In this document: positions 1 through 64,000 of the stretch, one piece after another
Position numbering within the stretch: the stretch's first letter is position 1
Layout: each line of letters opens with the position of its first letter
Assembly: GCA_017860255.1 (NCBI GenBank)
Contig: JAFNAR010000002.1
Span: forward strand, 62,001 to 126,000
Direction: 5' to 3'
DNA: 64,000 bases
DNA from: Bacteroidota bacterium
GTDB lineage: Bacteria; Bacteroidota; Bacteroidia; Bacteroidales; P3
Position numbers and translations under genes: made by a program
Notes under the pieces: generated by a model
Seen by the model: the letters and a program-made list of their open reading frames with translations, nothing else
What the model was told of the DNA's origin: nothing
Database searches by the model: none

Positions 1-761
1 GTTGGACACATTAGTTGACGACTCAAATAGCGAATTTGATTTTCATCATCAATTATCATCATTGTGCCATTACCATGTTTAAAGGCAACCTCAACAGATT
101 TCTTAAGCCTTGAAGTGTTTTCTGGATTGATTTTCAGTTTATCAATAACAATTTCAATATCATGTATCTTATATCTGTCCAACTGCAATCCTGTTGAAAT
201 ATTTAATATCTCTCCATCAACTCTTACCTTCAAAAATCCTTTCTTTGCAGTGGAAACAAATAATTCTCTATAATGTCCTTTTCTTGCCTTAACAACTGGA
301 GCAAGTATTAAAACTGATTTGTCTAAATAGTTCGTCTCAATTATTTCAATTATTTGTTTCTCGGAATACTTAACCATTTTTTCTCCAGTATTTATGGAAT
401 AAGCATCGGAAGCTCTTGCATAGAGAAGACGGATAAGGTCATAAATTTCAGTTGTTGTACCAACTGTTGAACGAGGGTTTTTATTTGTTGTTTTTTGTTC
501 AATGGAGATTACTGGAGAAAGTCCAGTTATTTTCTCAACATCTGGTCGAGCCATTGAACCTAAATAGTAGCGAATGTATGCTGAAAAGGTTTCTAAGTAT
601 CTTCTTTGTCCTTCTGCGTAGATGGTGTCAAAGGCCAATGAGGACTTTCCACTCCCACTCAAACCTGTTATGGTTATAAGAGAATTTCTTGGCATTGCAA
701 GAGAAATGTTTTGCAAGTTATGAGCCTTAGCACCAAATATTTCGAGTTTGTCTTCTTTCAT
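1..761 (-). CDS. uvrA: Excinuclease ABC subunit A, N-terminal part (runs off the left edge)
   Basis: UvrA is the damage-recognition ATPase of nucleotide excision repair. Translation from the ATG at 759-761 gives about 253 residues with no stop before the window edge. The first Walker A loop (GLSGSGKSS, residues 33-41) is followed by AFDTIYAEGQRRYLE, then MARPDVEKITGLSPVISIEQ, both UvrA hallmarks. The remaining two thirds of the protein (zinc modules, second ATPase) lie outside the window. It is divergent from the lipoprotein gene at 944. The start is the first ATG and fits the usual UvrA N-terminus. Confidence 0.95.
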   Translation of the reverse strand, partial: MKEDKLEIFGAKAHNLQNISLAMPRNSLITITGLSGSGKSSLAFDTIYAEGQRRYLETFSAYIRYYLGSMARPDVEKITGLSPVISIEQKTTNKNPRSTVGTTTEIYDLIRLLYARASDAYSINTGEKMVKYSEKQIIEIIETNYLDKSVLILAPVVKARKGHYRELFVSTAKKGFLKVRVDGEILNISTGLQLDRYKIHDIEIVIDKLKINPENTSRLKKSVEVAFKHGNGTMMIIDDENQIRYLSRQLMCP

Positions 762-857
762 TTTTTGTGGTTAAAATAATTTGCAATAATACTACTTTTT
801 TGCGAGCTAATTATTGATTCCTCGTCTTAAATATTCTTTCAATAACCTGTTGATTAA

Positions 858-887
858 TTTGTAATCTAATATTTTTTATTATCTTTG
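858..887 (+). promoter_or_regulatory. Bacteroidota-type promoter of the 944 lipoprotein gene
   Basis: TTTG at 858-861 and TATCTTTG at 880-887 are 18 bases apart. This matches the Bacteroidota -33/-7 consensus (TTTG, about 19 bases, TAnnTTTG). Transcription would start near 895, about 50 bases before the ATG. Confidence 0.6.
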
Positions 888-943
888 TAGCATTAAAATG
901 CTAATATAATATTAATTCTTATAAACATTAAACCCTTTTTTGT

Positions 944-1810
944 ATGAAGAAAAGTTTGTTAATCATCGGTTTAATCGTTTCTGCAATGATGTTTAGTTGC
1001 CAAAACGATAAAGAACAACTTGCAAGGGAAAAACAAATACAAGATTCCTTTGCTCAAATAATGTCTGTTAAAGATGGTGATTTGGAAAATCTATTTATGG
1101 AACTTAACCAAATTGACTCCTCTCTAACTGAAGTTACAAGCAAATATACCAATGTGTCAAAAGTTGCCAATACTTCTGGCGAAATGTCTCAAGACACTAA
1201 GGTAAGTATTAAAGAAAAGATTGAAACAATAAATAATCTTTTGGCTGAAAACAAGAGAAAAATTGCAAATATTAACTCCAAGATGCAAAAGAACAACAAG
1301 GAGAATGAACAATTGAAAATATTTGTAAAAAATCTGGAATCAAGAATTAAGGAACAGGAAGAACAAATTCAGGCTTTAACTGCTGAATTGGCAAAGAAAA
1401 ACATTCAAATTGATAACTTAAATAAAAACGTTGCTGATTTGAATGAAAAAGCAAAACAAAGAGATGCTCAAATAATGAAGATTGAAGATGAAAAGAACAC
1501 TGCATACTTTGTTATTGGAACAAAGAAAGAGTTAATGAGCAAAAAGATTATTGACCGTAAGGGTGGTTTTATCGGAATTGGTAAATCATCTGTTTTATCT
1601 TCAAATGCTGACTATACTAACTTCACTAAGATAGACATCCGTAACACTCAAGAAATTGCACTAACAGGCAAAAGAGTTGAAATAGTTACTTCTCATCCTG
1701 CTTCTTCTTATTCTTTGGAAGGCGATATTAAAGCACCAACATCAATTCGTATTACCAACCCAGAACAATTCTGGAAAGGAAATCGTTGCCTAATTATAAA
1801 AGTTGACTAA
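944..1810 (+). CDS. Coiled-coil lipoprotein of unknown function
   Basis: A 288-residue protein with a lipoprotein signal peptide: MKKSLLI, a hydrophobic stretch, then the lipobox FSC with Cys19. Residues about 30-190 are Lys/Glu/Gln-rich and heptad-like, indicating a long coiled coil. A compact, more hydrophobic C-terminal domain follows (about 190-288, beginning YFVIGTKKELMSKKI). I do not recognise a named family. The architecture (lipid anchor, periplasmic coiled coil, small globular domain) recurs in Bacteroidota envelope proteins. The gene is monocistronic, with its own promoter and a terminator just downstream. Confidence 0.8.
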   Translation: MKKSLLIIGLIVSAMMFSCQNDKEQLAREKQIQDSFAQIMSVKDGDLENLFMELNQIDSSLTEVTSKYTNVSKVANTSGEMSQDTKVSIKEKIETINNLLAENKRKIANINSKMQKNNKENEQLKIFVKNLESRIKEQEEQIQALTAELAKKNIQIDNLNKNVADLNEKAKQRDAQIMKIEDEKNTAYFVIGTKKELMSKKIIDRKGGFIGIGKSSVLSSNADYTNFTKIDIRNTQEIALTGKRVEIVTSHPASSYSLEGDIKAPTSIRITNPEQFWKGNRCLIIKVD

Positions 1811-1835
1811 GATACTTTAAATTACATAAAGAAAA

Positions 1836-1863
1836 ACGAGGGTTAATTAATTTTAATCCTCGT
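1836..1863 (+). terminator. Rho-independent terminator after the 944 gene
   Basis: ACGAGGGTTAA at 1836-1846 pairs with TTAATCCTCGT at 1853-1863 (one wobble) and runs into a T7 tract. Confidence 0.75.
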
Positions 1864-1898
1864 TTTTTTATATCCCTTTTTTAATTAATACTAAAATT

Positions 1899-1993
1899 TA
1901 AAGGGACTTATTTGAAAATATGATTGACTTATTCAAAAATATATCAGATATATTTTAAAATATGATTGATATATTTTTAATTATATCGGGACT
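1899..1993. repeat. AT-rich short-period repeat block, copy 1
   Basis: The stretch consists of imperfect units of about 21-23 bases. On the minus strand they read like AAATAAGTCCC, ATATATCAATCATATTTT and ATATATCTGATATATTTTTG. The same family of units occurs in the opposite orientation at 37083-37194. No coding potential is evident. Confidence 0.5.
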
Positions 1994-2044
1994 TTTTTCT
2001 CGATTATGGGATTAAAGTTTTCTCTCTTTAATTCTCAATCAATT

Positions 2045-3034
2045 TTATTCAATTATCATTTGTTCGTTTTGCATATCTCTTGTTAGATAATCCCAAGACA
2101 GACCATTCTTTTGAGGCAAATAGATTCTAAGCTTTTTGTTATTCTTATTATAAATTTTGGTTCCTCTTATTGAAGGGTTTAGAAAACGAAGGTGATTATA
2201 CTTTACTCCCACTTGCTGTGCAAAAGCATAAAGGTCGTTGATTGTTGTGTCAACTATTATCTCTCTTGTTGGAATTGGTTGATAAGTATCTTTCATTCGA
2301 AAGTAATAACCATATTGTTGAGGGTTTTCCATAATAAGCTTATAGGCAATAATTCTGTAAACATATCTTGCTGTTTCGGTGTAGGTGTATAAATCCCAAT
2401 AATTGTCGCATCCTTGATCATTCAATCTTGTCCTTACTGAACTTTCTCCAGAATTATATGCTGCACAAGCTAAAGCCCAATCGCTAAATACTTCTTTTTT
2501 CTGTTTTAAATATTTACATGCTGCAATTGTAGATTTCTCCAAATCGTATCTTTCATCCCAACCATCCAAAGTATCCAATCCATATTCTTTTGCCGTTGGA
2601 AGTAAAAATTGCCAAAATCCCTCTGCTTTGGAAGGAGAGACAACATTTGTTAATCCACTTTCAGCAACAGCCAAATATTTAATATCATCTGGAACTGACT
2701 GACTTTTAAGCAAAGGTTCAATTGTGGGAAAATATCGTTGGGCTCTTTTAAGGATTAAGAAAGTTGTTGAGTGATTGTACATAATGGAAGTTAGCTCTCT
2801 GTCTAAAGCTTCTCTAACAAAAACATTATCCAATGGTATTTCATTTCCGCAAAACTCTACATATTGAGGAATGGGTGGTGCAAAATTTTGATAATGCTGT
2901 TTAACAATATCCATATACTCACTATCACTATTTGTTGGTGCAGTTCTTGCCATTACAAATATTCCCATAATAATAGCAATGGAAGATAATACTATAGCCA
3001 CAATACTCAATTCTTTTATCCAACTTCTTTTCAT
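2045..3034 (-). CDS. Membrane-anchored lytic murein transglycosylase (GH23, MltD-like)
   Basis: Lytic transglycosylases cleave the MurNAc-GlcNAc bond of peptidoglycan, leaving 1,6-anhydroMurNAc ends. The 329-residue protein has an N-terminal hydrophobic anchor (about 9-29) and an SLT/GH23 domain (about 105-235). The catalytic Glu is E125 in AVAESG; GFWQF (139-143) and AAYNSG (191-196) are the family's substrate-groove motifs. Residues about 265-320 resemble a degenerate LysM module (DLYAFAQQVGVKYNHL). Divergent from the 3152 gene, with a shared promoter region. Unanchored relatives are larger and carry several LysM repeats; this one has at most one. Confidence 0.88.
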   Translation of the reverse strand: MKRSWIKELSIVAIVLSSIAIIMGIFVMARTAPTNSDSEYMDIVKQHYQNFAPPIPQYVEFCGNEIPLDNVFVREALDRELTSIMYNHSTTFLILKRAQRYFPTIEPLLKSQSVPDDIKYLAVAESGLTNVVSPSKAEGFWQFLLPTAKEYGLDTLDGWDERYDLEKSTIAACKYLKQKKEVFSDWALACAAYNSGESSVRTRLNDQGCDNYWDLYTYTETARYVYRIIAYKLIMENPQQYGYYFRMKDTYQPIPTREIIVDTTINDLYAFAQQVGVKYNHLRFLNPSIRGTKIYNKNNKKLRIYLPQKNGLSWDYLTRDMQNEQMIIE

Positions 3035-3067
3035 TACAATTAACCTTTATCATTTTCGTTACTATTG

Positions 3068-3099
3068 CAAAGATACTTAATCTTATCTTCATTAGCAAA
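3068..3099 (-). promoter_or_regulatory. Promoter of the lytic transglycosylase gene
   Basis: On the minus strand TTTG (complement of 3096-3099) and TATCTTTG (complement of 3068-3075) are 20 bases apart. A plus-strand TATTTTTG at 3108-3115 probably serves the divergent 3152 gene, though I see no good -33 box for it. Confidence 0.6.
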
Positions 3100-3151
3100 A
3101 TTATTATTATTTTTGTACTTTATTTTTTAATCCGTAACATAAATTATTGAA

Positions 3152-5356
3152 ATGCTAAAACGATTCACTATAACCATATTCTTAATACTAATATCTCTGT
3201 TATCATATAGTCAAACTCTTTCTGACCAACAACGAAAAGATATATTATCTGATTTACAAAAGCAAATAACCATTGTTTCTGCTTTCTCTTCCGAAAAGCT
3301 TGATATGATTCCAGTTTATAATTCTCAACTATTAAATGCCAATAAAACTTTAGATAAGTATGAGGTTTATAAGTCAGATAATTTGATTTATGCCAAATGG
3401 TTTGAGCTAAAAACTTTGGTTAAGCAAAATAAGGAAATGGTTGATTTCCTTGAGCCAAGAGTTGGAGACTGGTTTTACAGGAAAGCTGTTGGTTTTGTTG
3501 CGAACAATGAAAAAGATAAGGCTGTTGAATTCTTGAACAAGGCTCTTGTTTACGACTCCAAGAATGTTATGGTTAATTACGAATTGGCAAAGATAAGCTT
3601 GGATAGTGGTAAAATTGTTGGAGCTACAAATCGTTTGACTAATATTCTTTCGCAAATGCAACCCGATGATGAAGAAAAACTGCTTTGTCAAAATTTAATT
3701 GCTTTTGCTTATGATAAAAATCTTTTGAAGTCTTTATCATTAATTAATCAGGGAAAGTATGCTTATGCAGTTGACATCTTAACTGAACTGGATGCTTATT
3801 GTCAAGGGGATATTTATGGCATTTGTAATAAAGCTGTTGTTAAGAAGAATCTTGACTTTTGCAAGACAGGAATCTATAATGAGCATATAACTGTAAGCAA
3901 GAAAGCAATGGAGATTGGAAGAAGCGATGTTGCAGGAGATTTTGTTCAAAACACTTACGACTACTTCCAAAGAAACCGTCAATCCATTACCGATACAACA
4001 AGTTTTGAAGGATTGGTTCGTGGAGTGGTTAATTCCTACATTGGACAAATAAAAGACTTATACAGTGCAAAGAATAATGAAGCAAAAATTGATTTAATCA
4101 GAAAGACCAAAGAACTTGTTGCTTTGGTTGGAGGAGAATATGAAGCTGGCGTTCTTAAAACTCTGTCATCATTGCAAGGAAATTCAACTCCTGTGGACAT
4201 GAAACTTGATTCAATTGAAAATGCTGCTCCTTTGGAAGGATTCACTCATCAATATGCTCAATATGTAAAAGACAGTGTGAGTAATGCACAAGAAAAGGTT
4301 AAGGAGATAGAAAAACAATATGTTCCTTCATCTGAAAATAAACTTCCAGAAAAATCTTTAGCTGTTGAACAAACTAAAACCAAAAGCTTGAAAAAAGAAA
4401 TTGATGATAAGTTTTATGAGTCACGTACTTTTATGACTGTAAGCAATTACGATAAAGCCATGGAGGTTTTGGAGAAAGCTAATCGTTTGGCAAAGATTGA
4501 TGTTGAAAAGCAGGAAGTTGAAAAAATGTACACTTCTGCAATCAGGGAAATATCTGCAAGGAGAATGTCAGCTGCTGAATATGCAATTTTTCAGGGAGAT
4601 GTTGCAAAGGCAGACAGTTTGGTTGCAAAAACAAATGATTTGATTACTACCTATAAAATGGAAAATGACCCAACCATTATTAATATAATGAATAGTTATT
4701 TGAGAGTTATTGACCAAAAGGTTTGCCAAAAGAAACAGGATGAAATTGATGTGTTTGTTTATAATATTTTGGATTGTGTTAGAAGAAATGATTTCTATAG
4801 AGCGGACCAACTTATAACAACTGCAATGCAAGTGAAGGGTTCTTCTGAGTGTCGATTAGACAAGCAAAAGATCCGTCAACTAAAACGCCAAATTGAAAAG
4901 CCTTTGGAATATGTTAATATGAAAGAAGGTGTAATGAAAAATTTGGAGAATAAAGACACCTTGCTTTTCATTAAAACATACGCAGAATTGGAACAGTTTT
5001 GGAACGATAACAAGCTTATAGAAATAAGCGTTGAGCATCTTCCATTAAGAAAAATATTATACAACACCAATAATAGCGAATTGGTTATTAAGTCAATTGA
5101 AGAATTGGTTAAGTATCGTTTATATTTTGGTTCTTTGGAAGCTTTGGGTGCTTTGAAAGATATGGGCTTTAAAAGAAAACAGACTAAGGAAGCTCAAAAG
5201 AAAATTGGGATGATGATGTCTTTGGATGTTGTTAATCGTCCCGACAAGATTAGAGAAAGCAATATTATTGATGATAAGTTTAAGAATGATAAATGGTTTA
5301 AGGATTTCTATAAGAGTTATAATAAATATTTGATTAGTTGGCGTAAAAACAATTAA
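3152..5356 (+). CDS. Large secreted/periplasmic helical (TPR-like) protein of unknown function
   Basis: A 734-residue protein with a Sec signal peptide (MLKRFTITIFLILISLLSYSQ). The mature part is almost entirely helical and charged. Several stretches have TPR-like spacing: residues about 105-150 (FYRKAVGFVANNEKDKAVEFLNKALVYD) and about 425-465 (SRTFMTVSNYDKAMEVLEKANRLAK). It begins a run with xseA and xseB: its stop is separated from the xseA ATG by one base, so translation is probably coupled. I cannot assign a function. TPR proteins of this kind often scaffold envelope complexes, but nothing here names the partner. Confidence 0.8.
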   Translation: MLKRFTITIFLILISLLSYSQTLSDQQRKDILSDLQKQITIVSAFSSEKLDMIPVYNSQLLNANKTLDKYEVYKSDNLIYAKWFELKTLVKQNKEMVDFLEPRVGDWFYRKAVGFVANNEKDKAVEFLNKALVYDSKNVMVNYELAKISLDSGKIVGATNRLTNILSQMQPDDEEKLLCQNLIAFAYDKNLLKSLSLINQGKYAYAVDILTELDAYCQGDIYGICNKAVVKKNLDFCKTGIYNEHITVSKKAMEIGRSDVAGDFVQNTYDYFQRNRQSITDTTSFEGLVRGVVNSYIGQIKDLYSAKNNEAKIDLIRKTKELVALVGGEYEAGVLKTLSSLQGNSTPVDMKLDSIENAAPLEGFTHQYAQYVKDSVSNAQEKVKEIEKQYVPSSENKLPEKSLAVEQTKTKSLKKEIDDKFYESRTFMTVSNYDKAMEVLEKANRLAKIDVEKQEVEKMYTSAIREISARRMSAAEYAIFQGDVAKADSLVAKTNDLITTYKMENDPTIINIMNSYLRVIDQKVCQKKQDEIDVFVYNILDCVRRNDFYRADQLITTAMQVKGSSECRLDKQKIRQLKRQIEKPLEYVNMKEGVMKNLENKDTLLFIKTYAELEQFWNDNKLIEISVEHLPLRKILYNTNNSELVIKSIEELVKYRLYFGSLEALGALKDMGFKRKQTKEAQKKIGMMMSLDVVNRPDKIRESNIIDDKFKNDKWFKDFYKSYNKYLISWRKNN

Positions 5357-5357
5357 T

Positions 5358-6482
5358 ATGGCAAAAGAAGAAAATGGTATTAAATACTTCACTCTTTTAG
5401 AAGCCCTAAGAAGTATTCAGAACACCTTACTCAATCGCTACACCTCTTCGTTTTGGGTTAAAGCCGATTTAATGAAGCTAAATCATTATGTTCATTCAGG
5501 ACATGCTTATCCTGATTTGGTTGAAAAACAAGATAACAAAATTGTTGCGCAAGTTAGATCACTAATTTGGAAAGATGATTTTGAAAGAATAAACTCGAAG
5601 TTTGTTTCCACAACCAAAGAACCAATTAAGGATGGCATAACAGTACTTATTTATTGCAGAATTCAGTTTGATGCTCTTTATGGATTATCTTTAAGAATTA
5701 TTGATATTGACCCTCTTTTCACTCTTGGAGAATTGGAGAAAGAAAGGTTAGATACAATTAGAAAGATTAAAGAAGAAGGACTTTGGGATAATAACAAAAA
5801 ACTTTCCTTACCTCTTTTACCTAAAAGACTTGCAATTATTTCAGTTCAAACCAGCAAAGGGTATTCTGACTTTATGAATATTATTAATGAAGAGAAACAA
5901 CCCTACAAACTTTTCACCATGCTTTTCCCTTCTCTTTTGCAGGGAGATAATGCAGTTGAATCTTTGCTTATTGCTTTAGATGCAATTGAAGTTGTTAAAG
6001 ACCATTTTGATGCTGTTTTAATAATTAGAGGTGGAGGTGGAGATATTGGATTAGCATGTTATAATAATTATGAATTAGTTAAATGCATTGCCTCCTATCC
6101 TTTGCCAGTTTTAACAGGAATTGGACACTCAACAAACGAAACCGTAAGCGAAATGGTTTCTAACAAAACTGCTATCACACCTACTGAACTTGCTGATTTT
6201 ATAATCAAACGCTTTGTTAATTTTGACCAGCAACTCAAAGAAATTAAACTTAACCTTTTTAATATTGCTTCAAGACGAATAGAAAGAGAAACTCAAACCC
6301 TTGCCAATTATCAACAAGTTTTAAAACTCCTTGATCCCAAAAATCTTTTAAAAAGAGGTTACTCCATATCATACCTAAAAGATAAAATAATTACATCAGC
6401 ATCTGAACTTAAAAAAGGAGATCAATTAGTAACACTATTTGCAGACGGAAAGATAATTTCAACAGTAACCGATAAAGAATAG
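5358..6482 (+). CDS. xseA: Exodeoxyribonuclease VII large subunit
   Basis: ExoVII degrades single-stranded DNA from both ends into acid-soluble oligonucleotides; XseA carries the active site. The 374-residue protein has an N-terminal OB-fold region (about 1-115) and the catalytic core with IIRGGGGDIG, then PVLTGIGHSTNETVSEMVSNKTAITPTELADF, the conserved XseA block. It is shorter than many XseA proteins (about 400-450 residues), mainly in the C-terminal coiled-coil stem. xseB follows four bases after the stop, confirming the pair. Confidence 0.95.
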   Translation: MAKEENGIKYFTLLEALRSIQNTLLNRYTSSFWVKADLMKLNHYVHSGHAYPDLVEKQDNKIVAQVRSLIWKDDFERINSKFVSTTKEPIKDGITVLIYCRIQFDALYGLSLRIIDIDPLFTLGELEKERLDTIRKIKEEGLWDNNKKLSLPLLPKRLAIISVQTSKGYSDFMNIINEEKQPYKLFTMLFPSLLQGDNAVESLLIALDAIEVVKDHFDAVLIIRGGGGDIGLACYNNYELVKCIASYPLPVLTGIGHSTNETVSEMVSNKTAITPTELADFIIKRFVNFDQQLKEIKLNLFNIASRRIERETQTLANYQQVLKLLDPKNLLKRGYSISYLKDKIITSASELKKGDQLVTLFADGKIISTVTDKE

Positions 6483-6486
6483 AAAT

Positions 6487-6699
6487 ATGAAAACAAAAAA
6501 CTATACTCAGAAATTTGAAGAACTAACCAAGATAGTTAAAGAGTTGGAAGGAGGAGATATAACCATTGACGATATGACCCTTAAGATTCAACAAGCCTTG
6601 GTTCTATTGGATGAATGTAAAGAAAGCCTTAGCATAGTAACCGAAGACGTGAACAAAATTCGTGATGAAATAAATTCAGCTAACGAGAATAACATTTAA
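6487..6699 (+). CDS. xseB: Exodeoxyribonuclease VII small subunit
   Basis: A 70-residue, all-helical protein with the XseB pattern YTQKFEELTKIVKELEGG at the N-terminus. It is the non-catalytic subunit that binds several-fold to the XseA stem and stabilises the enzyme. Position directly after xseA (four-base gap) and length fit the family. Confidence 0.92.
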   Translation: MKTKNYTQKFEELTKIVKELEGGDITIDDMTLKIQQALVLLDECKESLSIVTEDVNKIRDEINSANENNI

Positions 6700-6748
6700 T
6701 CCTTAGCTTATTTAAACAAGTTTACTAACTCCTTATTTCATTTTACTG

Positions 6749-6801
6749 AAACCTTACTTTAATTTTTTCTTTATTTACTTTATTTTACTGAAATAAGGTT
6801 T
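6749..6801 (+). terminator. Possible terminator after xseB
   Basis: AAACCTTA (6749-6756) and TAAGGTTT (6794-6801) can pair around a long AT-rich loop, followed by TATTTTT. The loop is unusually long, so this is tentative. Confidence 0.35.
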
Positions 6802-6842
6802 TATTTTTCAGAGTAAGATTTCCACTATAATAAATAAATAAT

Positions 6843-6870
6843 GTAGATAATTGATTAATCAATCCTCTAC
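6843..6870 (-). terminator. Terminator of the purE/kinase/deaminase run
   Basis: A near-perfect inverted repeat (GTAGA...TCTAC around the palindrome ATTGATTAATCAAT) begins immediately after the dCMP deaminase stop codon. Read on the minus strand it is followed by a T-rich stretch. Confidence 0.55.
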
Positions 6871-7383
6871 TTATTGATTACTATATTTAAGAATATCTTC
6901 ACAAAAGAATTCTAATTTAATTCCTGCTTGTTTAAACATTTCTTCTGATTCTTCTCCTGCATGGTATTTTTTCTCACATACAACTCTTTTAATTCCGCAG
7001 TTGATTATTAGCATTGCACATACTCTACATGGAGTCATTCTACAATACAGGGTGGCTCCATCAAGTGCTATGCCTCTTCTTGCAGCTTGACATATTGCAT
7101 TTTGTTCTGCATGTACTGTTCTAACGCAATGTGTTGTTATGGTTTCGTCTTCATGAAAAGTTTTCTTGAAAAGATGTCCAACCTCATCGCAATGAGGCAA
7201 TCCTATTGGAGAACCAACATATCCAGTAACCAAAACTTGTTTGTCTTTTACAATAACGCATCCACTCCTACCTCTATCGCAAGTTGCTCTTTTGGCTGCA
7301 GCATTTGCCAACTCCATAAAGTATTCATCCCATGATGGTCTTTTATATGTGTTTTCTCCTATTTCTTTATTATTTTCTTCCAT
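6871..7383 (-). CDS. dCMP deaminase family protein (ComEB-like)
   Basis: Zinc-dependent deaminase of the cytidine/deoxycytidylate deaminase fold. In this family the reaction is dCMP to dUMP, feeding dTMP synthesis. The 170-residue protein shows the Zn signature HAE (91-93) and PCRVC (118-122), with a preceding Cys/His-rich loop as in dCMP deaminases (TCDRGRSGCVIV, 34-45). Its start overlaps the upstream kinase gene by 25 bases, so the two are translated in tandem; the pairing suggests nucleotide metabolism. tRNA adenosine deaminase is less likely because of the long loop with HCVRTVHAEQNA. Confidence 0.88.
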   Translation of the reverse strand: MEENNKEIGENTYKRPSWDEYFMELANAAAKRATCDRGRSGCVIVKDKQVLVTGYVGSPIGLPHCDEVGHLFKKTFHEDETITTHCVRTVHAEQNAICQAARRGIALDGATLYCRMTPCRVCAMLIINCGIKRVVCEKKYHAGEESEEMFKQAGIKLEFFCEDILKYSNQ

Positions 7384-7916
7384 ATCTCTTCAATCTTTTC
7401 TTTTAAGTCTTCAATTGTTCCACTGTTATCAACAAGTATGTCTGCCTTATCAATGCAAGATTTCAAATTCTGAGCATTTACGTCATTTGATTGCATCTCT
7501 CTTTCTTCATTTTGTTTGAAAGTTTCAAAGCTTACATTATCAGTTGAACTTTTTCTTTGAAGTATTCTTTGATATCTAATTTTTATATCTGCATCAACGG
7601 CAATCAATAGAAAATCTTCCTTTTGTCGAAGAAATTCTACTTCCATTGGATTGCGTACGCTTTCTATTATACTGTTCTTTTCACTTTCCTTTGCTCTATA
7701 ATATAGGCTTTCTATTATATAGGATGGGCTATGTTCTTCCCTTAGTTTATTACCTATTATGGTCATGGAATCTCTATTAACTTCCAACCCTTCTTTTTCT
7801 ATTGTTTCAACAATAAAATCTCGTGCAGAGAAATGTAAGAATCCTTTTTCTTTTAACAAATCAACAATCGTACCCTTGCCTGCTCCAAGAGTACCAGTTA
7901 TGCCTATTATTATCAT
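7359..7916 (-). CDS. P-loop nucleotide/dephospho-CoA kinase-like protein
   Basis: A 185-residue P-loop protein beginning MIIIGITGTLGAGKGT (Walker A, residues 8-16). The fold is that of adenylate/dephospho-CoA kinases: an RNPMEVEFLR segment near residue 90, an IAVDAD strand, and an arginine-rich lid with RYQRILQRK. It could phosphorylate a deoxynucleoside monophosphate or act as a CoaE relative; the 25-base overlap with the dCMP deaminase gene favours nucleotide metabolism. The substrate cannot be read from the sequence. It lies between purE and the deaminase in a minus-strand operon. Confidence 0.75.
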   Translation of the reverse strand: MIIIGITGTLGAGKGTIVDLLKEKGFLHFSARDFIVETIEKEGLEVNRDSMTIIGNKLREEHSPSYIIESLYYRAKESEKNSIIESVRNPMEVEFLRQKEDFLLIAVDADIKIRYQRILQRKSSTDNVSFETFKQNEEREMQSNDVNAQNLKSCIDKADILVDNSGTIEDLKEKIEEIWKKIIKK

Positions 7917-7929
7917 CTTAGTACTTTAT

Positions 7930-8433
7930 TTATACCTTGTACTTAAATGAAATCTTTGAAAGGTCGTCGTTAGCTTTAACTATTTTTTCTTTTAGGCTTT
8001 GCTTATAATTTTTCATTTTCTCTCTTAGAATTTGATCACCATTAGCCATAATTTGAAGAGAAAGGATTGCAGCATTTAATGCACCATTTATTGCAACAGT
8101 TGCAACTGGAATTCCTGGAGGCATTTGAGCAATTGCAAGTAAGGCATCAATTCCATCCAAAGAAGCTTTAATTGGAACTCCAATAACAGGAAGTGGAGTC
8201 ATTGCAGCAATAACACCTGGCAAATGAGCTGCCATTCCGGCTCCAGCAATAATTACTTCAATACCTCTATCTTGAGCTTCAGTTGCAAACTTTTCAACTT
8301 CTTTTGGAGTACGGTGAGCTGAGAGTGCATTTATCTCAAAAGGTATTTCCATTTGATCTAAAAATATTGCAGCAGCTTCCATTACGGAATAATCACTGGT
8401 GCTTCCCATTATAATACTTACTCTTGGTTTCAT
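7930..8433 (-). CDS. purE: N5-carboxyaminoimidazole ribonucleotide mutase
   Basis: PurE moves the carboxyl group from N5-CAIR to C4, giving CAIR in purine synthesis. The 167-residue protein carries GSTSD (10-14), SAHRTP (38-43) and GAGMAAHLPGV (64-74), which form the CAIR binding site of class I PurE, and has the expected length. It leads the minus-strand operon purE-kinase-dCMP deaminase, transcribed from the promoter at 8470-8500. Only 13 bases separate it from the kinase gene. Confidence 0.96.
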   Translation of the reverse strand: MKPRVSIIMGSTSDYSVMEAAAIFLDQMEIPFEINALSAHRTPKEVEKFATEAQDRGIEVIIAGAGMAAHLPGVIAAMTPLPVIGVPIKASLDGIDALLAIAQMPPGIPVATVAINGALNAAILSLQIMANGDQILREKMKNYKQSLKEKIVKANDDLSKISFKYKV

Positions 8434-8468
8434 TGTCTATCTCTAATTTATATTAATTATTTTGACTT

Positions 8469-8511
8469 TCAAAAATACAACTTTATATAAGAATGTCAAA
8501 ATCTGATGAAT
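8469..8511 (-). repeat. 43-bp direct repeat, copy 1 (purE promoter)
   Basis: This segment is identical at 42 of 43 positions to 10033-10075, the single difference being T/A at 8482/10046. It contains a full minus-strand promoter. Its right end abuts the stop codon of the LRR gene (8512-8514) with no spacer. Confidence 0.85.
8470..8500 (-). promoter_or_regulatory. purE promoter
   Basis: On the minus strand TTTG (complement of 8497-8500), 19 bases, then TATTTTTG (complement of 8470-8477): an exact Bacteroidota consensus arrangement, 37 bases upstream of the purE ATG. Confidence 0.75.
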
Positions 8512-9981
8512 TTATTCTTTAATTACCCTATAAGCTATTTCTCCTTTAGGCATAAAAAGTTTAATTATATATATTCCTTGATTAAGTTGAGATAAATCAA
8601 TAGTAGAATTATTATTCTTCACTTCTTTTGAATAAATTCTTTGACCTAAAATATTAAGGATCTCAAGTCTATCAATGTTTTCATCAGCTTCAATAGTTAA
8701 ATATTTAGTTAACGGATTAGGATAAATCTTAGCAGAAATATTAGAATTATTTACTTCACTAATTCCAAGATTGCAATTATATGTCCCAGTTGTTGGAGGG
8801 ATTTCAGTATAATCAGGAAATGCTATTTTCCAATTCTTTAATGATGCGTTCTGTTTATTGGTAGCCATTACTATTGAATAATTAGAAGAAGAAGAGTCTC
8901 TTAAAGGGAAAATCAACCCTTCATAATTCTGTTGTCTTTCTTCTAAACTACAATAAAGTGAATCCAAAGAAGATGTAGAAAAGTTATTATCTTCAATGTG
9001 TACATAATCCAGATTTATCAACCCATTTAAATCCAAATTTGTCAATTGATTATTTGAACAATTTATTTCACGCAAATTTGATAGTCCACTTAGATTAAGG
9101 TTTGTCAATAAATTTTCAGCACAATAAATTCTTTCCAAATTTATTAATCCATTTAGAACAATATTTTCCATAGAATTCAAATGACAAATTAGTACTATCA
9201 GATTTGATAATCCAGTTAAATCAAGGCTTGTTAAAGAATTGTTATAGCAATATAGCATCTCTAAATTACTTAACCCTAATAAATCAAGGCTTGTTAAAGA
9301 ATTGTTATAGCAATATAACATCTCTAAATTACTTAACCCTGATAAATCAAGACTTGTTAAAGAATTGTTAACACAAGACAACATTACTAAATTTGGTAAA
9401 TGTCCTAAAATTAAATTTGAAATGGAATTACTATCACAATACACACTTTCCAAATTATTTAATCCACTTAGATCAAGACTTGTTAACGAATTTCCTCTAC
9501 ATGACAAATCTATTAAGTTTGTAAATCTGCTTAAGTCAAGATTTGTTTGATTAGTATAATCACAAAATAAAGTCACTAATGCAGTATTTCCTGTTAAATC
9601 CATATATGAAAGATTATTGTAACTACATATTAAATAATATAAATCACTATTATGAGAAGCATCTATTAAGGTTAAATTATTCCCATTTCCATCACAACCA
9701 AAATAAGAAACCTTTCCATATATTGTCATTGTATCTACCCCTGCAAAATATTGATGGTGTTCAAAAATAGGATTATTTAAATCAACTAATGTATCTGTAT
9801 TTCCACTTACAATACGAGCGAATTGATTTGAAGTATTAGATCCCAACTTTAATCTAATATTTTGCCCCGATTGAACATGAATGGTAATACTGTAATTAGT
9901 ATCTACATTTTGAGAATACAAATTTGTAAATCCCAATAGAGCTAAAATGGATAAATAAAATCTTATTATTAATCGTTTCAT
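8512..9981 (-). CDS. Secreted leucine-rich-repeat protein with T9SS type A sorting domain
   Basis: A 489-residue protein: signal peptide (about 1-23), a beta-strand-rich N-terminal segment, then about ten 21-residue leucine-rich repeats (about 110-340) of the pattern LSNLEMLYCYNNSLTSLDLSG. The last 70 or so residues form a T9SS sorting domain (IYPNPLTKYLTIEA ... LNQGIYIIKL). LRRs of this class mediate protein binding, so the likely role is a surface adhesin or binding protein exported by T9SS. The gene sits as an insert: a copy of the purE promoter lies at each end. Two of the repeats are nearly identical in DNA. Confidence 0.9.
   Translation of the reverse strand: MKRLIIRFYLSILALLGFTNLYSQNVDTNYSITIHVQSGQNIRLKLGSNTSNQFARIVSGNTDTLVDLNNPIFEHHQYFAGVDTMTIYGKVSYFGCDGNGNNLTLIDASHNSDLYYLICSYNNLSYMDLTGNTALVTLFCDYTNQTNLDLSRFTNLIDLSCRGNSLTSLDLSGLNNLESVYCDSNSISNLILGHLPNLVMLSCVNNSLTSLDLSGLSNLEMLYCYNNSLTSLDLLGLSNLEMLYCYNNSLTSLDLTGLSNLIVLICHLNSMENIVLNGLINLERIYCAENLLTNLNLSGLSNLREINCSNNQLTNLDLNGLINLDYVHIEDNNFSTSSLDSLYCSLEERQQNYEGLIFPLRDSSSSNYSIVMATNKQNASLKNWKIAFPDYTEIPPTTGTYNCNLGISEVNNSNISAKIYPNPLTKYLTIEADENIDRLEILNILGQRIYSKEVKNNNSTIDLSQLNQGIYIIKLFMPKGEIAYRVIKE
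9218..9343 (-). repeat. Two near-identical 63-bp LRR units
   Basis: 9218-9280 and 9281-9343 are tandem 63-base units (21 codons, one LRR each) with only a few differences. A third, more diverged unit follows at 9344. Such units can change copy number by slippage without breaking the frame. Confidence 0.7.
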
Positions 9982-10032
9982 ACCTTATATTATTGTTATT
10001 AAGTTAGAGAAATTAAGGTTAATTACTAAAAA

Positions 10033-10075
10033 TCAAAAATACAACATTATATAAGAATGTCAAAATCTGATGAAT
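10033..10075 (-). repeat. 43-bp direct repeat, copy 2 (LRR gene promoter)
   Basis: Second copy of the 8469-8511 segment, 1564 bases away, located upstream of the LRR gene. It keeps TTTG (complement of 10061-10064), 19 bases, TATTTTTG (complement of 10034-10041), so the LRR gene probably uses a purE-type promoter. Confidence 0.8.
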
Positions 10076-10161
10076 ATTTTTAAAGATTTATTACCTTTGC
10101 AGATAATTTTGTTTGGTAGAATATAAAAAAGGTTATAACCAAAGCAATTAAATTGAATGAT

Positions 10162-10947
10162 ATGAAGAGGATAATAAAGTTCTTCCTTAGAAATATTCCA
10201 CGTAAATACTTACAAAAGGTGGTTTATTTTGCAACAAACAGCATTAAGATTTTTTATCTTGGAAATAAGGTTGAATGTTCTGTATGTGGAAAACATTACA
10301 GAAAATTCCTCCCTTACGGATATGTTCATTCAAGGGAAAATGCGCTTTGTCCAAACTGCCTGGCTTTGGAACGTCACCGTTTGCTATGGCTTTACCTTAA
10401 AGAAAAGACTGACATATTCAAGAAAGACATTTCATTTCTTCACATAGCACCTGAACTTTGCTTTATTGAAAGCTTTAGAAATCAGAAAAACATTAAATAT
10501 ACCACTGCCGATTTGGAATCTCCATGGGCAGATGTTCATTTGAATGTTGAAGATATGCCTTTGGAAACAGAAAGCTATGACTTTGTTATGGCAAACCATA
10601 TCCTTGAGCATGTAGATAATCTGGACAAGGCATTAAGCGAGATATACAGAGTGTTGAAAAAGGGAGGATATGCAATTTTACTTTCTCCAATAAATCCAAA
10701 ACGTGAAACAACCTACGAAGACAAAACCATAACCGACCCTTTGGAAAGAGAAAAACATTTCGGACAGAAAGATCATGTACGTGAATTTGGAATGGATTAT
10801 GCTTCAATTCTTAAAAGAGATGGAATTGAAATTGTTGAAGACAGATTTATTGAAAGTCTTGAAAGAGAAAAAGTATTGCGTTATGCTTTGGCAAATCCTG
10901 ACAGTCTGAATATTGAGAATTATGTCTTTATTGCAAAAAAACTCTAA
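10162..10947 (+). CDS. SAM-dependent methyltransferase with N-terminal zinc-ribbon-like segment
   Basis: A protein of about 261 residues from ATG 10162. An in-frame TTG at 10153 could add three residues, but ATG is preferred. Near the N-terminus are CSVCGKHYRKF and CPNCLALERHR, a four-cysteine cluster likely to bind zinc. A class I methyltransferase core follows: LHIAPE as motif I, DVHLNVEDMPLETESYDFVMANHILEHV as the methyltransf_11 motif, and YRVLKKGGYAILLSP. First gene of the glycan operon; a TACCTTTG box at 10092-10099 may be its promoter. The substrate is probably a sugar or glycan precursor, by context only. Confidence 0.82.
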   Translation: MKRIIKFFLRNIPRKYLQKVVYFATNSIKIFYLGNKVECSVCGKHYRKFLPYGYVHSRENALCPNCLALERHRLLWLYLKEKTDIFKKDISFLHIAPELCFIESFRNQKNIKYTTADLESPWADVHLNVEDMPLETESYDFVMANHILEHVDNLDKALSEIYRVLKKGGYAILLSPINPKRETTYEDKTITDPLEREKHFGQKDHVREFGMDYASILKRDGIEIVEDRFIESLEREKVLRYALANPDSLNIENYVFIAKKL

Positions 10948-10964
10948 CTAAAAGAAATTAGGAA

Positions 10965-12104
10965 ATGAAAATAACTATTATTGGTCCTGCATATCCATAC
11001 AGAGGTGGACAAGCTTTGGTTGAGGCTTATCTTCATAAAACTGTTTCCGAAATTGGATATGACACTAACACCATATCATACAAACTTCTATATCCTTCAA
11101 TTTTCTTCCCTGGCAAGACTCAGTTTGACAATTCAAAGCTTATTCCCTTTGAGCATAATGATAAAATTAAGAGAATAATAAACTCAATCAATCCTTTCAC
11201 CTGGTGCAAAACCTACAGGGAAATAAAGAAAGATAAATCTGATTTGATTATTATTGTATGGTGGATGCCTTTCTTTGGTCCTGCACTGGGAACAATAGCA
11301 TATCTGGTGAAGAAGAAACTTAAGAATACCAGAATATGTTTCCTTGTTGAAAATTACACTTCACATGAAGGCTGGTGGTTTGACCGTTTTTTCTGCAAGC
11401 ATACTCTTAAATATGCAGACAGTTTCATATGCGAATCAAACTACATAAACAAACAGATCAAGGTTGATTTTCCAGACACACCTATTTACGAAACCACACT
11501 TTCAATATACGACTGCTATAACCTCAACAAATATACAAAACATACAGCAAAAGAATTTTTAGGCATTAAAACTGAAAATGTTGTTCTATTCTTTGGAATG
11601 ATTCGTCCTTATAAAGGACTGGACAAACTTATTGAAAGCTTTAAACTTTTGCTTGAAAAGACTCCTGACACAACTCTTTTAATTGTTGGCGAATGCTACG
11701 AAGATATAAAGAAATATGAAAAAATGATTTCTGAAAATGGAATTGGCGACAAAACAATAATGGTTAACAATTTCATAGACAATGAAGATATTGAGCCTTA
11801 TTTCAAAGCTGCCGACATGGTTGCAATGCCTTATTATTCTGGCACACAAAGTGGAATTTTGATGATGGCTTATGGGTTCAATGTTCCAGTTGTTGTAACC
11901 GATGTTGGAGGTATTTCTGAACTTGTAAAGAATAATGAAACTGGTATAGTTGTAAAGGATAATAATGTTGAAAATTTCCTTCCTGCAATGGAGAAGGTTC
12001 TGGAAACAAAGAATACAATTCCTTATTCTGAAAACATTACAAAATTTGTTTATGGACTGGGATATCAGAATTTAAAAAACATATTTTCTGAATTATTGAA
12101 CTAA
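10965..12104 (+). CDS. Glycosyltransferase family 4 protein
   Basis: A GT-B fold retaining glycosyltransferase of 379 residues that transfers a sugar from a nucleotide donor during surface polysaccharide assembly. The N-terminal acceptor domain begins MKITIIGPAYPYRGG. The C-terminal donor domain has VVLFFGMIRPYKGLDKLIESF, then PYFKAADMVAMPYYSGTQSGILMMAYGFNVPVVVTDVGGISELV, the GT4 E/GxxE-type nucleotide-sugar site. Its stop shares one base with the start of the next gene, which indicates an operon. Donor and acceptor cannot be inferred. Confidence 0.88.
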   Translation: MKITIIGPAYPYRGGQALVEAYLHKTVSEIGYDTNTISYKLLYPSIFFPGKTQFDNSKLIPFEHNDKIKRIINSINPFTWCKTYREIKKDKSDLIIIVWWMPFFGPALGTIAYLVKKKLKNTRICFLVENYTSHEGWWFDRFFCKHTLKYADSFICESNYINKQIKVDFPDTPIYETTLSIYDCYNLNKYTKHTAKEFLGIKTENVVLFFGMIRPYKGLDKLIESFKLLLEKTPDTTLLIVGECYEDIKKYEKMISENGIGDKTIMVNNFIDNEDIEPYFKAADMVAMPYYSGTQSGILMMAYGFNVPVVVTDVGGISELVKNNETGIVVKDNNVENFLPAMEKVLETKNTIPYSENITKFVYGLGYQNLKNIFSELLN

Positions 12105-13009
12105 TGAGAAACATACTTATCATAAAAACTGCTGCCACTGGCGATGTTGTTAGAACAACTACTCTTTTACACTGTTTCAGGGAAGACAGCGTATGGTGGA
12201 TTACTTCCAAAATGAATGCTGACATTCTTCCAAAGGAACAGAAATGTTTGAAACATGTAATTGCCATTGAAGACTTTTATACAAATAACGAGATTAAAGA
12301 TATAAATTTCGATCTTGTTCTTTCACTTGATGATGACAAGGAAAGCATTGATATTATAAAGGATTTAAAATACAAAAAACTTACTGGAGCATACAGAGAT
12401 AAGGGAACAAACAAGATTACCTATACCGAAGATTCTGCTCACTGGTTTGATTTAAGCCTTATTTCTCATTACACTAAAGAAGAAGCTGACAGGATGAAGT
12501 TTGAAGGAAAATTAAGTGTTCAGGCTCATCTTTTTAAAATGATTGGAGAAAATTTCACCAATCAGGAATATCTTATTTATGAAGGAGTAAAGCCTAATCC
12601 AGACAGAAAATTAATTGGAATTGAAGCACGTTCAGGCGAAAGATGGCCAACAAAACGCTGGAATGGTTATGAAGAATTTGCTCAAAGACTCAGGAAGGAA
12701 GGATATGATGTTGTTTTCTTTGAACAGAGAAACAGCTTTAAGGAATACATGGAGGACATAGCAAAATGTGGCTGTGTTATTTGTGGAGATACTTTGGGAA
12801 TGCACCTGGCCTTAGCCTTGAAAATACCTACAATAGCAATCTTTACCTGCACAAGTGCAGATGAAATTTACGATTACTCAATTATGGAAAAAGTTGTTTC
12901 ACCTTATTTGTGGGATGCCTTTTTCAAAACAACCTATGTTGCCAAGGCAGTGGAGGCAATAACTCAGGAAATGGTTTGGGAAGCTTTTAAAAGAATATAT
13001 AAATTATAA
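12104..13009 (+). CDS. Glycosyltransferase family 9 (heptosyltransferase-like) protein
   Basis: A 301-residue protein opening MRNILIIKTAATGDVVRTTTLL, the GT9 nucleotide-binding start, and containing GIEARSGERWPTKRW and CGDTLGMHLALALKIPTIAIF, the ADP/GDP-heptosyltransferase signature with the conserved DT/D-G-x-H segment. GT9 enzymes add heptose to lipopolysaccharide or other surface glycans. The neighbouring HddA and HddC homologues make GDP-heptose, which matches this role. One-base overlap with the GT4 gene upstream and a one-base gap to the kinase downstream. Confidence 0.85.
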   Translation: MRNILIIKTAATGDVVRTTTLLHCFREDSVWWITSKMNADILPKEQKCLKHVIAIEDFYTNNEIKDINFDLVLSLDDDKESIDIIKDLKYKKLTGAYRDKGTNKITYTEDSAHWFDLSLISHYTKEEADRMKFEGKLSVQAHLFKMIGENFTNQEYLIYEGVKPNPDRKLIGIEARSGERWPTKRWNGYEEFAQRLRKEGYDVVFFEQRNSFKEYMEDIAKCGCVICGDTLGMHLALALKIPTIAIFTCTSADEIYDYSIMEKVVSPYLWDAFFKTTYVAKAVEAITQEMVWEAFKRIYKL

Positions 13010-13010
13010 T

Positions 13011-14033
13011 ATGATAGTTAGATCTAAGGCACCTTTGAGACTGGGACTTGCAGGAGGAGGAACTGATGTTTCACCGTTTTCCGATATTTATGGAGGATGC
13101 ATTCTTAATGCAACAACATCTCTTTATGCTTATTGTGATATAATTCCAACCTGCAGTGGAGAAATAAACTTCTATCTTCAGGACAAGAAGGAGAAATATT
13201 CTTATAAAAGCGAAAAACAATTACCAATCAATGGAGAGATTGACCTTTTAAAATCAATTTATAATCGCATAATAAGAGATTATTCACTTGAAGCACTTTC
13301 ATTCGACATTCACACCTTTGTTGATGCTCCTGCTGGTTCAGGCCTTGGAACGTCATCTACTCTGGTTGTGGCAGTTGTTGGAGCATTCAGTGAATGGTTG
13401 GGTTTGCCTTTGGGAGAATATGATATTGCCAACCTTGCTTACAGCATAGAAAGAGAAGACCTGAAACTTGCAGGAGGAAAGCAGGACCAGTATGCTGCAA
13501 CCTTTGGTGGATTTAACTTTATGGAATTCTTTTCAGAAGGAAAAGTTATTGTTAATCCTTTGCGATTGAAGGATGAAGTAATTAATGAACTATCAAGAAA
13601 CATTGTTCTTTACTATACCGAAACTTCAAGAAAATCTTCCGACATTATTCAGCTTCAGCAAAAGAATGTTCAGCAGAAGAATGAACAGAGCATTGAAGCA
13701 ATGCACAAGCTCAAGGAACAGGCCATAATGATGAAAGAAGCATTGTTGAGGAATGATTTGGATGAAGTTGGAAACATACTTAACATTGGCTGGGAATATA
13801 AAAAGCAAATGGCAAAAGGAATAACAACTAAATTGTTTGAAGATGTTTATGCTTCTGCCCTTAAGGCTGGAGCAATTGGAGGAAAGATTTCAGGAGCAGG
13901 TGGTGGAGGTTATATTTTCTTCTATTGTCCAAACCAAACAAGATATGATGTTATTGAGAGCTTAAGAAAATTTGGAGGTACAGTTAGAAGATTTGAATTT
14001 ACTAAGACTGGATTAAAAACTTGGAAGAACTAA
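13011..14033 (+). CDS. hddA: GHMP kinase, D-glycero-D-manno-heptose 7-phosphate kinase-like
   Basis: The 340-residue protein has the GHMP start (IVRSKAPLRLGLAGGGTDVSPF) and the ATP loop AGSGLGTSST at 108-117, then the C-terminal motif KISGAGGGGYIFFY. In the GDP-D-alpha-D-heptose pathway HddA phosphorylates heptose 7-phosphate at C1 (alpha). The HddC-like nucleotidyltransferase immediately downstream and the GT9 upstream support this. GmhA and GmhB are not in the window. A fucose or related sugar-1-kinase is the alternative, because GHMP specificity is hard to read from sequence. Confidence 0.8.
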   Translation: MIVRSKAPLRLGLAGGGTDVSPFSDIYGGCILNATTSLYAYCDIIPTCSGEINFYLQDKKEKYSYKSEKQLPINGEIDLLKSIYNRIIRDYSLEALSFDIHTFVDAPAGSGLGTSSTLVVAVVGAFSEWLGLPLGEYDIANLAYSIEREDLKLAGGKQDQYAATFGGFNFMEFFSEGKVIVNPLRLKDEVINELSRNIVLYYTETSRKSSDIIQLQQKNVQQKNEQSIEAMHKLKEQAIMMKEALLRNDLDEVGNILNIGWEYKKQMAKGITTKLFEDVYASALKAGAIGGKISGAGGGGYIFFYCPNQTRYDVIESLRKFGGTVRRFEFTKTGLKTWKN

Positions 14034-14035
14034 GA

Positions 14036-14740
14036 ATGAATATTAATGAAGTAATAATTTTGGCAGGAGGTCAAGGCACAAGACTTAAGAGTGTTGTTGC
14101 TGATATTCCCAAACCATTGGCTCCAGTTAATAATATACCCTTTCTAACCTATCTTATCCGTTTTCTGAAAAATCAGGGCATAAGGCATATTGTTCTTTCT
14201 GTTGGCTATCGCTGGGAAATGATTAAGGAAATTTATGGCAACAGCTTTGAAGGAGTAGAAATTTCTTATGCCGTTGAAGAAACTCCTCTTGGAACTGGTG
14301 GAGGGATTGCTTTGGCAATGGATAAAACCAAAGAAGAAGATGTTTTAATCCTTAATGGAGATTCTTTTATTGACTTTGACCTTAAGGAGTTTTATGAATT
14401 TCACAGAGCAAACAAAGCAACAATTAGTTTTGTACTTAAGGAGATGACAGATTTTGACCGTTATGGAAGTGTTGACGTCAATGACAATAAAATAACTGCC
14501 TTTTGTGAAAAGAAATTTATAAGCAGAGGACTGATTAATGCAGGAGTATATATTGCAAAAAGAAATATATTCAAGGAAATGAACCATGGCAACAAGTTTT
14601 CATTTGAAAATGATTATCTTGAAAAGAAAGTTAATGAAGGCCTGTTTTTTGGATACACAGCAAAGGGTTATTTTATAGACATAGGCATACCGGAAGATTA
14701 TTATAAAGCACAAAAAGATTTTAAAGAAATATGGAAATAA
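14036..14740 (+). CDS. hddC: Sugar-1-phosphate nucleotidyltransferase, HddC-like
   Basis: The product of about 234 residues starts at ATG 14036, three bases after the kinase stop; an upstream in-frame TTG at 14021 would overlap the kinase and is rejected. It has the NTP-transferase signature VIILAGGQGTRLKS with FTLPKPLAP-like DIPKPLAPVNNIPFL, and GTGGGIALAM. HddC transfers GMP to heptose 1-phosphate to give GDP-heptose. Pairing with hddA is the main reason for that specificity; mannose- or glucose-1-phosphate is possible. Ends overlapping the thioesterase start by ten bases. Confidence 0.8.
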   Translation: MNINEVIILAGGQGTRLKSVVADIPKPLAPVNNIPFLTYLIRFLKNQGIRHIVLSVGYRWEMIKEIYGNSFEGVEISYAVEETPLGTGGGIALAMDKTKEEDVLILNGDSFIDFDLKEFYEFHRANKATISFVLKEMTDFDRYGSVDVNDNKITAFCEKKFISRGLINAGVYIAKRNIFKEMNHGNKFSFENDYLEKKVNEGLFFGYTAKGYFIDIGIPEDYYKAQKDFKEIWK

Positions 14741-15114
14741 ACATTCCTGTTGGAATAAAGGGAGAAAAAGAAGTTTTGGTTGACAGCACCAATACTGCCA
14801 AAGCATTTGGTTCAGGACTTATTGATGTTTTTGCAACTCCAGCAATGATTGCCCTTATGGAAAATACAGCACATACAAGTGTTCAAAATTTTCTTGAAGA
14901 AGGCAATGTAACAGTTGGAATTGAAATTAATGCAAAACATATAAAGGCAACTCCTGTTGGAGACAGGGTTAAATGCTGTTCAACACTTGAAAAAGTTGAA
15001 GGAAAAAGATTATACTTCAACATTGAAGCCTTTGATGAAAAGGGAAAGATTGGAGAAGCAAGCCATATAAGATATATAGTAGATGCAGTTAAGTTTGTTG
15101 AAAAGCTTAAGTAG
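14731..15114 (+). CDS. Hotdog-fold thioesterase (FlK-like)
   Basis: A 127-residue single hotdog domain of the fluoroacetyl-CoA thioesterase-like family: VDSTNTAKAFGSG, then ATPAMIALMENTAH and HIKATPVGDRVKCCSTLEKVEG, and the strand RIRYIVDA-like HIRYIVDAVKFVEK. Members hydrolyse short or aromatic acyl-CoA thioesters; the actual substrate is unknown. The ATG at 14731 overlaps the nucleotidyltransferase by ten bases, so it is cotranslated with a glycan operon. Its role there may be unrelated housekeeping. Confidence 0.82.
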   Translation: MEINIPVGIKGEKEVLVDSTNTAKAFGSGLIDVFATPAMIALMENTAHTSVQNFLEEGNVTVGIEINAKHIKATPVGDRVKCCSTLEKVEGKRLYFNIEAFDEKGKIGEASHIRYIVDAVKFVEKLK

Positions 15115-15165
15115 AGAAAAGATATAATATAAATTAAGGACATCAGTCCTTGTTAAACAAAGAAA

Positions 15166-16329
15166 ATGGAAAATAAAGATTTTAAAATGGTGGCTAAAAC
15201 AATGTATGGATTGGAAGATGTTTTAGCAAATGAAATTGAAGCAATAGGTGGAAAGAATATTGAAAAACTTAATAGAGCCGTTAGTTTTGAAGGTGACATG
15301 AACATGCTTTACAAAGCTAACTATTTGCTGAGAACTGCAATGTCAATACTTAAGCCAATATATACTTTTGAAGCAAACAGCGACAGAGAGCTTTACGACA
15401 ATATATATAAATTTAAATGGGAAAAACTTCTTAATGCAGATGGAGTGCTTTCAATTGAACCATCGGTTTACAGCAGCATATTCACACATTCACTTTATGC
15501 TTCACAAAAAACCAAAGACGCCATTTGTGACCGATTCAGAAGAATGTTCAATCAGCGACCAAGTCTTTCAAAAGATGATCCAGATTTAATACTTAACCTT
15601 CACATAAACGAAAATCAGGTAACAGTTTCTCTCAACAGCAGTGGAGACAGTCTTCACAAAAGAAACTATCGCCTTAGAGCCGAAATGGCACCAATAAACG
15701 AAGTTCTTGCAGCAGGACTTATTCAACTTTCAGGCTGGCAAAGAGACTGCAACTTTTTTGACCCAATGTGCGGTTCAGGAACACTGGTTATGGAAGCAGC
15801 CATGTATGCCTACAACATACCAGCACAATATTACAGATACGATTTTGCCTTTAAAAAATGGGGTGATTTCTCAATGCCAGAATTCAAAAGAGTGAGAGAT
15901 GAAGCCAACAAGCAGATGATAGAATTTGACTATGAAATATGGGGTTCCGACATATCAGGCTCAGCCATCAAAACTGCCACTGAAAACATAACTAATGCAA
16001 AACTTCACAAAGACATAGAGCTATTTCGTTCCGACATTCAAGAACAAGATCCACCGGAAGGCAAAACATTAATAATAATTAATCCTCCTTATGGACAAAG
16101 AATTGAAACAGATGATTTGTTTAATCTTTACGACTTAATTGGAAGAGTTTTCAAAAACAAATACTCAGGAAACACAGCTTGGATAATAAGTTCCGATTTG
16201 GATGCCTTCAAACATATAGGACTACGCCCTTCTCAAAAAATTACTGTCTACAACTCAAATCTTGAATGCAGATTTTGTAAATATGATATTTATGAAGGAA
16301 GCAAAAAAGCTAAAAAACAACAAGAATAG
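15166..16329 (+). CDS. THUMP-domain RNA methyltransferase (RlmL/UPF0020 family)
   Basis: A 387-residue SAM-dependent N2-guanine RNA methyltransferase. The N-terminal THUMP/ferredoxin-like part (about 5-155) includes AKTMYGLEDVLANEIEAIGG and YRAE-like YRLRAEMAPINE. The Rossmann part has FDPMCGSGTLVMEAAM (motif I) and the N6/N2 catalytic motif NPPYGQR (about 305). Length fits a single-domain RlmL N-terminal-half homologue that methylates 23S rRNA; a tRNA target cannot be excluded. It follows the glycan operon after a 51-base gap and is probably independent of it. Confidence 0.87.
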   Translation: MENKDFKMVAKTMYGLEDVLANEIEAIGGKNIEKLNRAVSFEGDMNMLYKANYLLRTAMSILKPIYTFEANSDRELYDNIYKFKWEKLLNADGVLSIEPSVYSSIFTHSLYASQKTKDAICDRFRRMFNQRPSLSKDDPDLILNLHINENQVTVSLNSSGDSLHKRNYRLRAEMAPINEVLAAGLIQLSGWQRDCNFFDPMCGSGTLVMEAAMYAYNIPAQYYRYDFAFKKWGDFSMPEFKRVRDEANKQMIEFDYEIWGSDISGSAIKTATENITNAKLHKDIELFRSDIQEQDPPEGKTLIIINPPYGQRIETDDLFNLYDLIGRVFKNKYSGNTAWIISSDLDAFKHIGLRPSQKITVYNSNLECRFCKYDIYEGSKKAKKQQE

Positions 16330-16369
16330 AAATTTCTTTTGTTAAAATTAGAAAAAACAGGTTATAAAC

Positions 16370-16399
16370 TTGCAGAATCAATATATTTTCATACTTTTG
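16370..16399 (+). promoter_or_regulatory. Promoter of the M48 protease operon
   Basis: TTG at 16370-16372 and TACTTTTG at 16392-16399 are 19 bases apart, about 40 bases upstream of the 16441 ATG. Confidence 0.5.
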
Positions 16400-16440
16400 C
16401 TTTAGTTTTTAAGAATTATTTCCAATAACTAAATTTTTGT

Positions 16441-18570
16441 ATGAAGAAATTCTTACTTTTTTTGGTGCTGGTATCAAATGTTATTTTTGTATCAGCTCAG
16501 CAAATATCATTAAATGATTTTTACAGGTTAGAAGCTAAAGGGCAGCTACCTAATGATTTGTCTAATATTATTAAAGGATTGAATTTTGATGGGTCAATTC
16601 CCAAAAACGATATTCAAAAAGCATCAAATGATAATATTAAGGAACTTTTGCTAACGGGTAGAATTGTTTATGGTGACACCGTTACAAAGTATTTGGAGAA
16701 AGTATTAGATAATTTATTGGTTAATGACTCCAAGTTAAGAAAGGAAATAAAAATTTACACCATTAAATCAGCAGAAGCAAATGCTTTTATGAATGGTGAT
16801 GGATTTTTGTTTGTTACCATAGGTTTTATTGCTCAATCAACCTCCGAAGCTGAAATTGCTTATGTAATTTCTCACGAACTTATACATTATGTAAAGAAGC
16901 ATTCGCAAAAAGAATACGATAATAAAGGAGATAAATTACAAACAATTGATGATTATTTAAAATACCATTCCCGTTCTCGAGAACAAGAGTTTGAGTGTGA
17001 TAAATTAGGTTACGAAAATTTCTTTAAAAACACCTCTTATGACTCTAAAGCCGTTGATGGGATGTTTGATATTCTTCAATATTCCTATTTACCTTTTGAC
17101 GAAGTTAAGTTAAGTAGAGATATTTTTGAAAATGAATACTACAAATTTAACGATAGTTATTTTCTTCAGAACATCACTCCTATTGTTTCTCGTGAAGATT
17201 ACATTGATACTTTCTCAACACATCCCAACCTAAAGTCAAGAAGAAATGAAATGGAAAGCATTGTTTCATCCTCCGTTGTTTTGGGAACAAGCAAGTTTAT
17301 TCAACCTCAAAGCTCATTTGAATTCATAAGAACCATTTCTCGTTTTGAAACAATAAACCAGCAAATTATTACCAATAATTATATTAAGGCTTATTATAAC
17401 ACTCTTTGCCTGATTAAGGATAATCCTGATAATAAGTTTCTAAAAACAGCTCTAAATGCTTCTCTATATGGAATTGCAAAAGCTAAGATTAGTGGTAACT
17501 ATCAGGATATTGATTTAGGAACTCAAAAAACTGAAGGAGAGATGCAGTTTGTTGTAAATCTTTTCAAGAAAATGAACAAAAAGGAGTTGGCACTTCTTAG
17601 TTTAAGACAATCTTGGGATGCAATGAAATCGTATCCTAATGTAAACTACTTCAAACTACTTTTTAATGATATGGTTAAGGCTTTGGTTGAAGAAAGTGAT
17701 TTAGGTTCATTAAATAAGTTCTCCGACTATAGAATGGGTGAGGTTATTGTGGAAGACACAACAGCAAATGACAATGAAAATAAAACAAAATACGATAAGG
17801 TTAAGAACAAAAGACTTGTTAGTCATTTAAAAAGCTTCAAAACCGAAAACTATATGCTTGGCGACTTAAAGAAGGATGAAGAATTTGTTAAAGCTTTCAA
17901 TTCTTCTTTAACCCAAATTGAAAATCAAAATGCCAATGATTATATCACATCATTAAGAGATAATTCAAAAAAATCAAAAGTTAAGAAAAAAATTATTGTA
18001 TTAAATTCATATGCTGAAAAAGCTTATCGCTCTGGCAAACCTTCATCCAAATCATCAAAAGAAACTCAAACAAAAAGACTGGAAAAAAGAATTAAAAATA
18101 TAGCTAAGGTTGCAAATCTCAATCCAGTAATAATTTCAAACTATCAAAAAGAACTTTCTCTGAACTATCAACTTAATTCACGTTTAATTGACTATTCAAG
18201 AAGTTTGAATAAGTTTTCTGAAATAACCTATGAAAGCAGAGATTCCGAAACCTTGGCAAAGGAATTAGGTACTCCTATTTTAAATTTGGTTTATTATGAA
18301 AAGAAATCTTTGGTTTACAAAAAAAATAAGACTTATAAAAGACTTCATACCCTTTTCTCATCAATGACTCTTCCAACACTTCCATTCAGCATTTATCAAT
18401 GGATATTTAGAGAACAATCAGGAAAACTGGTTTTTATTTCCTACGATTTAGAGAATAACAAAACAATATATTCAACAACAAAGCAATTTGAACATGAAAA
18501 TACTTTTGATATGTTAAATCAAGAGCTTTATGAGTGCTATGTTAAAACTAATAATCTTTCAAAAAACTAA
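16441..18570 (+). CDS. Secreted M48-family metalloprotease with large C-terminal extension
   Basis: A 709-residue protein with a Sec signal peptide (about 1-20, ending VSA-Q). The Zn-protease core spans about 80-280. HELIH (145-149) supplies two histidines and the catalytic Glu; the third ligand is probably E183 in EFECDKLG. The core continues to THPNLKSRRNEM, the M48 C-terminal marker. About 400 further residues, mostly helical and lysine-rich, are not recognised. Many BepA/LoiP-like M48 proteases act in outer-membrane quality control. The operon with two beta-barrel-like genes (18572, 20748) fits that. Catalytic residues appear intact. Confidence 0.85.
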   Translation: MKKFLLFLVLVSNVIFVSAQQISLNDFYRLEAKGQLPNDLSNIIKGLNFDGSIPKNDIQKASNDNIKELLLTGRIVYGDTVTKYLEKVLDNLLVNDSKLRKEIKIYTIKSAEANAFMNGDGFLFVTIGFIAQSTSEAEIAYVISHELIHYVKKHSQKEYDNKGDKLQTIDDYLKYHSRSREQEFECDKLGYENFFKNTSYDSKAVDGMFDILQYSYLPFDEVKLSRDIFENEYYKFNDSYFLQNITPIVSREDYIDTFSTHPNLKSRRNEMESIVSSSVVLGTSKFIQPQSSFEFIRTISRFETINQQIITNNYIKAYYNTLCLIKDNPDNKFLKTALNASLYGIAKAKISGNYQDIDLGTQKTEGEMQFVVNLFKKMNKKELALLSLRQSWDAMKSYPNVNYFKLLFNDMVKALVEESDLGSLNKFSDYRMGEVIVEDTTANDNENKTKYDKVKNKRLVSHLKSFKTENYMLGDLKKDEEFVKAFNSSLTQIENQNANDYITSLRDNSKKSKVKKKIIVLNSYAEKAYRSGKPSSKSSKETQTKRLEKRIKNIAKVANLNPVIISNYQKELSLNYQLNSRLIDYSRSLNKFSEITYESRDSETLAKELGTPILNLVYYEKKSLVYKKNKTYKRLHTLFSSMTLPTLPFSIYQWIFREQSGKLVFISYDLENNKTIYSTTKQFEHENTFDMLNQELYECYVKTNNLSKN

Positions 18571-18571
18571 T

Positions 18572-19273
18572 ATGATGAAGAAATATAGACTTTTATTATT
18601 TGTTATTGTTATTGCTTGTTCTTCTAATGTTTTTGGTCAAGCAGGTTATTTGGGAAAAAGATGCCACTTTGTTTTTGACACTCGTTTCTCCCCTACAATT
18701 ATAACTCCAGTCTATACAGTAGTAACAAAGTACTGTGATTTTAACACACATTTTTCTCCAAGCTTTGAATATGTTGTAAACAGAGACTGGGTAATTGGTG
18801 CAAGCTATCAGTTTGAACATTCAAAATATACTCCAGAGTATTCATCTCATAATGAAATACCAATTCCCCCTCCTAATTATACTGCTCAAGAGTCTGATAT
18901 AGATTTATATGGATTTGGCATTTATGCAAAATACTACACCAATCCAAAAGCACCTCTTGGCTACTATTACAAGTTTGGATTAGATTACTTCACCTATACT
19001 GCCACTGGAGAAATTAAATATGATTACCTTCCAATGTCAACCACTTTCAAGGGAGAAGACTGGGCTTTGGGATTTAGAGTTGAATTTGGAAAAACAGTTT
19101 TAGTTTCAAACTATATTTCATTAGGCACAGGCCTTTCGCTTGGAGCATTGACAAATGGTTATCGTTTTATGAGTATTGACAAATTAAATGAACCAATGGA
19201 CCAAGCCTCAACACGTGTACTTGCCAATTACTTTATTGGAGTTAATTTAACATTAGGAATTTTACCTTTTTAA
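18572..19273 (+). CDS. Outer membrane beta-barrel protein
   Basis: Starts at ATG 18572 (MMKKYRLLLFVI), one base after the protease stop; a longer reading from 18530 would lie inside the protease gene and loses the signal peptide. The product of about 233 residues has a Sec signal ending VFGQ and alternating aromatic beta-strands (FDTRFSPTIITPVYTV, WVIGASYQFEHSKYTPEY, YYYKFGLDYFTYTATGEIKYDY), typical of an 8-10 strand outer-membrane barrel. Substrate or partner unknown. Cotranscribed with the M48 protease. Confidence 0.75.
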   Translation: MMKKYRLLLFVIVIACSSNVFGQAGYLGKRCHFVFDTRFSPTIITPVYTVVTKYCDFNTHFSPSFEYVVNRDWVIGASYQFEHSKYTPEYSSHNEIPIPPPNYTAQESDIDLYGFGIYAKYYTNPKAPLGYYYKFGLDYFTYTATGEIKYDYLPMSTTFKGEDWALGFRVEFGKTVLVSNYISLGTGLSLGALTNGYRFMSIDKLNEPMDQASTRVLANYFIGVNLTLGILPF

Positions 19274-19295
19274 TATTTAAAAATACAGAATTAGT

Positions 19296-20726
19296 ATGAA
19301 AAGATTTTTTATCGTTTTTGCTATGCTCTTTAGCTTTGGAGCTTTCTCACAAAACATTCAATGGGGTGAAGATTATGAACCTGAGGATGATGGTTCAATT
19401 TACAATTATGTAGGCTCATTTGGAGAAACGCATTATTACAGTTTTGGCTACCAGACAACAGCATTTACAAGAAGATTTAACAGAGTTGGATTAATGTCTG
19501 TTACTAAAAACAATGTTAAGACCTATAATCCTGAATATTTCAAAATACCAACTTTCTCACTTATTAAGACCGTTACAACAAACAATGAAGTTGCAATAAT
19601 TTATTCCGAAGTAAATAAAGATATTGAAAAGAATCAGGTTAAGTGTAAACTGATTGACAAAAATACTCTTTTAGAAAAATCAGAAAAGGTTTTGTTAGCC
19701 TTTAACCATACAAGAAGAGATGACCCAAAAATTTATCTTTATTCTTCACCTGATAAGTCAAAATATGTTATCACTTACATGAATGTAAATTCAAAAACCG
19801 ATGAAGGTTTCTACAGTGTAAACGTTTACGATAAAGACTTTAATAAAATCTGGGATAAAAAATACTCAACAGAAAATGAAGGTACAGTTTATTTTATGGA
19901 CGTTGCTGTAAATAATAATGGAGATGTTTACCTCCTTTCAAAATTTGAATCAAATGAAGAAAAGGTTTATCTTTCAAAACTAAATGATGAAGAAATAACA
20001 GAATATTATGTAAGCGATAAAATCAAGCTTAAAGATGCTAAACTGCATTTGATTGACAGCGATAATGTTTTTATTGGCAACAACTCAGAAGGTAATTTTA
20101 ATGGCTATACATATAAAATAAGCACAGAAGAAATAACCAATACCGTTTCCTTTGAATACAAAAAAGAAAAAGGAACACTTTGGGTGATAAAAGATATACT
20201 AACCTTAGAAAATGGTAACTTGGTTGCAATTGTTCAAGATGCCTATCTATACATTTACGAAACAACAAAAACACCTCCAACCTACACCTATTTCAACAGA
20301 AGCTTCTATGCACTCTGCATAAATCCAAACCAGTCAAACCTTGTTTACAATCAACTTGTGTCAAAGGCAACATGCTATTATAACCGCTGGCAAATAGAAT
20401 ATGGACAGTTTGAAAGACCACTTTTCTTTACCAAAGGAAACGATTTCTACGCAGTATACAACACCGACAAAGACGATAACGACCTTAGCGATGAAGTGTT
20501 TGTTGAAACCAATATCAGATTCCCTAAAGGCAAGAAAGTTGTTGTAACCAATCTTATGAAAATTTCACCAGAAGGCAAACCAACTCTTAAAACACTATTC
20601 TCTAAAAAAGAAAATCAGGCATTCTTCTCCGAAAACCTTTCATTTAAAGATGAACAGGGAAACATAATAATGGGAAGATTTAAAGGAGATATACTTAACT
20701 TCGGAACAATGGAAATAAATAATTAA
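19296..20726 (+). CDS. Exported protein of unknown function, beta-propeller-like
   Basis: A 476-residue protein with a signal peptide (MKRFFIVFAMLFSFGAFSQ). The mature part shows recurring strands such as KIYLYSSPDKSKYVITYMNV, VAVNNNGDVYLLSKFESNEEKVYLSKLN and YALCINPNQSNLVY, which resemble the blades of a propeller. I do not recognise a family. It lies between two beta-barrel genes, 22 bases after one and 21 bases before the next, so all four genes of the 16441-21389 run are probably one operon acting at the cell envelope. Confidence 0.7.
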   Translation: MKRFFIVFAMLFSFGAFSQNIQWGEDYEPEDDGSIYNYVGSFGETHYYSFGYQTTAFTRRFNRVGLMSVTKNNVKTYNPEYFKIPTFSLIKTVTTNNEVAIIYSEVNKDIEKNQVKCKLIDKNTLLEKSEKVLLAFNHTRRDDPKIYLYSSPDKSKYVITYMNVNSKTDEGFYSVNVYDKDFNKIWDKKYSTENEGTVYFMDVAVNNNGDVYLLSKFESNEEKVYLSKLNDEEITEYYVSDKIKLKDAKLHLIDSDNVFIGNNSEGNFNGYTYKISTEEITNTVSFEYKKEKGTLWVIKDILTLENGNLVAIVQDAYLYIYETTKTPPTYTYFNRSFYALCINPNQSNLVYNQLVSKATCYYNRWQIEYGQFERPLFFTKGNDFYAVYNTDKDDNDLSDEVFVETNIRFPKGKKVVVTNLMKISPEGKPTLKTLFSKKENQAFFSENLSFKDEQGNIIMGRFKGDILNFGTMEINN

Positions 20727-20747
20727 CTAAAATAAAAGATAAAAAAC

Positions 20748-21389
20748 ATGAAGAAACAAGTACTTTTTTTCGCAATGCTATTTAGCATTTCAACCCTTTT
20801 CTCACAAGGCTACAGCAAAGGAGACTGGCAATTTGGACCCGTATTATCTATAGGAGTTAATATGGATATTACAAAATTTGCCAACTCTAATTTTGGTATA
20901 GATGGTGGATTATTTTACAACTATGCCTTCACTGATGTAACACTTGGAATTGTTGAAACAAAATATGAACTTCGTACAGATATGAATACCTTATGGCAAT
21001 ATATACACATTCCAGCACTTATTTGTTTTCAGTTTAACAATCAGTATTTAGGATTTGGAGCTCAATACTCCTATTGTTTATCTCCAGCTAAAAATTATTT
21101 AGAAATTCCTGGAGGAACACTTAACTACCCTTCAGCAATAATAGAATACAGCTACATTGCACATACAATTAGCAATGGACACACCATAACCTATATACCT
21201 GAAGGCTTCAGAGCAATAGCAAGAGTTGGATATTCCCTTACAAATGTTGCTTATGGAATTGCAAATGGAACATTTCAGGGAGGAACTTTCAAATATCATC
21301 CATTCTTTCTTGAAACAACATTACGTTTCGATATAGGTAAATACTTTGGCAAAAACACTCAAAAAGCTAAGAAAAGAAGAAGGAAATAA
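20748..21389 (+). CDS. Outer membrane beta-barrel protein
   Basis: A 213-residue protein with a signal peptide (MKKQVLFFAMLFSISTLFSQG) and barrel-like strands: WQFGPVLSIGVNMDITKF, FGIDGGLFYNYAF, LGFGAQYSYCLSPAKN, then HPFFLETTLRFDIGKYF near the end. The C-terminal tail is basic (KKAKKRRRK), which is unusual after a barrel-closing strand and may be periplasmic. Last gene of the M48 protease operon. Confidence 0.75.
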   Translation: MKKQVLFFAMLFSISTLFSQGYSKGDWQFGPVLSIGVNMDITKFANSNFGIDGGLFYNYAFTDVTLGIVETKYELRTDMNTLWQYIHIPALICFQFNNQYLGFGAQYSYCLSPAKNYLEIPGGTLNYPSAIIEYSYIAHTISNGHTITYIPEGFRAIARVGYSLTNVAYGIANGTFQGGTFKYHPFFLETTLRFDIGKYFGKNTQKAKKRRRK

Positions 21390-21390
21390 C

Positions 21391-21609
21391 CTAACCCCTA
21401 TCCCCTTTATGGCTTTGGTACACCTTTACAGAAGTATAAACAGAACCTAAAGCCAAAAGCAACCCAGTACCAGTACCAACTGGAGCCCCTCCAGAAGGAG
21501 CAGAATTAACATTATTCCCATGATTTTCAGGAGGAGTAGGTTGAGAAAAAGATGAAATTGAAATTAAAATAAGAGTTAAAAAGAAGATAATTTTTATTTT
21601 TTGATTCAT
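21391..21609 (-). CDS. Short exported PID-CTERM-like peptide
   Basis: A 72-residue protein: signal peptide (about 1-22, ISSFSQ), a Pro/Asn/Gly-rich linker, then GGAPVGTGTGLLLALGSVYTSV and a short basic tail. That tripartite end (APIDGG-like motif, small hydrophobic helix, Lys/Arg tail) resembles the PID-CTERM sorting signal seen in many small Bacteroidota proteins. The canonical Pro-Ile-Asp is not present here (APVGTGTG), so the assignment is tentative. The gene is convergent with the beta-barrel gene, only one base away. Confidence 0.6.
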   Translation of the reverse strand: MNQKIKIIFFLTLILISISSFSQPTPPENHGNNVNSAPSGGAPVGTGTGLLLALGSVYTSVKVYQSHKGDRG

Positions 21610-21670
21610 AGAAAAATAGTTTTTTGATTATTAATTTAATTTTTCACTTTAATGATTTTATTTATTCCTT

Positions 21671-21704
21671 AATTTCAGAATGATTAATTAATCATTCTGA
21701 AATT
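21671..21704 (-). terminator. Perfect 34-bp palindromic terminator of the lamin-tail gene
   Basis: 17-base arms (from AATTTCAGAATG to its complement) form an uninterrupted palindrome. It overlaps the stop codon of the 21703-24753 gene. Being symmetric it could stop transcription in either direction. Confidence 0.55.
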
Positions 21705-24700
21705 ATAGGTTTATAATTTTTCTTATATAAGTTTTATGTTGTGTTTTGATCTTTAGAATAAATATTCCTTTTTGATTTATATTTATTGAATTGGAATTAA
21801 CATTATTATTTATTTTTTGACCTCTTACATTTGTTAATTCAAGGCTCAATATCTTAGATGAAGAAATTACATTTACTTTATCTTCTGATTGATTCAGTGA
21901 AATATTATCATTTTTAGTTTTTATTTCTTCATTTGACAATTGGTTTCTGTAGATTTTGAGTTGAAATTTATCTTGAGAGGCTATAGAATTTGAATAAAAG
22001 CTATAAACACTATCATTTTTAAAGTTGATTAATTCAACATTAGTAGCTTTGTCAAAAAGTGAAATTTTATAATATTGATCAATGGAATCAAAATCCAATC
22101 TTATATTATAGTTATCTTCTGTTTTGGCCACAAATCCAATATCTATTATTAAACTATCTTCAATTTGTGGTATCGAGTTTAAAGAAAAAATATCATTACC
22201 ATATTTAGTTGATATTTCAGGACTTTGAGACCAACCACTAAGTTTCCTATTATCATAATCGATATCATATCCCAAACTAGCACTATCAATAATTATAAGA
22301 TAAGTCTTATCATTACCCTCAGAAGAAGATACATTTAAGTTAATGACAGAGAAATCTTCAGTATTTTTTGATTCAGAAACAGTTTTATTTATTGTTAAGT
22401 TGTTATTTAAATCACCAACTTGAACCATAAAACCTGAGAAAGGAGGAATTGAATCAGTAGGGAGCAATGGAAGGTAATTTGAAGTATTATTATCCAATAA
22501 TGAAGGAAGAGAAACGTTTGTCCTTTGAAGTTGATTTAATTTAATATAAAAAGGATAAGGATTGCTACATAAATGCCAACCCCTTTGAATGATTGGAGAG
22601 GATAAAGACGCATTACTCAAAAGCGAATAAGAATTTTCATTATTTAATTCTCCATAAAATTTCAATAATTTATCATTTTCATAACTTACCAAGTATCCTC
22701 TACAATCAACAAAAAAATCACTAGCGTTTGATACATACTTCCAATTCATCCATATCCCTTCTGTTTCAAAATCCTCTTTCCAATAATATAAATCATCATT
22801 TGCAGATATATTAAAATAGATTGATCCAATTGAATCTTGAGTACTTGAAGAAGATTTAATTGGCAAACCATATAAATTCCATCCATTATTATTAAAAGTA
22901 TAACCTTTAAAATATGATTCAATAATTGTTTTACTTAATACATTCAAATTACCATTATTGATAAAAGAAGCTCTATTTTGATTTAGAGTGTCTTTAATAA
23001 TTAAATTATAACATTCTGCATTAGTTCCATTATCAATTCTTAAGATTTGATTATTAAGAAGAATTGCATTATCAATTTTTGTCGGTTTTCTCTTAGACCA
23101 ATTTGCATCATCCCAAGAGCCATTAGTTAGTCTTTGAGAATTAACTCCCGTTTGAAACAAAACACTATTTGAATATACACTATCATTTCCATTAATAAAT
23201 AATAATGTTGCTTCATAGTAAGTATCTTCTTCAAGATTTTCCAAAATGGAAGAAGTATCTGAATTAGATATATTCTCAATTTTTGCCAAACTATCAACAT
23301 TCCCAAAAGCATTATCCATAGTATGCTTCCCAAAATCAGCAAAATTATTAGACGGAGGTGTTGTAGTATTCACAACTCCTATCATATTCCACTGAGAATT
23401 CAGCGTTGGGAAACCACTCGTAGGATTAACATTTACGCCTTTGCTAACATTTGATTTACGTCTTAAAGTTGTTTTTGAGGTTTGAATCCCTGTAGAAGTC
23501 CATCCATTTATTCCAGGATTTTCTCCTAAGCAACCAAATATATCAACATACTCACCATTTTTCATTAAAGCTATTGCATCATCACCATTAAATAAAAACT
23601 GACCTTTTAATATCGTATCTTTACAAAAAACTCCTTCATTTGAAACATTAATATTCTTCAGAGATTCCATTAAAACAAAACATTGATTAGCTTTTATCGT
23701 ATCTAAAAATGATAATGGAGAAATTCTTGCATTTCCTGTAGCTAAATGATACTTTATTGAATAATCACCCAAACAAATATCCCTGCCTGTACCATTATAT
23801 ATTTCAATAGCTCTATTATATGTATCTGCTGTAGTATATTCAGAAATAAATAAATCATCTGCAAAAATATTTGTGCCATTAGATTTCTTCTTAATAATTA
23901 TTTGTCTATTTGAATTATTATCTGAAGAAGAGAAATTAAGTTTTGCTGAATTTGGAGAAATATCAATTACATTATTAATTGTAGCCTGTTTTAGAGTTGT
24001 AAAAGAAATAGTATCTGTTCTCCCCTCAATAAAACAATGATAAATAGTATTAGGTTTTAAAGATGATATTTGTAATGAATTTGTATTAGAAGAAAATGGA
24101 GAAGATGGTATTGGCGTTTTTATTATATAAGCATAAGAAACAGATAAATCATCAATAATTAAATTTTGAGATGTATTTGAATAAAATTTTATCTTACAAT
24201 TTGAATTTCCACTTGAAAAAATGGTATCATAAATTTTAGATGAGTTTTTATTAACTGAAACCGTAGAAGAATTAGAAGGAAAATTTCCTAAACTATCGGA
24301 TTGATATATACTTAAATAATTTACACTTGAAGTAGAAGTATTTTTAATTGAAAACCTTAATTTATAATTACCTTCTGATTTAGATAAATTCAAGAAAGGA
24401 GTAACCAAACCTCCATATAAACCAAAAGAACAACTATCACCATTATTATTATAAAAATTACGTCCCCGAAAACCTATATTATTGGTGTAAGAAAAAGGCA
24501 AATTCAAATATGTATAATAAGCACTATAAAGATTTCCACTATTTGTAATTGGAAAACGAGAAAAATTTTCAAAAAGGGCAATAGTATCTTCAGCTGATTT
24601 AGTAAAAACATGAATATTTAAATTCTCTCCTTCTGAATTAGGAAAAGAAATTATTGTAGAATTATAAGTTGTATTTGTTGAAGTTAAGCTTTGAGAAAAT

Positions 24701-24753
24701 GCATAATTTATAAAGCTAATAGATAAAATAAAAAAGAGAAATAATTTATTCAT
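21703..24753 (-). CDS. Secreted lamin-tail-domain protein with T9SS sorting domain
   Basis: A 1016-residue exported protein. After the signal peptide (about 1-20) comes a beta-rich domain, then a lamin tail domain (about 300-440) with FISEYTTADTYNRAIEIYNGTGRDICLGDYSIKY and FLFNGDDAIALMKNGEYVDIFGCLG. Further on are beta-sandwich regions without a clear family. The last 60 or so residues form a T9SS type A sorting domain (SLELTNVRGQKIN ... KGIFILKI). Bacterial lamin-tail domains sit in secreted nucleases and surface proteins; I see no nuclease motif here. Strong N/S bias in the sequence is usual for this class. Confidence 0.85.
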   Translation of the reverse strand: MNKLFLFFILSISFINYAFSQSLTSTNTTYNSTIISFPNSEGENLNIHVFTKSAEDTIALFENFSRFPITNSGNLYSAYYTYLNLPFSYTNNIGFRGRNFYNNNGDSCSFGLYGGLVTPFLNLSKSEGNYKLRFSIKNTSTSSVNYLSIYQSDSLGNFPSNSSTVSVNKNSSKIYDTIFSSGNSNCKIKFYSNTSQNLIIDDLSVSYAYIIKTPIPSSPFSSNTNSLQISSLKPNTIYHCFIEGRTDTISFTTLKQATINNVIDISPNSAKLNFSSSDNNSNRQIIIKKKSNGTNIFADDLFISEYTTADTYNRAIEIYNGTGRDICLGDYSIKYHLATGNARISPLSFLDTIKANQCFVLMESLKNINVSNEGVFCKDTILKGQFLFNGDDAIALMKNGEYVDIFGCLGENPGINGWTSTGIQTSKTTLRRKSNVSKGVNVNPTSGFPTLNSQWNMIGVVNTTTPPSNNFADFGKHTMDNAFGNVDSLAKIENISNSDTSSILENLEEDTYYEATLLFINGNDSVYSNSVLFQTGVNSQRLTNGSWDDANWSKRKPTKIDNAILLNNQILRIDNGTNAECYNLIIKDTLNQNRASFINNGNLNVLSKTIIESYFKGYTFNNNGWNLYGLPIKSSSSTQDSIGSIYFNISANDDLYYWKEDFETEGIWMNWKYVSNASDFFVDCRGYLVSYENDKLLKFYGELNNENSYSLLSNASLSSPIIQRGWHLCSNPYPFYIKLNQLQRTNVSLPSLLDNNTSNYLPLLPTDSIPPFSGFMVQVGDLNNNLTINKTVSESKNTEDFSVINLNVSSSEGNDKTYLIIIDSASLGYDIDYDNRKLSGWSQSPEISTKYGNDIFSLNSIPQIEDSLIIDIGFVAKTEDNYNIRLDFDSIDQYYKISLFDKATNVELINFKNDSVYSFYSNSIASQDKFQLKIYRNQLSNEEIKTKNDNISLNQSEDKVNVISSSKILSLELTNVRGQKINNNVNSNSININQKGIFILKIKTQHKTYIRKIINL

Positions 24754-24834
24754 AATATGTATAATTTATTTTCCTGCAAATGTATTATTTTATTTTTAGA
24801 ATACAAAATAATTCTTAATTTTTTCTCTTATTTC

Positions 24835-24866
24835 TTGCAAGTGAAAAAATATTTTATATATCTTTG
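24835..24866 (+). promoter_or_regulatory. Promoter of the SPFH operon
   Basis: TTG (24835-24837) and TATCTTTG (24859-24866) lie 21 bases apart, about 45 bases before the SPFH ATG. Confidence 0.5.
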
Positions 24867-24910
24867 CAATATCAAAATGATATTATTTATAACTAAAAAA
24901 TTATTGTAAA

Positions 24911-25831
24911 ATGAACACACAAGAAAAAGAGTTTAATGGTCTTAGGGTTTCGGGCTTTTTTATGATTCTTATCCAAATTATTATTATTGCTGCTATGATT
25001 TTCGTTGCAACTAAGTTTGAGGGCAACGAGGGTTGGATTATTGTAAGTGAATTAGTATTGTTTACAATACTTATGTTTTCTCTTATTGGTTTTGTTATGA
25101 TTGAACCAAATGAGGCCAGAGTAATGATTTTCTTTGGCAAGTATAAGGGTACTATGAAGCAAAATGGTTTCTTTTGGGTTAATCCTTTCTATGTTAAGAA
25201 AAAACTTGTTATTAGAGCAAGGAATTTAGACATTGAGCCTATTAAGGTTAATGATAAAAAGGGTAATCCTGTTATGATTGGTCTTATTTTGGTTTGGAGA
25301 ATTAAGGATACTTATAAGGTTATGTTTGATATTGACAATAAGACCGATGCTCAATCGAAAATGAATGAGAGGATGAATTCTTATCAACAGTTTGTCGCCA
25401 TTCAGAGTGATGCTGCTTTAAGAAATATTGCTGGTCAGTTTGCTTATGATAATAATGAAATTGACGATGATATTACTTTGCGTTCTGGTGGTGAAGAGGT
25501 TAATGATAAGCTTGAAATTGAATTGAACAAAAGGTTATTCCTTGCTGGTATTGAAGTTGTGGAGGCAAGAATTAATTATTTGGCTTATGCTCCTGAAATT
25601 GCTGCTGTTATGCTTCGTCGTCAACAGGCTTCTGCAATTATTGCTGCTCGTGAAAAGATTGTTGAGGGTGCTGTTTCGATGGTTAAGATGGCTTTAGATA
25701 AACTTTCAAGTGAAGAGATTGTTGAGCTTGATGATGACAAGAAGGCTGCAATGGTTAGCAATTTATTGGTGGTGCTTTGTGCTGATGAACAGGCTAAGCC
25801 AGTTGTTAATACTGGAACTCTTTATCAATAG
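24911..25831 (+). CDS. SPFH/band 7 domain membrane protein
   Basis: A 306-residue flotillin-like protein. Two hydrophobic segments (about 13-35 and 45-65) are followed by the SPFH domain with EPNEARVMIFFGKYKGTMKQNGFFWVNPFY, the family's opening motif, and then LIEVVEARINYLAYAPEIAAVMLRRQQASAI in the coiled arm. SPFH proteins form membrane-scaffold rings; the molecular role of this one is unknown. The genes at 25866 and 26414 follow at short spacing, forming a compact operon of scaffold, membrane PH-like protein and small DNA-binding protein. Confidence 0.92.
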   Translation: MNTQEKEFNGLRVSGFFMILIQIIIIAAMIFVATKFEGNEGWIIVSELVLFTILMFSLIGFVMIEPNEARVMIFFGKYKGTMKQNGFFWVNPFYVKKKLVIRARNLDIEPIKVNDKKGNPVMIGLILVWRIKDTYKVMFDIDNKTDAQSKMNERMNSYQQFVAIQSDAALRNIAGQFAYDNNEIDDDITLRSGGEEVNDKLEIELNKRLFLAGIEVVEARINYLAYAPEIAAVMLRRQQASAIIAAREKIVEGAVSMVKMALDKLSSEEIVELDDDKKAAMVSNLLVVLCADEQAKPVVNTGTLYQ

Positions 25832-25865
25832 GGTTTAGTTTATTATTTAAGTAAAAAATTGAGTT

Positions 25866-26414
25866 ATGGCAAGGGTTCAATTGATTGAGTTTAATGAAAG
25901 ACAATACCAGAAATCATGGTGGAAATGGTTGCTTATGATTGGTTTGGATTTAATGTTTATTGTTGGGGTTATTATGCAGGTTGGTTATGGAAGGGCTTTT
26001 GGTGATAATCCTATGAGCAATACTATGTTAATTATTGTTACTTTATTTGTTATTATTTTTTCGAGTGTGCTTTTGCTTAGCTATCTTCAAACTTATATTA
26101 ATGATGAGGGTGTGTATGTGATGTACTTTCCTTTTCATCTTAAGTATAAGTTTTTTAGTTGGGAGAGTATTGAATCGGCAAAGGTTAGGAGATATAATCC
26201 TTTAATTGAATTTGGAGGATGGGGAGTTAAAAGAAATAGATTGCGTTTTCGCAATTTTAGGGTTCAAGTTAAAAGTAATATTTGTTATACCGTTTCGGGA
26301 AATAATGGTTTGGAACTTATTTTGAAAGATGGTACTAAGATTATGATTGGTACTCATTCTCCTAATTCTTTGGAAGAAGCTCTTAATAAATTATATAAGA
26401 AAGGGAAAAGTTGA
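25866..26414 (+). CDS. Two-helix membrane protein with a PH-like cytoplasmic domain
   Basis: A 182-residue protein with two transmembrane helices (about 18-40 and 53-75) followed by a beta-rich domain: YINDEGVYVMYFPFHLKYKFFSWESIESAKVRRYNPL, then GLELILKDGTKIMIGTHSPNSLEEAL. The IMIGT...P..L.EAL ending is characteristic of bacterial PH-like (bPH) domains. I infer a membrane-associated accessory of the SPFH protein. Its TGA overlaps the ATG of the next gene by one base (26414). Confidence 0.8.
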   Translation: MARVQLIEFNERQYQKSWWKWLLMIGLDLMFIVGVIMQVGYGRAFGDNPMSNTMLIIVTLFVIIFSSVLLLSYLQTYINDEGVYVMYFPFHLKYKFFSWESIESAKVRRYNPLIEFGGWGVKRNRLRFRNFRVQVKSNICYTVSGNNGLELILKDGTKIMIGTHSPNSLEEALNKLYKKGKS

Positions 26415-26581
26415 TGGGTAAGAAAGAACAGAATTCAAAGAGTTTTCTTTTGAGATTGGACGCTGAAACAATGGAAGCTATTGAAAAATGGGCTTCGGAT
26501 GAGTTTAGAAGTGTTAATGGTCAAATATTGTACATTATAGACAATGCTCTAAAGAAAGAAAAAAGATTAAAAAAGAAATGA
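26414..26581 (+). CDS. Small Arc/ribbon-helix-helix DNA-binding protein
   Basis: A 55-residue protein starting at the ATG that overlaps the upstream stop. The sequence (SFLLRLDAETMEAIEKWA, then SVNGQILYIIDNALKKEKR) fits an Arc-type ribbon-helix-helix: a short strand with alternating hydrophobics, then two helices with the NGQI turn. RHH dimers bind operators. Being last in the SPFH operon, it could control that operon or act elsewhere. It is below the length cutoff of many gene callers. Confidence 0.8.
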   Translation: MGKKEQNSKSFLLRLDAETMEAIEKWASDEFRSVNGQILYIIDNALKKEKRLKKK

Positions 26582-26589
26582 TTTTTTTG

Positions 26590-26614
26590 AGGCAACTTAT
26601 ATATTAGGTTGCCT
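26590..26614 (+). terminator. Terminator of the SPFH operon
   Basis: AGGCAAC (26590-26596) pairs with GTTGCCT (26608-26614), followed by a T tract. Confidence 0.75.
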
Positions 26615-26671
26615 TTTTTATTACTTTTGTACACTTTAGAAATATTTGTATAATCAAAACTATTTTCTTTT

Positions 26672-28036
26672 ATGGAACAATTAGAATCTTTTTTCTCTGC
26701 ACTTAGTGGGTTTTTGTGGGGATGGCCAATGATTATTCTTCTTTTTGGCACTCATATTTTTATGACCATACGACTAAGATTTCCTCAATTAAAAATCTTT
26801 AAAGCAATTAAGCTTTCTTTCACAAATGACAAAAACTCAAAAGGGGATGTTTCTCAGTTTGGAGCTTTAATGACTGCATTGGCTGCAACCATTGGTATTG
26901 GCAATATTATTGGAGTTGGAACTGCTGTTTCTTTGGGCGGTCCTGGCGCTGTTTTGTGGTGTTGGCTAACTGGAGTTTTGGGAATTGCTACAAAGTATTC
27001 CGAAGGCTTGCTTGCTGTTAAGTATAGAGAAAAGACTAAAGATGGAAAAATGTTAGGCGGACCTATGTATGCTATTGAAAAGGGTTTAGGTTTAAAATGG
27101 CTTGCTGTTCTGTTTTGTGTTTTTACCGTATTTGCTTCCTTTGGTATAGGAAATGGAGTTCAATCGAAAGCTATTGCAGATTGTTTATTTATATCTTATG
27201 ATATTCCTCATTATGCAACAGGAATTGTTGAAGTTTTGTTGGTTATTTTAGTAATTTTCTTTGGAGTGAAAGGAATTGCTAAGGTATGTGGAAGCTTGGT
27301 TCCTTTTATGTCTATATTTTATATTATTGGCTGTATTGCAATTCTAATTATGAATTGGAATTTCTTGGATGAAGCCATAATTTTAATTGTTAAATCAGCA
27401 TTTACTCCTCATGCTGCTGGTGCAGGTTTTGTTGGAGGTACTGTTATGATGGCTGCAAGATATGGAATTGCTCGAGGTCTTTTCTCCAATGAAAGTGGTT
27501 TAGGTTCTGCTCCAATCATTGCTGCTGCTGCACAAACACGCAATAGTGTTCGTCAAGCATTGGTTTCTTCAACAGGAACTTTTTGGGATACCGTTGTGGT
27601 TTGTGCTCTAACTGGATTGGTTATTGTTAGCTCTGTTGTTGCTTATCCTGATATTGATGCTTCACAAACTGCTCTTCTTACTCAGAAAGCATTTTCAAAA
27701 TTACCTTATGTGGGTAATCTATTTTTAAATATTAGCATTATTACTTTTGCTTTTTCTACAATACTGGGATGGAGCTATTATGGAGAAAAAGCACTTGAAT
27801 ATTTAGGAGGCAAAAAAACAATAATATACTATAGATTAACTTGGGTCGTTATTGTTTTTGTTGGAGCTGTTATGAATCTTGATTTAGTTTGGAATATTTC
27901 CGATACAATGAATGCACTAATGGCAATACCTAATTTGATTTCCGTGCTTTTGCTTTCAGGAGTAATTGTTAAAGAGACCAGAAAATATCTTTGGAGCAAC
28001 AAATTAGATGAATATGATCCAAATTGTGAATTATAA
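26672..28036 (+). CDS. Sodium:alanine symporter family protein (AGCS)
   Basis: A 454-residue integral membrane transporter with about ten or eleven helices that couples alanine or glycine uptake to sodium. It shows the AGCS signatures FGALMTALAATIGIGNIIGVGTAVSLGGPGAVLW and GGPMYAIEKGLG, with ARGLFSNESGLGSAPIIAAAAQT in the core. Length is normal. A TACTTTTG box at 26622-26629 may be its promoter. The next gene begins 21 bases after its stop. Amino acid preference cannot be told from the sequence. Confidence 0.94.
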   Translation: MEQLESFFSALSGFLWGWPMIILLFGTHIFMTIRLRFPQLKIFKAIKLSFTNDKNSKGDVSQFGALMTALAATIGIGNIIGVGTAVSLGGPGAVLWCWLTGVLGIATKYSEGLLAVKYREKTKDGKMLGGPMYAIEKGLGLKWLAVLFCVFTVFASFGIGNGVQSKAIADCLFISYDIPHYATGIVEVLLVILVIFFGVKGIAKVCGSLVPFMSIFYIIGCIAILIMNWNFLDEAIILIVKSAFTPHAAGAGFVGGTVMMAARYGIARGLFSNESGLGSAPIIAAAAQTRNSVRQALVSSTGTFWDTVVVCALTGLVIVSSVVAYPDIDASQTALLTQKAFSKLPYVGNLFLNISIITFAFSTILGWSYYGEKALEYLGGKKTIIYYRLTWVVIVFVGAVMNLDLVWNISDTMNALMAIPNLISVLLLSGVIVKETRKYLWSNKLDEYDPNCEL

Positions 28037-28057
28037 ATTATAGAGCTTAAAAGAAAT

Positions 28058-28789
28058 ATGAATAAAAAATTAACTCTTTCAATTGCAATTATATCTTCCC
28101 TTTCAATTTTGTTTTTTTCATGTAATAAGAAAGGTAAAGAGGATGTTAAAATAACAAAATATGAGGTTAAGGAAAACTACTATATGCCAGAGATTTTTGG
28201 TTTGAGTGGTTACAATATTAAAGACACTGTTAATGATATTTATGGAGGATTGCTTTTTCCAATCAGCAGAGTTAAAGAAAATGAAATAAATGTTAAACCT
28301 ATTGAAAAGAGTATTGGTTCTCAGATGCAGACTTTTGTAAATGAGGTTAAGAAAAGAAATTCAAAAGGAAAAATTGAGGGTAAAAACTTTATTGAAATTC
28401 GACCTACTTATTTTATCCTTTATGATGATTATTTTTATAGTTGTTTGATTAAGAAAACTACTTGTTTCGCAAGCGAAGATACAATTAAGGACTACTTCAC
28501 CATTCTTTATAATTATAGAGAAGATCAAGTTCTTGGATTTGATGATATTTTCTTAGTTAAGGATTCTAATTTCTCTTCCTTCATTGCTCTTTTACAAAAG
28601 GATATTTCAATAAAAACTATTGAGCAATTAAAGAAAACAGATTTTAATATTGAAACAGATTCTATTTCATTTAACGTTAATCAAGATAAAACAGAGAATC
28701 AATTTATAAAAAAACAATTTAGACAAAGCATAGAAACACTACGACCTTATTTCAAAAACAAGAATCAATTCATAAAAGATAAGAAATAG
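28058..28789 (+). CDS. Lipoprotein, DUF3298/RsiV-like
   Basis: A 243-residue lipoprotein (signal peptide with lipobox FFSC, Cys22). The C-terminal part has YFTILYNYREDQVLGFDDIFL and a helix with SSFIALLQKDI, resembling the DUF3298 domain of RsiV-type proteins in which a DDIF-like motif and a lysozyme-binding fold occur. The gene lies directly upstream of a GH25 lysozyme, which is suggestive because RsiV homologues sense lysozyme. The domain call is by eye and not certain. Confidence 0.6.
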   Translation: MNKKLTLSIAIISSLSILFFSCNKKGKEDVKITKYEVKENYYMPEIFGLSGYNIKDTVNDIYGGLLFPISRVKENEINVKPIEKSIGSQMQTFVNEVKKRNSKGKIEGKNFIEIRPTYFILYDDYFYSCLIKKTTCFASEDTIKDYFTILYNYREDQVLGFDDIFLVKDSNFSSFIALLQKDISIKTIEQLKKTDFNIETDSISFNVNQDKTENQFIKKQFRQSIETLRPYFKNKNQFIKDKK

Positions 28790-28809
28790 TCTTTCCCCTA
28801 TATTTAATT

Positions 28810-28814
28810 GGAGG
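28810..28814 (+). promoter_or_regulatory. Shine-Dalgarno site fixing the lysozyme start
   Basis: GGAGG lies five bases before ATG 28820. Clear Shine-Dalgarno sites are uncommon in this window. It supports ATG 28820 over the in-frame TTG at 28808, which overlaps the site itself. Confidence 0.6.
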
Positions 28815-28819
28815 TAAAT

Positions 28820-29593
28820 ATGAAAAAGAAAAATAAGAAAATATTAAAATGGTGGTTATTAACTATTGGAATAGTTCTAATACTATCTTTCATTGCTTAT
28901 TTTTCATTTAATAACATTAAGGACTATTACAAGAGCTATTATGAATGTGAGGGAGTAAGGATTGACGATAAAAAGTATACTGTTTTTGGTATTGATGTTT
29001 CTTCTCATCAAGATGAAATTGATTGGGAGAAAGTTGAAGAGGATGGTATTGATTTTGCATATTTAAAGGCTACTGAAGGAGGTGATTTTGTTGATAAGAG
29101 ATATAAGACAAATTATCTTAATGCAAAGGATAATGGAATTTTGGTTGGAGCGTATCATTTCTTCCGTTTTGGAACTTCAGGAAAAGAACAAGCTCAGAAC
29201 TTTATTAATCAAGTGTCTATTGAAAACTTAGACCTCCCTCCTGTTTTGGATGTTGAGCGTCATGGTAATTATTTATCTTTTTCAAAGGTTGATCAAATTA
29301 GAATTGAAATAAAAAACTATTTAATTGAAATTGAAAAGAACTATTTTGTAAAACCCATAATCTATACCAATTTGGAAAGCTATAATGACTATATTAAAGG
29401 GTATTTTGACGATTATGAAATTTGGATTTGTAGGATTTGCTCCGAGCCAGACAATAAACATTGGACACTTTGGCAATATTCGCATAAGGGAGAGGTTGAT
29501 GGAATTGAAGGTAAGGTTGATTTGAATACATTTAATGGAGATATTGAAGATTTTATTGAATACGTTAATCAATATAAAGAATTACAAAGATGA
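28820..29593 (+). CDS. GH25 family lysozyme, membrane-anchored
   Basis: A glycoside hydrolase of family 25 (N-acetylmuramidase) that cleaves the MurNAc-GlcNAc bond. From ATG 28820 the product has about 257 residues: an N-terminal membrane anchor (about 12-32), then a TIM-barrel beginning FGIDVSSHQDEIDWEKV. The DxE catalytic pair is in PPVLDVERHG, and the barrel ends with LWQYSHKGEVDGIEGKVDLNTFNG, all typical of GH25. The adjacent RsiV-like lipoprotein and the four-base overlap with the dehydrogenase suggest coexpression. The anchored form suggests cell-wall remodelling. Confidence 0.88.
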   Translation: MKKKNKKILKWWLLTIGIVLILSFIAYFSFNNIKDYYKSYYECEGVRIDDKKYTVFGIDVSSHQDEIDWEKVEEDGIDFAYLKATEGGDFVDKRYKTNYLNAKDNGILVGAYHFFRFGTSGKEQAQNFINQVSIENLDLPPVLDVERHGNYLSFSKVDQIRIEIKNYLIEIEKNYFVKPIIYTNLESYNDYIKGYFDDYEIWICRICSEPDNKHWTLWQYSHKGEVDGIEGKVDLNTFNGDIEDFIEYVNQYKELQR

Positions 29594-30534
29594 AAGCATT
29601 AATAATTGACACAACTCATAGAGTATTAATTGATAATTTAAAGGAAGCTGGAATTGAAGTTGTACTTAAGCCAGATTACCAAAGAGAAGATATTTTAAGA
29701 GAAATTGGAGATTATGAGGTTGTAGTAGTTAGAAGCAAAATTTTAATTGACAAAGAAGTTATTGATAAGGCTGTTAAATTAAAATGTATTGCTCGAGTTG
29801 GTGCTGGAATGGATGCAATTGATATTGATTATGCTGAAAAGAGAGGTATTAAATGCCTTAATTCTCCTGAGGGAAATCGTGATGCTGTTGGAGAACATGC
29901 CTTAGCAATGCTTTTATGTCTTTTCAATAAACTTTCAATTGCAGACCATCAAGTTAGAAAAGGTATATGGAAAAGAGAAGATAATAGGGGTTTGGAAATT
30001 AAAGGGAAGACAGTTGGATTAATTGGTTATGGAAATATGGGAAATGCTTTTGCTCAAAGACTGATGGGATTTGATTGCAAAGTAATAGCCTACGATAAAT
30101 ACAAAACTAACTATTCTAATCAGTTTGCTAATGAAGTTTCACTTGAAACAATATTCAAGGAATCTGATATTCTTTCTCTTCACGTTCCTCTAACAGATGA
30201 AACAAAATATATGTTAGAGAAGGACTTTCTTTCAAAATTCCAAAAACCTATATACCTGATTAATACCTCAAGAGGGAAAGTTGTTAAGACAAAGGATTTG
30301 GTTGATAAACTAAAAGAAGGTAAGGTTTTGGGAGTTTGTTTAGATGTTTTGGAATATGAAGCCTTTAGTTCAGAATTATGTTCAGATAACAATATTCCTC
30401 AAGAATTGATTGAACTTCTTCAAATGCCAAATGCAGTTTTCTCACCACATGTTGCAGGTTGGACAGTTGAATCTTATTATAAACTTGCATTATTCCTTTC
30501 TCAAAAGATAATTGAAACTCTTAAAGGAGAATAA
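29590..30534 (+). CDS. NAD-dependent D-2-hydroxyacid dehydrogenase (SerA-like)
   Basis: A 314-residue member of the D-isomer-specific 2-hydroxyacid dehydrogenase family. Nucleotide loop: TVGLIGYGNMG. Catalytic residues fit the R-E-H set: arginine in VVRVGAG-like RVGAGMDAIDIDY, glutamate in DVLEYE, histidine in SPHVAGWT. SerA relatives oxidise 3-phosphoglycerate, but other 2-hydroxyacids are equally possible, and the protein lacks the C-terminal ACT domain of classic SerA. The ATG overlaps the lysozyme TGA by four bases. Confidence 0.85.
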   Translation: MKALIIDTTHRVLIDNLKEAGIEVVLKPDYQREDILREIGDYEVVVVRSKILIDKEVIDKAVKLKCIARVGAGMDAIDIDYAEKRGIKCLNSPEGNRDAVGEHALAMLLCLFNKLSIADHQVRKGIWKREDNRGLEIKGKTVGLIGYGNMGNAFAQRLMGFDCKVIAYDKYKTNYSNQFANEVSLETIFKESDILSLHVPLTDETKYMLEKDFLSKFQKPIYLINTSRGKVVKTKDLVDKLKEGKVLGVCLDVLEYEAFSSELCSDNNIPQELIELLQMPNAVFSPHVAGWTVESYYKLALFLSQKIIETLKGE

Positions 30535-30559
30535 ATTATAATATTTTCAGATTTTTTTG

Positions 30560-30647
30560 CGGAGAGTAAGAGATTCGAACTCTTGAAAGCCTTTTGAGCT
30601 TTACGCACTTTCCAGGCGCGCTCCTTCAACCACTCGGACAACTCTCC
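30560..30647 (-). tRNA. tRNA-Ser (anticodon GGA)
   Basis: The 88-base gene on the minus strand has the acceptor stem GGAGAGT (30647-30641) paired to ACTCTCC (30567-30561) and discriminator G at 30560. It has a long variable arm, as tRNA-Ser needs. The anticodon loop CTGGAAA gives anticodon GGA, reading UCC/UCU. The T-loop TTCGAAT is present. No encoded CCA. Confidence 0.95.
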
Positions 30648-30694
30648 GTTTTATTGAAATTTGAAGACCTAATAAACTATAAAAGTATTCTTTA

Positions 30695-31621
30695 TTATTG
30701 GTCTTCTTCCTTATTTTCTATTTCTATATTCTTTTCGTTTGAGGGTGCAAAAATAGGTAAATTTACTTTCATAAATGTATTTGGAAGTGAAGTTTCTATT
30801 TTTAATCTCTTTCCTGTTGCAGGATGTTGAAGTTCTATTTTAGTAAGATACATTTTTAACCAGTTAGCAGACACTTGTCTAACTCCAAAACGAGAATCTC
30901 CAACAACTGGATTTCCAATATGACATAAAATAAAACGAATTTGCAATGGGAAATAGGTTTCGGGATTAATAACTATATGGGTATAGTTGTCATAATTCTC
31001 AACTGTTGTATACTTAATCACACATAGTTCAGCTCCTTCTGTTTGAGGTTTTTCAAGAAATATTCTATTCTTGCTTCCTCTCTTTAACCAAAGGTTTAAT
31101 TTATCATTCTTATGCTTTGGTTTACCAGAAACAATTGCATTATACTCTCTCTTTGAAAGATGAAAATTTCTCTTTAGTGTTTCTTGAGCTTTCTTTGTTT
31201 TGGCAAATATGCAAATTCCTGCTTCATCACCTTGTGGCTCATGAACAATAAATAAATTTTGTCTCATTCCCCATTTCCTCTTAACATAACTCTTGGTTAG
31301 AGCATAAAGAGATTTTACTTTCTCATTAGGACTTGCGTCAACATTTACTCCTGAGGATTTAATTACTGCAATAAGGTATTCATCCTCATAAAGAATTGGT
31401 ACATCTGTTTTTTCTCTTGCAATATGACTTCCTCCAGAATATTTAGTATATTCAACAGATTCTCCTTTGCCCACAATATATTCAGGACTTTTAATAATGG
31501 CTTCCTTATATGAGATTGAGCCATAAATTATCATCTTCTTAGCCTTTGAAACAGATACTTCGGGGAAGGTTTCCAAAATCAATTTAAGTAAAGATATGTT
31601 CTCTTTTGCTGTAATTTTCAT
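30695..31621 (-). CDS. RluA-family pseudouridine synthase homologue lacking the catalytic aspartate
   Basis: The product of about 308 residues starts at ATG 31621; an upstream in-frame TTG at 31645 is less likely. The N-terminus is S4-like, then the RluA fold (YLIAVIKSSGVNVDA; QIRFILCHIGNPVVGDSRFG). Where active enzymes have HRLDxxTSG, this protein has HEPQGDEAGI (127-136), so the catalytic Asp is Gln130. The strongly conserved H in RTHQIR is also missing (FPLQIR). It probably binds RNA without isomerising uridine. Otherwise it is full length, which argues against simple decay. Confidence 0.8.
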   Translation of the reverse strand: MKITAKENISLLKLILETFPEVSVSKAKKMIIYGSISYKEAIIKSPEYIVGKGESVEYTKYSGGSHIAREKTDVPILYEDEYLIAVIKSSGVNVDASPNEKVKSLYALTKSYVKRKWGMRQNLFIVHEPQGDEAGICIFAKTKKAQETLKRNFHLSKREYNAIVSGKPKHKNDKLNLWLKRGSKNRIFLEKPQTEGAELCVIKYTTVENYDNYTHIVINPETYFPLQIRFILCHIGNPVVGDSRFGVRQVSANWLKMYLTKIELQHPATGKRLKIETSLPNTFMKVNLPIFAPSNEKNIEIENKEEDQ

Positions 31622-31695
31622 CAATAAAAATATTATAATTTGCAAAAGTACAGTTTTTATTTTAATTTCGCAGCTTGTTACAAAAATAGAATAAT

Positions 31696-32403
31696 ATGTC
31701 TATATCAATACAAAACCTTAGTAAGGTTTACAATGAACAAAAGGCTTTAGATAATGTTTCATTAGAAATAAACAAAGGAGAAATTGTTGGTCTTTTAGGT
31801 CCAAATGGTGCTGGTAAAAGCACAATGATGAAAATAATCACTTGTTTTATACCTCCAACAAAAGGAAATGTGAAGGTGTGCGGGTACGATATTTTTGACA
31901 ATCCAATGGATGTTAGAAAGAAAATTGGTTACCTTCCTGAGCAAAATCCACTTTATTTGGATATGTATGTTAGAGAGTTTCTTGATTTCATTGCAGGAGT
32001 TCATGGTTTGGGAAAACAAAAGAAAGAAAGAATTGAACAAATGATTGAGATGACTGGACTAACAAAGGAAGTGAACAAAAAAATTGGAACACTTTCTAAA
32101 GGATATCGTCAAAGAGTTGGTATTGCTCAAGCAATGATTCACGATCCTGAAGTTTTAATTCTCGATGAGCCAACCTCTGGCTTAGACCCTAATCAATTGG
32201 TTGAGGTTAGAGATTTAATTAAAAATGCTGGTAAAGATAAAACTGTTTTATTATCTACTCACATTATGCAAGAGGTTGAAGCTGTTTGCGGTAGAACAAT
32301 TATAATCAATAACGGACAAGTTGTTGCAGATGATAATACCAAACATTTAGCCTCTGGACAAAGTCTGGAAACAATCTTTAGAAAGATAACTCAGGGTATC
32401 TAA
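31696..32403 (+). CDS. ABC transporter ATPase, GldA-like
   Basis: A 235-residue ATP-binding subunit with Walker A GLLGPNGAGKST, signature LSKGYRQRVGIAQAM and Walker B VLILDEPTSGLDP. The closest named family seems to be GldA, which with GldF and GldG forms an ABC transporter for gliding motility in some Bacteroidota. Here no gldF/G genes lie adjacent, and GldA proteins are usually about 300 residues, so this one is shorter at the C-terminus. It may instead be an ordinary multidrug-type ATPase. Confidence 0.65.
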   Translation: MSISIQNLSKVYNEQKALDNVSLEINKGEIVGLLGPNGAGKSTMMKIITCFIPPTKGNVKVCGYDIFDNPMDVRKKIGYLPEQNPLYLDMYVREFLDFIAGVHGLGKQKKERIEQMIEMTGLTKEVNKKIGTLSKGYRQRVGIAQAMIHDPEVLILDEPTSGLDPNQLVEVRDLIKNAGKDKTVLLSTHIMQEVEAVCGRTIIINNGQVVADDNTKHLASGQSLETIFRKITQGI

Positions 32404-32475
32404 TATACAAAGGCTTTAAGTCATTCTATTACTATCCGTTTGGATATATAAAATAATAAAAATCAAGATAAAAAC

Positions 32476-32506
32476 TTTCTTAACTCGATTTTTAGTTCTA
32501 ACTTTG
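32476..32506 (+). promoter_or_regulatory. gap promoter
   Basis: TTTC at 32476-32479, 19 bases, TAACTTTG at 32499-32506, about 60 bases before the gap ATG. The -33 element departs from TTTG in its last base. Confidence 0.5.
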
Positions 32507-32555
32507 CAGTTCAATAAGTAATTGAAGAAATTAATAATATCTATTAATCAAATAA

Positions 32556-33575
<1,020 letters not shown>

Positions 33576-33614
33576 TCCCTTCTCAGAAAATTAAACAACC
33601 ATAATAATTGGAAT

Positions 33615-33642
33615 GGGAGCAATACATAATTGTATTGTTCCC
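33615..33642 (+). terminator. Terminator of gap
   Basis: GGGAGCAATACA and TGTATTGTTCCC (33615-33642, one mismatch or wobble) form a 12-pair stem followed by T7. Confidence 0.8.
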
Positions 33643-33760
33643 TTTTTTTGTGTCATCTTGAAAACCATTTTTAAAAATATTATTTCTTAAAGAATTAATT
33701 CTCTTGCAATAAAAACAATTATTTGTAGTTGTATATTCATATACTAAACATAAAAAAGAT

Positions 33761-35428
33761 ATGAAAACAGATTTAGAAATTGCACATGAATATTCAATGC
33801 TGCATATAAAAGATATTGCTTCAAAACTAAATATACACAAAGAAGATATTGAATATTATGGTAAATATAAGGCTAAATTGCCTTTAAACTTGATAGATGA
33901 AGAAAAAATAAAAAAATCCAAATTAGTTTTGGTAACAGCCATTACTCCAACCCCTGCAGGAGAAGGAAAAACAACAGTTTCAATTGGCCTTTCAATGGCT
34001 TTAAATGCAATTGGGAAAAAGGCAACAGTTGTTCTTCGTGAGCCTTCTCTTGGTCCAGTGTTTGGAGTAAAAGGTGGAGCAACAGGTGGTGGATACTCTC
34101 AAGTTGTACCTATGGAAGATATTAACCTTCATTTCACTGGAGACTTTGCTGCTATTGAAAAAGCTCACAACTTGCTATCAGCAATAATTGATAATAATGT
34201 TCAAAGCAAGAAAAATAATCTATGCATTGACCCAAGAACAATACGCTGGCCAATGGTAATGGATATGAATGACCGCTCACTAAGACATATTGTTATTGGA
34301 ATGGGAGGAAGTGCAAATGGAGTTGTTCGTGAGAGTGGATTTAAGATTACTGCTGCCTCTGAGGTAATGGCAATTCTTTGTATGAGTTCAAACCTTGAAG
34401 ACCTAAAAGAAAGATTGGGTAATATATTTATTGGATACACCTACGAGAAAAAGCCAATCTTTGCAAGAGATTTGAAAGTGCATGGAGCTATGGCTGCTTT
34501 GTTGAAAGATGCAATTAAACCAAATTTGGTTCAAACAACAGAAGGAACACCTGCCATTATTCATGGAGGACCTTTTGCAAATATAGCTCAGGGAACAAAC
34601 ACAATTATTGGAACTAAAATGGGTATGAGCCTTTCGGATATTGTTGTAACTGAAGCTGGTTTTGCTGCTGACTTGGGAGCAGAAAAGTTTATAGACATTA
34701 AGTGTAGAGAGTCAGGACTTAGACCAGATGCAATAGTTTTGGTTGCAACAATTCGTGCTTTACGTTACCATGGAGGAGTTGGTGTTAAGCAAATTGGAGA
34801 GCAAAATCTTGAAGCTGTAAAGAAAGGAATTGAAAATCTTGAAAAACACATTGAAAACATAAAACTCTTTGGACTTACTCCAATTGTTGCAATCAACAAG
34901 TTTGCCAATGATTCACAAGAAGAAATAGATTTTGTTAAGCAATCATGCCAATCATTAGAAGTAAAAGTTTTTGATTTGGAGGTTTGGGCAAAAGGTTCTC
35001 AAGGAGCAATTGAAATTGCAAAAGAAATTGAGAAAAACATTCAAACAAAAGAAGAAGTGAATTTCCTATATGATAAGGAATCTTCAATTGAGGATAAAGT
35101 AACAACAATTGCAATGAAACTTTATGGAGCTAAGAAAGTTGAATTTTCTTCAAAAGCATGTTCTGAAATGAAGAATATAAATGAATTAGGACTTTCTTCT
35201 TTGCCAATATGTATGGCCAAGACTCAAAAATCAATTTCTGATGACCCAAATCTTAGAGCAAGACCAAAGGACTTTACATTTAAGGTTAGAGATGTTGAAA
35301 TTTCTTCTGGAGCAGGATTTATTGTCCCAATTGCAGGAGAAATGATGCTAATGCCTGGCCTTCCAGAAATCCCTTCATCAGAGAATATTGATATTGATAA
35401 TGACGGAAATATTGTTGGACTTTTCTAA
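33761..35428 (+). CDS. fhs: Formate--tetrahydrofolate ligase
   Basis: FTHFS joins formate to tetrahydrofolate with ATP, giving 10-formyl-THF. The 555-residue protein has the P-loop TPAGEGKTT, EPSLGPVFGVKGGATGGGYSQV and VTEAGFAADLGAEKF, all strongly conserved in the family. The C-terminus IDIDNDGNIVGLF is notable because a second, noncoding copy lies at 36975-37031, beyond the fic gene. A strong terminator follows at 35452-35483. Confidence 0.97.
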   Translation: MKTDLEIAHEYSMLHIKDIASKLNIHKEDIEYYGKYKAKLPLNLIDEEKIKKSKLVLVTAITPTPAGEGKTTVSIGLSMALNAIGKKATVVLREPSLGPVFGVKGGATGGGYSQVVPMEDINLHFTGDFAAIEKAHNLLSAIIDNNVQSKKNNLCIDPRTIRWPMVMDMNDRSLRHIVIGMGGSANGVVRESGFKITAASEVMAILCMSSNLEDLKERLGNIFIGYTYEKKPIFARDLKVHGAMAALLKDAIKPNLVQTTEGTPAIIHGGPFANIAQGTNTIIGTKMGMSLSDIVVTEAGFAADLGAEKFIDIKCRESGLRPDAIVLVATIRALRYHGGVGVKQIGEQNLEAVKKGIENLEKHIENIKLFGLTPIVAINKFANDSQEEIDFVKQSCQSLEVKVFDLEVWAKGSQGAIEIAKEIEKNIQTKEEVNFLYDKESSIEDKVTTIAMKLYGAKKVEFSSKACSEMKNINELGLSSLPICMAKTQKSISDDPNLRARPKDFTFKVRDVEISSGAGFIVPIAGEMMLMPGLPEIPSSENIDIDNDGNIVGLF

Positions 35429-35430
35429 AA
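35374..35430 (+). repeat. 57-bp direct repeat, copy 1 (3' end of fhs)
   Basis: Last 18 codons of fhs with the stop (TAA 35426-35428). It matches 36975-37031 at 53 of 57 positions; all four differences are synonymous. Confidence 0.85.
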
Positions 35431-35451
35431 GAGAAGTCTTAAATAAAGAAA

Positions 35452-35483
35452 AATAGGGGAAAAACTAATGTTCTTCCCCTATT
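35452..35483 (+). terminator. Terminator of fhs
   Basis: AATAGGGGAA (35452-35461) pairs with TTCCCCTATT (35474-35483), followed by a T run. Confidence 0.8.
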
Positions 35484-35496
35484 TTTTATAACAACG

Positions 35497-35564
35497 TGTA
35501 AAGATTTTCCGATTTTCTTTACATATCCAATAAACGTGTAAAGAAAACCTCCATTTTCTTTACA
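35497..35564. repeat. Palindrome pair, left copy
   Basis: Two palindromes about 13 bases apart: 35497-35523 (8-base arms TGTAAAGA/TCTTTACA) and 35537-35564 (11-base arms TGTAAAGAAAA/TTTTCTTTACA). The pair recurs at 36891-36958, 59 of 68 positions matching, on the other side of fic. Confidence 0.75.
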
Positions 35565-35566
35565 TT

Positions 35567-36349
35567 TTAACCATTAGAATCAATTGAATCAATTGAATCA
35601 ATATTGTTATTATTTTCAATATGAAAAGCATTTGCCAATAAATCATATAATTTTGTATTTACATAAAAATTTTCTCTTCCTAATTTTAATTTTTTTAAAA
35701 TACCTATATCTATCAACTTATTAAGATGAGATGTTGCCGTAGGTCTACTAACAGAAAGTTCTTGCATTACAAATTCAATCTTTGTATAAGGATGCTTAAA
35801 TAAATTATTTAGTAAATCTTGAGAATAAATTTTTCCTAACTTTTCTCGCAGAATATATTTATTCTCCTGCATCAATTTTTTAATTCCTTCAACTATATTT
35901 ATTGTTTCTATTGCTGTTTCTTCAACACCTTTAAGCATGAAAAGCAACCAATTTTCCCAATCATTTGTATCTCTAACTTCCTGCAATAATCTATAATATT
36001 CTCCTTTATTTTTTATAATAAATCTACTAAGATACAATACTGGCAAATCTAAAAGTCTTTGTTTAACAAGAAATAAAATATTAATAATACGGCCAGTACG
36101 TCCGTTACCATCAGAGAAAGGATGTATACTTTCAAATTGATGATGAATAATAGCCATTTTTATTACTGGATCAAGATCACTAATTGAATTATCATTAATA
36201 AATAATTCAAGATTTTTCATATAACCATTAATTTCATCGATAGTTTGAGGTGGTTCATATACAGTTTCTTGAGTACGTTCATTTTTAAGTATTGTTCCTG
36301 GTGTTACTCTAAAGCCTGCTTGATTAAGTTTTATATTCCTATATTTCAA
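35567..36349 (-). pseudogene. Fic protein, catalytic and DNA-binding part (3' frame of a frameshifted gene)
   Basis: Fic enzymes transfer AMP or related groups to target proteins. This 260-residue frame begins at a TTG and has the intact core motif HPFSDGNGRTGR (76-87); the C-terminus has a winged helix (VMQELSVSRPTATSHLNKLIDIGIL). The usual N-terminal part is encoded just upstream in a different frame (36339-36692). A missing or extra base (mod 3) near the AT run at 36339-36349 explains the split. It may be a pseudogene, or both parts may be expressed through the overlap. The gene sits between two palindrome pairs and is probably acquired. Confidence 0.75.
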
Positions 36350-36692
36350 TTATTGTATTATTAGTAAGTAGATTATTACTTTTCACCATATCAAAACCTT
36401 TCTTAAGAGCATCTGCATATGTTTGTACCTCTTTTACTGCAGGGGAAGTAATATGCTGAACAAATAACTCTGCTTTATATAGTTCATCATGAGTTGTGAT
36501 TATACTTTCAATAGCCGAACTATCTTTGGCTTCTTGTAAAGCTAAAGTATTAATTAGTATTGATGCATTAGGCATAGACTTAACCACTCCTTTCAATTCA
36601 GCTAACCTACGGTTAGCTTCAATAGTTTGTTTAAGAACTGCCTTAGTCTCAACGTCAAAATTAAAAGGTAATTTTGGTATCTCGTATTTCAT
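36339..36692 (-). pseudogene. Fic protein, N-terminal part (5' frame of the frameshifted gene)
   Basis: 117 residues beginning MKYEIPKLPFNFDVETK, the N-terminal Fic/DOC region that precedes the catalytic core. Residues 58-63 (SSAIES) are in the position of the inhibitory helix motif of class II Fic proteins, which ends Glu-Gly/Asn rather than Glu-Ser, so autoinhibition may be altered. The frame stops at TAG 36339-36341, in the middle of what should be an uninterrupted IEI-YRNIKLNQAGFR segment. Restoring one missing AT dinucleotide would rejoin the two parts. Confidence 0.75.
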
Positions 36693-36890
36693 ATTAAATA
36701 TTTTTCAATAACTTTTTTTATCAATACATTATTCAAACTAGCTTTCGAAACTAAACTTGAATATAAAATTTGAATAATCCTTTTTTAATTACTGCAAATA
36801 TAAAGACAAAATCATTAAGATATTGAACTAACATTAAATATTTATTCTGTAATTAATATATGAACCTATATCCTCCAATATACTTTAACA

Positions 36891-36958
36891 TGTAAAGAAT
36901 TTTCGATTTTCTTTACATATCGAGAAAACATGTAAAGAAAATCCCAATTTTCTTTACA
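36891..36958. repeat. Palindrome pair, right copy
   Basis: Palindromes at 36891-36917 and 36931-36958, matching the left pair at 35497-35564. Same spacing, 11-base perfect arms in the second unit. Confidence 0.75.
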
Positions 36959-36974
36959 TATACACTGAATTTCT

Positions 36975-37031
36975 TTCATCAGAAAATATAGATATTGATA
37001 ATGACGGAAACATTGTAGGACTTTTCTAAAA
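36975..37031 (+). repeat. 57-bp direct repeat, copy 2 (orphan fhs 3' end)
   Basis: Encodes SSENIDIDNDGNIVGLF and a stop (37027-37029), but there is no fhs body upstream. Located 17 bases after the right palindrome pair and 1601 bases from copy 1. Confidence 0.85.
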
Positions 37032-37082
37032 AGAAGTAGAGAAGCTTATTCAATTAAGCCTGAAAAACATCAATCATAATTA

Positions 37083-37194
37083 AAAATATATCCCTTATAT
37101 TTTCAAATAAGTCCCTTATATTTTTGATTATGTCCTATATATTTTTATTTATGTCCCTTATATTTTTAATTATATCCCGTTTATTTTTGATTAA
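37083..37194. repeat. AT-rich short-period repeat block, copy 2
   Basis: About five imperfect units of 21-23 bases, each with TCCC or TCCT followed by TTATATTTTT or a variant, e.g. TTATGTCCCTTATATTTTTA. The same units appear on the opposite strand at 1899-1993. Confidence 0.65.
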
Positions 37195-37282
37195 ACTTGA
37201 TTTTATTGAGATAATGAGATAGAAAATAAAAACCTTATTTGGGTAAAATAAAACGAAGAGTTAGTAAATTAAGGAACAAAAA

Positions 37283-37311
37283 AAGTGGCTACCCTTTTGA
37301 GGTAGTCACTT
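37283..37311 (-). terminator. Terminator of the FN3-repeat protein gene
   Basis: AAGTGGCTACC (37283-37293) pairs with GGTAGTCACTT (37301-37311), with one wobble. On the minus strand it is followed by a T-rich run. Confidence 0.65.
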
Positions 37312-37354
37312 CGTGTTTAGTTGTCTATTTATTTTAAATAGTACCTTCTGGTTA

Positions 37355-37768
37355 TTATTTTACTATTAACTTTTGGGTTCTATTTATTTGTTCATTTTGT
37401 AGTCTTACATAATATACGCCATTTGCCATATCACTTACATTTATGGTTTCTTCTACCTTATTGTTGTTTGCTTTGGTATTGATGGTGCTTATTATGCGGC
37501 CTTGTACGTCACTAATGGTAATCTTTACTTCGCCTTGTAAGCCTGTTACTACTAATTTAGTTTCTTGGCTGGCTGGGTTTGGATACATAATTACACTTAT
37601 TACGCTACCATCTATTTCACTTATGCCTAAGGTTAAGAAGGTTTGGGTTGTGCCATATTCTGTTATAGTTGCTGTAGTTGCAAAGGCTTTAAATTCATAG
37701 TTGGTTTCTGGTTCTATGCCGGTTAGTTGATATATTATGGTATCATTAACTGGTACTACGGTTACTGG
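37355..37768 (-). pseudogene. Out-of-frame 3' end of the giant FN3 protein: last repeat and T9SS sorting domain
   Basis: The frame is open from CCA 37766-37768 to the stop at 37355, about 137 residues. It reads PVTVVPVNDTIIYQLTG, then a repeat ending (YGTTQTFLTL), and a complete T9SS type A tail: MYPNPASQETKLVV, VYYVRLQNEQINRTQKLIVK. It continues the repeat pattern of the 37762-43407 gene but is one frame off. A gene call starting at the internal TTG/ATG near 37588 would give only 77 residues and no signal peptide, so it is not an independent gene. Confidence 0.8.
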
Positions 37769-40700
37769 TCAGCTGGTAGAGTTACTACTGTTGGTGGTGT
37801 TACTGTATTTGGAAGAGTTGTAAATGGAACTATAGAACCATAGATTGTAGTTGTAGTTGTAGCATAAGCTCTGTATTCATAAGAAGTATTAGCTGTTAAT
37901 GCAGATAAATTATATGTTAATGCACCTGTAGTTACTGGTTGATTATTCCATGTTGTTGTTCCTACTACTCTCCAATCAAAACCTTTTGCTGTTATTGGTT
38001 CAGAACCAGCTGTAATTGTTCCATTTAAGGTTGCTGAAGTTTGAGCAACTGATGTTGCTGCACTTGTTGCAACTGTTGGAGTAACTATTGATAGGGTTGT
38101 AAAGCTAATATCTATACCTCTAACTGTATCTGTTGAAGTCATAGCAAAGGCTCTGTATGTGTATGATGTATTTGGAGTTAATGATTGTAGTGTATAAGTT
38201 ATTGTTGTTCCTGTTGCTGATTGTACTGTCCATGTTGTTGCACTTGTTTCTTTCCATTCAAATCCTTGTGATAAGATTGGTGCTGTTCCTGGTGTAACTG
38301 TTCCATATAAAGTAGCTCCTATTTGTGTTAATCCTGAAACTGTATTAGTTGTTACAGTTGGAGGAACAATAGCTAATGTAGAGAAGTTTTGAGTTGTACC
38401 ATAGTAAGTATTAGTAGCAGTAGTTGCAAAAGCTCTGTATTGGTAAGCAGTATTATCAGTTAATCCAGTTAGTTGATAGCTTGGATTTATACCAGTTGCA
38501 GGTTGTGTATTCCAAGCACTTGCACTTGCTAACTTCCATTCGAAACCTTGATTCGAAATTGTTTCAGTACCAGCTATTACTGTTCCATTCAATGTAGCTG
38601 TTGTTTGTGTTAATCCTATAACTGTATTAGTTGTAACTGTTGGTGGAGTTGACAATCCTTGTGTTATGAAGTTTTCTACATTACCATAAGTTCTTCCACT
38701 TGCAGTTTGAACATAAGCCCTTACATCATATTGAGTACTTGCTGTTAATCCTGTTGCATTTGCTGATATTGTTGCTATTCCAGATGCAGAAACATCAATT
38801 GCTCCTACCCATGTTGATGTAGTCGTTAATTTATATTCAAAACCTCTTGCTTGAATTGGCTCTGTTCCTTGTGCTATTGTTCCATTAAATGTAGCTGTGG
38901 TTTGAGTTATATTTGTTATTGGTGTTGTTGTTACTGTTGGTGGGGTATTTGCAAGAGTTGTAAATTGTAATGTTGTTCCATAGGTTGTATCTAAGGATGT
39001 TTCTACATAAGCTCTAAAGTCGTATTGAGTACTTGCGACTAAACCATTTAAAGCATATATAAATGGAGTTGTACCTGTAGAAACAGAAACTGTAGTCCAT
39101 GAACTTGCACTTGATTGTTTCCATTGGAAACCTTTAACTAAAATTGGATTTGTACCTTCTATGTAAGAACCATTTAATGTTGTTGAAGTTTGGGTTGTAC
39201 CTATTTGCTGTGCTGTTGTAACAGTTGGCAATTGATAAGGAGGTGTTGTAGTTGTAAATGTTTGGGATACCCATGGAGAATAACTACCATTACCACAATT
39301 TGCTCTTACATAGACAGTATAATTGGTATTAGAAGTTAACCCATTTAGTTGATAAAAAGGAGTATTATTTACATCAATAGGAGTTGATGTAATGTCTGTC
39401 GTTATTTGCCAATTTATTTCACTTCCTCCTGCTGTCCAACTGATATTTGCTGAATTTGCTGCAATATCTGATATCGCCAAGCCTGTAGGAGTAAAACATA
39501 ATGTTTGATTTGCTGAAATTACTGAAACATTGTCTATTGCAGATGGTGGAGTGTAATCCTGATTATTAAGTCTATTTATATAAACAAAAGCCAACCTTTT
39601 AACTCCCGCAATAGTATCAATAGTTAATTGAGCAGATTGCCATGTAGGATAATTAATAAACGAACCTAAACTCTTAATAGGGTTTGTTGGGAAACCATAA
39701 GAATCTGTAAATACATCAGATGTATCTATTAAATAAACTAATAATCCGGCGTATAAATAATTAGAACTAATATTTCCTTGGCATTTCCAATCAAAAGATA
39801 AATTAAATGAAGATGTATCTGTTCCAAAGTCAATATCCCTGTATGTATAAGAATAGAAACTACCTGTTGTTATTGCCCAAGACAATCCATTATCATTAGA
39901 AATGTAATTTGCTTTTGTTCCACCTGTTGAGTTACCATTGCCAACAGAGTTTCCTACAAACCATTTATTATCGCTATTCGATAATGATCTCCAAGCTAAA
40001 TTTTCGATTGGATCTTCAAAATTACAAATGTATGGAAGGGTTGCAGGTTGTGATTTTGTAACAAATGAACATAAAGTAGACCATTCAGAATTACCATCAG
40101 AACATACTGAACGTACCCAAACATTGTATTGTGTTTGTGGGGTTAAGCCTGTTAATTGAAAAGGATTATCGTTTGTTGAAATTGCTGTTCCATTTACAGG
40201 ATCTGTAATTAAAGACGCATTACCATAAACATATTCCCATGTTGTAGGAGAACCATTTCCTGTAAAGGTGATTGAAGCACTTGTATTTGTTATATTATTC
40301 GCATAAACACTTGTCGGACGTTGACATGTAGAATATGGTCTTACCTCAAAATTATCAATATGCATTGCATTACTTGCATTTGAAGTAGTAGATTCTGCAT
40401 AAAACCCTATTTTAATATTTCCTGTATATGAAAGTGATGTTGATGGATCAAACAAAGGTAATATTATACGAGTTGGAATATTTGTGATATTATTTAGAAC
40501 TCTTGTTGCTCCTGTTGCATTTGACCAAATTGTTGCATTTGTTGCATTCCATGTCAAACCATCATCAGTTGAAACTACAACTGCAAATCTATCATCAGTT
40601 CCATTTGTCCCTGCAGCATCAGTACTATATGATGCAGTATAAAAAACGTCAAATTCTAATTGTGCTAGATTTGTTCCATCTCCCAAACTAATAGATGGCG

Positions 40701-43407
40701 ATATTAGCCAATATTTACAACTTGTTCCAGATACACTAACATTAGCATTATGAGTTATATTTGAATTCCAACGCCATCCAGTAGAAGAAGATGTTACAAA
40801 ACTCAAAATTGCATTACCCGTTGCAGGTAATATTCCTTCTTTTTTTTCCCAACAAGGAGTTGGAGGTACTGATTCAGAAAATGTTTCTATATTTGTTGGA
40901 ACAGTTAAATTAACACATGTCGTTTCAAATGATATTGTATTTGAATAATCAGATGTATCAGTTGAAGAACATAATGAACGCATTCTTGCTTGATAGTAAC
41001 TGCCAGAGGTTAAACCTAATAAAAGATAAGGGTTTGATGATGTTTGAACTTGAGACCATTCATTATCAGATGACGATTTGTATTCAACTATCCAATTTGT
41101 TGCAGAACCCGCTTCATTCCAATATAAGTATACAGAATTCGATGTAGGAACAGAATCAGCTAATGCAGAAGGTCGAGAACATATAACTTCTAAACTTAAA
41201 TTATCAACTGCAGCAGGAGGTTGAATAGGAGTAGGATAATTTGCATTCCTCCAATGAATTAATAAACGCCATGTTCTACCTGCTAAATTAGGGAATTGAA
41301 TAGTATTTATAGACATCTCTTTTGTTTGCCAATAAATTGAATCTGCTAAATATTGCTGTCCTTCACCACCTGTATAGTTCCCTATTTGTGCAGATGTTTC
41401 TAACCCATTTCGTGGGTTATCCCCAGCTGTGATATTTGCATCCAAAGGTACCCAATACATTCTTAAGAAATCATTTAAATAGCTATTTCCCTTTGCTTTC
41501 CAGTTAAATTTAAGTTTAAGTTCCCCAACACCTTCAGGAACAGCAAAATCACGGTAAGCATATACTTTCGATACACCAGCTGTACCTCCAGCAGTATAAG
41601 CATTTGTTACTCCCAAATCATTAGAAATATAAAGAGAATTTGTACCTAACGTATCTGTAGCAGATCCAATAAACCATTGATTTGTTTGAGTTCCATTTAT
41701 AAATGTCCATCCAGAATTATCGGTTGAATTTTCAAAATCGGTTGAGTATGGTAGTTGAGTTTCAGGAGCTGGTGTTGTTACGGTAACAATATTGCTAAAT
41801 AAACCTCCACAATTGTGACGAACTGCAAATTTATATGTTGTTTGAGGATTTAATCCTGTTATTGTGTAAGGCATTGGTGTTGTTGCTGTAATTGTAATAG
41901 CATTTGCTGTATTTAAAGTATCAAAAGTTGAAGCTTCACCATAAACCATCTGCCATCCATTAGCATCATTAACATCTATATTTTGCATCCAATTTAAATC
42001 GACTTCTGTTGAAGAACGAAGACTTGAAGTTAAATTATAGGTATATAAACAAGTAGGTATCTCTGAAACAGAAACATCATCTAAACAAAAATAAAAACCT
42101 CCAGGTAAAGAATTTCTAACAAATGCAATACGGTAATTACCAACATAAGAGTTTAAATATACTTCATGAAATAGCCATGAATTTGATTGAATTTCTGGGC
42201 CATAAATTCTTACAAAATTTGAAGTGTCAGCAGCTGAAGATAAATCTCCATTTGTTGTTACATCATAAATATATAATGATATATCATTTCGATAGGTGGC
42301 AGAATAAGCTTTTGTCCAGAAATTTATCATTTCATTTCCTGTTAAAGAAAATATAGGAGTTATTAACCAATCTGAATTCAAATTAGAATTATTTGGAACT
42401 ACATACATTATTGCAGTTCCGAGACCTGTATGTGTGTAACCTGCAAGAGGGGATCTAGCCCATTTATAAGTTGAATTAGCACCATTTATGTTTATCCAAC
42501 ATTTTGGAGCAGTAGCATTACCAGGTAAATTAACAGAATCCCAAGTCGATTCAAACCCTTCACTCCAAGGAAGAGATTCAGATGTAATTACATCACATGG
42601 CGTTAAGAAAGGAACTTCTGTAGTCCATTCACTCTGTTCAGTAGAACAATCACTTTGCACTCTAACTTTATATCTTGAGGTAGGATTTAATCCTGTAATT
42701 GTGCAAGAATTAGATGTTATTCCTGTCATGGTTTGTGCATTTGACCAGTTGTTTGATGAAGCAAGCATATATTGAACGTTCCATAAAGAACCTGTTGCAT
42801 CAGTCCAACCTACTTGAGCATTATTACCTATTATATTGGATACAGTAACATTTGTTGGTTTATGACATGAAGAAACAAATAGATTTGGTCCTGTTACATC
42901 ATCAATAAAAATAGATGATCCTACATTATCAACTACTTTAATTGCAACATAAATATTTTGTTCCGTATATGCTGATAAATCAACATTATATTGAGTCCAA
43001 GCTGTTGTTAGATTCCTTTGTGTTAAAGTAAGCAATGCGGCAGATGTAAATGAGGTAGTAAGATTATCAGTTGTTGAAACAAAAACCTGAATTGTATCTA
43101 CACCTGCATAATAATAATTTGTTGCAAGCCAAAATGAGAAATTGGCATTATTAGAAGTTACTGATAATTTTGGTGTGATTAACCATCTTGTGCATCCATA
43201 ACTTTCATTTCTAGAGTAAGCACTCTTTGTTCCCGTATGAGTCATAACTGTAGAACTCGCCCAGGCATTTTGACCTGATGTTGAGATTGCTGTCCAATCA
43301 TTTGGAGGGAATGTTGACCCTTCAAAACTTTCATTTAATGTGGTTTGTGTCCACCCTTGCATGACAAAAAACATAATTGCCATTGCAAAAAATAGAAATC
43401 GTTTCAT
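37762..43407 (-). CDS. Giant secreted FN3 / choice-of-anchor-J repeat protein, frameshifted before its sorting tail
   Basis: 1881 residues from a signal peptide (about 1-20, GWTQ). Residues about 20-1330 alternate adhesin-like jelly-roll domains, each opening like SFEGSTFPPNDW, GFESTWDSV or DFENSTDNSGW, with fibronectin type III domains (HKPTNVTVSNIIGNNAQVGW). From about 1330 to the end there are six or seven repeats of about 90 residues (PTVTTNTVxGLTQTxATLNGTV ... GFEWK ... TYYGTTQNFxTL). The frame ends at TAA 37762-37764, just inside a truncated last repeat, and the T9SS sorting domain lies in the next frame. As read, the protein would be exported to the periplasm but not sorted to the surface. 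Confidence 0.85.
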   Translation of the reverse strand: MKRFLFFAMAIMFFVMQGWTQTTLNESFEGSTFPPNDWTAISTSGQNAWASSTVMTHTGTKSAYSRNESYGCTRWLITPKLSVTSNNANFSFWLATNYYYAGVDTIQVFVSTTDNLTTSFTSAALLTLTQRNLTTAWTQYNVDLSAYTEQNIYVAIKVVDNVGSSIFIDDVTGPNLFVSSCHKPTNVTVSNIIGNNAQVGWTDATGSLWNVQYMLASSNNWSNAQTMTGITSNSCTITGLNPTSRYKVRVQSDCSTEQSEWTTEVPFLTPCDVITSESLPWSEGFESTWDSVNLPGNATAPKCWININGANSTYKWARSPLAGYTHTGLGTAIMYVVPNNSNLNSDWLITPIFSLTGNEMINFWTKAYSATYRNDISLYIYDVTTNGDLSSAADTSNFVRIYGPEIQSNSWLFHEVYLNSYVGNYRIAFVRNSLPGGFYFCLDDVSVSEIPTCLYTYNLTSSLRSSTEVDLNWMQNIDVNDANGWQMVYGEASTFDTLNTANAITITATTPMPYTITGLNPQTTYKFAVRHNCGGLFSNIVTVTTPAPETQLPYSTDFENSTDNSGWTFINGTQTNQWFIGSATDTLGTNSLYISNDLGVTNAYTAGGTAGVSKVYAYRDFAVPEGVGELKLKFNWKAKGNSYLNDFLRMYWVPLDANITAGDNPRNGLETSAQIGNYTGGEGQQYLADSIYWQTKEMSINTIQFPNLAGRTWRLLIHWRNANYPTPIQPPAAVDNLSLEVICSRPSALADSVPTSNSVYLYWNEAGSATNWIVEYKSSSDNEWSQVQTSSNPYLLLGLTSGSYYQARMRSLCSSTDTSDYSNTISFETTCVNLTVPTNIETFSESVPPTPCWEKKEGILPATGNAILSFVTSSSTGWRWNSNITHNANVSVSGTSCKYWLISPSISLGDGTNLAQLEFDVFYTASYSTDAAGTNGTDDRFAVVVSTDDGLTWNATNATIWSNATGATRVLNNITNIPTRIILPLFDPSTSLSYTGNIKIGFYAESTTSNASNAMHIDNFEVRPYSTCQRPTSVYANNITNTSASITFTGNGSPTTWEYVYGNASLITDPVNGTAISTNDNPFQLTGLTPQTQYNVWVRSVCSDGNSEWSTLCSFVTKSQPATLPYICNFEDPIENLAWRSLSNSDNKWFVGNSVGNGNSTGGTKANYISNDNGLSWAITTGSFYSYTYRDIDFGTDTSSFNLSFDWKCQGNISSNYLYAGLLVYLIDTSDVFTDSYGFPTNPIKSLGSFINYPTWQSAQLTIDTIAGVKRLAFVYINRLNNQDYTPPSAIDNVSVISANQTLCFTPTGLAISDIAANSANISWTAGGSEINWQITTDITSTPIDVNNTPFYQLNGLTSNTNYTVYVRANCGNGSYSPWVSQTFTTTTPPYQLPTVTTAQQIGTTQTSTTLNGSYIEGTNPILVKGFQWKQSSASSWTTVSVSTGTTPFIYALNGLVASTQYDFRAYVETSLDTTYGTTLQFTTLANTPPTVTTTPITNITQTTATFNGTIAQGTEPIQARGFEYKLTTTSTWVGAIDVSASGIATISANATGLTASTQYDVRAYVQTASGRTYGNVENFITQGLSTPPTVTTNTVIGLTQTTATLNGTVIAGTETISNQGFEWKLASASAWNTQPATGINPSYQLTGLTDNTAYQYRAFATTATNTYYGTTQNFSTLAIVPPTVTTNTVSGLTQIGATLYGTVTPGTAPILSQGFEWKETSATTWTVQSATGTTITYTLQSLTPNTSYTYRAFAMTSTDTVRGIDISFTTLSIVTPTVATSAATSVAQTSATLNGTITAGSEPITAKGFDWRVVGTTTWNNQPVTTGALTYNLSALTANTSYEYRAYATTTTTIYGSIVPFTTLPNTVTPPTVVTLPADQ

Positions 43408-43615
43408 TTTGTTTTTGTTTTTAATTATTTAATATGGTATTACTTTAAGTTACAACACAAAATATTGAGAAATAGATCCAAATATTTAGATATTATTTTT
43501 CTATAAGTTGAGGGCAAAGGTATGAGATTGACTTATTATAATGAAGAGGCAAATAATGGAATGCCATATAATTAGTATGAAATGTCGGAATTTTAGGATG
43601 AAATGGCAGAAAGAT

Positions 43616-44365
43616 TTATTTATCCAACCATTTTAAGAAATGATGTACCCTATCACGACCCACAAAAATATCAATATCGCATTGGGGGGTAAGAACAATT
43701 TTAAGTGACCTGTTCGAATATCTTATTATTTCATCAATTGCTTCAATTGAAGCAATACATTTTCTTGATACTTTAAAAAATAATTTTGGATCAAGCATAA
43801 ATTCTAAATTTTCTATTGTATAGTCTACAATATATTTATTATTGTCTTTTGTGATTAAGAAATTATTCCTATCACAAGAATAGACGTAAGCAATATTATT
43901 TACATCAACAACAATAAGTTTTGCCCCTAATTTTATGACAAACCTATTTTTATAATTATTCTCGTTCGATTTAGGTATAATCTTGTTTATTCTGTTTATA
44001 TATGAATCAAAATCGTTTATTTTTAGGAACTTATTAACCGACTGAATCAAATCTTCATCAATAATGGGTTTTAGTAAATAACCAATAGAGTTTTCTTTAA
44101 ATGCTCTTATTGCATATTCATTGTAGGCTGTTACAAAAATAACAGGAGTTTTAATTTCTAAATGTTCAAAGATTTCAAAGCTAATACCATCCTTTAGTTG
44201 AATGTCCATAAATAATAGGTCAACCGTGTTTTCGCTTAACCATTCAATGCTTTCTTTAACCGAACTTAATATTTTAACAACGTCAAGCTCAGGAAAATAT
44301 TTATTTAATAAATCCTTTAGTTCTTCTTGACTTAGCGGTTCATCTTCAATTATTGCTACTTTCAT
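43616..44365 (-). CDS. LytTR-family response regulator
   Basis: 249 residues: receiver domain (about 1-120) with the acidic pocket EDE (7-9), phospho-acceptor D54 in LLFMDIQ, T81-equivalent in VTAYNEYAIRAF and K102-equivalent in YLLKPI. A LytTR DNA-binding domain follows (about 140-245) with VVDVNNIAYVYSCDRNNFLI and FLKWLDK. The gene overlaps the histidine kinase gene by four bases and is translated after it. LytTR regulators control envelope and surface functions in many Bacteroidota; the target here could be the giant FN3 gene beside it, by position only. Confidence 0.92.
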   Translation of the reverse strand: MKVAIIEDEPLSQEELKDLLNKYFPELDVVKILSSVKESIEWLSENTVDLLFMDIQLKDGISFEIFEHLEIKTPVIFVTAYNEYAIRAFKENSIGYLLKPIIDEDLIQSVNKFLKINDFDSYINRINKIIPKSNENNYKNRFVIKLGAKLIVVDVNNIAYVYSCDRNNFLITKDNNKYIVDYTIENLEFMLDPKLFFKVSRKCIASIEAIDEIIRYSNRSLKIVLTPQCDIDIFVGRDRVHHFLKWLDK

Positions 44366-45360
44366 AATAATGGTATTTTTACGACAAAGTTCTTACTATC
44401 ATTAATGATTTCAATATCCTTTGAACAAAGAATATCATATTTTTGATTTAGATTTTTTAGTCCAACTCCAGTAGAATCTATTATTGTTGTTTTCTTAATA
44501 ATATTATTCTCAACTATTATTTTATTATTTTCTGTATAAATATATACATTTAAAGGATTATCTGAATAAATAGAATTATGTTTTACTGCATTTTCAATAA
44601 GTAATTGTAACGACAATGGAATAATTCGCTTTTTTTTTAACTTCTCATCAATATTATAACTAACATTTAGCCCATCTTCATAACGAATTTGAAGAATTTC
44701 AATATATTTTTTTATAAACTCTATTTCTTCTTCCAAACTAACAATATCATTTTCCATATTGATTAAAACATATCGATAAACAGAAGATAATTTCTGAGTA
44801 TATTTAACTGCTTTGTCTTGATTTCTTTTTATTAGAGAAATTGATACGCTTAAACTATTAAAAAGAAAATGAGGATTTAATTGATTCTTTAATTGAGTAT
44901 ATTTAAGCTTTTCTTTTTCTAACTCACTTTGTTTGTATTTATTGTAATAATAAATTGTCTCCAATAAAATTAAAATAAAGATACTTTCGACATTTGAAAT
45001 GAAAAAATATTTTCCTTGAAAAATATTTGAAAAATATTCATTTATATTTATTGGTCTCATAAATATATTTTGGAAAATAAACGTAATGATATTTGATATT
45101 ATAAGGATATATATCACTTTTATTATAAATACCTTTTTTTTCTCTCTATGTTTTAAATTCTTATTTAAAAGGATTACTCCTATATTGAATAAAAGAATTA
45201 TAATGGAAATTATGATGATATTTATAATTAGATATCGTATTATAACATCAGAATTTAAATCACGAAAAATTAAAATATCGATAGGTAAAAAGAATAAAAT
45301 AGGAATAATCACTGTAATGATATACATTGCAAATATTTTTTTTAGTCCTTTTGTATGCAT
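44362..45360 (-). CDS. LytS/YehU-type membrane sensor histidine kinase
   Basis: 332 residues with four predicted membrane helices in the first 135 residues, then a short linker and a His_kinase domain. The phospho-acceptor is H164 in LKNQLNPHFLFNSLSVSI, the LytS signature, and the ATPase N-box is LLIENAVKHNSI. Typical for the simple histidine kinases that pair with LytTR regulators. Its stop overlaps the regulator's start by four bases (ATGA). No extracellular sensor domain is present, so the signal is probably membrane-borne. Confidence 0.92.
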   Translation of the reverse strand: MHTKGLKKIFAMYIITVIIPILFFLPIDILIFRDLNSDVIIRYLIINIIIISIIILLFNIGVILLNKNLKHREKKKVFIIKVIYILIISNIITFIFQNIFMRPININEYFSNIFQGKYFFISNVESIFILILLETIYYYNKYKQSELEKEKLKYTQLKNQLNPHFLFNSLSVSISLIKRNQDKAVKYTQKLSSVYRYVLINMENDIVSLEEEIEFIKKYIEILQIRYEDGLNVSYNIDEKLKKKRIIPLSLQLLIENAVKHNSIYSDNPLNVYIYTENNKIIVENNIIKKTTIIDSTGVGLKNLNQKYDILCSKDIEIINDSKNFVVKIPLL

Positions 45361-45522
45361 TTCAATATTCTTTTTTCTAATCGCAAAAGTACATTTTTTT
45401 TTCTAATCAGTTAGGATTATTTTCCTTTATAGATATCTCTCTACTAAATTAAATTTGAAAATAAATTTTGTCCCTTTAGTTTTAATATATTATAGATAAT
45501 ATATTCGGATTGATTTTTTTTG

Positions 45523-45530
45523 TATTTTTG
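45523..45530 (+). promoter_or_regulatory. -7 element of the cysK leader
   Basis: TATTTTTG matches TAnnTTTG. No convincing TTTG at the expected -33 distance. It would give a transcript starting near 45537, about 430 bases before the cysK ATG. Confidence 0.4.
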
Positions 45531-45603
45531 CCAACAATATTTTACCATCTATGGTAATTCAAAACAATACCTTATAAGGGGTAACAACTTAAAATTAAAT
45601 ATT

Positions 45604-45699
45604 ATGTACTTCATCGATTTATTAAAACAAGCTCAAAAAAATCAACAATTTTTGATCCTTAATTTACGATATTGTTGTTGTATGCAATATATATTTTAG
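45604..45699 (+). CDS. Putative cysteine-sensing leader peptide (CCC)
   Basis: A 31-residue ORF (MYFIDLLKQAQK ... LRYCCCMQYIF) that ends at TAG 45697-45699. Three consecutive TGT codons (45673-45681) encode Cys24-Cys26, five codons before the end. The genes downstream are cysK and cysE, which make cysteine. A run of codons for the end product just before a terminator is the mark of transcription attenuation, known for amino acid operons and for polycysteine short ORFs in mycobacteria. I am not aware of this one being described. Alternatively it is a chance ORF. Confidence 0.6.
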   Translation: MYFIDLLKQAQKNQQFLILNLRYCCCMQYIF

Positions 45700-45808
45700 T
45701 TTATATTCTCTATAAACACCCTAAAAGGCTTAAATTTCGAAGTATTTAAATTTACGATGACATTATGTTTATTGTAAATGTAAAATCCCATTATTAATTT
45801 ATCAAACT

Positions 45809-45894
45809 CAATAGGATAATTTTATTTCAATGGGTTGTTATCTATTAAAATTTTACAATAAATAATTCAGGAATAAATTCCTATTGATTTTTTT
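45809..45894 (+). promoter_or_regulatory. Candidate attenuator: competing hairpins upstream of cysK
   Basis: TCAATAGGA (45808-45816) pairs perfectly with TCCTATTGA (45879-45887), followed by T7 (45888-45894): a nine-pair terminator-like stem with a large loop. The same 5' arm can instead pair with TTATCTATT (45838-45846), using 45810-45819 with one bulge, so the two are mutually exclusive. This is the layout expected of a terminator/antiterminator switch. The long loop (about 62 bases) weakens the terminator. Confidence 0.5.
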
Positions 45895-45966
45895 AGCCCT
45901 CCAAATGTTATAGTATACATATAGGTATATATTAAACAGCAATTGTTAAACAAATAAATATTTTTT

Positions 45967-46896
45967 ATGAAGATAGCAAATAATATGTCTGAACTAATAG
46001 GTAATACACCATTAGTAAAATTAAACAAAATTACAGAAAACAGCTTTGCCGATGTTGTTGCAAAGCTTGATTTTTTTAATCCAACAAATTCTATTAAAGA
46101 TAGAGCAGGATGGGCAATGATTGATGATGCCGAAAAAAATGGATTAATAAACAAACAAAGTGTAATAATTGAACCAACAAGTGGAAACACAGGAATTGCA
46201 CTTGCTTTTACATGTGTGATAAAGGGCTATAGGTTAATTCTTACAATGCCTGAAAGTATGAGTATTGAACGCAGAAAATTATTAAAGGGATTAGGTGCTG
46301 AATTAGTTTTAACTCCTGCAATTTTAGGTATGAAAGGAGCAATTGAAAAAGCAGAAGAACTTTCAAAATCAATACCAAATTCTTTTATTCCGCAACAATT
46401 TCAAAATAAATCTAATTCCATGATTCATAAGATAACTACAGCGAAAGAGATTTGGACTGATACAGATGGAAGGGTAGATATAATTGTTGCAGGTGTTGGG
46501 ACTGGAGGAACAATTACAGGAGTATCGGAAGAATTAAAGAGAATAAAGCCAGAAATAATTAGCATTGCTGTTGAACCAGAATCTTCACCAGTATTATCGG
46601 GAGGATTACCTTCTTTACACAAAATACAAGGTATAGGAGCAGGATTTATTCCTGAAGTATTTAATAAAAACATTATTGATGGTATTATTCAGGTAAGTAA
46701 TGACAATGCAATAAATACAGCTCAACGACTAATAAGAGAAGAAGGTATTATGTGTGGCATTTCATCTGGGGCTGCAGTATGGGCTGCAATTCAGATTGCA
46801 AAAGAGAAAGAAAATAAGGACAAACTTATTGTTGTGATATTGCCTGATACTGCGGAAAGATATTTAAGTACAGATTTGTATGATTTTAATTTATAA
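45967..46896 (+). CDS. cysK: Cysteine synthase A (O-acetylserine sulfhydrylase)
   Basis: PLP enzyme that makes cysteine from O-acetylserine and sulfide. The 309-residue protein has the PLP lysine K44 in [14 protein letters not shown], the phosphate-binding PTSGNTG (70-76), and [14 protein letters not shown] in the C-terminal lobe. Length and motifs fit CysK; the closest alternative is cystathionine beta-synthase without regulatory domains. It is followed six bases later by the serine acetyltransferase gene, whose product makes its substrate. Confidence 0.95.
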
Positions 46897-46902
46897 GTAA
46901 AG

Positions 46903-47778
46903 ATGGAAAGAGATAAAAAATTATATGATAAAGTTGTGATGGAATTGAATGATTTGGAAATAAATAAATTCCAAGATGATAAAGCGAAAACTTATTTATC
47001 ACAACCTTCTATTTATGATTTAATAGATATATTAAATCATATTAAAGAAGTGTTGTTCCCCATATTTGTGAAAGACGAAATAAAATATTCTTCACCAATT
47101 AACCATTTTAGTAATAAGTTGGAAATAATTTATGAATTATTACAAGAACAAATTAGACGAGGATTATGTTTTTCATGCTCTCAAAAAACTTATGATTGTT
47201 TTGTTTGTGATGAAGAAGCTCATAATAAAGCAAGAAGTTTTATTGAAAGATTGCCCTTAATTAAACAATTATTATTAACGGATGTAAAGGCAGCTTACAA
47301 TGGAGATCCTGCAGCAAAAAGTAGTGAAGAAATAATATTATGTTATCCAAGTATTGAGGCAATAACTCATTATAGAATTGCACATGAATTGTGGCAATTA
47401 GGTGTAAAATTGTTACCAAGAATGATTATGGAAATCTTACATTCAAAAACAGGAATTGATATTCATCCAGGAGCAAGAATTGGTAAATATTTTTTTATTG
47501 ATCATGGAACAGGAGTTGTTATTGGTGAAACAACAATAATTGGTGATAATGTCAGACTATATCAAGGTGTTACTTTGGGAGCTAAAAATTTCCCTCTTGA
47601 TGACAAGGGAAAACCAATAAAAGGGATAGAAAGGCATCCTATAATTAAAGACAATGTTATTATTTATTCTAATGCAACTATTTTAGGAAGAATAACAATT
47701 GGAGAAAATTCAGTTATTGGTGGAAATACTTGGATTGTGAAGAATGTTCCTCCAAATTCAAAGATATTTAATCTATAA
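46903..47778 (+). CDS. cysE: Serine O-acetyltransferase (EpsC/CysE type)
   Basis: Acetylates serine at the hydroxyl with acetyl-CoA, giving O-acetylserine for CysK. The 291-residue protein has an N-terminal helical domain (about 1-170) and a left-handed beta-helix with hexapeptide repeats (about 175-290): [33 protein letters not shown], including the catalytic His/Asp region. The C-terminus PNSKIFNL ends in Ile-Phe-Asn-Leu; classic CysE ends in Ile, which binds the CysK active site, so complex formation is uncertain. Overlaps nothing; operon with cysK. Confidence 0.93.
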
Positions 47779-47794
47779 TAGATATGAGAAAAAA

Positions 47795-47957
47795 GACGGC
47801 CTAATTTTGGGAAAAGTAGGCTGTCTAAATAGTAAAAAGAGGCCGTCCATGGGTGGTGTAGACGGCCTCCACGACCCCCGTAGACGGCCTCTACAGAGTT
47901 GTGGATGGCGTCTTTTTGCGTTTTTGAGGCCGTAGTTTTGGCAAAAACAGGCCGTCT
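47795..47957. repeat. Cluster of GACGGCCT/AGGCCGTC repeats, GC-rich
   Basis: Eight related nonamers alternate in orientation: 47795-47802, 47818-47826, 47839-47848, 47861-47870, 47883-47892, 47904-47912, 47926-47935 and 47949-47957. Their pairing gives a nested, strongly GC-rich hairpin, out of character in this AT-rich genome. It lies between convergent cysE and the HU-like gene, so it might act as a bidirectional terminator, but no simple terminator has this many repeats. Confidence 0.75.
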
Positions 47958-47969
47958 TTTTGCAGTTTT

Positions 47970-48401
47970 TTAGTTTCCTGCTGGTGGGGTAGGTTTTGGT
48001 TGGTAGCCAGCAACATTTAGTTCTTCAATTGACTTTTTAGAATCTTTCAATTCTTTGTTTAGCCACACTGAAGGACGAAAACGGCAGTAAACTCTTCTAA
48101 TGGTTTCTGGAGTTACTTCTTCGGCGGTATTGACTGCTTTTGCAGAAATGCCAGGGTAGAAGGTTCCCAATGATCCCAATTTGATTGGGTGACCCATTAA
48201 TAATTGCCAGCTGATAACTTTTTCAAGTTGTTTCAGTACGCTCATTATATCGCCTACTGACATTGCACTTGTTTCGGCTATCATTTCTGCAATTTTGTTT
48301 AAGTCGTAGGCTTCACCCATAAAGATTTTTATCATGAATTTATTTCCTAATATGGCTCCAACCGAAATTTTACGCATTATGCGTATGTAACGAATAGACA
48401 T
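47970..48401 (-). CDS. HU-HIG-type DNA-binding protein
   Basis: A 143-residue protein with an HU/IHF-like fold typical of Bacteroidota: MRKISVGAILGNKFMIKIF as the arm/strand segment, YDLNKIAEMIAETSAMSVGDIMSVLKQLEKVISWQLLMGHPIKLGSLGTFYP, the helix and the G-S-L-G-T-F turn of HU, and FRPSVWLNKELK. The basic N-terminal extension (MSIRYIRIM) is short. HU-like proteins bend DNA and shape the nucleoid. A start at Met10 (MRKISV) is possible. Alone on the minus strand, convergent with cysE. Confidence 0.82.
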   Translation of the reverse strand: MSIRYIRIMRKISVGAILGNKFMIKIFMGEAYDLNKIAEMIAETSAMSVGDIMSVLKQLEKVISWQLLMGHPIKLGSLGTFYPGISAKAVNTAEEVTPETIRRVYCRFRPSVWLNKELKDSKKSIEELNVAGYQPKPTPPAGN

Positions 48402-48651
48402 AAATTACTCCTTTCTTTTTTAATTAGTAAAATTGAAGATTTTTTTATTTTATTCTCATTTGAAATTTGTTAGATTTTAATGATGCAAATGTAAACAAGA
48501 CATTTTAATGTAAAAATTTTATTTGTATGAATTGGGATAATACTTGAATAAAAACTGCAAATATTATGTATGGAGTGGAATAAATTGAGGATGAATTGGA
48601 ATAGTAATGTATTGAAATGAAGAAGAAACTTATATGGCAGAACATAAAAAA

Positions 48652-48677
48652 GTGATTGCCTCAAAAGAGGCAACCAC
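48652..48677 (-). terminator. Terminator hairpin, unit A
   Basis: GTGATTGCCTC, loop AAAA, GAGGCAACCAC (one mismatch); T-rich on the minus strand. Confidence 0.55.
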
Positions 48678-49057
48678 ATACACATATTTATTGTTTAACT
48701 AAAACAATTAACATGAAATTAATTGTTGGATAGTTCAAGTTTGGAATTGGATTTTACAATTAAGATTGATGTTTTAATATGTATTATCCAAAGAAAAAAT
48801 ATAGATTATGTATTTTTGTTTGTTATCTATAAATTTTCTGAATACAAAATTAGATGCATAAGTTTATTGAAAAAAACTTACTCGCATGAACAGGAATAAA
48901 TATAGGATGAGAAGGCGTTATAAAGGACTAAAATGGATAAAACTGATTAATCAATCTGAAAATGGATTTCAAGAAATTAATTTTAGTTTATGGGAATATA
49001 AAAAATACCACTCAGTTTTCTGGGTGATATCTTTATTTATTTTTAAGACTTCTTATC

Positions 49058-49142
49058 TTAGTTTGTTCTTCCTGGATAAACTTCTAATGCTACTTCAAAA
49101 AATGTTACTGCTACCTTAATATCATCTATACATAGGTAATAT
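49058..49142 (-). pseudogene. Orphan C-terminal fragment of the aminotransferase gene
   Basis: On the minus strand it encodes YYLCIDDIKVAVTFFEVALEV then YPGRTN and a stop, against YCLCIDDIKAATKCLEEALKV and YPGRTN in the intact gene. The frame is open, but the fragment is only about 28 codons and has no start. A relic of the tandem duplication. Confidence 0.75.
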
Positions 49143-49185
49143 GATTGAAATTACAAAGAAACTTTTAATAACTGAATATAAAAAA

Positions 49186-49211
49186 GTGATTGCCTCAAAA
49201 GAGGCAATCAC
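49186..49211 (-). terminator. Terminator hairpin, unit B
   Basis: Perfect GTGATTGCCTC/GAGGCAATCAC stem with AAAA loop. On the minus strand T6 follows. Confidence 0.6.
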
Positions 49212-49540
49212 AACTATTATTATTGTTTAACTAACACAATTAAAGAATTTTAATTGTCGACTAGTTCTAATGAAATTTGGATTCTACAATTTGCAATTAA
49301 TATTAATGTTTTTAATATGTATTATCCAAAGAAAAAATATAGATTCTGTATTTTTGTTTGTTATCTATAAATTTTATGAATGCAAAATTAGAAGTAAAAG
49401 TTTATTGAAAAAAACTTACTCGCATGAACAGGAATAAATTTAGGATGAAATGGCGTTATAAAGAGCTAAAATGGATAAAACTGATTAATCCTTCTGAAAA
49501 TGGATTTCAAGAAAATAGTTTGAGTTTATAGGAATAAAAA

Positions 49541-49568
49541 AATACCACTCAGAATTCTGGGTGGTATT
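49541..49568. terminator. Terminator of the aminotransferase gene
   Basis: AATACCACTCAGAA pairs with TTCTGGGTGGTATT (one wobble); A-run on the left and T-run on the right make it active in both directions. Confidence 0.7.
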
Positions 49569-49593
49569 TTTATTTATGTTAAGATTTATTATC

Positions 49594-50793
49594 TTAGTTT
49601 GTTCTGCCTGGATATACCTTTAATGCTTCTTCCAAACATTTTGTTGCTGCCTTAATATCATCTATACATAGGCAATATGTAATACGTGCTTGTTTCCTTC
49701 CCTTTTCAGGATCTGAATAGAAACCTGTTGCTGGTGCTAACATTACTGTTGCTCCATTATATGAGAAGTCTTCCAATAACCATTTACAGAATTTATCACT
49801 ATCATCAATTGGCATTTGAATCATTGTGTAGAATGCTCCTTTTGGCATTGGGCAGAAACAACCAGGGATATTGTTAATTGCTTCAATTAAAACTCCTCTA
49901 CGTTTTGTGTATTCTGCACTTACTTCTGTAAAATAAGATTCTGGAGTATCAACTGCAGCTTCAGCAAATATTTGTCCAAAATATGGAGGACAAAGTCTTG
50001 CTTGAGCCATACGCATTGCTGCATCCATTACTTCTTTATTCTTACTTACAATACATCCAACTCTTGCTCCACATGCACTATAACGTTTTGAAACTGAGTC
50101 AAACAATACAACATTTTCTTCTAAACCTGGAAGGTTCATTACTGAATGATGTTCTGCTCCATCGTAGCAAAATTCTCTATAAACTTCATCCGCAAAAAGA
50201 TAAAGATCATATTTCTTAGCTAATTTTCCTAAAACTTCAAGTTCTTCTTTTGAATAAAGATAACCTGTTGGATTATTAGGATTACAAACCATTATTGCTT
50301 TTGTTTTTGGTGTAATGGCTTTTTCAAAATCTTCAATTGGAGGAAGTGCAAATCCGTTTTCAATGTATGAAGGGATTGTTTTGATAACAACATTACTTTG
50401 AATAGCAAAAGAGTTATAATTTGTGTAGTAAGGTTCTGGAATAATTATTTCTTCTCCTTCGTTTAAGCAAACTGAAAAAGCAAATTGAAGAGCTTCTGAG
50501 CCTCCATTGGTAACTATAATGTCATTTTCTGTAACATTAATATTATTCTTTTGGTAGTAACCTGCCAATTTCTTTCTGTATGAAAGGTTTCCAGCTGAAT
50601 TAGTATATTCAACTATTGGCATGTCAGCATTTTTTAGTACATCAATAGCTCCTTTTGGAGTTAGGATGTCTGGTTGACCAATGTTAAGGTGATATATCTT
50701 TAATCCTCTTTCTTTTGCTGCATCTGCAAAAGGCACCAGCTTTCTAATAGCTGAAGCAGGTAATATCTTACCTTTATGCGATATTTGTGGCAT
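49594..50793 (-). CDS. Class I/II PLP-dependent aminotransferase (aspartate aminotransferase-like)
   Basis: A 399-residue fold-type I PLP enzyme: NLNIGQPDILTPKGA near the N-terminus, VTNGGSEALQFAFSV for PLP phosphate contacts, MVCNPNNPTGY and the Schiff-base lysine in SVSKRYSACGARVG, then R in QARITYCLC as the carboxylate anchor. This subgroup usually transaminates aspartate or similar amino acids with 2-oxoglutarate. It comes directly after the DUF1573 genes, with a 48-base gap. Its 3' end is duplicated at 49058. Confidence 0.9.
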   Translation of the reverse strand: MPQISHKGKILPASAIRKLVPFADAAKERGLKIYHLNIGQPDILTPKGAIDVLKNADMPIVEYTNSAGNLSYRKKLAGYYQKNNINVTENDIIVTNGGSEALQFAFSVCLNEGEEIIIPEPYYTNYNSFAIQSNVVIKTIPSYIENGFALPPIEDFEKAITPKTKAIMVCNPNNPTGYLYSKEELEVLGKLAKKYDLYLFADEVYREFCYDGAEHHSVMNLPGLEENVVLFDSVSKRYSACGARVGCIVSKNKEVMDAAMRMAQARLCPPYFGQIFAEAAVDTPESYFTEVSAEYTKRRGVLIEAINNIPGCFCPMPKGAFYTMIQMPIDDSDKFCKWLLEDFSYNGATVMLAPATGFYSDPEKGRKQARITYCLCIDDIKAATKCLEEALKVYPGRTN

Positions 50794-50841
50794 AATAAAA
50801 TTCTTTTAATTTATGTTTTTGTTTGTTAAGTTTATTGAGAT

Positions 50842-51261
50842 TTAGTTGAGAACTTTTCCTTTAATTCTTAAAACAACTCTATTTTCTTTTGCATTTGATT
50901 CAACAGTTATTGTTTTGTTGATTGGTCCAGGATTGGCAGTATTATATTTTACTCTAATAGATGCAGTTTGGCCAGGCATTAATGGTTCTCTTGACCATGC
51001 TGGAACTGTACATCCACAAGATGAACGAACATTTGAAAGAATTAATGGAATTTTTCCAGTGTTTTTGTAAGCAAATGTTGTTTCTCCATTTCCATTCTTT
51101 TGAACATCACCATAATCGTGTTCTATTTTTTCAAAAGTAATTTCAGCTTGTGAGCCTACTTGATTTTTGTTAGGAGTAGCTGGTTTATTGTTTTGAGCCA
51201 TAACTCCGAATGAAACTCCAAAAACAAGGAGTGTTAATAAAACTAACTTTTTCATTTTCAT
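50842..51261 (-). CDS. DUF1573 family secreted protein
   Basis: A 139-residue protein: signal peptide (about 1-22, VMAQ), then a beta-sandwich DUF1573 domain with FEKIEHDYGDVQKNG and the signature LSNVRSSCGCTVPAWSREPLMPGQTASIRVKYNT. Such short Bacteroidota proteins are exported and unknown in function; the Ser-Cys-Gly-Cys motif may bind a metal or form a disulfide. Paralogous to the next gene, 45-50% identical by eye in the domain, with a 23-base gap. Confidence 0.9.
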   Translation of the reverse strand: MKMKKLVLLTLLVFGVSFGVMAQNNKPATPNKNQVGSQAEITFEKIEHDYGDVQKNGNGETTFAYKNTGKIPLILSNVRSSCGCTVPAWSREPLMPGQTASIRVKYNTANPGPINKTITVESNAKENRVVLRIKGKVLN

Positions 51262-51284
51262 TTATATTTTAAATTTGTTTTTAT

Positions 51285-51731
51285 TTATTTTGTTTTAGCG
51301 ACAACCTTACCCGTAAGAATTAAAACAATTCTGTTTTGGCTTTGGTCATTAGTTGAAACCGTAATACTTCTTTTTATATCTCCAATAATATTTGTGTTGT
51401 ATGCAACTTTAATCGTTCCTGTTTGGTTTGGCATCACTGGATCTTTTGACCATTTAACTATCGTACATCCACATGAGGAAACAACATTACTTATTATTAG
51501 AGGACTCTTTCCTTCATTTTTAAAATTAAAATCCACCTCTCCATCATCCCCAGCAAAAATCACGCCATAGTTATGAGAAGTTGTTTCAAAAGTAATTTTA
51601 GGTTGAGTATTTACTCTATTTTTTTGAGCATTAGCGTTAATTGATATAACAACCAAAAAACAAAAAAAGTAAACAACCAAACTATAATTTAATGAATTTT
51701 TAATCAACCTCTTCATATTTTTTCTTCCCAT
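51285..51731 (-). CDS. DUF1573 family secreted protein (paralogue)
   Basis: 148 residues, or about 143 if Met6 (MKRLIKNSLNYSL) is used, which makes the more usual signal peptide (ends NANAQ). The domain has FETTSHNYGVIFAGDDGEVDF and IISNVVSSCGCTIVKWSKDPVMPNQTGTIKVAYNT, mirroring its neighbour. The pair looks like a tandem gene duplication. Probably transcribed with the aminotransferase. Confidence 0.88.
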   Translation of the reverse strand: MGRKNMKRLIKNSLNYSLVVYFFCFLVVISINANAQKNRVNTQPKITFETTSHNYGVIFAGDDGEVDFNFKNEGKSPLIISNVVSSCGCTIVKWSKDPVMPNQTGTIKVAYNTNIIGDIKRSITVSTNDQSQNRIVLILTGKVVAKTK

Positions 51732-51843
51732 AACTAAGATGCAAAGTTAAGTAATATTTTGAACCCTATAAAAAGTATTTGAAATAATTTTTATCTTTGC
51801 AGTCAAGCAAATAACAAAATTTGTCAACAAAATTCTTTTTAAT

Positions 51844-52416
51844 ATGGAGTATTTCGCACACCCAACAGCAATTATAGACGAAGGTTGCACCATTGGTTCA
51901 GGTACAAAAATATGGCATTTTTCTCATATTATGATAGGAGCAACCCTTGGAGAAAGATGTAATATCGGACAAAATGTTGTAGTTTCACCTGAGGTAATTT
52001 TAGGCAATAACGTTAAGGTTCAAAACAATGTCTCCATTTATACTGGAGTTACTTGTGAAGATGATGTATTCTTAGGGCCTTCATGTGTTTTTACAAATGT
52101 TACAAACCCTCGTTCTGCTGTAAATCGTAAAGACCAGTATGCAAAAACAATTGTAGGTAAGGGCGCTTCCATTGGAGCTAACTCAACAATTGTTTGTGGA
52201 CATAATATTGGAGAATATGCTTTTATTGGAGCTGGAGCAGTTGTTACTAAAACCATTCCTCCTTACGCTTTAGTTGTTGGAAACCCAGCAAAACAAATTG
52301 GTTGGATGAGTGAATATGGTCACAAACTTCACTTTAATGAAGATAATATTGCTGTTTGTCCAGAGTCTGGTCAAGAGTACAAATTAAAAGACAATAGAGT
52401 TACAAGAATAAAATAA
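51844..52416 (+). CDS. wlbB: UDP-sugar N-acetyltransferase, WlbB/WbpD-like
   Basis: A 190-residue left-handed beta-helix acyltransferase: MEYFAHPTAIIDEGCTIGSGTKIWHFSHIM, then NIGQNVVVSPEVILGNNVKVQNNVSIYTGV and PPYALVVGNPAKQIGWMSEYG. This fits the 3-N-acetyltransferase of UDP-2,3-diacetamido-2,3-dideoxy-glucuronate synthesis. A TATCTTTG box lies at 51792-51799. The WlbA-like dehydrogenase gene begins four bases after the stop. The aminotransferase (WlbC) and the other pathway enzymes are not in the window. Confidence 0.87.
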   Translation: MEYFAHPTAIIDEGCTIGSGTKIWHFSHIMIGATLGERCNIGQNVVVSPEVILGNNVKVQNNVSIYTGVTCEDDVFLGPSCVFTNVTNPRSAVNRKDQYAKTIVGKGASIGANSTIVCGHNIGEYAFIGAGAVVTKTIPPYALVVGNPAKQIGWMSEYGHKLHFNEDNIAVCPESGQEYKLKDNRVTRIK

Positions 52417-52419
52417 AAA

Positions 52420-53385
52420 ATGAAAAATTTTGGACTAATTGGCGTTGCTGGATATATTGCACCTCGCCATTTAAGAGCAATTAAAGATACAAATAACAAT
52501 CTTGTTGTTGCTCTTGATAAATCAGATACAGTTGGAATTATGGATTCCTATTTTCCAAACTGTTCCTTCTACACAGAGTTTGAAAGATTTGACAGATTTG
52601 TTGAAAAGATAAAACATACAGACCAAAAACTTGACTATGTTTCTGTTTGTACTCCTAACTATCTTCACGATTCTCATATACGTTTTGGATTGCGCGCTGG
52701 AGCAGATGTGATTTGTGAAAAACCTCTTGTTCTTAATCCTTGGAATATTGATGCTCTTGAATTAATGCAAAAAGAAACAGGAAAGAAAGTATATAATATT
52801 CTTCAACTTCGTCTTCACGATGCCATAATTAAATGGAAGAAACAAATTGATGAAGGTCCAAAGGATAAGATTTATGATGTGGATTTAACCTACATTACTT
52901 CAAGAGGAACTTGGTACTACACATCTTGGAAAGGTTTTACTGAAAAATCAGGTGGTGTTGCAACCAATATTGGAGTTCACTTCTATGATATGCTTTCTTG
53001 GATATTTGGTCCTATTAAACAAAACACTGTTCATATTTATCAACACGACAGAGTTGGAGGATTTTTGCAGTTTGAAAGAGCAAGAGTTAGATATTTTATG
53101 AGTATAAATGCTGATACCTTACCTCAAGAATGTAAAGAAAATGGCAAAAGAACCTATCGTAAAATTGAAATGGAAGGAACTGAAATTGAATTTAGCGAAG
53201 GTTTCACTGAACTTCACACTCTAAGTTATAAAAATATTTTAGCAGGTAATGGATTTGGACTTGAAGATGCAAGAAACTGCATTCAAATAGTTCACGACAT
53301 AAGAAATGCTACCCCTGTTGGACTTAAAGGTGACTATCACCCTCTTTGCAAACTTCCACTGGCAAAACATCCATTCAAAATCTAA
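52420..53385 (+). CDS. wlbA: Gfo/Idh/MocA-type sugar dehydrogenase, WlbA/WbpB-like
   Basis: An NAD-dependent oxidoreductase of 321 residues. It begins MKNFGLIGVAGYIAPRHLRAIKDTNNNLVVALD, where GYIAPRHL is typical of WlbA, and has YVSVCTPNYLHDSHIRFGLRAGADVICEKPLVLNP with the conserved EKP. WlbA oxidises UDP-GlcNAcA at C3, giving the 3-keto sugar that is then aminated. Next to wlbB this supports a diacetamido-uronate surface sugar. The FemAB-like gene follows five bases after the stop. Confidence 0.88.
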   Translation: MKNFGLIGVAGYIAPRHLRAIKDTNNNLVVALDKSDTVGIMDSYFPNCSFYTEFERFDRFVEKIKHTDQKLDYVSVCTPNYLHDSHIRFGLRAGADVICEKPLVLNPWNIDALELMQKETGKKVYNILQLRLHDAIIKWKKQIDEGPKDKIYDVDLTYITSRGTWYYTSWKGFTEKSGGVATNIGVHFYDMLSWIFGPIKQNTVHIYQHDRVGGFLQFERARVRYFMSINADTLPQECKENGKRTYRKIEMEGTEIEFSEGFTELHTLSYKNILAGNGFGLEDARNCIQIVHDIRNATPVGLKGDYHPLCKLPLAKHPFKI

Positions 53386-53390
53386 ATATA

Positions 53391-54260
53391 ATGATTGAGG
53401 TAGAGAATGCAAGTTCTTTAATCAAGCAATTTGAAAAAATATATAAAAGGAAAGTTTACCGCTTTCCTTTTAATTTTATTGGTAAAAACGAATTTGCTCT
53501 TTTAATGGTTAAGTGCAATAATACTTATATTTCTCTTCCCTATCTATCTCAAGGGATTATTGAAACAAATCCTCCAAAATTCGATTTCCAATCTCTTACC
53601 AATAATTGGCAAATAAGAGATACTGTTGCTCACTCCAAATTTATTTATGCAGATAAAGTAAATTTTGAGATAGACCTTCAACAAGGATATAATTATACAT
53701 CAGATATTAGAAGGAAAATAAGAAAAGCCCAGTTGAATGGAGTTATTATAAAACAGGGAGCTGATAAGAATTTAATTAATGATTTCTATAAGGTTTATAC
53801 TAAAAGGATGCACCAAAAAGGAGTTCCTGCAATATACAAAAGACATTTAATTAAAAAGATAAATTCAAATTCCACTATTTTATTTGTAGCTTATAAAGAT
53901 AATAAACCAATAGGTAGTGCAAGCATAGATAAAATTACTGACTCCTATTTTGAAAATAATCTTTTTGCAACTCTTTCTTCTGAGAATAAAAACTATACTT
54001 CCTACCTGCTTCATTATTCAATGATAAATTACTGCAAAGAAAATAATGCAAAAACTTATTCTTTTGGAAGATGCACCAAAGACAGTTCAGTTTATTCTTT
54101 CAAAAAACATTTCAAAGCAAAGGAAATCCCTCTTTATTGGTCATCTTCTCACAAAACAAACTCCATTCGCAATAACAAATGGTTCTTTTCTCTTTGGAAA
54201 AACCTGCCTTATAGATTAACAATTCTAATTGGAGGTTTAATTCACGAAAAAATATATTAA
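53391..54260 (+). CDS. FemAB/GNAT-like acyltransferase
   Basis: About 289 residues from ATG 53391; a longer reading from 53346 lies inside wlbA and is rejected. The fold is two GNAT-type halves: YTSDIRRKIRKAQLNGVIIKQGAD and FYKVYTKRMHQKG in the N-terminal half, then LFVAYKDNKPIGSASIDKITDSYFENNLFATLSSENKN and KTYSFGRCTKDSSVYSFKKHF. This pattern is that of FemAB-related or PEP-CTERM-associated amidotransferases that add an amino acid or acyl group to a glycan. Its substrate is probably the diacetamido sugar, by context only. Confidence 0.75.
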   Translation: MIEVENASSLIKQFEKIYKRKVYRFPFNFIGKNEFALLMVKCNNTYISLPYLSQGIIETNPPKFDFQSLTNNWQIRDTVAHSKFIYADKVNFEIDLQQGYNYTSDIRRKIRKAQLNGVIIKQGADKNLINDFYKVYTKRMHQKGVPAIYKRHLIKKINSNSTILFVAYKDNKPIGSASIDKITDSYFENNLFATLSSENKNYTSYLLHYSMINYCKENNAKTYSFGRCTKDSSVYSFKKHFKAKEIPLYWSSSHKTNSIRNNKWFFSLWKNLPYRLTILIGGLIHEKIY

Positions 54261-54383
54261 TAATATTTGGAAAGATTATACATGATCAATAAATATATGT
54301 AACATCAATAGAAAAAGGAAAATATCATAAAGATAATAATAATTTATGGGTAGTTTTTTTGAAAAGAAACTCTTCTTCCGTTT

Positions 54384-56729
54384 TTATGAATGAATATACT
54401 TTTCCATCGTTAATCGTGCCATAAGATAACTTATTGTTGATTCGGCACCTTGGTTTAAGTTTACATGGGTTTTCTCTAATCCATCATAACACCCTGCAGT
54501 ACAAGGATTATAAATGATTTGATGTAAACGATTTTCTCCTAAGAACCAATTAAATGCTGTTTCCATTTTCAACCTATAGTCTTCATTCATTAGTTTATCA
54601 TAAAAAATACTTAGTGTCATTATTGAATAAGCCACATCAATTGCTTGTTCACCAAAATGTTCTGATGTACCTCCTTTTTGAAGCCAGCTTTTATTTGAAA
54701 TTACTTCTATCCCATTTCCATTAAACGTCTTTGATAGAAGAAAATCTAATGAAGTAATAGCTATTTCTTTATATATGGCTTCCTTTGTAATTAACCAAGT
54801 GTATAACATTGCTTCTGGTAATATACTATTAGCATATGTAAGATAGCTTTCAAACCATTGCCATGTTCTACTTGATTCAAATTTATACATATCAACTAAA
54901 CGATTCGCAAATGTTTTTAGAAAAATAAGGTTCTCTGGATGTGTATTAATATTATTTGCGTAATATATTCCTTTTATTACAAAAGCCATTGAACGAGTTG
55001 AACTTATATTTTTCATTGAGTGAAGTGATTTTTGAAATATGGTTTCTGCAAGAGTAATTATTTCTGTTGGTAGTGTTTCCTTTATAGAAAGAAGATAACC
55101 TAAAGCCCAAACTGCTCTTCCATTTGAATCATCTAAATTTACTTCACTATTCTGATTTGTAAATTTTTTTTCTTTATCCATGTAGTTCAAAAAATCTCCT
55201 TTTCCCTGCCAACATAATTCTATAAAATTGAGATATTTGATTATATCACTTATATATTCTTTATTATTTGTCAATTTATAATTCATACACATTGCTACAA
55301 GAGCACGTGCATTATCGTCAAGAGTATATCCTGAAGAAATATCCGGCCTATTTATTTTTGAAAACTGAATTATTCCAATATCTGTAGTCATTCTCTTAAT
55401 ATGACTAAGGTCTATTGCTGGATAATTGTATCTCATCTTTATTTTTTCATTTGCTATTTTTTCAAATAGTTGAGCATGAGCAATTGCTGAATTTTCCCAC
55501 ACAGTTGGTACTATAGCCTGTAAAGTGTTTGAGCTTAAATGTCTTCTTAGTGTTCTATTGTCAAGTAAGCTAATAACACTGCTTGCTAATTGTTTTGAAT
55601 TACGGAAATCAAAAATTATACCTGTTTTCTTTGTCAACATTTCTTTTGCATGAGGAATTGGAGTTGAAATAATTGGACAAGCACAACTCATTGCATAAAC
55701 AAACGTTCCACTTACTGCTTGATTAGGATCATTTGTAGTAAATAAATAAATATCTGTTAACTGTAAATATTCAAGCAAATCTGATAATGATAAATAAGAG
55801 TTAATAAATCTCACATGTTTTTGAAGCGATAGTTTTTCAACCAAGGTTTCAAGACTTTTGCGATATTTCTCTCCTTCATATTTAACTACTTCTGGATGAG
55901 TTTTTCCTATAATAAGAAATACAGTTTCAGAACATCGCTTTACAATTTCTGGTAATGCTTTAATAGTTGTTTCAATACTCTTTCCCGAACTTAATAAACC
56001 AAAAGTTGTTAGGATATTTTTATCTTGAAGATTATATTTCTTTTTTAATTGACGTTTATCTAAATGTAATACTAAATGGGTTCCATGAGCAATTAAGTTA
56101 ATTTTCTCTTTTGATACTCCATAATCTTCAATTAGAATTTTTTCAGAAGTATTAGTCATAACAACTATAGATTGACAAAGATTAACTAAGTTATTAACTT
56201 TTAATCTCAATTTTTTATCAGGTTGTGACAATACAGTATGAAAAACAATCACTATTGGCTTTTCAATTTCATTTAATAACTCAACAAAAGCTTGTTCTTG
56301 CTGAATAAAGAATCCAAATTCATGCTGAATTAATACAATTTGAATATTATTATCCTCATTAATCAATCTTCCTATTCTTTTGTAATCAATTGCATTAGAT
56401 GTATCAAGAACAAATTTAACATCTTTGGCATAATTATAATTTGCTTTACCTGATTCTAGGGCACATATTTTAATTGAAAATGAATCACTAAATTTATTAT
56501 TTAATGATTTAATTAAATCCTGAGAATAGGTTGCTATTCCACATTCTCTTGGAGGAAAAGAAGTAATAACAAGTATTTCAGGTCGTTTTTGAATAGCTTT
56601 TTGTACAATATTTTGTCGATTTAAAGGCAAACTAATTGATTGTTTATAGGTTATTAGTTTATAATCAAAAGGAATATTTAAACTTTTTATGTTTTCACTT
56701 ATCTGATTTAATTTTGTTTTCACTTCCAT
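54384..56729 (-). CDS. GT4 glycosyltransferase fused to an alpha/alpha-barrel glycoside-processing-like domain
   Basis: 781 residues. Residues about 40-420 are a GT-B fold glycosyltransferase: ERECGIATYSQDL, KYNLQDKNILTTFGLLSSGKSIETTIKALPE and TGTFVYAMSCACPIISTPIPHAKEM. Residues about 440-781 are helical hairpins (TLDDNARALVAMCMNYKLT; NSEVNLDDSNGRAVWALGYLLS) like the (alpha/alpha)6 barrels of glycoside hydrolases or phosphorylases. Immediately before it (one-base overlap) is a GH130 phosphorylase gene. Together they could build or recycle a mannose-containing oligosaccharide. The fused C-terminal domain is unassigned. Confidence 0.75.
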   Translation of the reverse strand: MEVKTKLNQISENIKSLNIPFDYKLITYKQSISLPLNRQNIVQKAIQKRPEILVITSFPPRECGIATYSQDLIKSLNNKFSDSFSIKICALESGKANYNYAKDVKFVLDTSNAIDYKRIGRLINEDNNIQIVLIQHEFGFFIQQEQAFVELLNEIEKPIVIVFHTVLSQPDKKLRLKVNNLVNLCQSIVVMTNTSEKILIEDYGVSKEKINLIAHGTHLVLHLDKRQLKKKYNLQDKNILTTFGLLSSGKSIETTIKALPEIVKRCSETVFLIIGKTHPEVVKYEGEKYRKSLETLVEKLSLQKHVRFINSYLSLSDLLEYLQLTDIYLFTTNDPNQAVSGTFVYAMSCACPIISTPIPHAKEMLTKKTGIIFDFRNSKQLASSVISLLDNRTLRRHLSSNTLQAIVPTVWENSAIAHAQLFEKIANEKIKMRYNYPAIDLSHIKRMTTDIGIIQFSKINRPDISSGYTLDDNARALVAMCMNYKLTNNKEYISDIIKYLNFIELCWQGKGDFLNYMDKEKKFTNQNSEVNLDDSNGRAVWALGYLLSIKETLPTEIITLAETIFQKSLHSMKNISSTRSMAFVIKGIYYANNINTHPENLIFLKTFANRLVDMYKFESSRTWQWFESYLTYANSILPEAMLYTWLITKEAIYKEIAITSLDFLLSKTFNGNGIEVISNKSWLQKGGTSEHFGEQAIDVAYSIMTLSIFYDKLMNEDYRLKMETAFNWFLGENRLHQIIYNPCTAGCYDGLEKTHVNLNQGAESTISYLMARLTMEKYIHS

Positions 56730-57757
56730 TATATATTTTTGTAAGTTAATAATTCAGTTACTAATTCAGTTAAATTTACTGATGCTGTTGCGATATATTT
56801 GTCAGCAGCACCATAATAAATAAATAAAGTATTTCCAAAAATAGCTGTACCTGTAGGAAAAACAACATTATTCACATCTCCATATAATTCCCATTCATAT
56901 TCAGGATAAAATAAAGGATAAGGAAGTCGAGCTAATAAAATGGATGGGTCTTTTAAGTCTAATAATGCTGCACAAGCACTATAAACTGGTCCATTTTCAT
57001 CTTCAACTCCATGATAAATCAAAAGCCAACCACCTGGAGTTTCTATTGGAGGACAACCACCTCCTATATAGCTTGATTCATGTTCATAAAAAGGATCAAA
57101 TACAATGTTTTTAGGAAATGAGTTGAAGTAGTCTATCCAAAATTCTTTTGTGAGATCGGTTAATTCTTTTACTGAAACAATTTGAATACCAGGTCTAATA
57201 CGATGTAAAAACACAAAATTTCCATTAATTTTACGAGGGAAAAAAATAACATTTTTATCCCATAGGATTGTTTTCTTATCTGGATCAGATTTCTTGTAAT
57301 AAAACTTATGATTTTGATAGTAATTTATATTTACTTTTAAAGATTGAGCCATTCGCACAAACTCTGCATATGTGATGTTAGGGACAATTATCCCTTGTTT
57401 ATCGAAGTGTTTTAAATCTCTTGAAATAGCATAAGCTCCACGTGCATTTATTCCATCGTAAGCAGTATAAGTCAAATAATATAAATCATCTATTTTTACT
57501 ATTCTTGCATCTTCAACTCCCTTTGATTCATATTCAAATTCGGATACCATAATAGGTTTGTCCCATCTTTCAACCAAAGTCAATGGTCCATCTAATCGAC
57601 AGTAACCTATGCTTGAATAATTACCTTCTTTAACTGCACGATAAAATATATGAACACTATCTCCCTCTCTTATTACTGCAGGATTTATTACTGCTCCATT
57701 TTCAAATTCAATATCAGTTTTTGAAAGAATTATTCCTTCTTTAATTAGATTTATCAT
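56729..57757 (-). CDS. GH130 family glycoside phosphorylase/hydrolase
   Basis: A 342-residue five-bladed propeller of glycoside hydrolase family 130, which mostly phosphorolyses beta-mannosides. Typical motifs: NPAVIREGDSVHIFYRAVKEG, SKGVEDARIVKIDDLYYLTYTAYDG with the catalytic-acid Asp/Glu region, IGGGCPPIETPGGWLLIYHGVE and PTGTAIFGNTLFIYYGAADK. The exact mannoside cannot be read. It is the first gene of the pair with the GT4 fusion, sharing one base with it. Confidence 0.9.
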   Translation of the reverse strand: MINLIKEGIILSKTDIEFENGAVINPAVIREGDSVHIFYRAVKEGNYSSIGYCRLDGPLTLVERWDKPIMVSEFEYESKGVEDARIVKIDDLYYLTYTAYDGINARGAYAISRDLKHFDKQGIIVPNITYAEFVRMAQSLKVNINYYQNHKFYYKKSDPDKKTILWDKNVIFFPRKINGNFVFLHRIRPGIQIVSVKELTDLTKEFWIDYFNSFPKNIVFDPFYEHESSYIGGGCPPIETPGGWLLIYHGVEDENGPVYSACAALLDLKDPSILLARLPYPLFYPEYEWELYGDVNNVVFPTGTAIFGNTLFIYYGAADKYIATASVNLTELVTELLTYKNI

Positions 57758-57814
57758 ATTTTTTGTTTTTGTTTATCTATCAGAAAAATCGAATAGATAA
57801 TGTTTCCGATTTAT

Positions 57815-58903
57815 TTATTTTTTAATCGGTTTAAGTTTTAATAGATGACTTGTTGTGTCGCCTAATAGAAAGCCCCATGGTTTCAAGGGTTCTATGTGAT
57901 CGAAAATAAGCTTTATTATTGCAAGTAATGGTATAGAAAGAAACATTCCAGATACTCCCCACAAGGCATTTCCTGCCAATACTACTATAATAGAAAAAAG
58001 TGCATTGATTTTTACTTTCGAAGCTACTATCTTAGGAACTAGAAAATAATTGTCTAAAAACTGAACAAATGTATAAAGTGCTAATACATAAAATGCGTAC
58101 CAAGCTGTTGTTTTTGTTGCCAAAGCAATTATCATAGGTAAAGTTACTGCAACCATTCCTCCTATATAAGGGATAAGGTTTAATAAAGCTCCAAGTACTC
58201 CAAGTAATATAGCATAATCTATTCCAATTATTAGAAGTCCTGCTGAATTAAGCACAGCAACAATAATTAATTCAATTATTAATCCTGATAAGTAGCGTTG
58301 CACAACTGTTTTTATCTCAGAGATTATTTCTCTAACTCTTTCTTTATAATTTGTTGGGAAAAGCTTGCAAATGAATTCAAATAAATGAGATTTATAATAT
58401 AATATAAAGAATATATAGATTGGGATTAAGACCATTGATATTATCCCACTTCCTAAAGAAATAATCTTTTGTCCAATTAATAATCCATTATTGTCAATAA
58501 GTTGCTTGCGTATTTTTATTATCCAATCATCTATCAATTGACGATCTATGTCAATATATTTAGATAGAGAAATGATTGATTGATTCGCCATAGAAGCTAA
58601 TTTATCAACAAAGCTTGGCCATGATTCTGTAAATCCACTGATTTGCCATACTAGTAATAAACCAATACCTCCAATAAATATGGTTATTAGTAATAAAGTA
58701 AAGAAAATTGCGATGAGTCTGTTTATTTTTCTTCTAACAAAAAAATTAACTATAGGATTAATTAATATTGCTATAATGCCAGCAAAGACAAGTGGAATAA
58801 TAATATCTTGAACATTATACAAAATAGATATAAAGGCAATTATTCCGATTAAGAAAATACTTGCCTTTATATAGAATGGCAATATTACTTGTTTACTTAT
58901 CAC
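57815..58903 (-). CDS. AI-2E family (PerM) transporter
   Basis: About 362 residues with eight predicted helices, from a GTG start at 58903 (VISKQVILPFYIKASIFL), the usual N-terminus of these proteins. A longer reading from TTG 58936 overlaps the preceding gene by 44 bases. Family traits: VWQISGFTESWP region, FFILYYKSHLFEFICKLFP, LLNLIPYIGGMVAVTLPMI and a C-terminal SGMFLSIPLLAIIKLIFD. Members export or import small molecules, including the autoinducer AI-2 in some cases; the substrate here is unknown. Confidence 0.85.
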   Translation of the reverse strand: MISKQVILPFYIKASIFLIGIIAFISILYNVQDIIIPLVFAGIIAILINPIVNFFVRRKINRLIAIFFTLLLITIFIGGIGLLLVWQISGFTESWPSFVDKLASMANQSIISLSKYIDIDRQLIDDWIIKIRKQLIDNNGLLIGQKIISLGSGIISMVLIPIYIFFILYYKSHLFEFICKLFPTNYKERVREIISEIKTVVQRYLSGLIIELIIVAVLNSAGLLIIGIDYAILLGVLGALLNLIPYIGGMVAVTLPMIIALATKTTAWYAFYVLALYTFVQFLDNYFLVPKIVASKVKINALFSIIVVLAGNALWGVSGMFLSIPLLAIIKLIFDHIEPLKPWGFLLGDTTSHLLKLKPIKK

Positions 58904-59297
58904 TTTCTTGTGATTTGGATAGTTTTCTTGATACAAAGTATTGTATAATTAGTCCTCCTACCAATTTAATAGCACTTGGATGCTTTACAATAAATGTTGT
59001 AAAACCTGATTGTAAAATACTTCCAAATATATTTCTAATAGGATGGTTTGACTTATCATCGGGTGATTTTTTTGAAATAAAACCTCCTATTAGTCCTATT
59101 GCGGAGGCAATTAAATTACTCATTAAAAACGGTGAAGAAGTAATATCTTTTAGTGTATTCTTTATTAGGCTCACAGGCTTTAACGTCTCAATAGTATTAT
59201 AAAAATGTTCTTTCAATAATTGTCCTTGAATTTCTTGATCTTCTTCTAATTTGAGTATTAAATTTTTAAGATCTAAAGCGGAATTTATTGTTTGCAT
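58893..59297 (-). CDS. Small membrane-associated protein of unknown function
   Basis: 134 residues: an amphipathic/coiled N-terminal part (DLKNLILKLEEDQEIQGQLLKEHFYNTIETLKP), then glycine-rich hydrophobic segments (LIASAIGLIGGFISKKSPDDKS, FTTFIVKHPSAIKLVGGLIIQYFV). Resembles proteins that lie beside the holin-like and YtxH genes in Bacteroidota stress clusters, but I do not know its family name. The order AI-2E, this gene, holin-like, YtxH suggests one envelope module. Confidence 0.65.
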   Translation of the reverse strand: MQTINSALDLKNLILKLEEDQEIQGQLLKEHFYNTIETLKPVSLIKNTLKDITSSPFLMSNLIASAIGLIGGFISKKSPDDKSNHPIRNIFGSILQSGFTTFIVKHPSAIKLVGGLIIQYFVSRKLSKSQESDK

Positions 59298-59317
59298 AAT
59301 ATTTTATTTGAATTTGA

Positions 59318-59668
59318 TTATTTAATTTCTTTACTTATTATCCTTACTATTTTATCATAGTAAATTCTCTTAATCCATTTACCCAAAAAGAAATAGAAAA
59401 TAAGAGAGATGAGAAGATTAATAGCTCCAACAGCAAAGAATCCATAATAAATATTAGCTAATAAATCCCCAATCCATAAAGCTATTCCTAAATTAATAAA
59501 AAGGAAAAAACAAAAGAAAAAGAATAAAACAAAAGAAATTGGTATAAAAGAAGAAATTCCATCTGAGACCTTGTCAATGAGTTTCAATTTTACAATTTCA
59601 AAGCTAGTTTTACCGTATTCTGTGGTTTTTTCTAATAGCGATTCAATAGATTTTATACTCTCTTCCAT
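59318..59668 (-). CDS. Phage-holin-superfamily-like (DUF1469) membrane protein
   Basis: 116 residues: an N-terminal helix with TEYGKTSFEIVKLKLIDKVSDGISSFIPI, two membrane helices (about 38-60 and 70-95) and a basic C-terminus (KWIKRIYYDKIVRIISKEIK). The layout matches DUF1469/holin III-like proteins found in stress operons with YtxH. Probably not a phage gene; there is no other phage gene nearby. Confidence 0.78.
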   Translation of the reverse strand: MEESIKSIESLLEKTTEYGKTSFEIVKLKLIDKVSDGISSFIPISFVLFFFFCFFLFINLGIALWIGDLLANIYYGFFAVGAINLLISLIFYFFLGKWIKRIYYDKIVRIISKEIK

Positions 59669-59782
59669 AATATTGGTTTTTATTATTTTGTTGATTAATA
59701 TTAATTACAAGAATCCTCCCAAAAATATAATCACTATTATTTATTCTGGGCAGATTCAATATTGAAAATTATTTGAGAAGGT

Positions 59783-60052
59783 TTATTTTTTGACTTCTTT
59801 TTCTGTTTCTTCAGATTTGTTTTTAACCTCATCTGTAAAGTCCTTAACGTCTTCTTTTACTTTTTCAAATTTTTCGGAAATGCCATCAATAAAATCACTG
59901 AATTTGTCTTTCAATGTATCAATATCATCTTGTCCCTTTTTACATATTTTTTTCCTGGTTGTTGAACCTTTTTCTGGAGCAAATAAAACTCCTAATATTG
60001 AGCCTAAGGCAACACCTGCCACAACTCCTAAAACAATTTTTCCTGTACTCAT
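59783..60052 (-). CDS. YtxH domain protein
   Basis: 89 residues. The N-terminus MSTGKIVLGVVAGVALGSILGVLFAPEKGSTTRKKI is the YtxH/gas-vesicle-like segment (one membrane helix, then APEKG with a basic turn). A Lys/Glu-rich amphipathic coiled coil follows. YtxH proteins are induced by general stress in Bacillus; here it sits with CsbD, lmo0937 and the holin-like gene, so a similar stress role is likely. Confidence 0.9.
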   Translation of the reverse strand: MSTGKIVLGVVAGVALGSILGVLFAPEKGSTTRKKICKKGQDDIDTLKDKFSDFIDGISEKFEKVKEDVKDFTDEVKNKSEETEKEVKK

Positions 60053-60094
60053 AATGTTTTTATATTATAATATTTATTCTTTTGATTTTGTAAA

Positions 60095-60250
60095 CTATCT
60101 TCTAGTAGTTTGTCTAATGATTTGTAGCAATATAGCTATAATTGCAATAACAAGTAGGATATGAATCATGCCTACTACATGAAAGGAGAAGAACCCAATA
60201 GCCCATCCAATTACTAATACTACTGCTATAACATAAATTAGATTTCTCAT
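60095..60250 (-). CDS. lmo0937-family small membrane protein
   Basis: 51 residues, from the ATG at 60248-60250 to TAG at 60095-60097: MRNLIYVIAVVLVIGWAIGF, then VGMIHILLVIAIIAILLQII and a basic end (RQTTRR). This is the lmo0937 pattern (two helices, GW/IGFF turn, IHILL...AI). Too short for many gene callers. Located between the YtxH gene and a disrupted beta-barrel gene. Confidence 0.85.
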   Translation of the reverse strand: MRNLIYVIAVVLVIGWAIGFFSFHVVGMIHILLVIAIIAILLQIIRQTTRR

Positions 60251-60262
60251 GATATTGAGTCT

Positions 60263-60901
60263 TTATAAACGAATTCCTAGTGTAAGTCCACCCCATACAT
60301 TTTTGTAACGTGGAGTTGATGAAGTGCCATTGCCATTATTATTATATAGATCCCATCCAATTCTTGCTGCAAATACAAAGTTTCTAAAATTAATATCTGC
60401 ACCAGTGGCTAAAGAGAGTGTATTTTTACGAATATTTTCGTTCTCAAACTCACTTTCTAAGATAATGTCAGATATTGGATTTTCAAATACATCTTTTTGT
60501 TTCATAAAATAAGAGTATTGAGGACCAACTAATAATGTTACGTATTCAATAGGCTTGAAAGCAAAAAATATTGGAATATCAAGATAATTGGTAGTACGAG
60601 TAAAATTTACATTAGCTCCAAGAACTTTCCCTGATGCACTAAATCCTTTTTGTGAGAAAAGAAGTTAAGGTTGAATGCCAATAATTTTATCTAATATAGG
60701 GATACTAACAAATATACCACCAACAAAACCTATTTTAGGATCTGCTTGATATTCTTCATTCTTAGAATCGTACATATTAGAAATGTTTATACCAGCTTTT
60801 ACTCCAACATGTAGAAGGTTACGGGTATCATTGTCGTTTTGTGCACTAAGATTGCCTACCATTAATATAATGGCAGCAATGGTTATTATTGGTTTTTTCA
60901 T
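60263..60901 (-). pseudogene. Outer membrane beta-barrel protein interrupted by an in-frame stop
   Basis: Two parts in the same frame make one gene of 213 codons: the N-terminal part (signal peptide, then HVGVKAGINISNMYD, ends IIGIQP) and a C-terminal part with LLFSQKGFSASGKVLGANVNFT, VTLLVGPQYSYF and WGGLTLGIRL. Between them, at 60665-60667, stands a TAA after GIQP, where homologous barrels commonly read Q-P-E-L-L-F-S-Q. A GAA-to-TAA change would do this. No other lesion is seen in either part. Confidence 0.78.
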
Positions 60902-60936
60902 TTGATTAATTTATTAAGTGTAGTGATACTACTAAG

Positions 60937-61377
60937 TTACTTGGTTAAATTTTTAAAGGCTTTGCCTAATTCGTCCAAATCATTATTAAATTCTATTTTA
61001 AACTCAGACCATTTAGTTTTTTCATCATCTTTATAATCAGCAAGCGATTTTTCCAATAAGTTGTTTCTTTTTTCAAGTTCAGCTAATCTTTTTTCATTTT
61101 TAGCTTTTTGAATTTTGTTTTCCTTAGATATTTTTAATTTGAAATCTGCAATACTTTTCTTATTCATGCTTATTCTTTCAGCAGCTTCTTGTCTAAAGAG
61201 TAGTATTGAATCTTGTTTGGCTTGCGATAGTTCTTGATTTGCTATTTGAACTTCTTTGTTAGCATCGTTAACATTGTTTCTTGCAGCTTCAACCTTTTCA
61301 TCAGAAGATAAGCATCCTACTAAAATTGTTCCTGACATTAACATTGTTATGCTAAGGATAAAAATTGTTTTTTTCAT
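60937..61377 (-). CDS. Coiled-coil lipoprotein
   Basis: 146 residues: lipoprotein signal peptide (lipobox LVGC, Cys22), then a coiled-coil (EKVEAARNNVNDANKEVQIANQELSQAKQ; EKRLAELEKRNNLLEKSLADYK) and an acidic/amphipathic C-terminus. Similar lipoproteins occur near CsbD and YtxH genes in Bacteroidota. Function unknown. Confidence 0.75.
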   Translation of the reverse strand: MKKTIFILSITMLMSGTILVGCLSSDEKVEAARNNVNDANKEVQIANQELSQAKQDSILLFRQEAAERISMNKKSIADFKLKISKENKIQKAKNEKRLAELEKRNNLLEKSLADYKDDEKTKWSEFKIEFNNDLDELGKAFKNLTK

Positions 61378-61440
61378 TGTGATTTTTTTGATTTTAAAAA
61401 TTATTTATTTCGGATATTAATATATAGATTGTGCGATTTA

Positions 61441-61626
61441 TTACAATTCTGCAATTATTTTATCCAATTCTTCTTTTGTTTTACCTAATTTAATCTGAAG
61501 TTTTCCAAGCATCTCATCTTTTTTCCCTTCAAGATACATTAAATCATCATCATTAAGAGTGGCAAATTTCATTTTGAGTTTGCCTTTTTGCTCATTCCAG
61601 TTTCCTTTAACAAGTTCTTTATTCAT
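61441..61626 (-). CDS. CsbD family stress protein
   Basis: 61 residues of the CsbD four-helix type: ELVKGNWNEQKGKLKMKFATLNDDDLMYLEGKKDEMLGKLQIKLG. The NWNEQKGK-type start and EGK.DEMLGKLQ repeat are diagnostic. CsbD is a general-stress protein whose mechanism is unknown. Confidence 0.93.
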   Translation of the reverse strand: MNKELVKGNWNEQKGKLKMKFATLNDDDLMYLEGKKDEMLGKLQIKLGKTKEELDKIIAEL

Positions 61627-61733
61627 TTTAATTTGTGTATTAATTTACTCTGCAAAGGTGCGACAGCTAACCTAATTAACTGTTATATAATTAAATAAAT
61701 ATATTACATCATTCACACATCCTTCTATTAGAA

Positions 61734-61865
61734 TTATAATCCAATAATTCCTTCTATTTTACCCTTATTATTGCGTTTAGCAATTTTATCGGCTCGTTTT
61801 TCTTTTTTACTTCTTAAAGGGACTTTTTTACCCGATTTTTCTTTTCCATCTTTTTCTTTAGACAT
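61734..61865 (-). CDS. Small lysine-rich protein
   Basis: 43 residues (MSKEKDGKEKSGKK, then KRADKIAKRNNKGKIEGIIGL) from ATG 61863-61865 to TAA 61734-61736. Rich in Lys, with a short hydrophobic C-terminus. Similar small basic proteins occur beside stress genes in this phylum, but I cannot name a family. Its placement between CsbD and the cupin gene supports it. Confidence 0.65.
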   Translation of the reverse strand: MSKEKDGKEKSGKKVPLRSKKEKRADKIAKRNNKGKIEGIIGL

Positions 61866-61962
61866 ATTGTTTTTATTTAAGTTTTGCATTTAGCTATATC
61901 TCTTTACTCCACCACCAAATATTAGCAATTAAGAAAAGGCTTATATTATTAACTTTCAAAAA

Positions 61963-62304
61963 TTATAATTCGTAATCGCTTTTAATAACAGTTAATATCA
62001 TTTTGAAACGACCATTAGGATTTATATAATTTGACTCATGTGCTGGGATTACTAATGATTGACCGGTGAGTAGGAGGTGGGGTACTCCTTCAATAACAAC
62101 CTCTGCTTGTCCTTCAATTACTTGAACAAAGGTATCGAATGGAGTAATTTTTTCTGTTAACCCTTCACCACTATCAACAGACATAAGAGTAATGTTGCCT
62201 GTTGATTTTTTTAAGATAGTCTTAACGACAACTGAATTAGCCACATATTCGATAATTTCCACCGTAATATGAACTTTAGATTTCTCTACTTCTATATTAT
62301 TCAT
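61963..62304 (-). CDS. Cupin-domain protein
   Basis: 113 residues with a single cupin barrel: NITLMSVDSGEGLTEKITPFDTFVQVIEGQAEVVIEGVPHLLLTGQSLVIPAHESNYINPNGRFKMILTVIK. The G(X)5HXH-type motif is not fully conserved (ITPFDTFVQVIEG lacks the His pair), while PAHE in the second motif keeps one His. It may bind a ligand without a metal, or be a small redox or stress protein. It sits between CsbD and AraC in the stress cluster. Confidence 0.8.
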   Translation of the reverse strand: MNNIEVEKSKVHITVEIIEYVANSVVVKTILKKSTGNITLMSVDSGEGLTEKITPFDTFVQVIEGQAEVVIEGVPHLLLTGQSLVIPAHESNYINPNGRFKMILTVIKSDYEL

Positions 62305-62404
62305 GTTATTTTCTTTTTCTAATTGTGAATAAATAATTAAAGTACAAAGTTCGATGGATAAATATCATTATCTATTACACAATTTAAGAAAAGAATTACA
62401 TGAT

Positions 62405-62965
62405 TCACGCATCCTCAAGATTGACTCGCCTTTTATCTTTTAGCTTTTTAAAGAAGGTAGGGGTTAGCCCTGTTGTTTTTTTGAATTGATTGGATAAATG
62501 TGCAACACTGCTATAATTCAATTTATAGGAAATCTCGGTTAAACTTAGCTCATCATAAATTAGTAGCTCCTTAACTCGTTCTATTTTATGATTGATTATA
62601 TAATGTTCAATAGTGATACCTGTAACTTCTGAAAAAAGATTTGCAAGATAAGTATAGTTTAAATTGAGTTTTAGACTTAAAAAGTCAGAAAAATTCGTTT
62701 TTGGAACTTCTTCCGAATAATGAACCATTTCAATTATTATATTCTTTATTTTCTCAACTAAAATGGCCTTTTTATCATCCATAAGCTCAAGTCCTGTTTT
62801 TAATAAAGCAGCTTTCAGAATTGAGCGTTGTTCTTCAGTTATTGTCTCATAAATATTTACTTCACCTAAATTAACAACACTATAGTGAAGTCCTAATTTG
62901 TCAAGTTCTGATTTTACAACCATTTTACAGCGAATGCTCACCATATATTTAATGTATAGTTTCAT
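62405..62965 (-). CDS. AraC-family transcriptional regulator
   Basis: 186 residues. The C-terminal part (about 85-180) is an AraC helix-turn-helix pair (LKLNLNYTYLANLFSEVTGITIEHYIINHKIERVKELL, then LSLTEISYKLNYSSVAHLSNQFKKTTGLTPTFFKKL). The N-terminal 80 residues are not the usual cupin but a short alpha/beta segment (LGLHYSVVNLGEVNIYE). This short type is often found with stress genes in Bacteroidota and probably controls the cluster to its left. No sensor domain is evident. Confidence 0.85.
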   Translation of the reverse strand: MKLYIKYMVSIRCKMVVKSELDKLGLHYSVVNLGEVNIYETITEEQRSILKAALLKTGLELMDDKKAILVEKIKNIIIEMVHYSEEVPKTNFSDFLSLKLNLNYTYLANLFSEVTGITIEHYIINHKIERVKELLIYDELSLTEISYKLNYSSVAHLSNQFKKTTGLTPTFFKKLKDKRRVNLEDA

Positions 62966-63321
62966 ATTTATTGCATTAATATTTTTTCTAATATAAAGCT
63001 TATCTTGAAAATTCAGATTATTTTAAATTAAAAAATCTAAATAGAATAAAGATATAAAGAAAGTAGTTTGTCCAGATAAGCTAAGTAATTAAAACTATAA
63101 ATAGGTTTTCTTTATAAAAAATAGGTAGTATTAAATAGAAAAATAGGCAAAATTTTCACGCTTTATTTATCTGACTATCATTATTTAGTCTTATTGTACG
63201 TAAGGTAGATAAAATTGTTTCTTTTATGTTATAAAAAACAATTGAGTTGAAACTAGGAAATTCAATTATTGATTTAAGGTTAATTTTATCCCTAAATTTG
63301 TTTTTCCATATAATTTTCCTC
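62966..63321. other. Gene-free stretch between the AraC gene and the last beta-barrel gene
   Basis: AT-rich, no ORF that I accept on either strand and no strong hairpin. It must hold the minus-strand promoter of the AraC gene, but no TTTG/TAnnTTTG pair is clear. Confidence 0.6.
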
Positions 63322-64000
63322 TTAGAAGAAAAAAGATAAATGAATTTGGAATCCTTTCCAACGATAATTTGCATCATTTCTCATTCTCTGCATTCCAAAA
63401 TAATAGAAAGTTCCAATTGAGAATTTGTGATTAAGGTCATAGCCTAATCCTAATTGAAAACCAATATCTAAAGGTTGATAAAGGTCATTTGCAAAAGTAT
63501 TCACACTTGCAGTACCATAAAAAGTTGAATCTGATGGTTTTCTCAAATCAACAAATTCTGTTTTACCTCCAATGCCATAAGTGAAATAAGGAGAGGCAGA
63601 AATATATAATCCACTTCCTTTTCTTTCATCTCCAAATTTAATTAACAATCCTAAAACTCCTTCAAGCAAATATGCATTTACATCAACTTTTTCAAAAAGA
63701 ATTTCGGAGCGAAAACCTTTGTTTTGAAAAGAAAGTGATGGTTGAAAATACAGGTTATATACTAATCTTTTTTCAGCAACCAATCCTGCCTTCCAGCCGA
63801 ACTTATAGCTAACTCCCTGTTTGACGGTTACGTTATCGTAGCTTAAACCAGCTCTTACTCCATATTTCCATGGCTCTTTGGATGACTGAACATTACTTTT
63901 GTAAGGTTGAGCATTAATATTGGTTGAATTAATCCCAATAAAGAATAATACCAAAGCAAGGCTCAAAGCCTTAAATACATTACTTGATTTGTTTATATTA
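63322..64000 (-). CDS. Outer membrane beta-barrel protein (runs off the right edge)
   Basis: The frame is open to the right edge (NINKSSNVFKALSLALVLFFIG ...), so the true start, probably Met before NINK, lies just beyond 64000. A start at the TTG 63966 would cut the signal peptide. The mature part has YGVRAGLSYDNVTVKQGVSYKFGWKAGL, FQPSLSFQNKGFRSEI, LDIGFQLGLGYDLNHKFSIGTFYYFGMQRM and ends FQIHLSFFF, with a terminal aromatic as in outer-membrane barrels. PorT-like barrels are the nearest group. The ligand is unknown. Confidence 0.82.
   Translation of the reverse strand, partial: NINKSSNVFKALSLALVLFFIGINSTNINAQPYKSNVQSSKEPWKYGVRAGLSYDNVTVKQGVSYKFGWKAGLVAEKRLVYNLYFQPSLSFQNKGFRSEILFEKVDVNAYLLEGVLGLLIKFGDERKGSGLYISASPYFTYGIGGKTEFVDLRKPSDSTFYGTASVNTFANDLYQPLDIGFQLGLGYDLNHKFSIGTFYYFGMQRMRNDANYRWKGFQIHLSFFF

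Follow-up and report, generated by a model that had tools for sequence, protein, structure and literature searches.

A putative cysteine-responsive leader ORF upstream of cysK-cysE in Bacteroidales and its probable descent from a SAM-riboswitch leader

Organization of the cysK-cysE locus

The analyzed window is a stretch of DNA of 64,000 nt, contained in a 2.58-Mb genome (G000:C48) that is placed in Bacteroidales by its gene content and relatives. On its plus strand, cysK, encoding cysteine synthase A (45967-46896; TIGR01139, 455 bits, above the cut-off), is followed in the operon by a gene for serine O-acetyltransferase of the cysE/epsC type (46903-47778), which scores above the cut-off of the EpsC-type model NF041874 and, with 182 bits, below that of the cysE model TIGR01172. 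The upstream neighbors of the leader region, encoded on the minus strand, are a paired histidine kinase and LytTR response regulator (43616-45360). The sequence TATTTTTG (45523-45530, plus strand, as are all features below) matches TAnnTTTG, the consensus of the -7 element of Bacteroidota sigma-A (PMC9723704), which places the putative transcription start near 45537. Directly 3' of this presumed start there is a near-perfect inverted repeat TTACCATCTATGGTAA (45542-45557), predicted to form a six-pair hairpin; it may be an operator or a 5' hairpin.

The leader ORF, MYFIDLLKQAQKNQQFLILNLRYCCCMQYIF, comprises 31 codons (45604-45699), among them three consecutive TGT codons (45673-45681), the proposed sensing codons, which are followed by ATG. 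The interval of 267 nt between its stop and cysK is AT-rich. Predicted structures here are a stop-proximal hairpin GTTTATA-TTCTC-TATAAAC in the free leader (45699-45717), an AT-rich hairpin (45750-45779), and a terminator-like hairpin (45808-45887) with outer arms TCAATAGGA (45808-45816) and TCCTATTGA (45879-45887), adjoined by a T7 tract (45888-45894). An earlier note on this DNA had interpreted the region as a polycysteine leader with a possible transcription attenuator, in which the arm TTATCTATT (45838-45846) would compete for the 5' strand of a nine-pair stem. The ORF with its TGT codons, the stem, the T tract and the competing arm are all present exactly where it had placed them; the extent of the stem has to be corrected, since the nine pairs belong to the outer portion of an imperfect hairpin with 26 pairs in all.

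Homologous leaders and probable loss of the SAM riboswitch

This cysK was found in two of the ten other species examined from the same genus, and both of them (G002 and G003) have a 31-codon leader, MYYKNLLDQTLKNQHLLIFVFRCCMSRPDCL and MTQSSLLAKSPKSSKSSTLDFRCCMSCPDIL, respectively. The window leader aligns with the one of G002 with z 5.7 (none of 2000 shuffles being as good) and with the one of G003 with z 4.2 (0.05% of 2000 shuffles as good). At the place homologous to the TGT codons, both congeners have RCCM, that is, the run is CCM, versus CCC followed by M in the window. Short ORFs are common in the window, and TGTTGTTGT is present 108 times in the 2.58-Mb genome, as would be expected if the ORF had simply arisen by chance in AT-rich sequence, but the homology of the leaders is far beyond that of shuffles, and polycysteine leaders are recurrently associated with cysK (see below), so we regard a chance origin as extremely improbable.

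Immediately 5' of the leader ORF both congeners carry a SAM riboswitch (Rfam; 69.4 bits in G002 and 66.9 bits in G003). The respective family, RF00162, has no match in the window at the gathering threshold, none at E<=10 in positions 45400-46000, and none in the whole genome. The kinase and regulator genes neighbor the locus in G002 as well, where the order is SAM riboswitch, leader, metY, cysK, cysE, metX, hom (metY, metX and hom named from sequence); compared with this operon, the one in the window is devoid of metY, metX and hom. In G003 the operon consists of cysK-cysE. The -7 element and the leader ATG are 194-196 nt apart in G002 and G003 versus 81 nt in the window; the shortfall has roughly the length of an aptamer and fits the loss of a single one. 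The window leader is thus probably descended from a composite of SAM riboswitch and leader, and comparison of the three loci suggests that the aptamer was lost, rather than gained, in the window lineage. By its homology to the leaders of G002 and G003 and by CCCM in its tail, the ORF belongs to the S-box-associated Met/Cys leader ORFs of Bacteroidales described below, while the absence of the RF00162 aptamer from its 5' UTR sets it apart from S-box (SAM-I) riboswitch leaders proper.

A candidate remnant of the SAM aptamer in the 5' UTR of the window was rejected, being strong only if the A-rich start region was counted; without this region P amounts to 0.02-0.05, and S-boxes with no relation to it score up to z 3.3. 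With the A-rich start region excluded, the likeness of the 5' UTR to the 3' end of the aptamer is at most suggestive. Downstream of the ORF, the window shows no alignment with the congeners above chance; the post-ORF regions of G002 and G003 do align with each other. A presumed compensatory change in their stop-proximal CCAGA/TCTGG hairpin was also rejected, as a flanking pair turns into a mismatch (judged by eye).

The diverged post-ORF region, the lack of a demonstrable switch (see below) and the inverted repeat at the presumed transcription start would be consistent with the leader being a relic, still translated and non-regulating since the loss of the riboswitch, with cysK controlled otherwise, e.g. 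by a protein that acts at the inverted repeat (45542-45557). However, the ORF is intact and similar to the one of G002 along its whole length, and its Cys run has three codons versus two in the congeners; we consider such decay unlikely.

The terminator-like hairpin and the proposed switch

The full hairpin (45800-45897) has a predicted energy of -18.2 kcal/mol and z -3.3 against dinucleotide shuffles, and when the 267 nt after the ORF are shuffled, 0.4% of the shuffles contain a stem of at least nine Watson-Crick pairs adjoining a tract of six or more T (with loops of at most 70 nt). The hairpin with its T7 is AU-rich, imperfect and not conserved in the congeners. It is separated from the leader stop by 108 nt and from the Cys run by 127 nt.

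In a classical intrinsic attenuator, as put forward in the earlier note, stalling at the Cys codons would move the pairing from the terminator 45808/45887 to the arm 45810-45819/45838-45846 via the intermediate hairpins. The better-than-chance hairpin with T7 and the complete examples before cysK in four other families (see below) speak for such a device, but the predicted folding does not switch between ribosome states. In particular, the terminator-like stem has a probability of about 0.96-0.97 in all modelled states (leader free, ribosome stalled at Cys, ribosome at the stop), persisting whether the Cys region is occupied or not, and the suggested relay of stalling via the intermediate AT-rich hairpins found no support. 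Moreover, the 5' half of the terminator lacks a significant partner: its best pairing with the post-Cys region is ordinary (31.7% of shuffles are as good), and for its pairing with the stop-proximal arm 61% of shuffles are as good. The pairing of this arm with three targets is at the chance level overall (42-66% of shuffles as good). Finally, the distance of 108 nt from stop to hairpin has to be compared with 23-42 nt in the four clear cases. The two-hairpin switch is therefore not borne out in the window, and a classical intrinsic attenuator is improbable here.

By its presumed mode of working, the window leader would be a Cys attenuator, with an end-product codon run in the leader as in the classical family (CCC before cysK-cysE, RCCM in the congeners), but it stands outside this family, since a ribosome-governed antiterminator is not demonstrable in the window and is found in the four loci L250, L292, L309 and L320 described below. 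The hairpin with T7 (45808-45894) may serve as a terminator; a step dependent on Rho or on translation is about as likely.

The leader may work without an intrinsic terminator, by Rho-dependent termination or by translational coupling past the stop, as may hold for the ancestral SAM-riboswitch leaders. S-box leaders show hardly any enrichment of intrinsic terminators behind them (see below), the gene for Rho was found in the window's genome, and mycobacterial cys leaders are also devoid of obvious terminators, Rho having been suggested there (PMC1262725). On the other hand, the window does have a hairpin with T7, and the leader end and the cysK start pair only at the chance level (66% of shuffles as good). 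This possibility is a serious one, to which we assign somewhat less than even odds.

Polycysteine attenuators upstream of cysK in other Bacteroidales

Among 100 cysK upstream regions from the order, picked by similarity to the cysK of the window, seven contain an ATG ORF with at least three Cys in five residues, versus a mean of 0.63 and a maximum of 2 in shuffles and two on the antisense strand. The same test for seven other residues shows no such excess (for Gln, the four ORFs, versus a mean of 0.97, are no more than the highest number reached in shuffles). The CCC ORF of L253 was judged to be a chance one and rejected, as part of it lies within the coding region of the gene preceding cysK.

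Complete attenuators were identified in four families, with leaders MKISAYISINCCWCCENTSKCKQFVNM (L250, genome G164), MMLNYLTYKICCCCENIKFLHR (L292, G182), MITKLIYSACCCTTL (L309, G202) and MKINKLNNTCCCSRIKVCCR (L320, G089). In all four loci TAnnTTTG is located 13-26 nt 5' of the leader ATG, an antiterminator arm starts 12-16 nt past the Cys run, at the stop or close to it, and a strong GC-rich hairpin with a T tract is found 23-42 nt past the stop. The arm pairs with the 5' side of the terminator at -15.5, -12.7, -20.5 and -10.9 kcal/mol in L250, L292, L309 and L320, respectively, while 0, 0, 0 and 0.7% of shuffles pair as well. According to this arrangement, a ribosome paused over the Cys codons would keep clear of the arm, while a ribosome at the stop would mask it. 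No Rfam family matches these loci at threshold. These attenuators are clearer than the window's own leader, and the four loci, which are GC-richer, offer a simple and direct test system. A convincing Cys leader was not found at cysK loci mostly of other phyla.

One further cysK-cysE locus, in G053 (L019/L222), has no S-box and possibly a Cys-rich leader with a TTG start, ending in ..CLFGICCMLCCTPSGTN; the leader end overlaps a perfect eight-pair hairpin TTGTACCC/GGGTACAA.

SAM-riboswitch leaders of Bacteroidales

From genomes of the order, 100 SAM riboswitches (S-box loci L039-L050 and L131-L218) were taken irrespective of ORFs. An ATG ORF of 12-70 codons is present 30-75 nt past the core in 75 of them. 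Compared with dinucleotide shuffles, which ignore the kinship among these 75 leaders, spanning many families, the last 12 residues are enriched 7.4-fold in Met (z 21) and 2.3-fold in Cys (z 5.4), Arg being raised as well (1.8-fold). At least three Met/Cys in the tail were observed in 37 leaders (about 2% expected), which come from 22 of the 38 families having such an ORF. Examples of the tails are ..FIMPLMPMCMRR, ..SSMDMRCMR, ..IFSMRMR, ..SASFCCCFCCC and ..ENDSLCCCCCCC. In the last 36 nt, ATG occupies 133 of 898 in-frame positions and 17 of 1646 out-of-frame ones; it is thus the translated frame that is selected. Elsewhere in the phylum, in a sample of S-boxes of other orders and classes, such tails are almost absent by inspection.

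The leader ATG is located at a median distance of 44 nt past the core, and at seven metH loci without a leader the ATG of the gene itself is found 39-49 nt past the core. This spacing suggests that the riboswitch is placed so as to act on whichever ORF follows. The targets, named by sequence and clustering, include metY/metB, metH, aspartate kinase, metX, a DUF39-type protein and cysK.

Intrinsic terminators follow 25% of the S-box leaders versus 18% of shuffles at -6 kcal/mol, and 12% versus 4% at -12 kcal/mol; being barely above shuffles, they were rejected as the general output of these leaders. Pairing of the leader end with downstream sequence was rejected as well (mean z -0.45, with 3 of 46 below -2 and no common target), and folding around the leader stop in the S-box class is weak (mean z about -0.6 to -0.8) and was given no weight.

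One of the S-boxes precedes a leader ORF ending in seven Cys codons (L160; L256, G291:C1:4461915-4474000). The genes 3' of this leader encode a substrate-binding-like protein, SusC/SusD-like proteins, a permease-like protein and a cysK/CBS-like protein, and the operon possibly serves uptake of sulfur compounds.

Comparison with known systems and interpretation

Leaders with Cys runs are known before cys operons in Mycobacterium and others, where conserved terminators are lacking (PMC1262725); the mycobacterial leader ORFs are also the subject of Canestrari et al. 2020 (as cited in PMC13236596). As in the window, a short ORF with a Cys run precedes cysteine biosynthesis genes, and a readout of charged tRNA-Cys has been proposed. 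The mycobacterial leaders often have no obvious intrinsic terminator. The differences are that a terminator-like hairpin is present in the window, and that the mycobacterial ORFs are leaderless, while the window ORF, with TAnnTTTG 81 nt 5' of its ATG, appears to have a 5' leader of about 67 nt, in the place where its relatives carry the SAM riboswitch. Mycobacteria belong to a different phylum, and the likeness is one of arrangement, no homology being claimed. The second example, uORFC-8-2 before cysS in Rhodobacterales, combines a uORF containing tandem Cys codons with an intrinsic terminator 3' of it, and attenuation was inferred there (PMC8632094). In this it resembles the four clear Bacteroidales cysK loci, while the window differs from it in the gene, in the phylum, and in having no counterpart of the conserved fold that overlaps the Cys codons of uORFC-8-2.

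With the classical attenuators of trp, his and leu type the window shares the end-product codon run in the leader peptide of a biosynthetic operon; their alternative hairpins are demonstrable in L250, L292, L309 and L320, but not in the window. For Flavobacterium, too, amino acid operons have been proposed to be attenuated by leader peptides (PMC9723704). The S-box (SAM-I, RF00162) leaders provide the probable ancestral context, the homologous ORFs being situated directly 3' of an S-box in two congeners, though S-boxes as described do not include an ORF with a Met/Cys run after the aptamer, and the window has no S-box match. Previous examples of Cys-codon leaders came from Actinobacteria and, before cysS, from Rhodobacterales. 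Our analysis extends them to cysK of Bacteroidales, where four families have complete attenuators, and adds a widespread arrangement of a SAM riboswitch and a Met/Cys leader. Our searches of the open-access literature turned up neither Cys leaders at cysK of Bacteroidales nor Met/Cys leaders behind SAM riboswitches; a survey from 2010 (Lopatovskaya and colleagues, cited in PMC4833913) may contain some of either.

The 31-codon ORF is very likely a real Cys-responsive leader, and the role of cysteine sensor for cysK-cysE, ascribed to it in the earlier note, is supported by the homology in the congeners and the attenuators in four families. Our main reading, with a probability of about 0.7, is that it is translated and senses charged tRNA-Cys for cysK-cysE, originating from a SAM-riboswitch composite whose aptamer has been lost. 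From the sequence we infer the translation and the following direction of response. When cysteine is short, the ribosome would pause at the Cys codons and expression of cysK-cysE downstream would be favored; when it is plentiful, the ribosome would reach the stop and expression would be reduced. Loss of the aptamer and of metY, metX and hom would have left a sensor of cysteine only in the window lineage. Counting against this explanation are the lack of a significant antiterminator, the independence of the stem from the ribosome position, the 127-nt gap between the Cys run and the hairpin, the unconserved post-ORF region, and the occurrence of this cysK in just two other species, whose run is CCM.

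A broader reading, which we hold to be about as probable as its opposite, is a two-stage RNA relay of Bacteroidales, in which a SAM riboswitch stands at a fixed distance before a Met/Cys leader reading charged tRNA, and in which the parts have been exchanged in evolution, the window lineage keeping the Cys leader and dropping the riboswitch as the operon shrank to cysteine synthesis. Since most of these leaders have no intrinsic terminator, the subsequent step would be a so far undescribed mechanism. If the relay exists, sulfur amino acid operons would answer to both SAM and aminoacyl-tRNA, a riboswitch and a ribosome-read leader would operate one after the other in the same transcript, and the window would show the dismantling of such a composite as the pathway shrinks.

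Other observations in the window

Directly 3' of cysE, repeats of AGACGGCCT/AGGCCGTCT are clustered in both direct and inverted orientation (47790-47969), with 60-nt arms that are 75% complementary. Further downstream, two similar short ORFs (48723-48899 and 49270-49437; ..CIIQRKNID.VFLFVIYKF.E.KIR..SLLKKTYSHEQE) mark an apparent duplication of this stretch.
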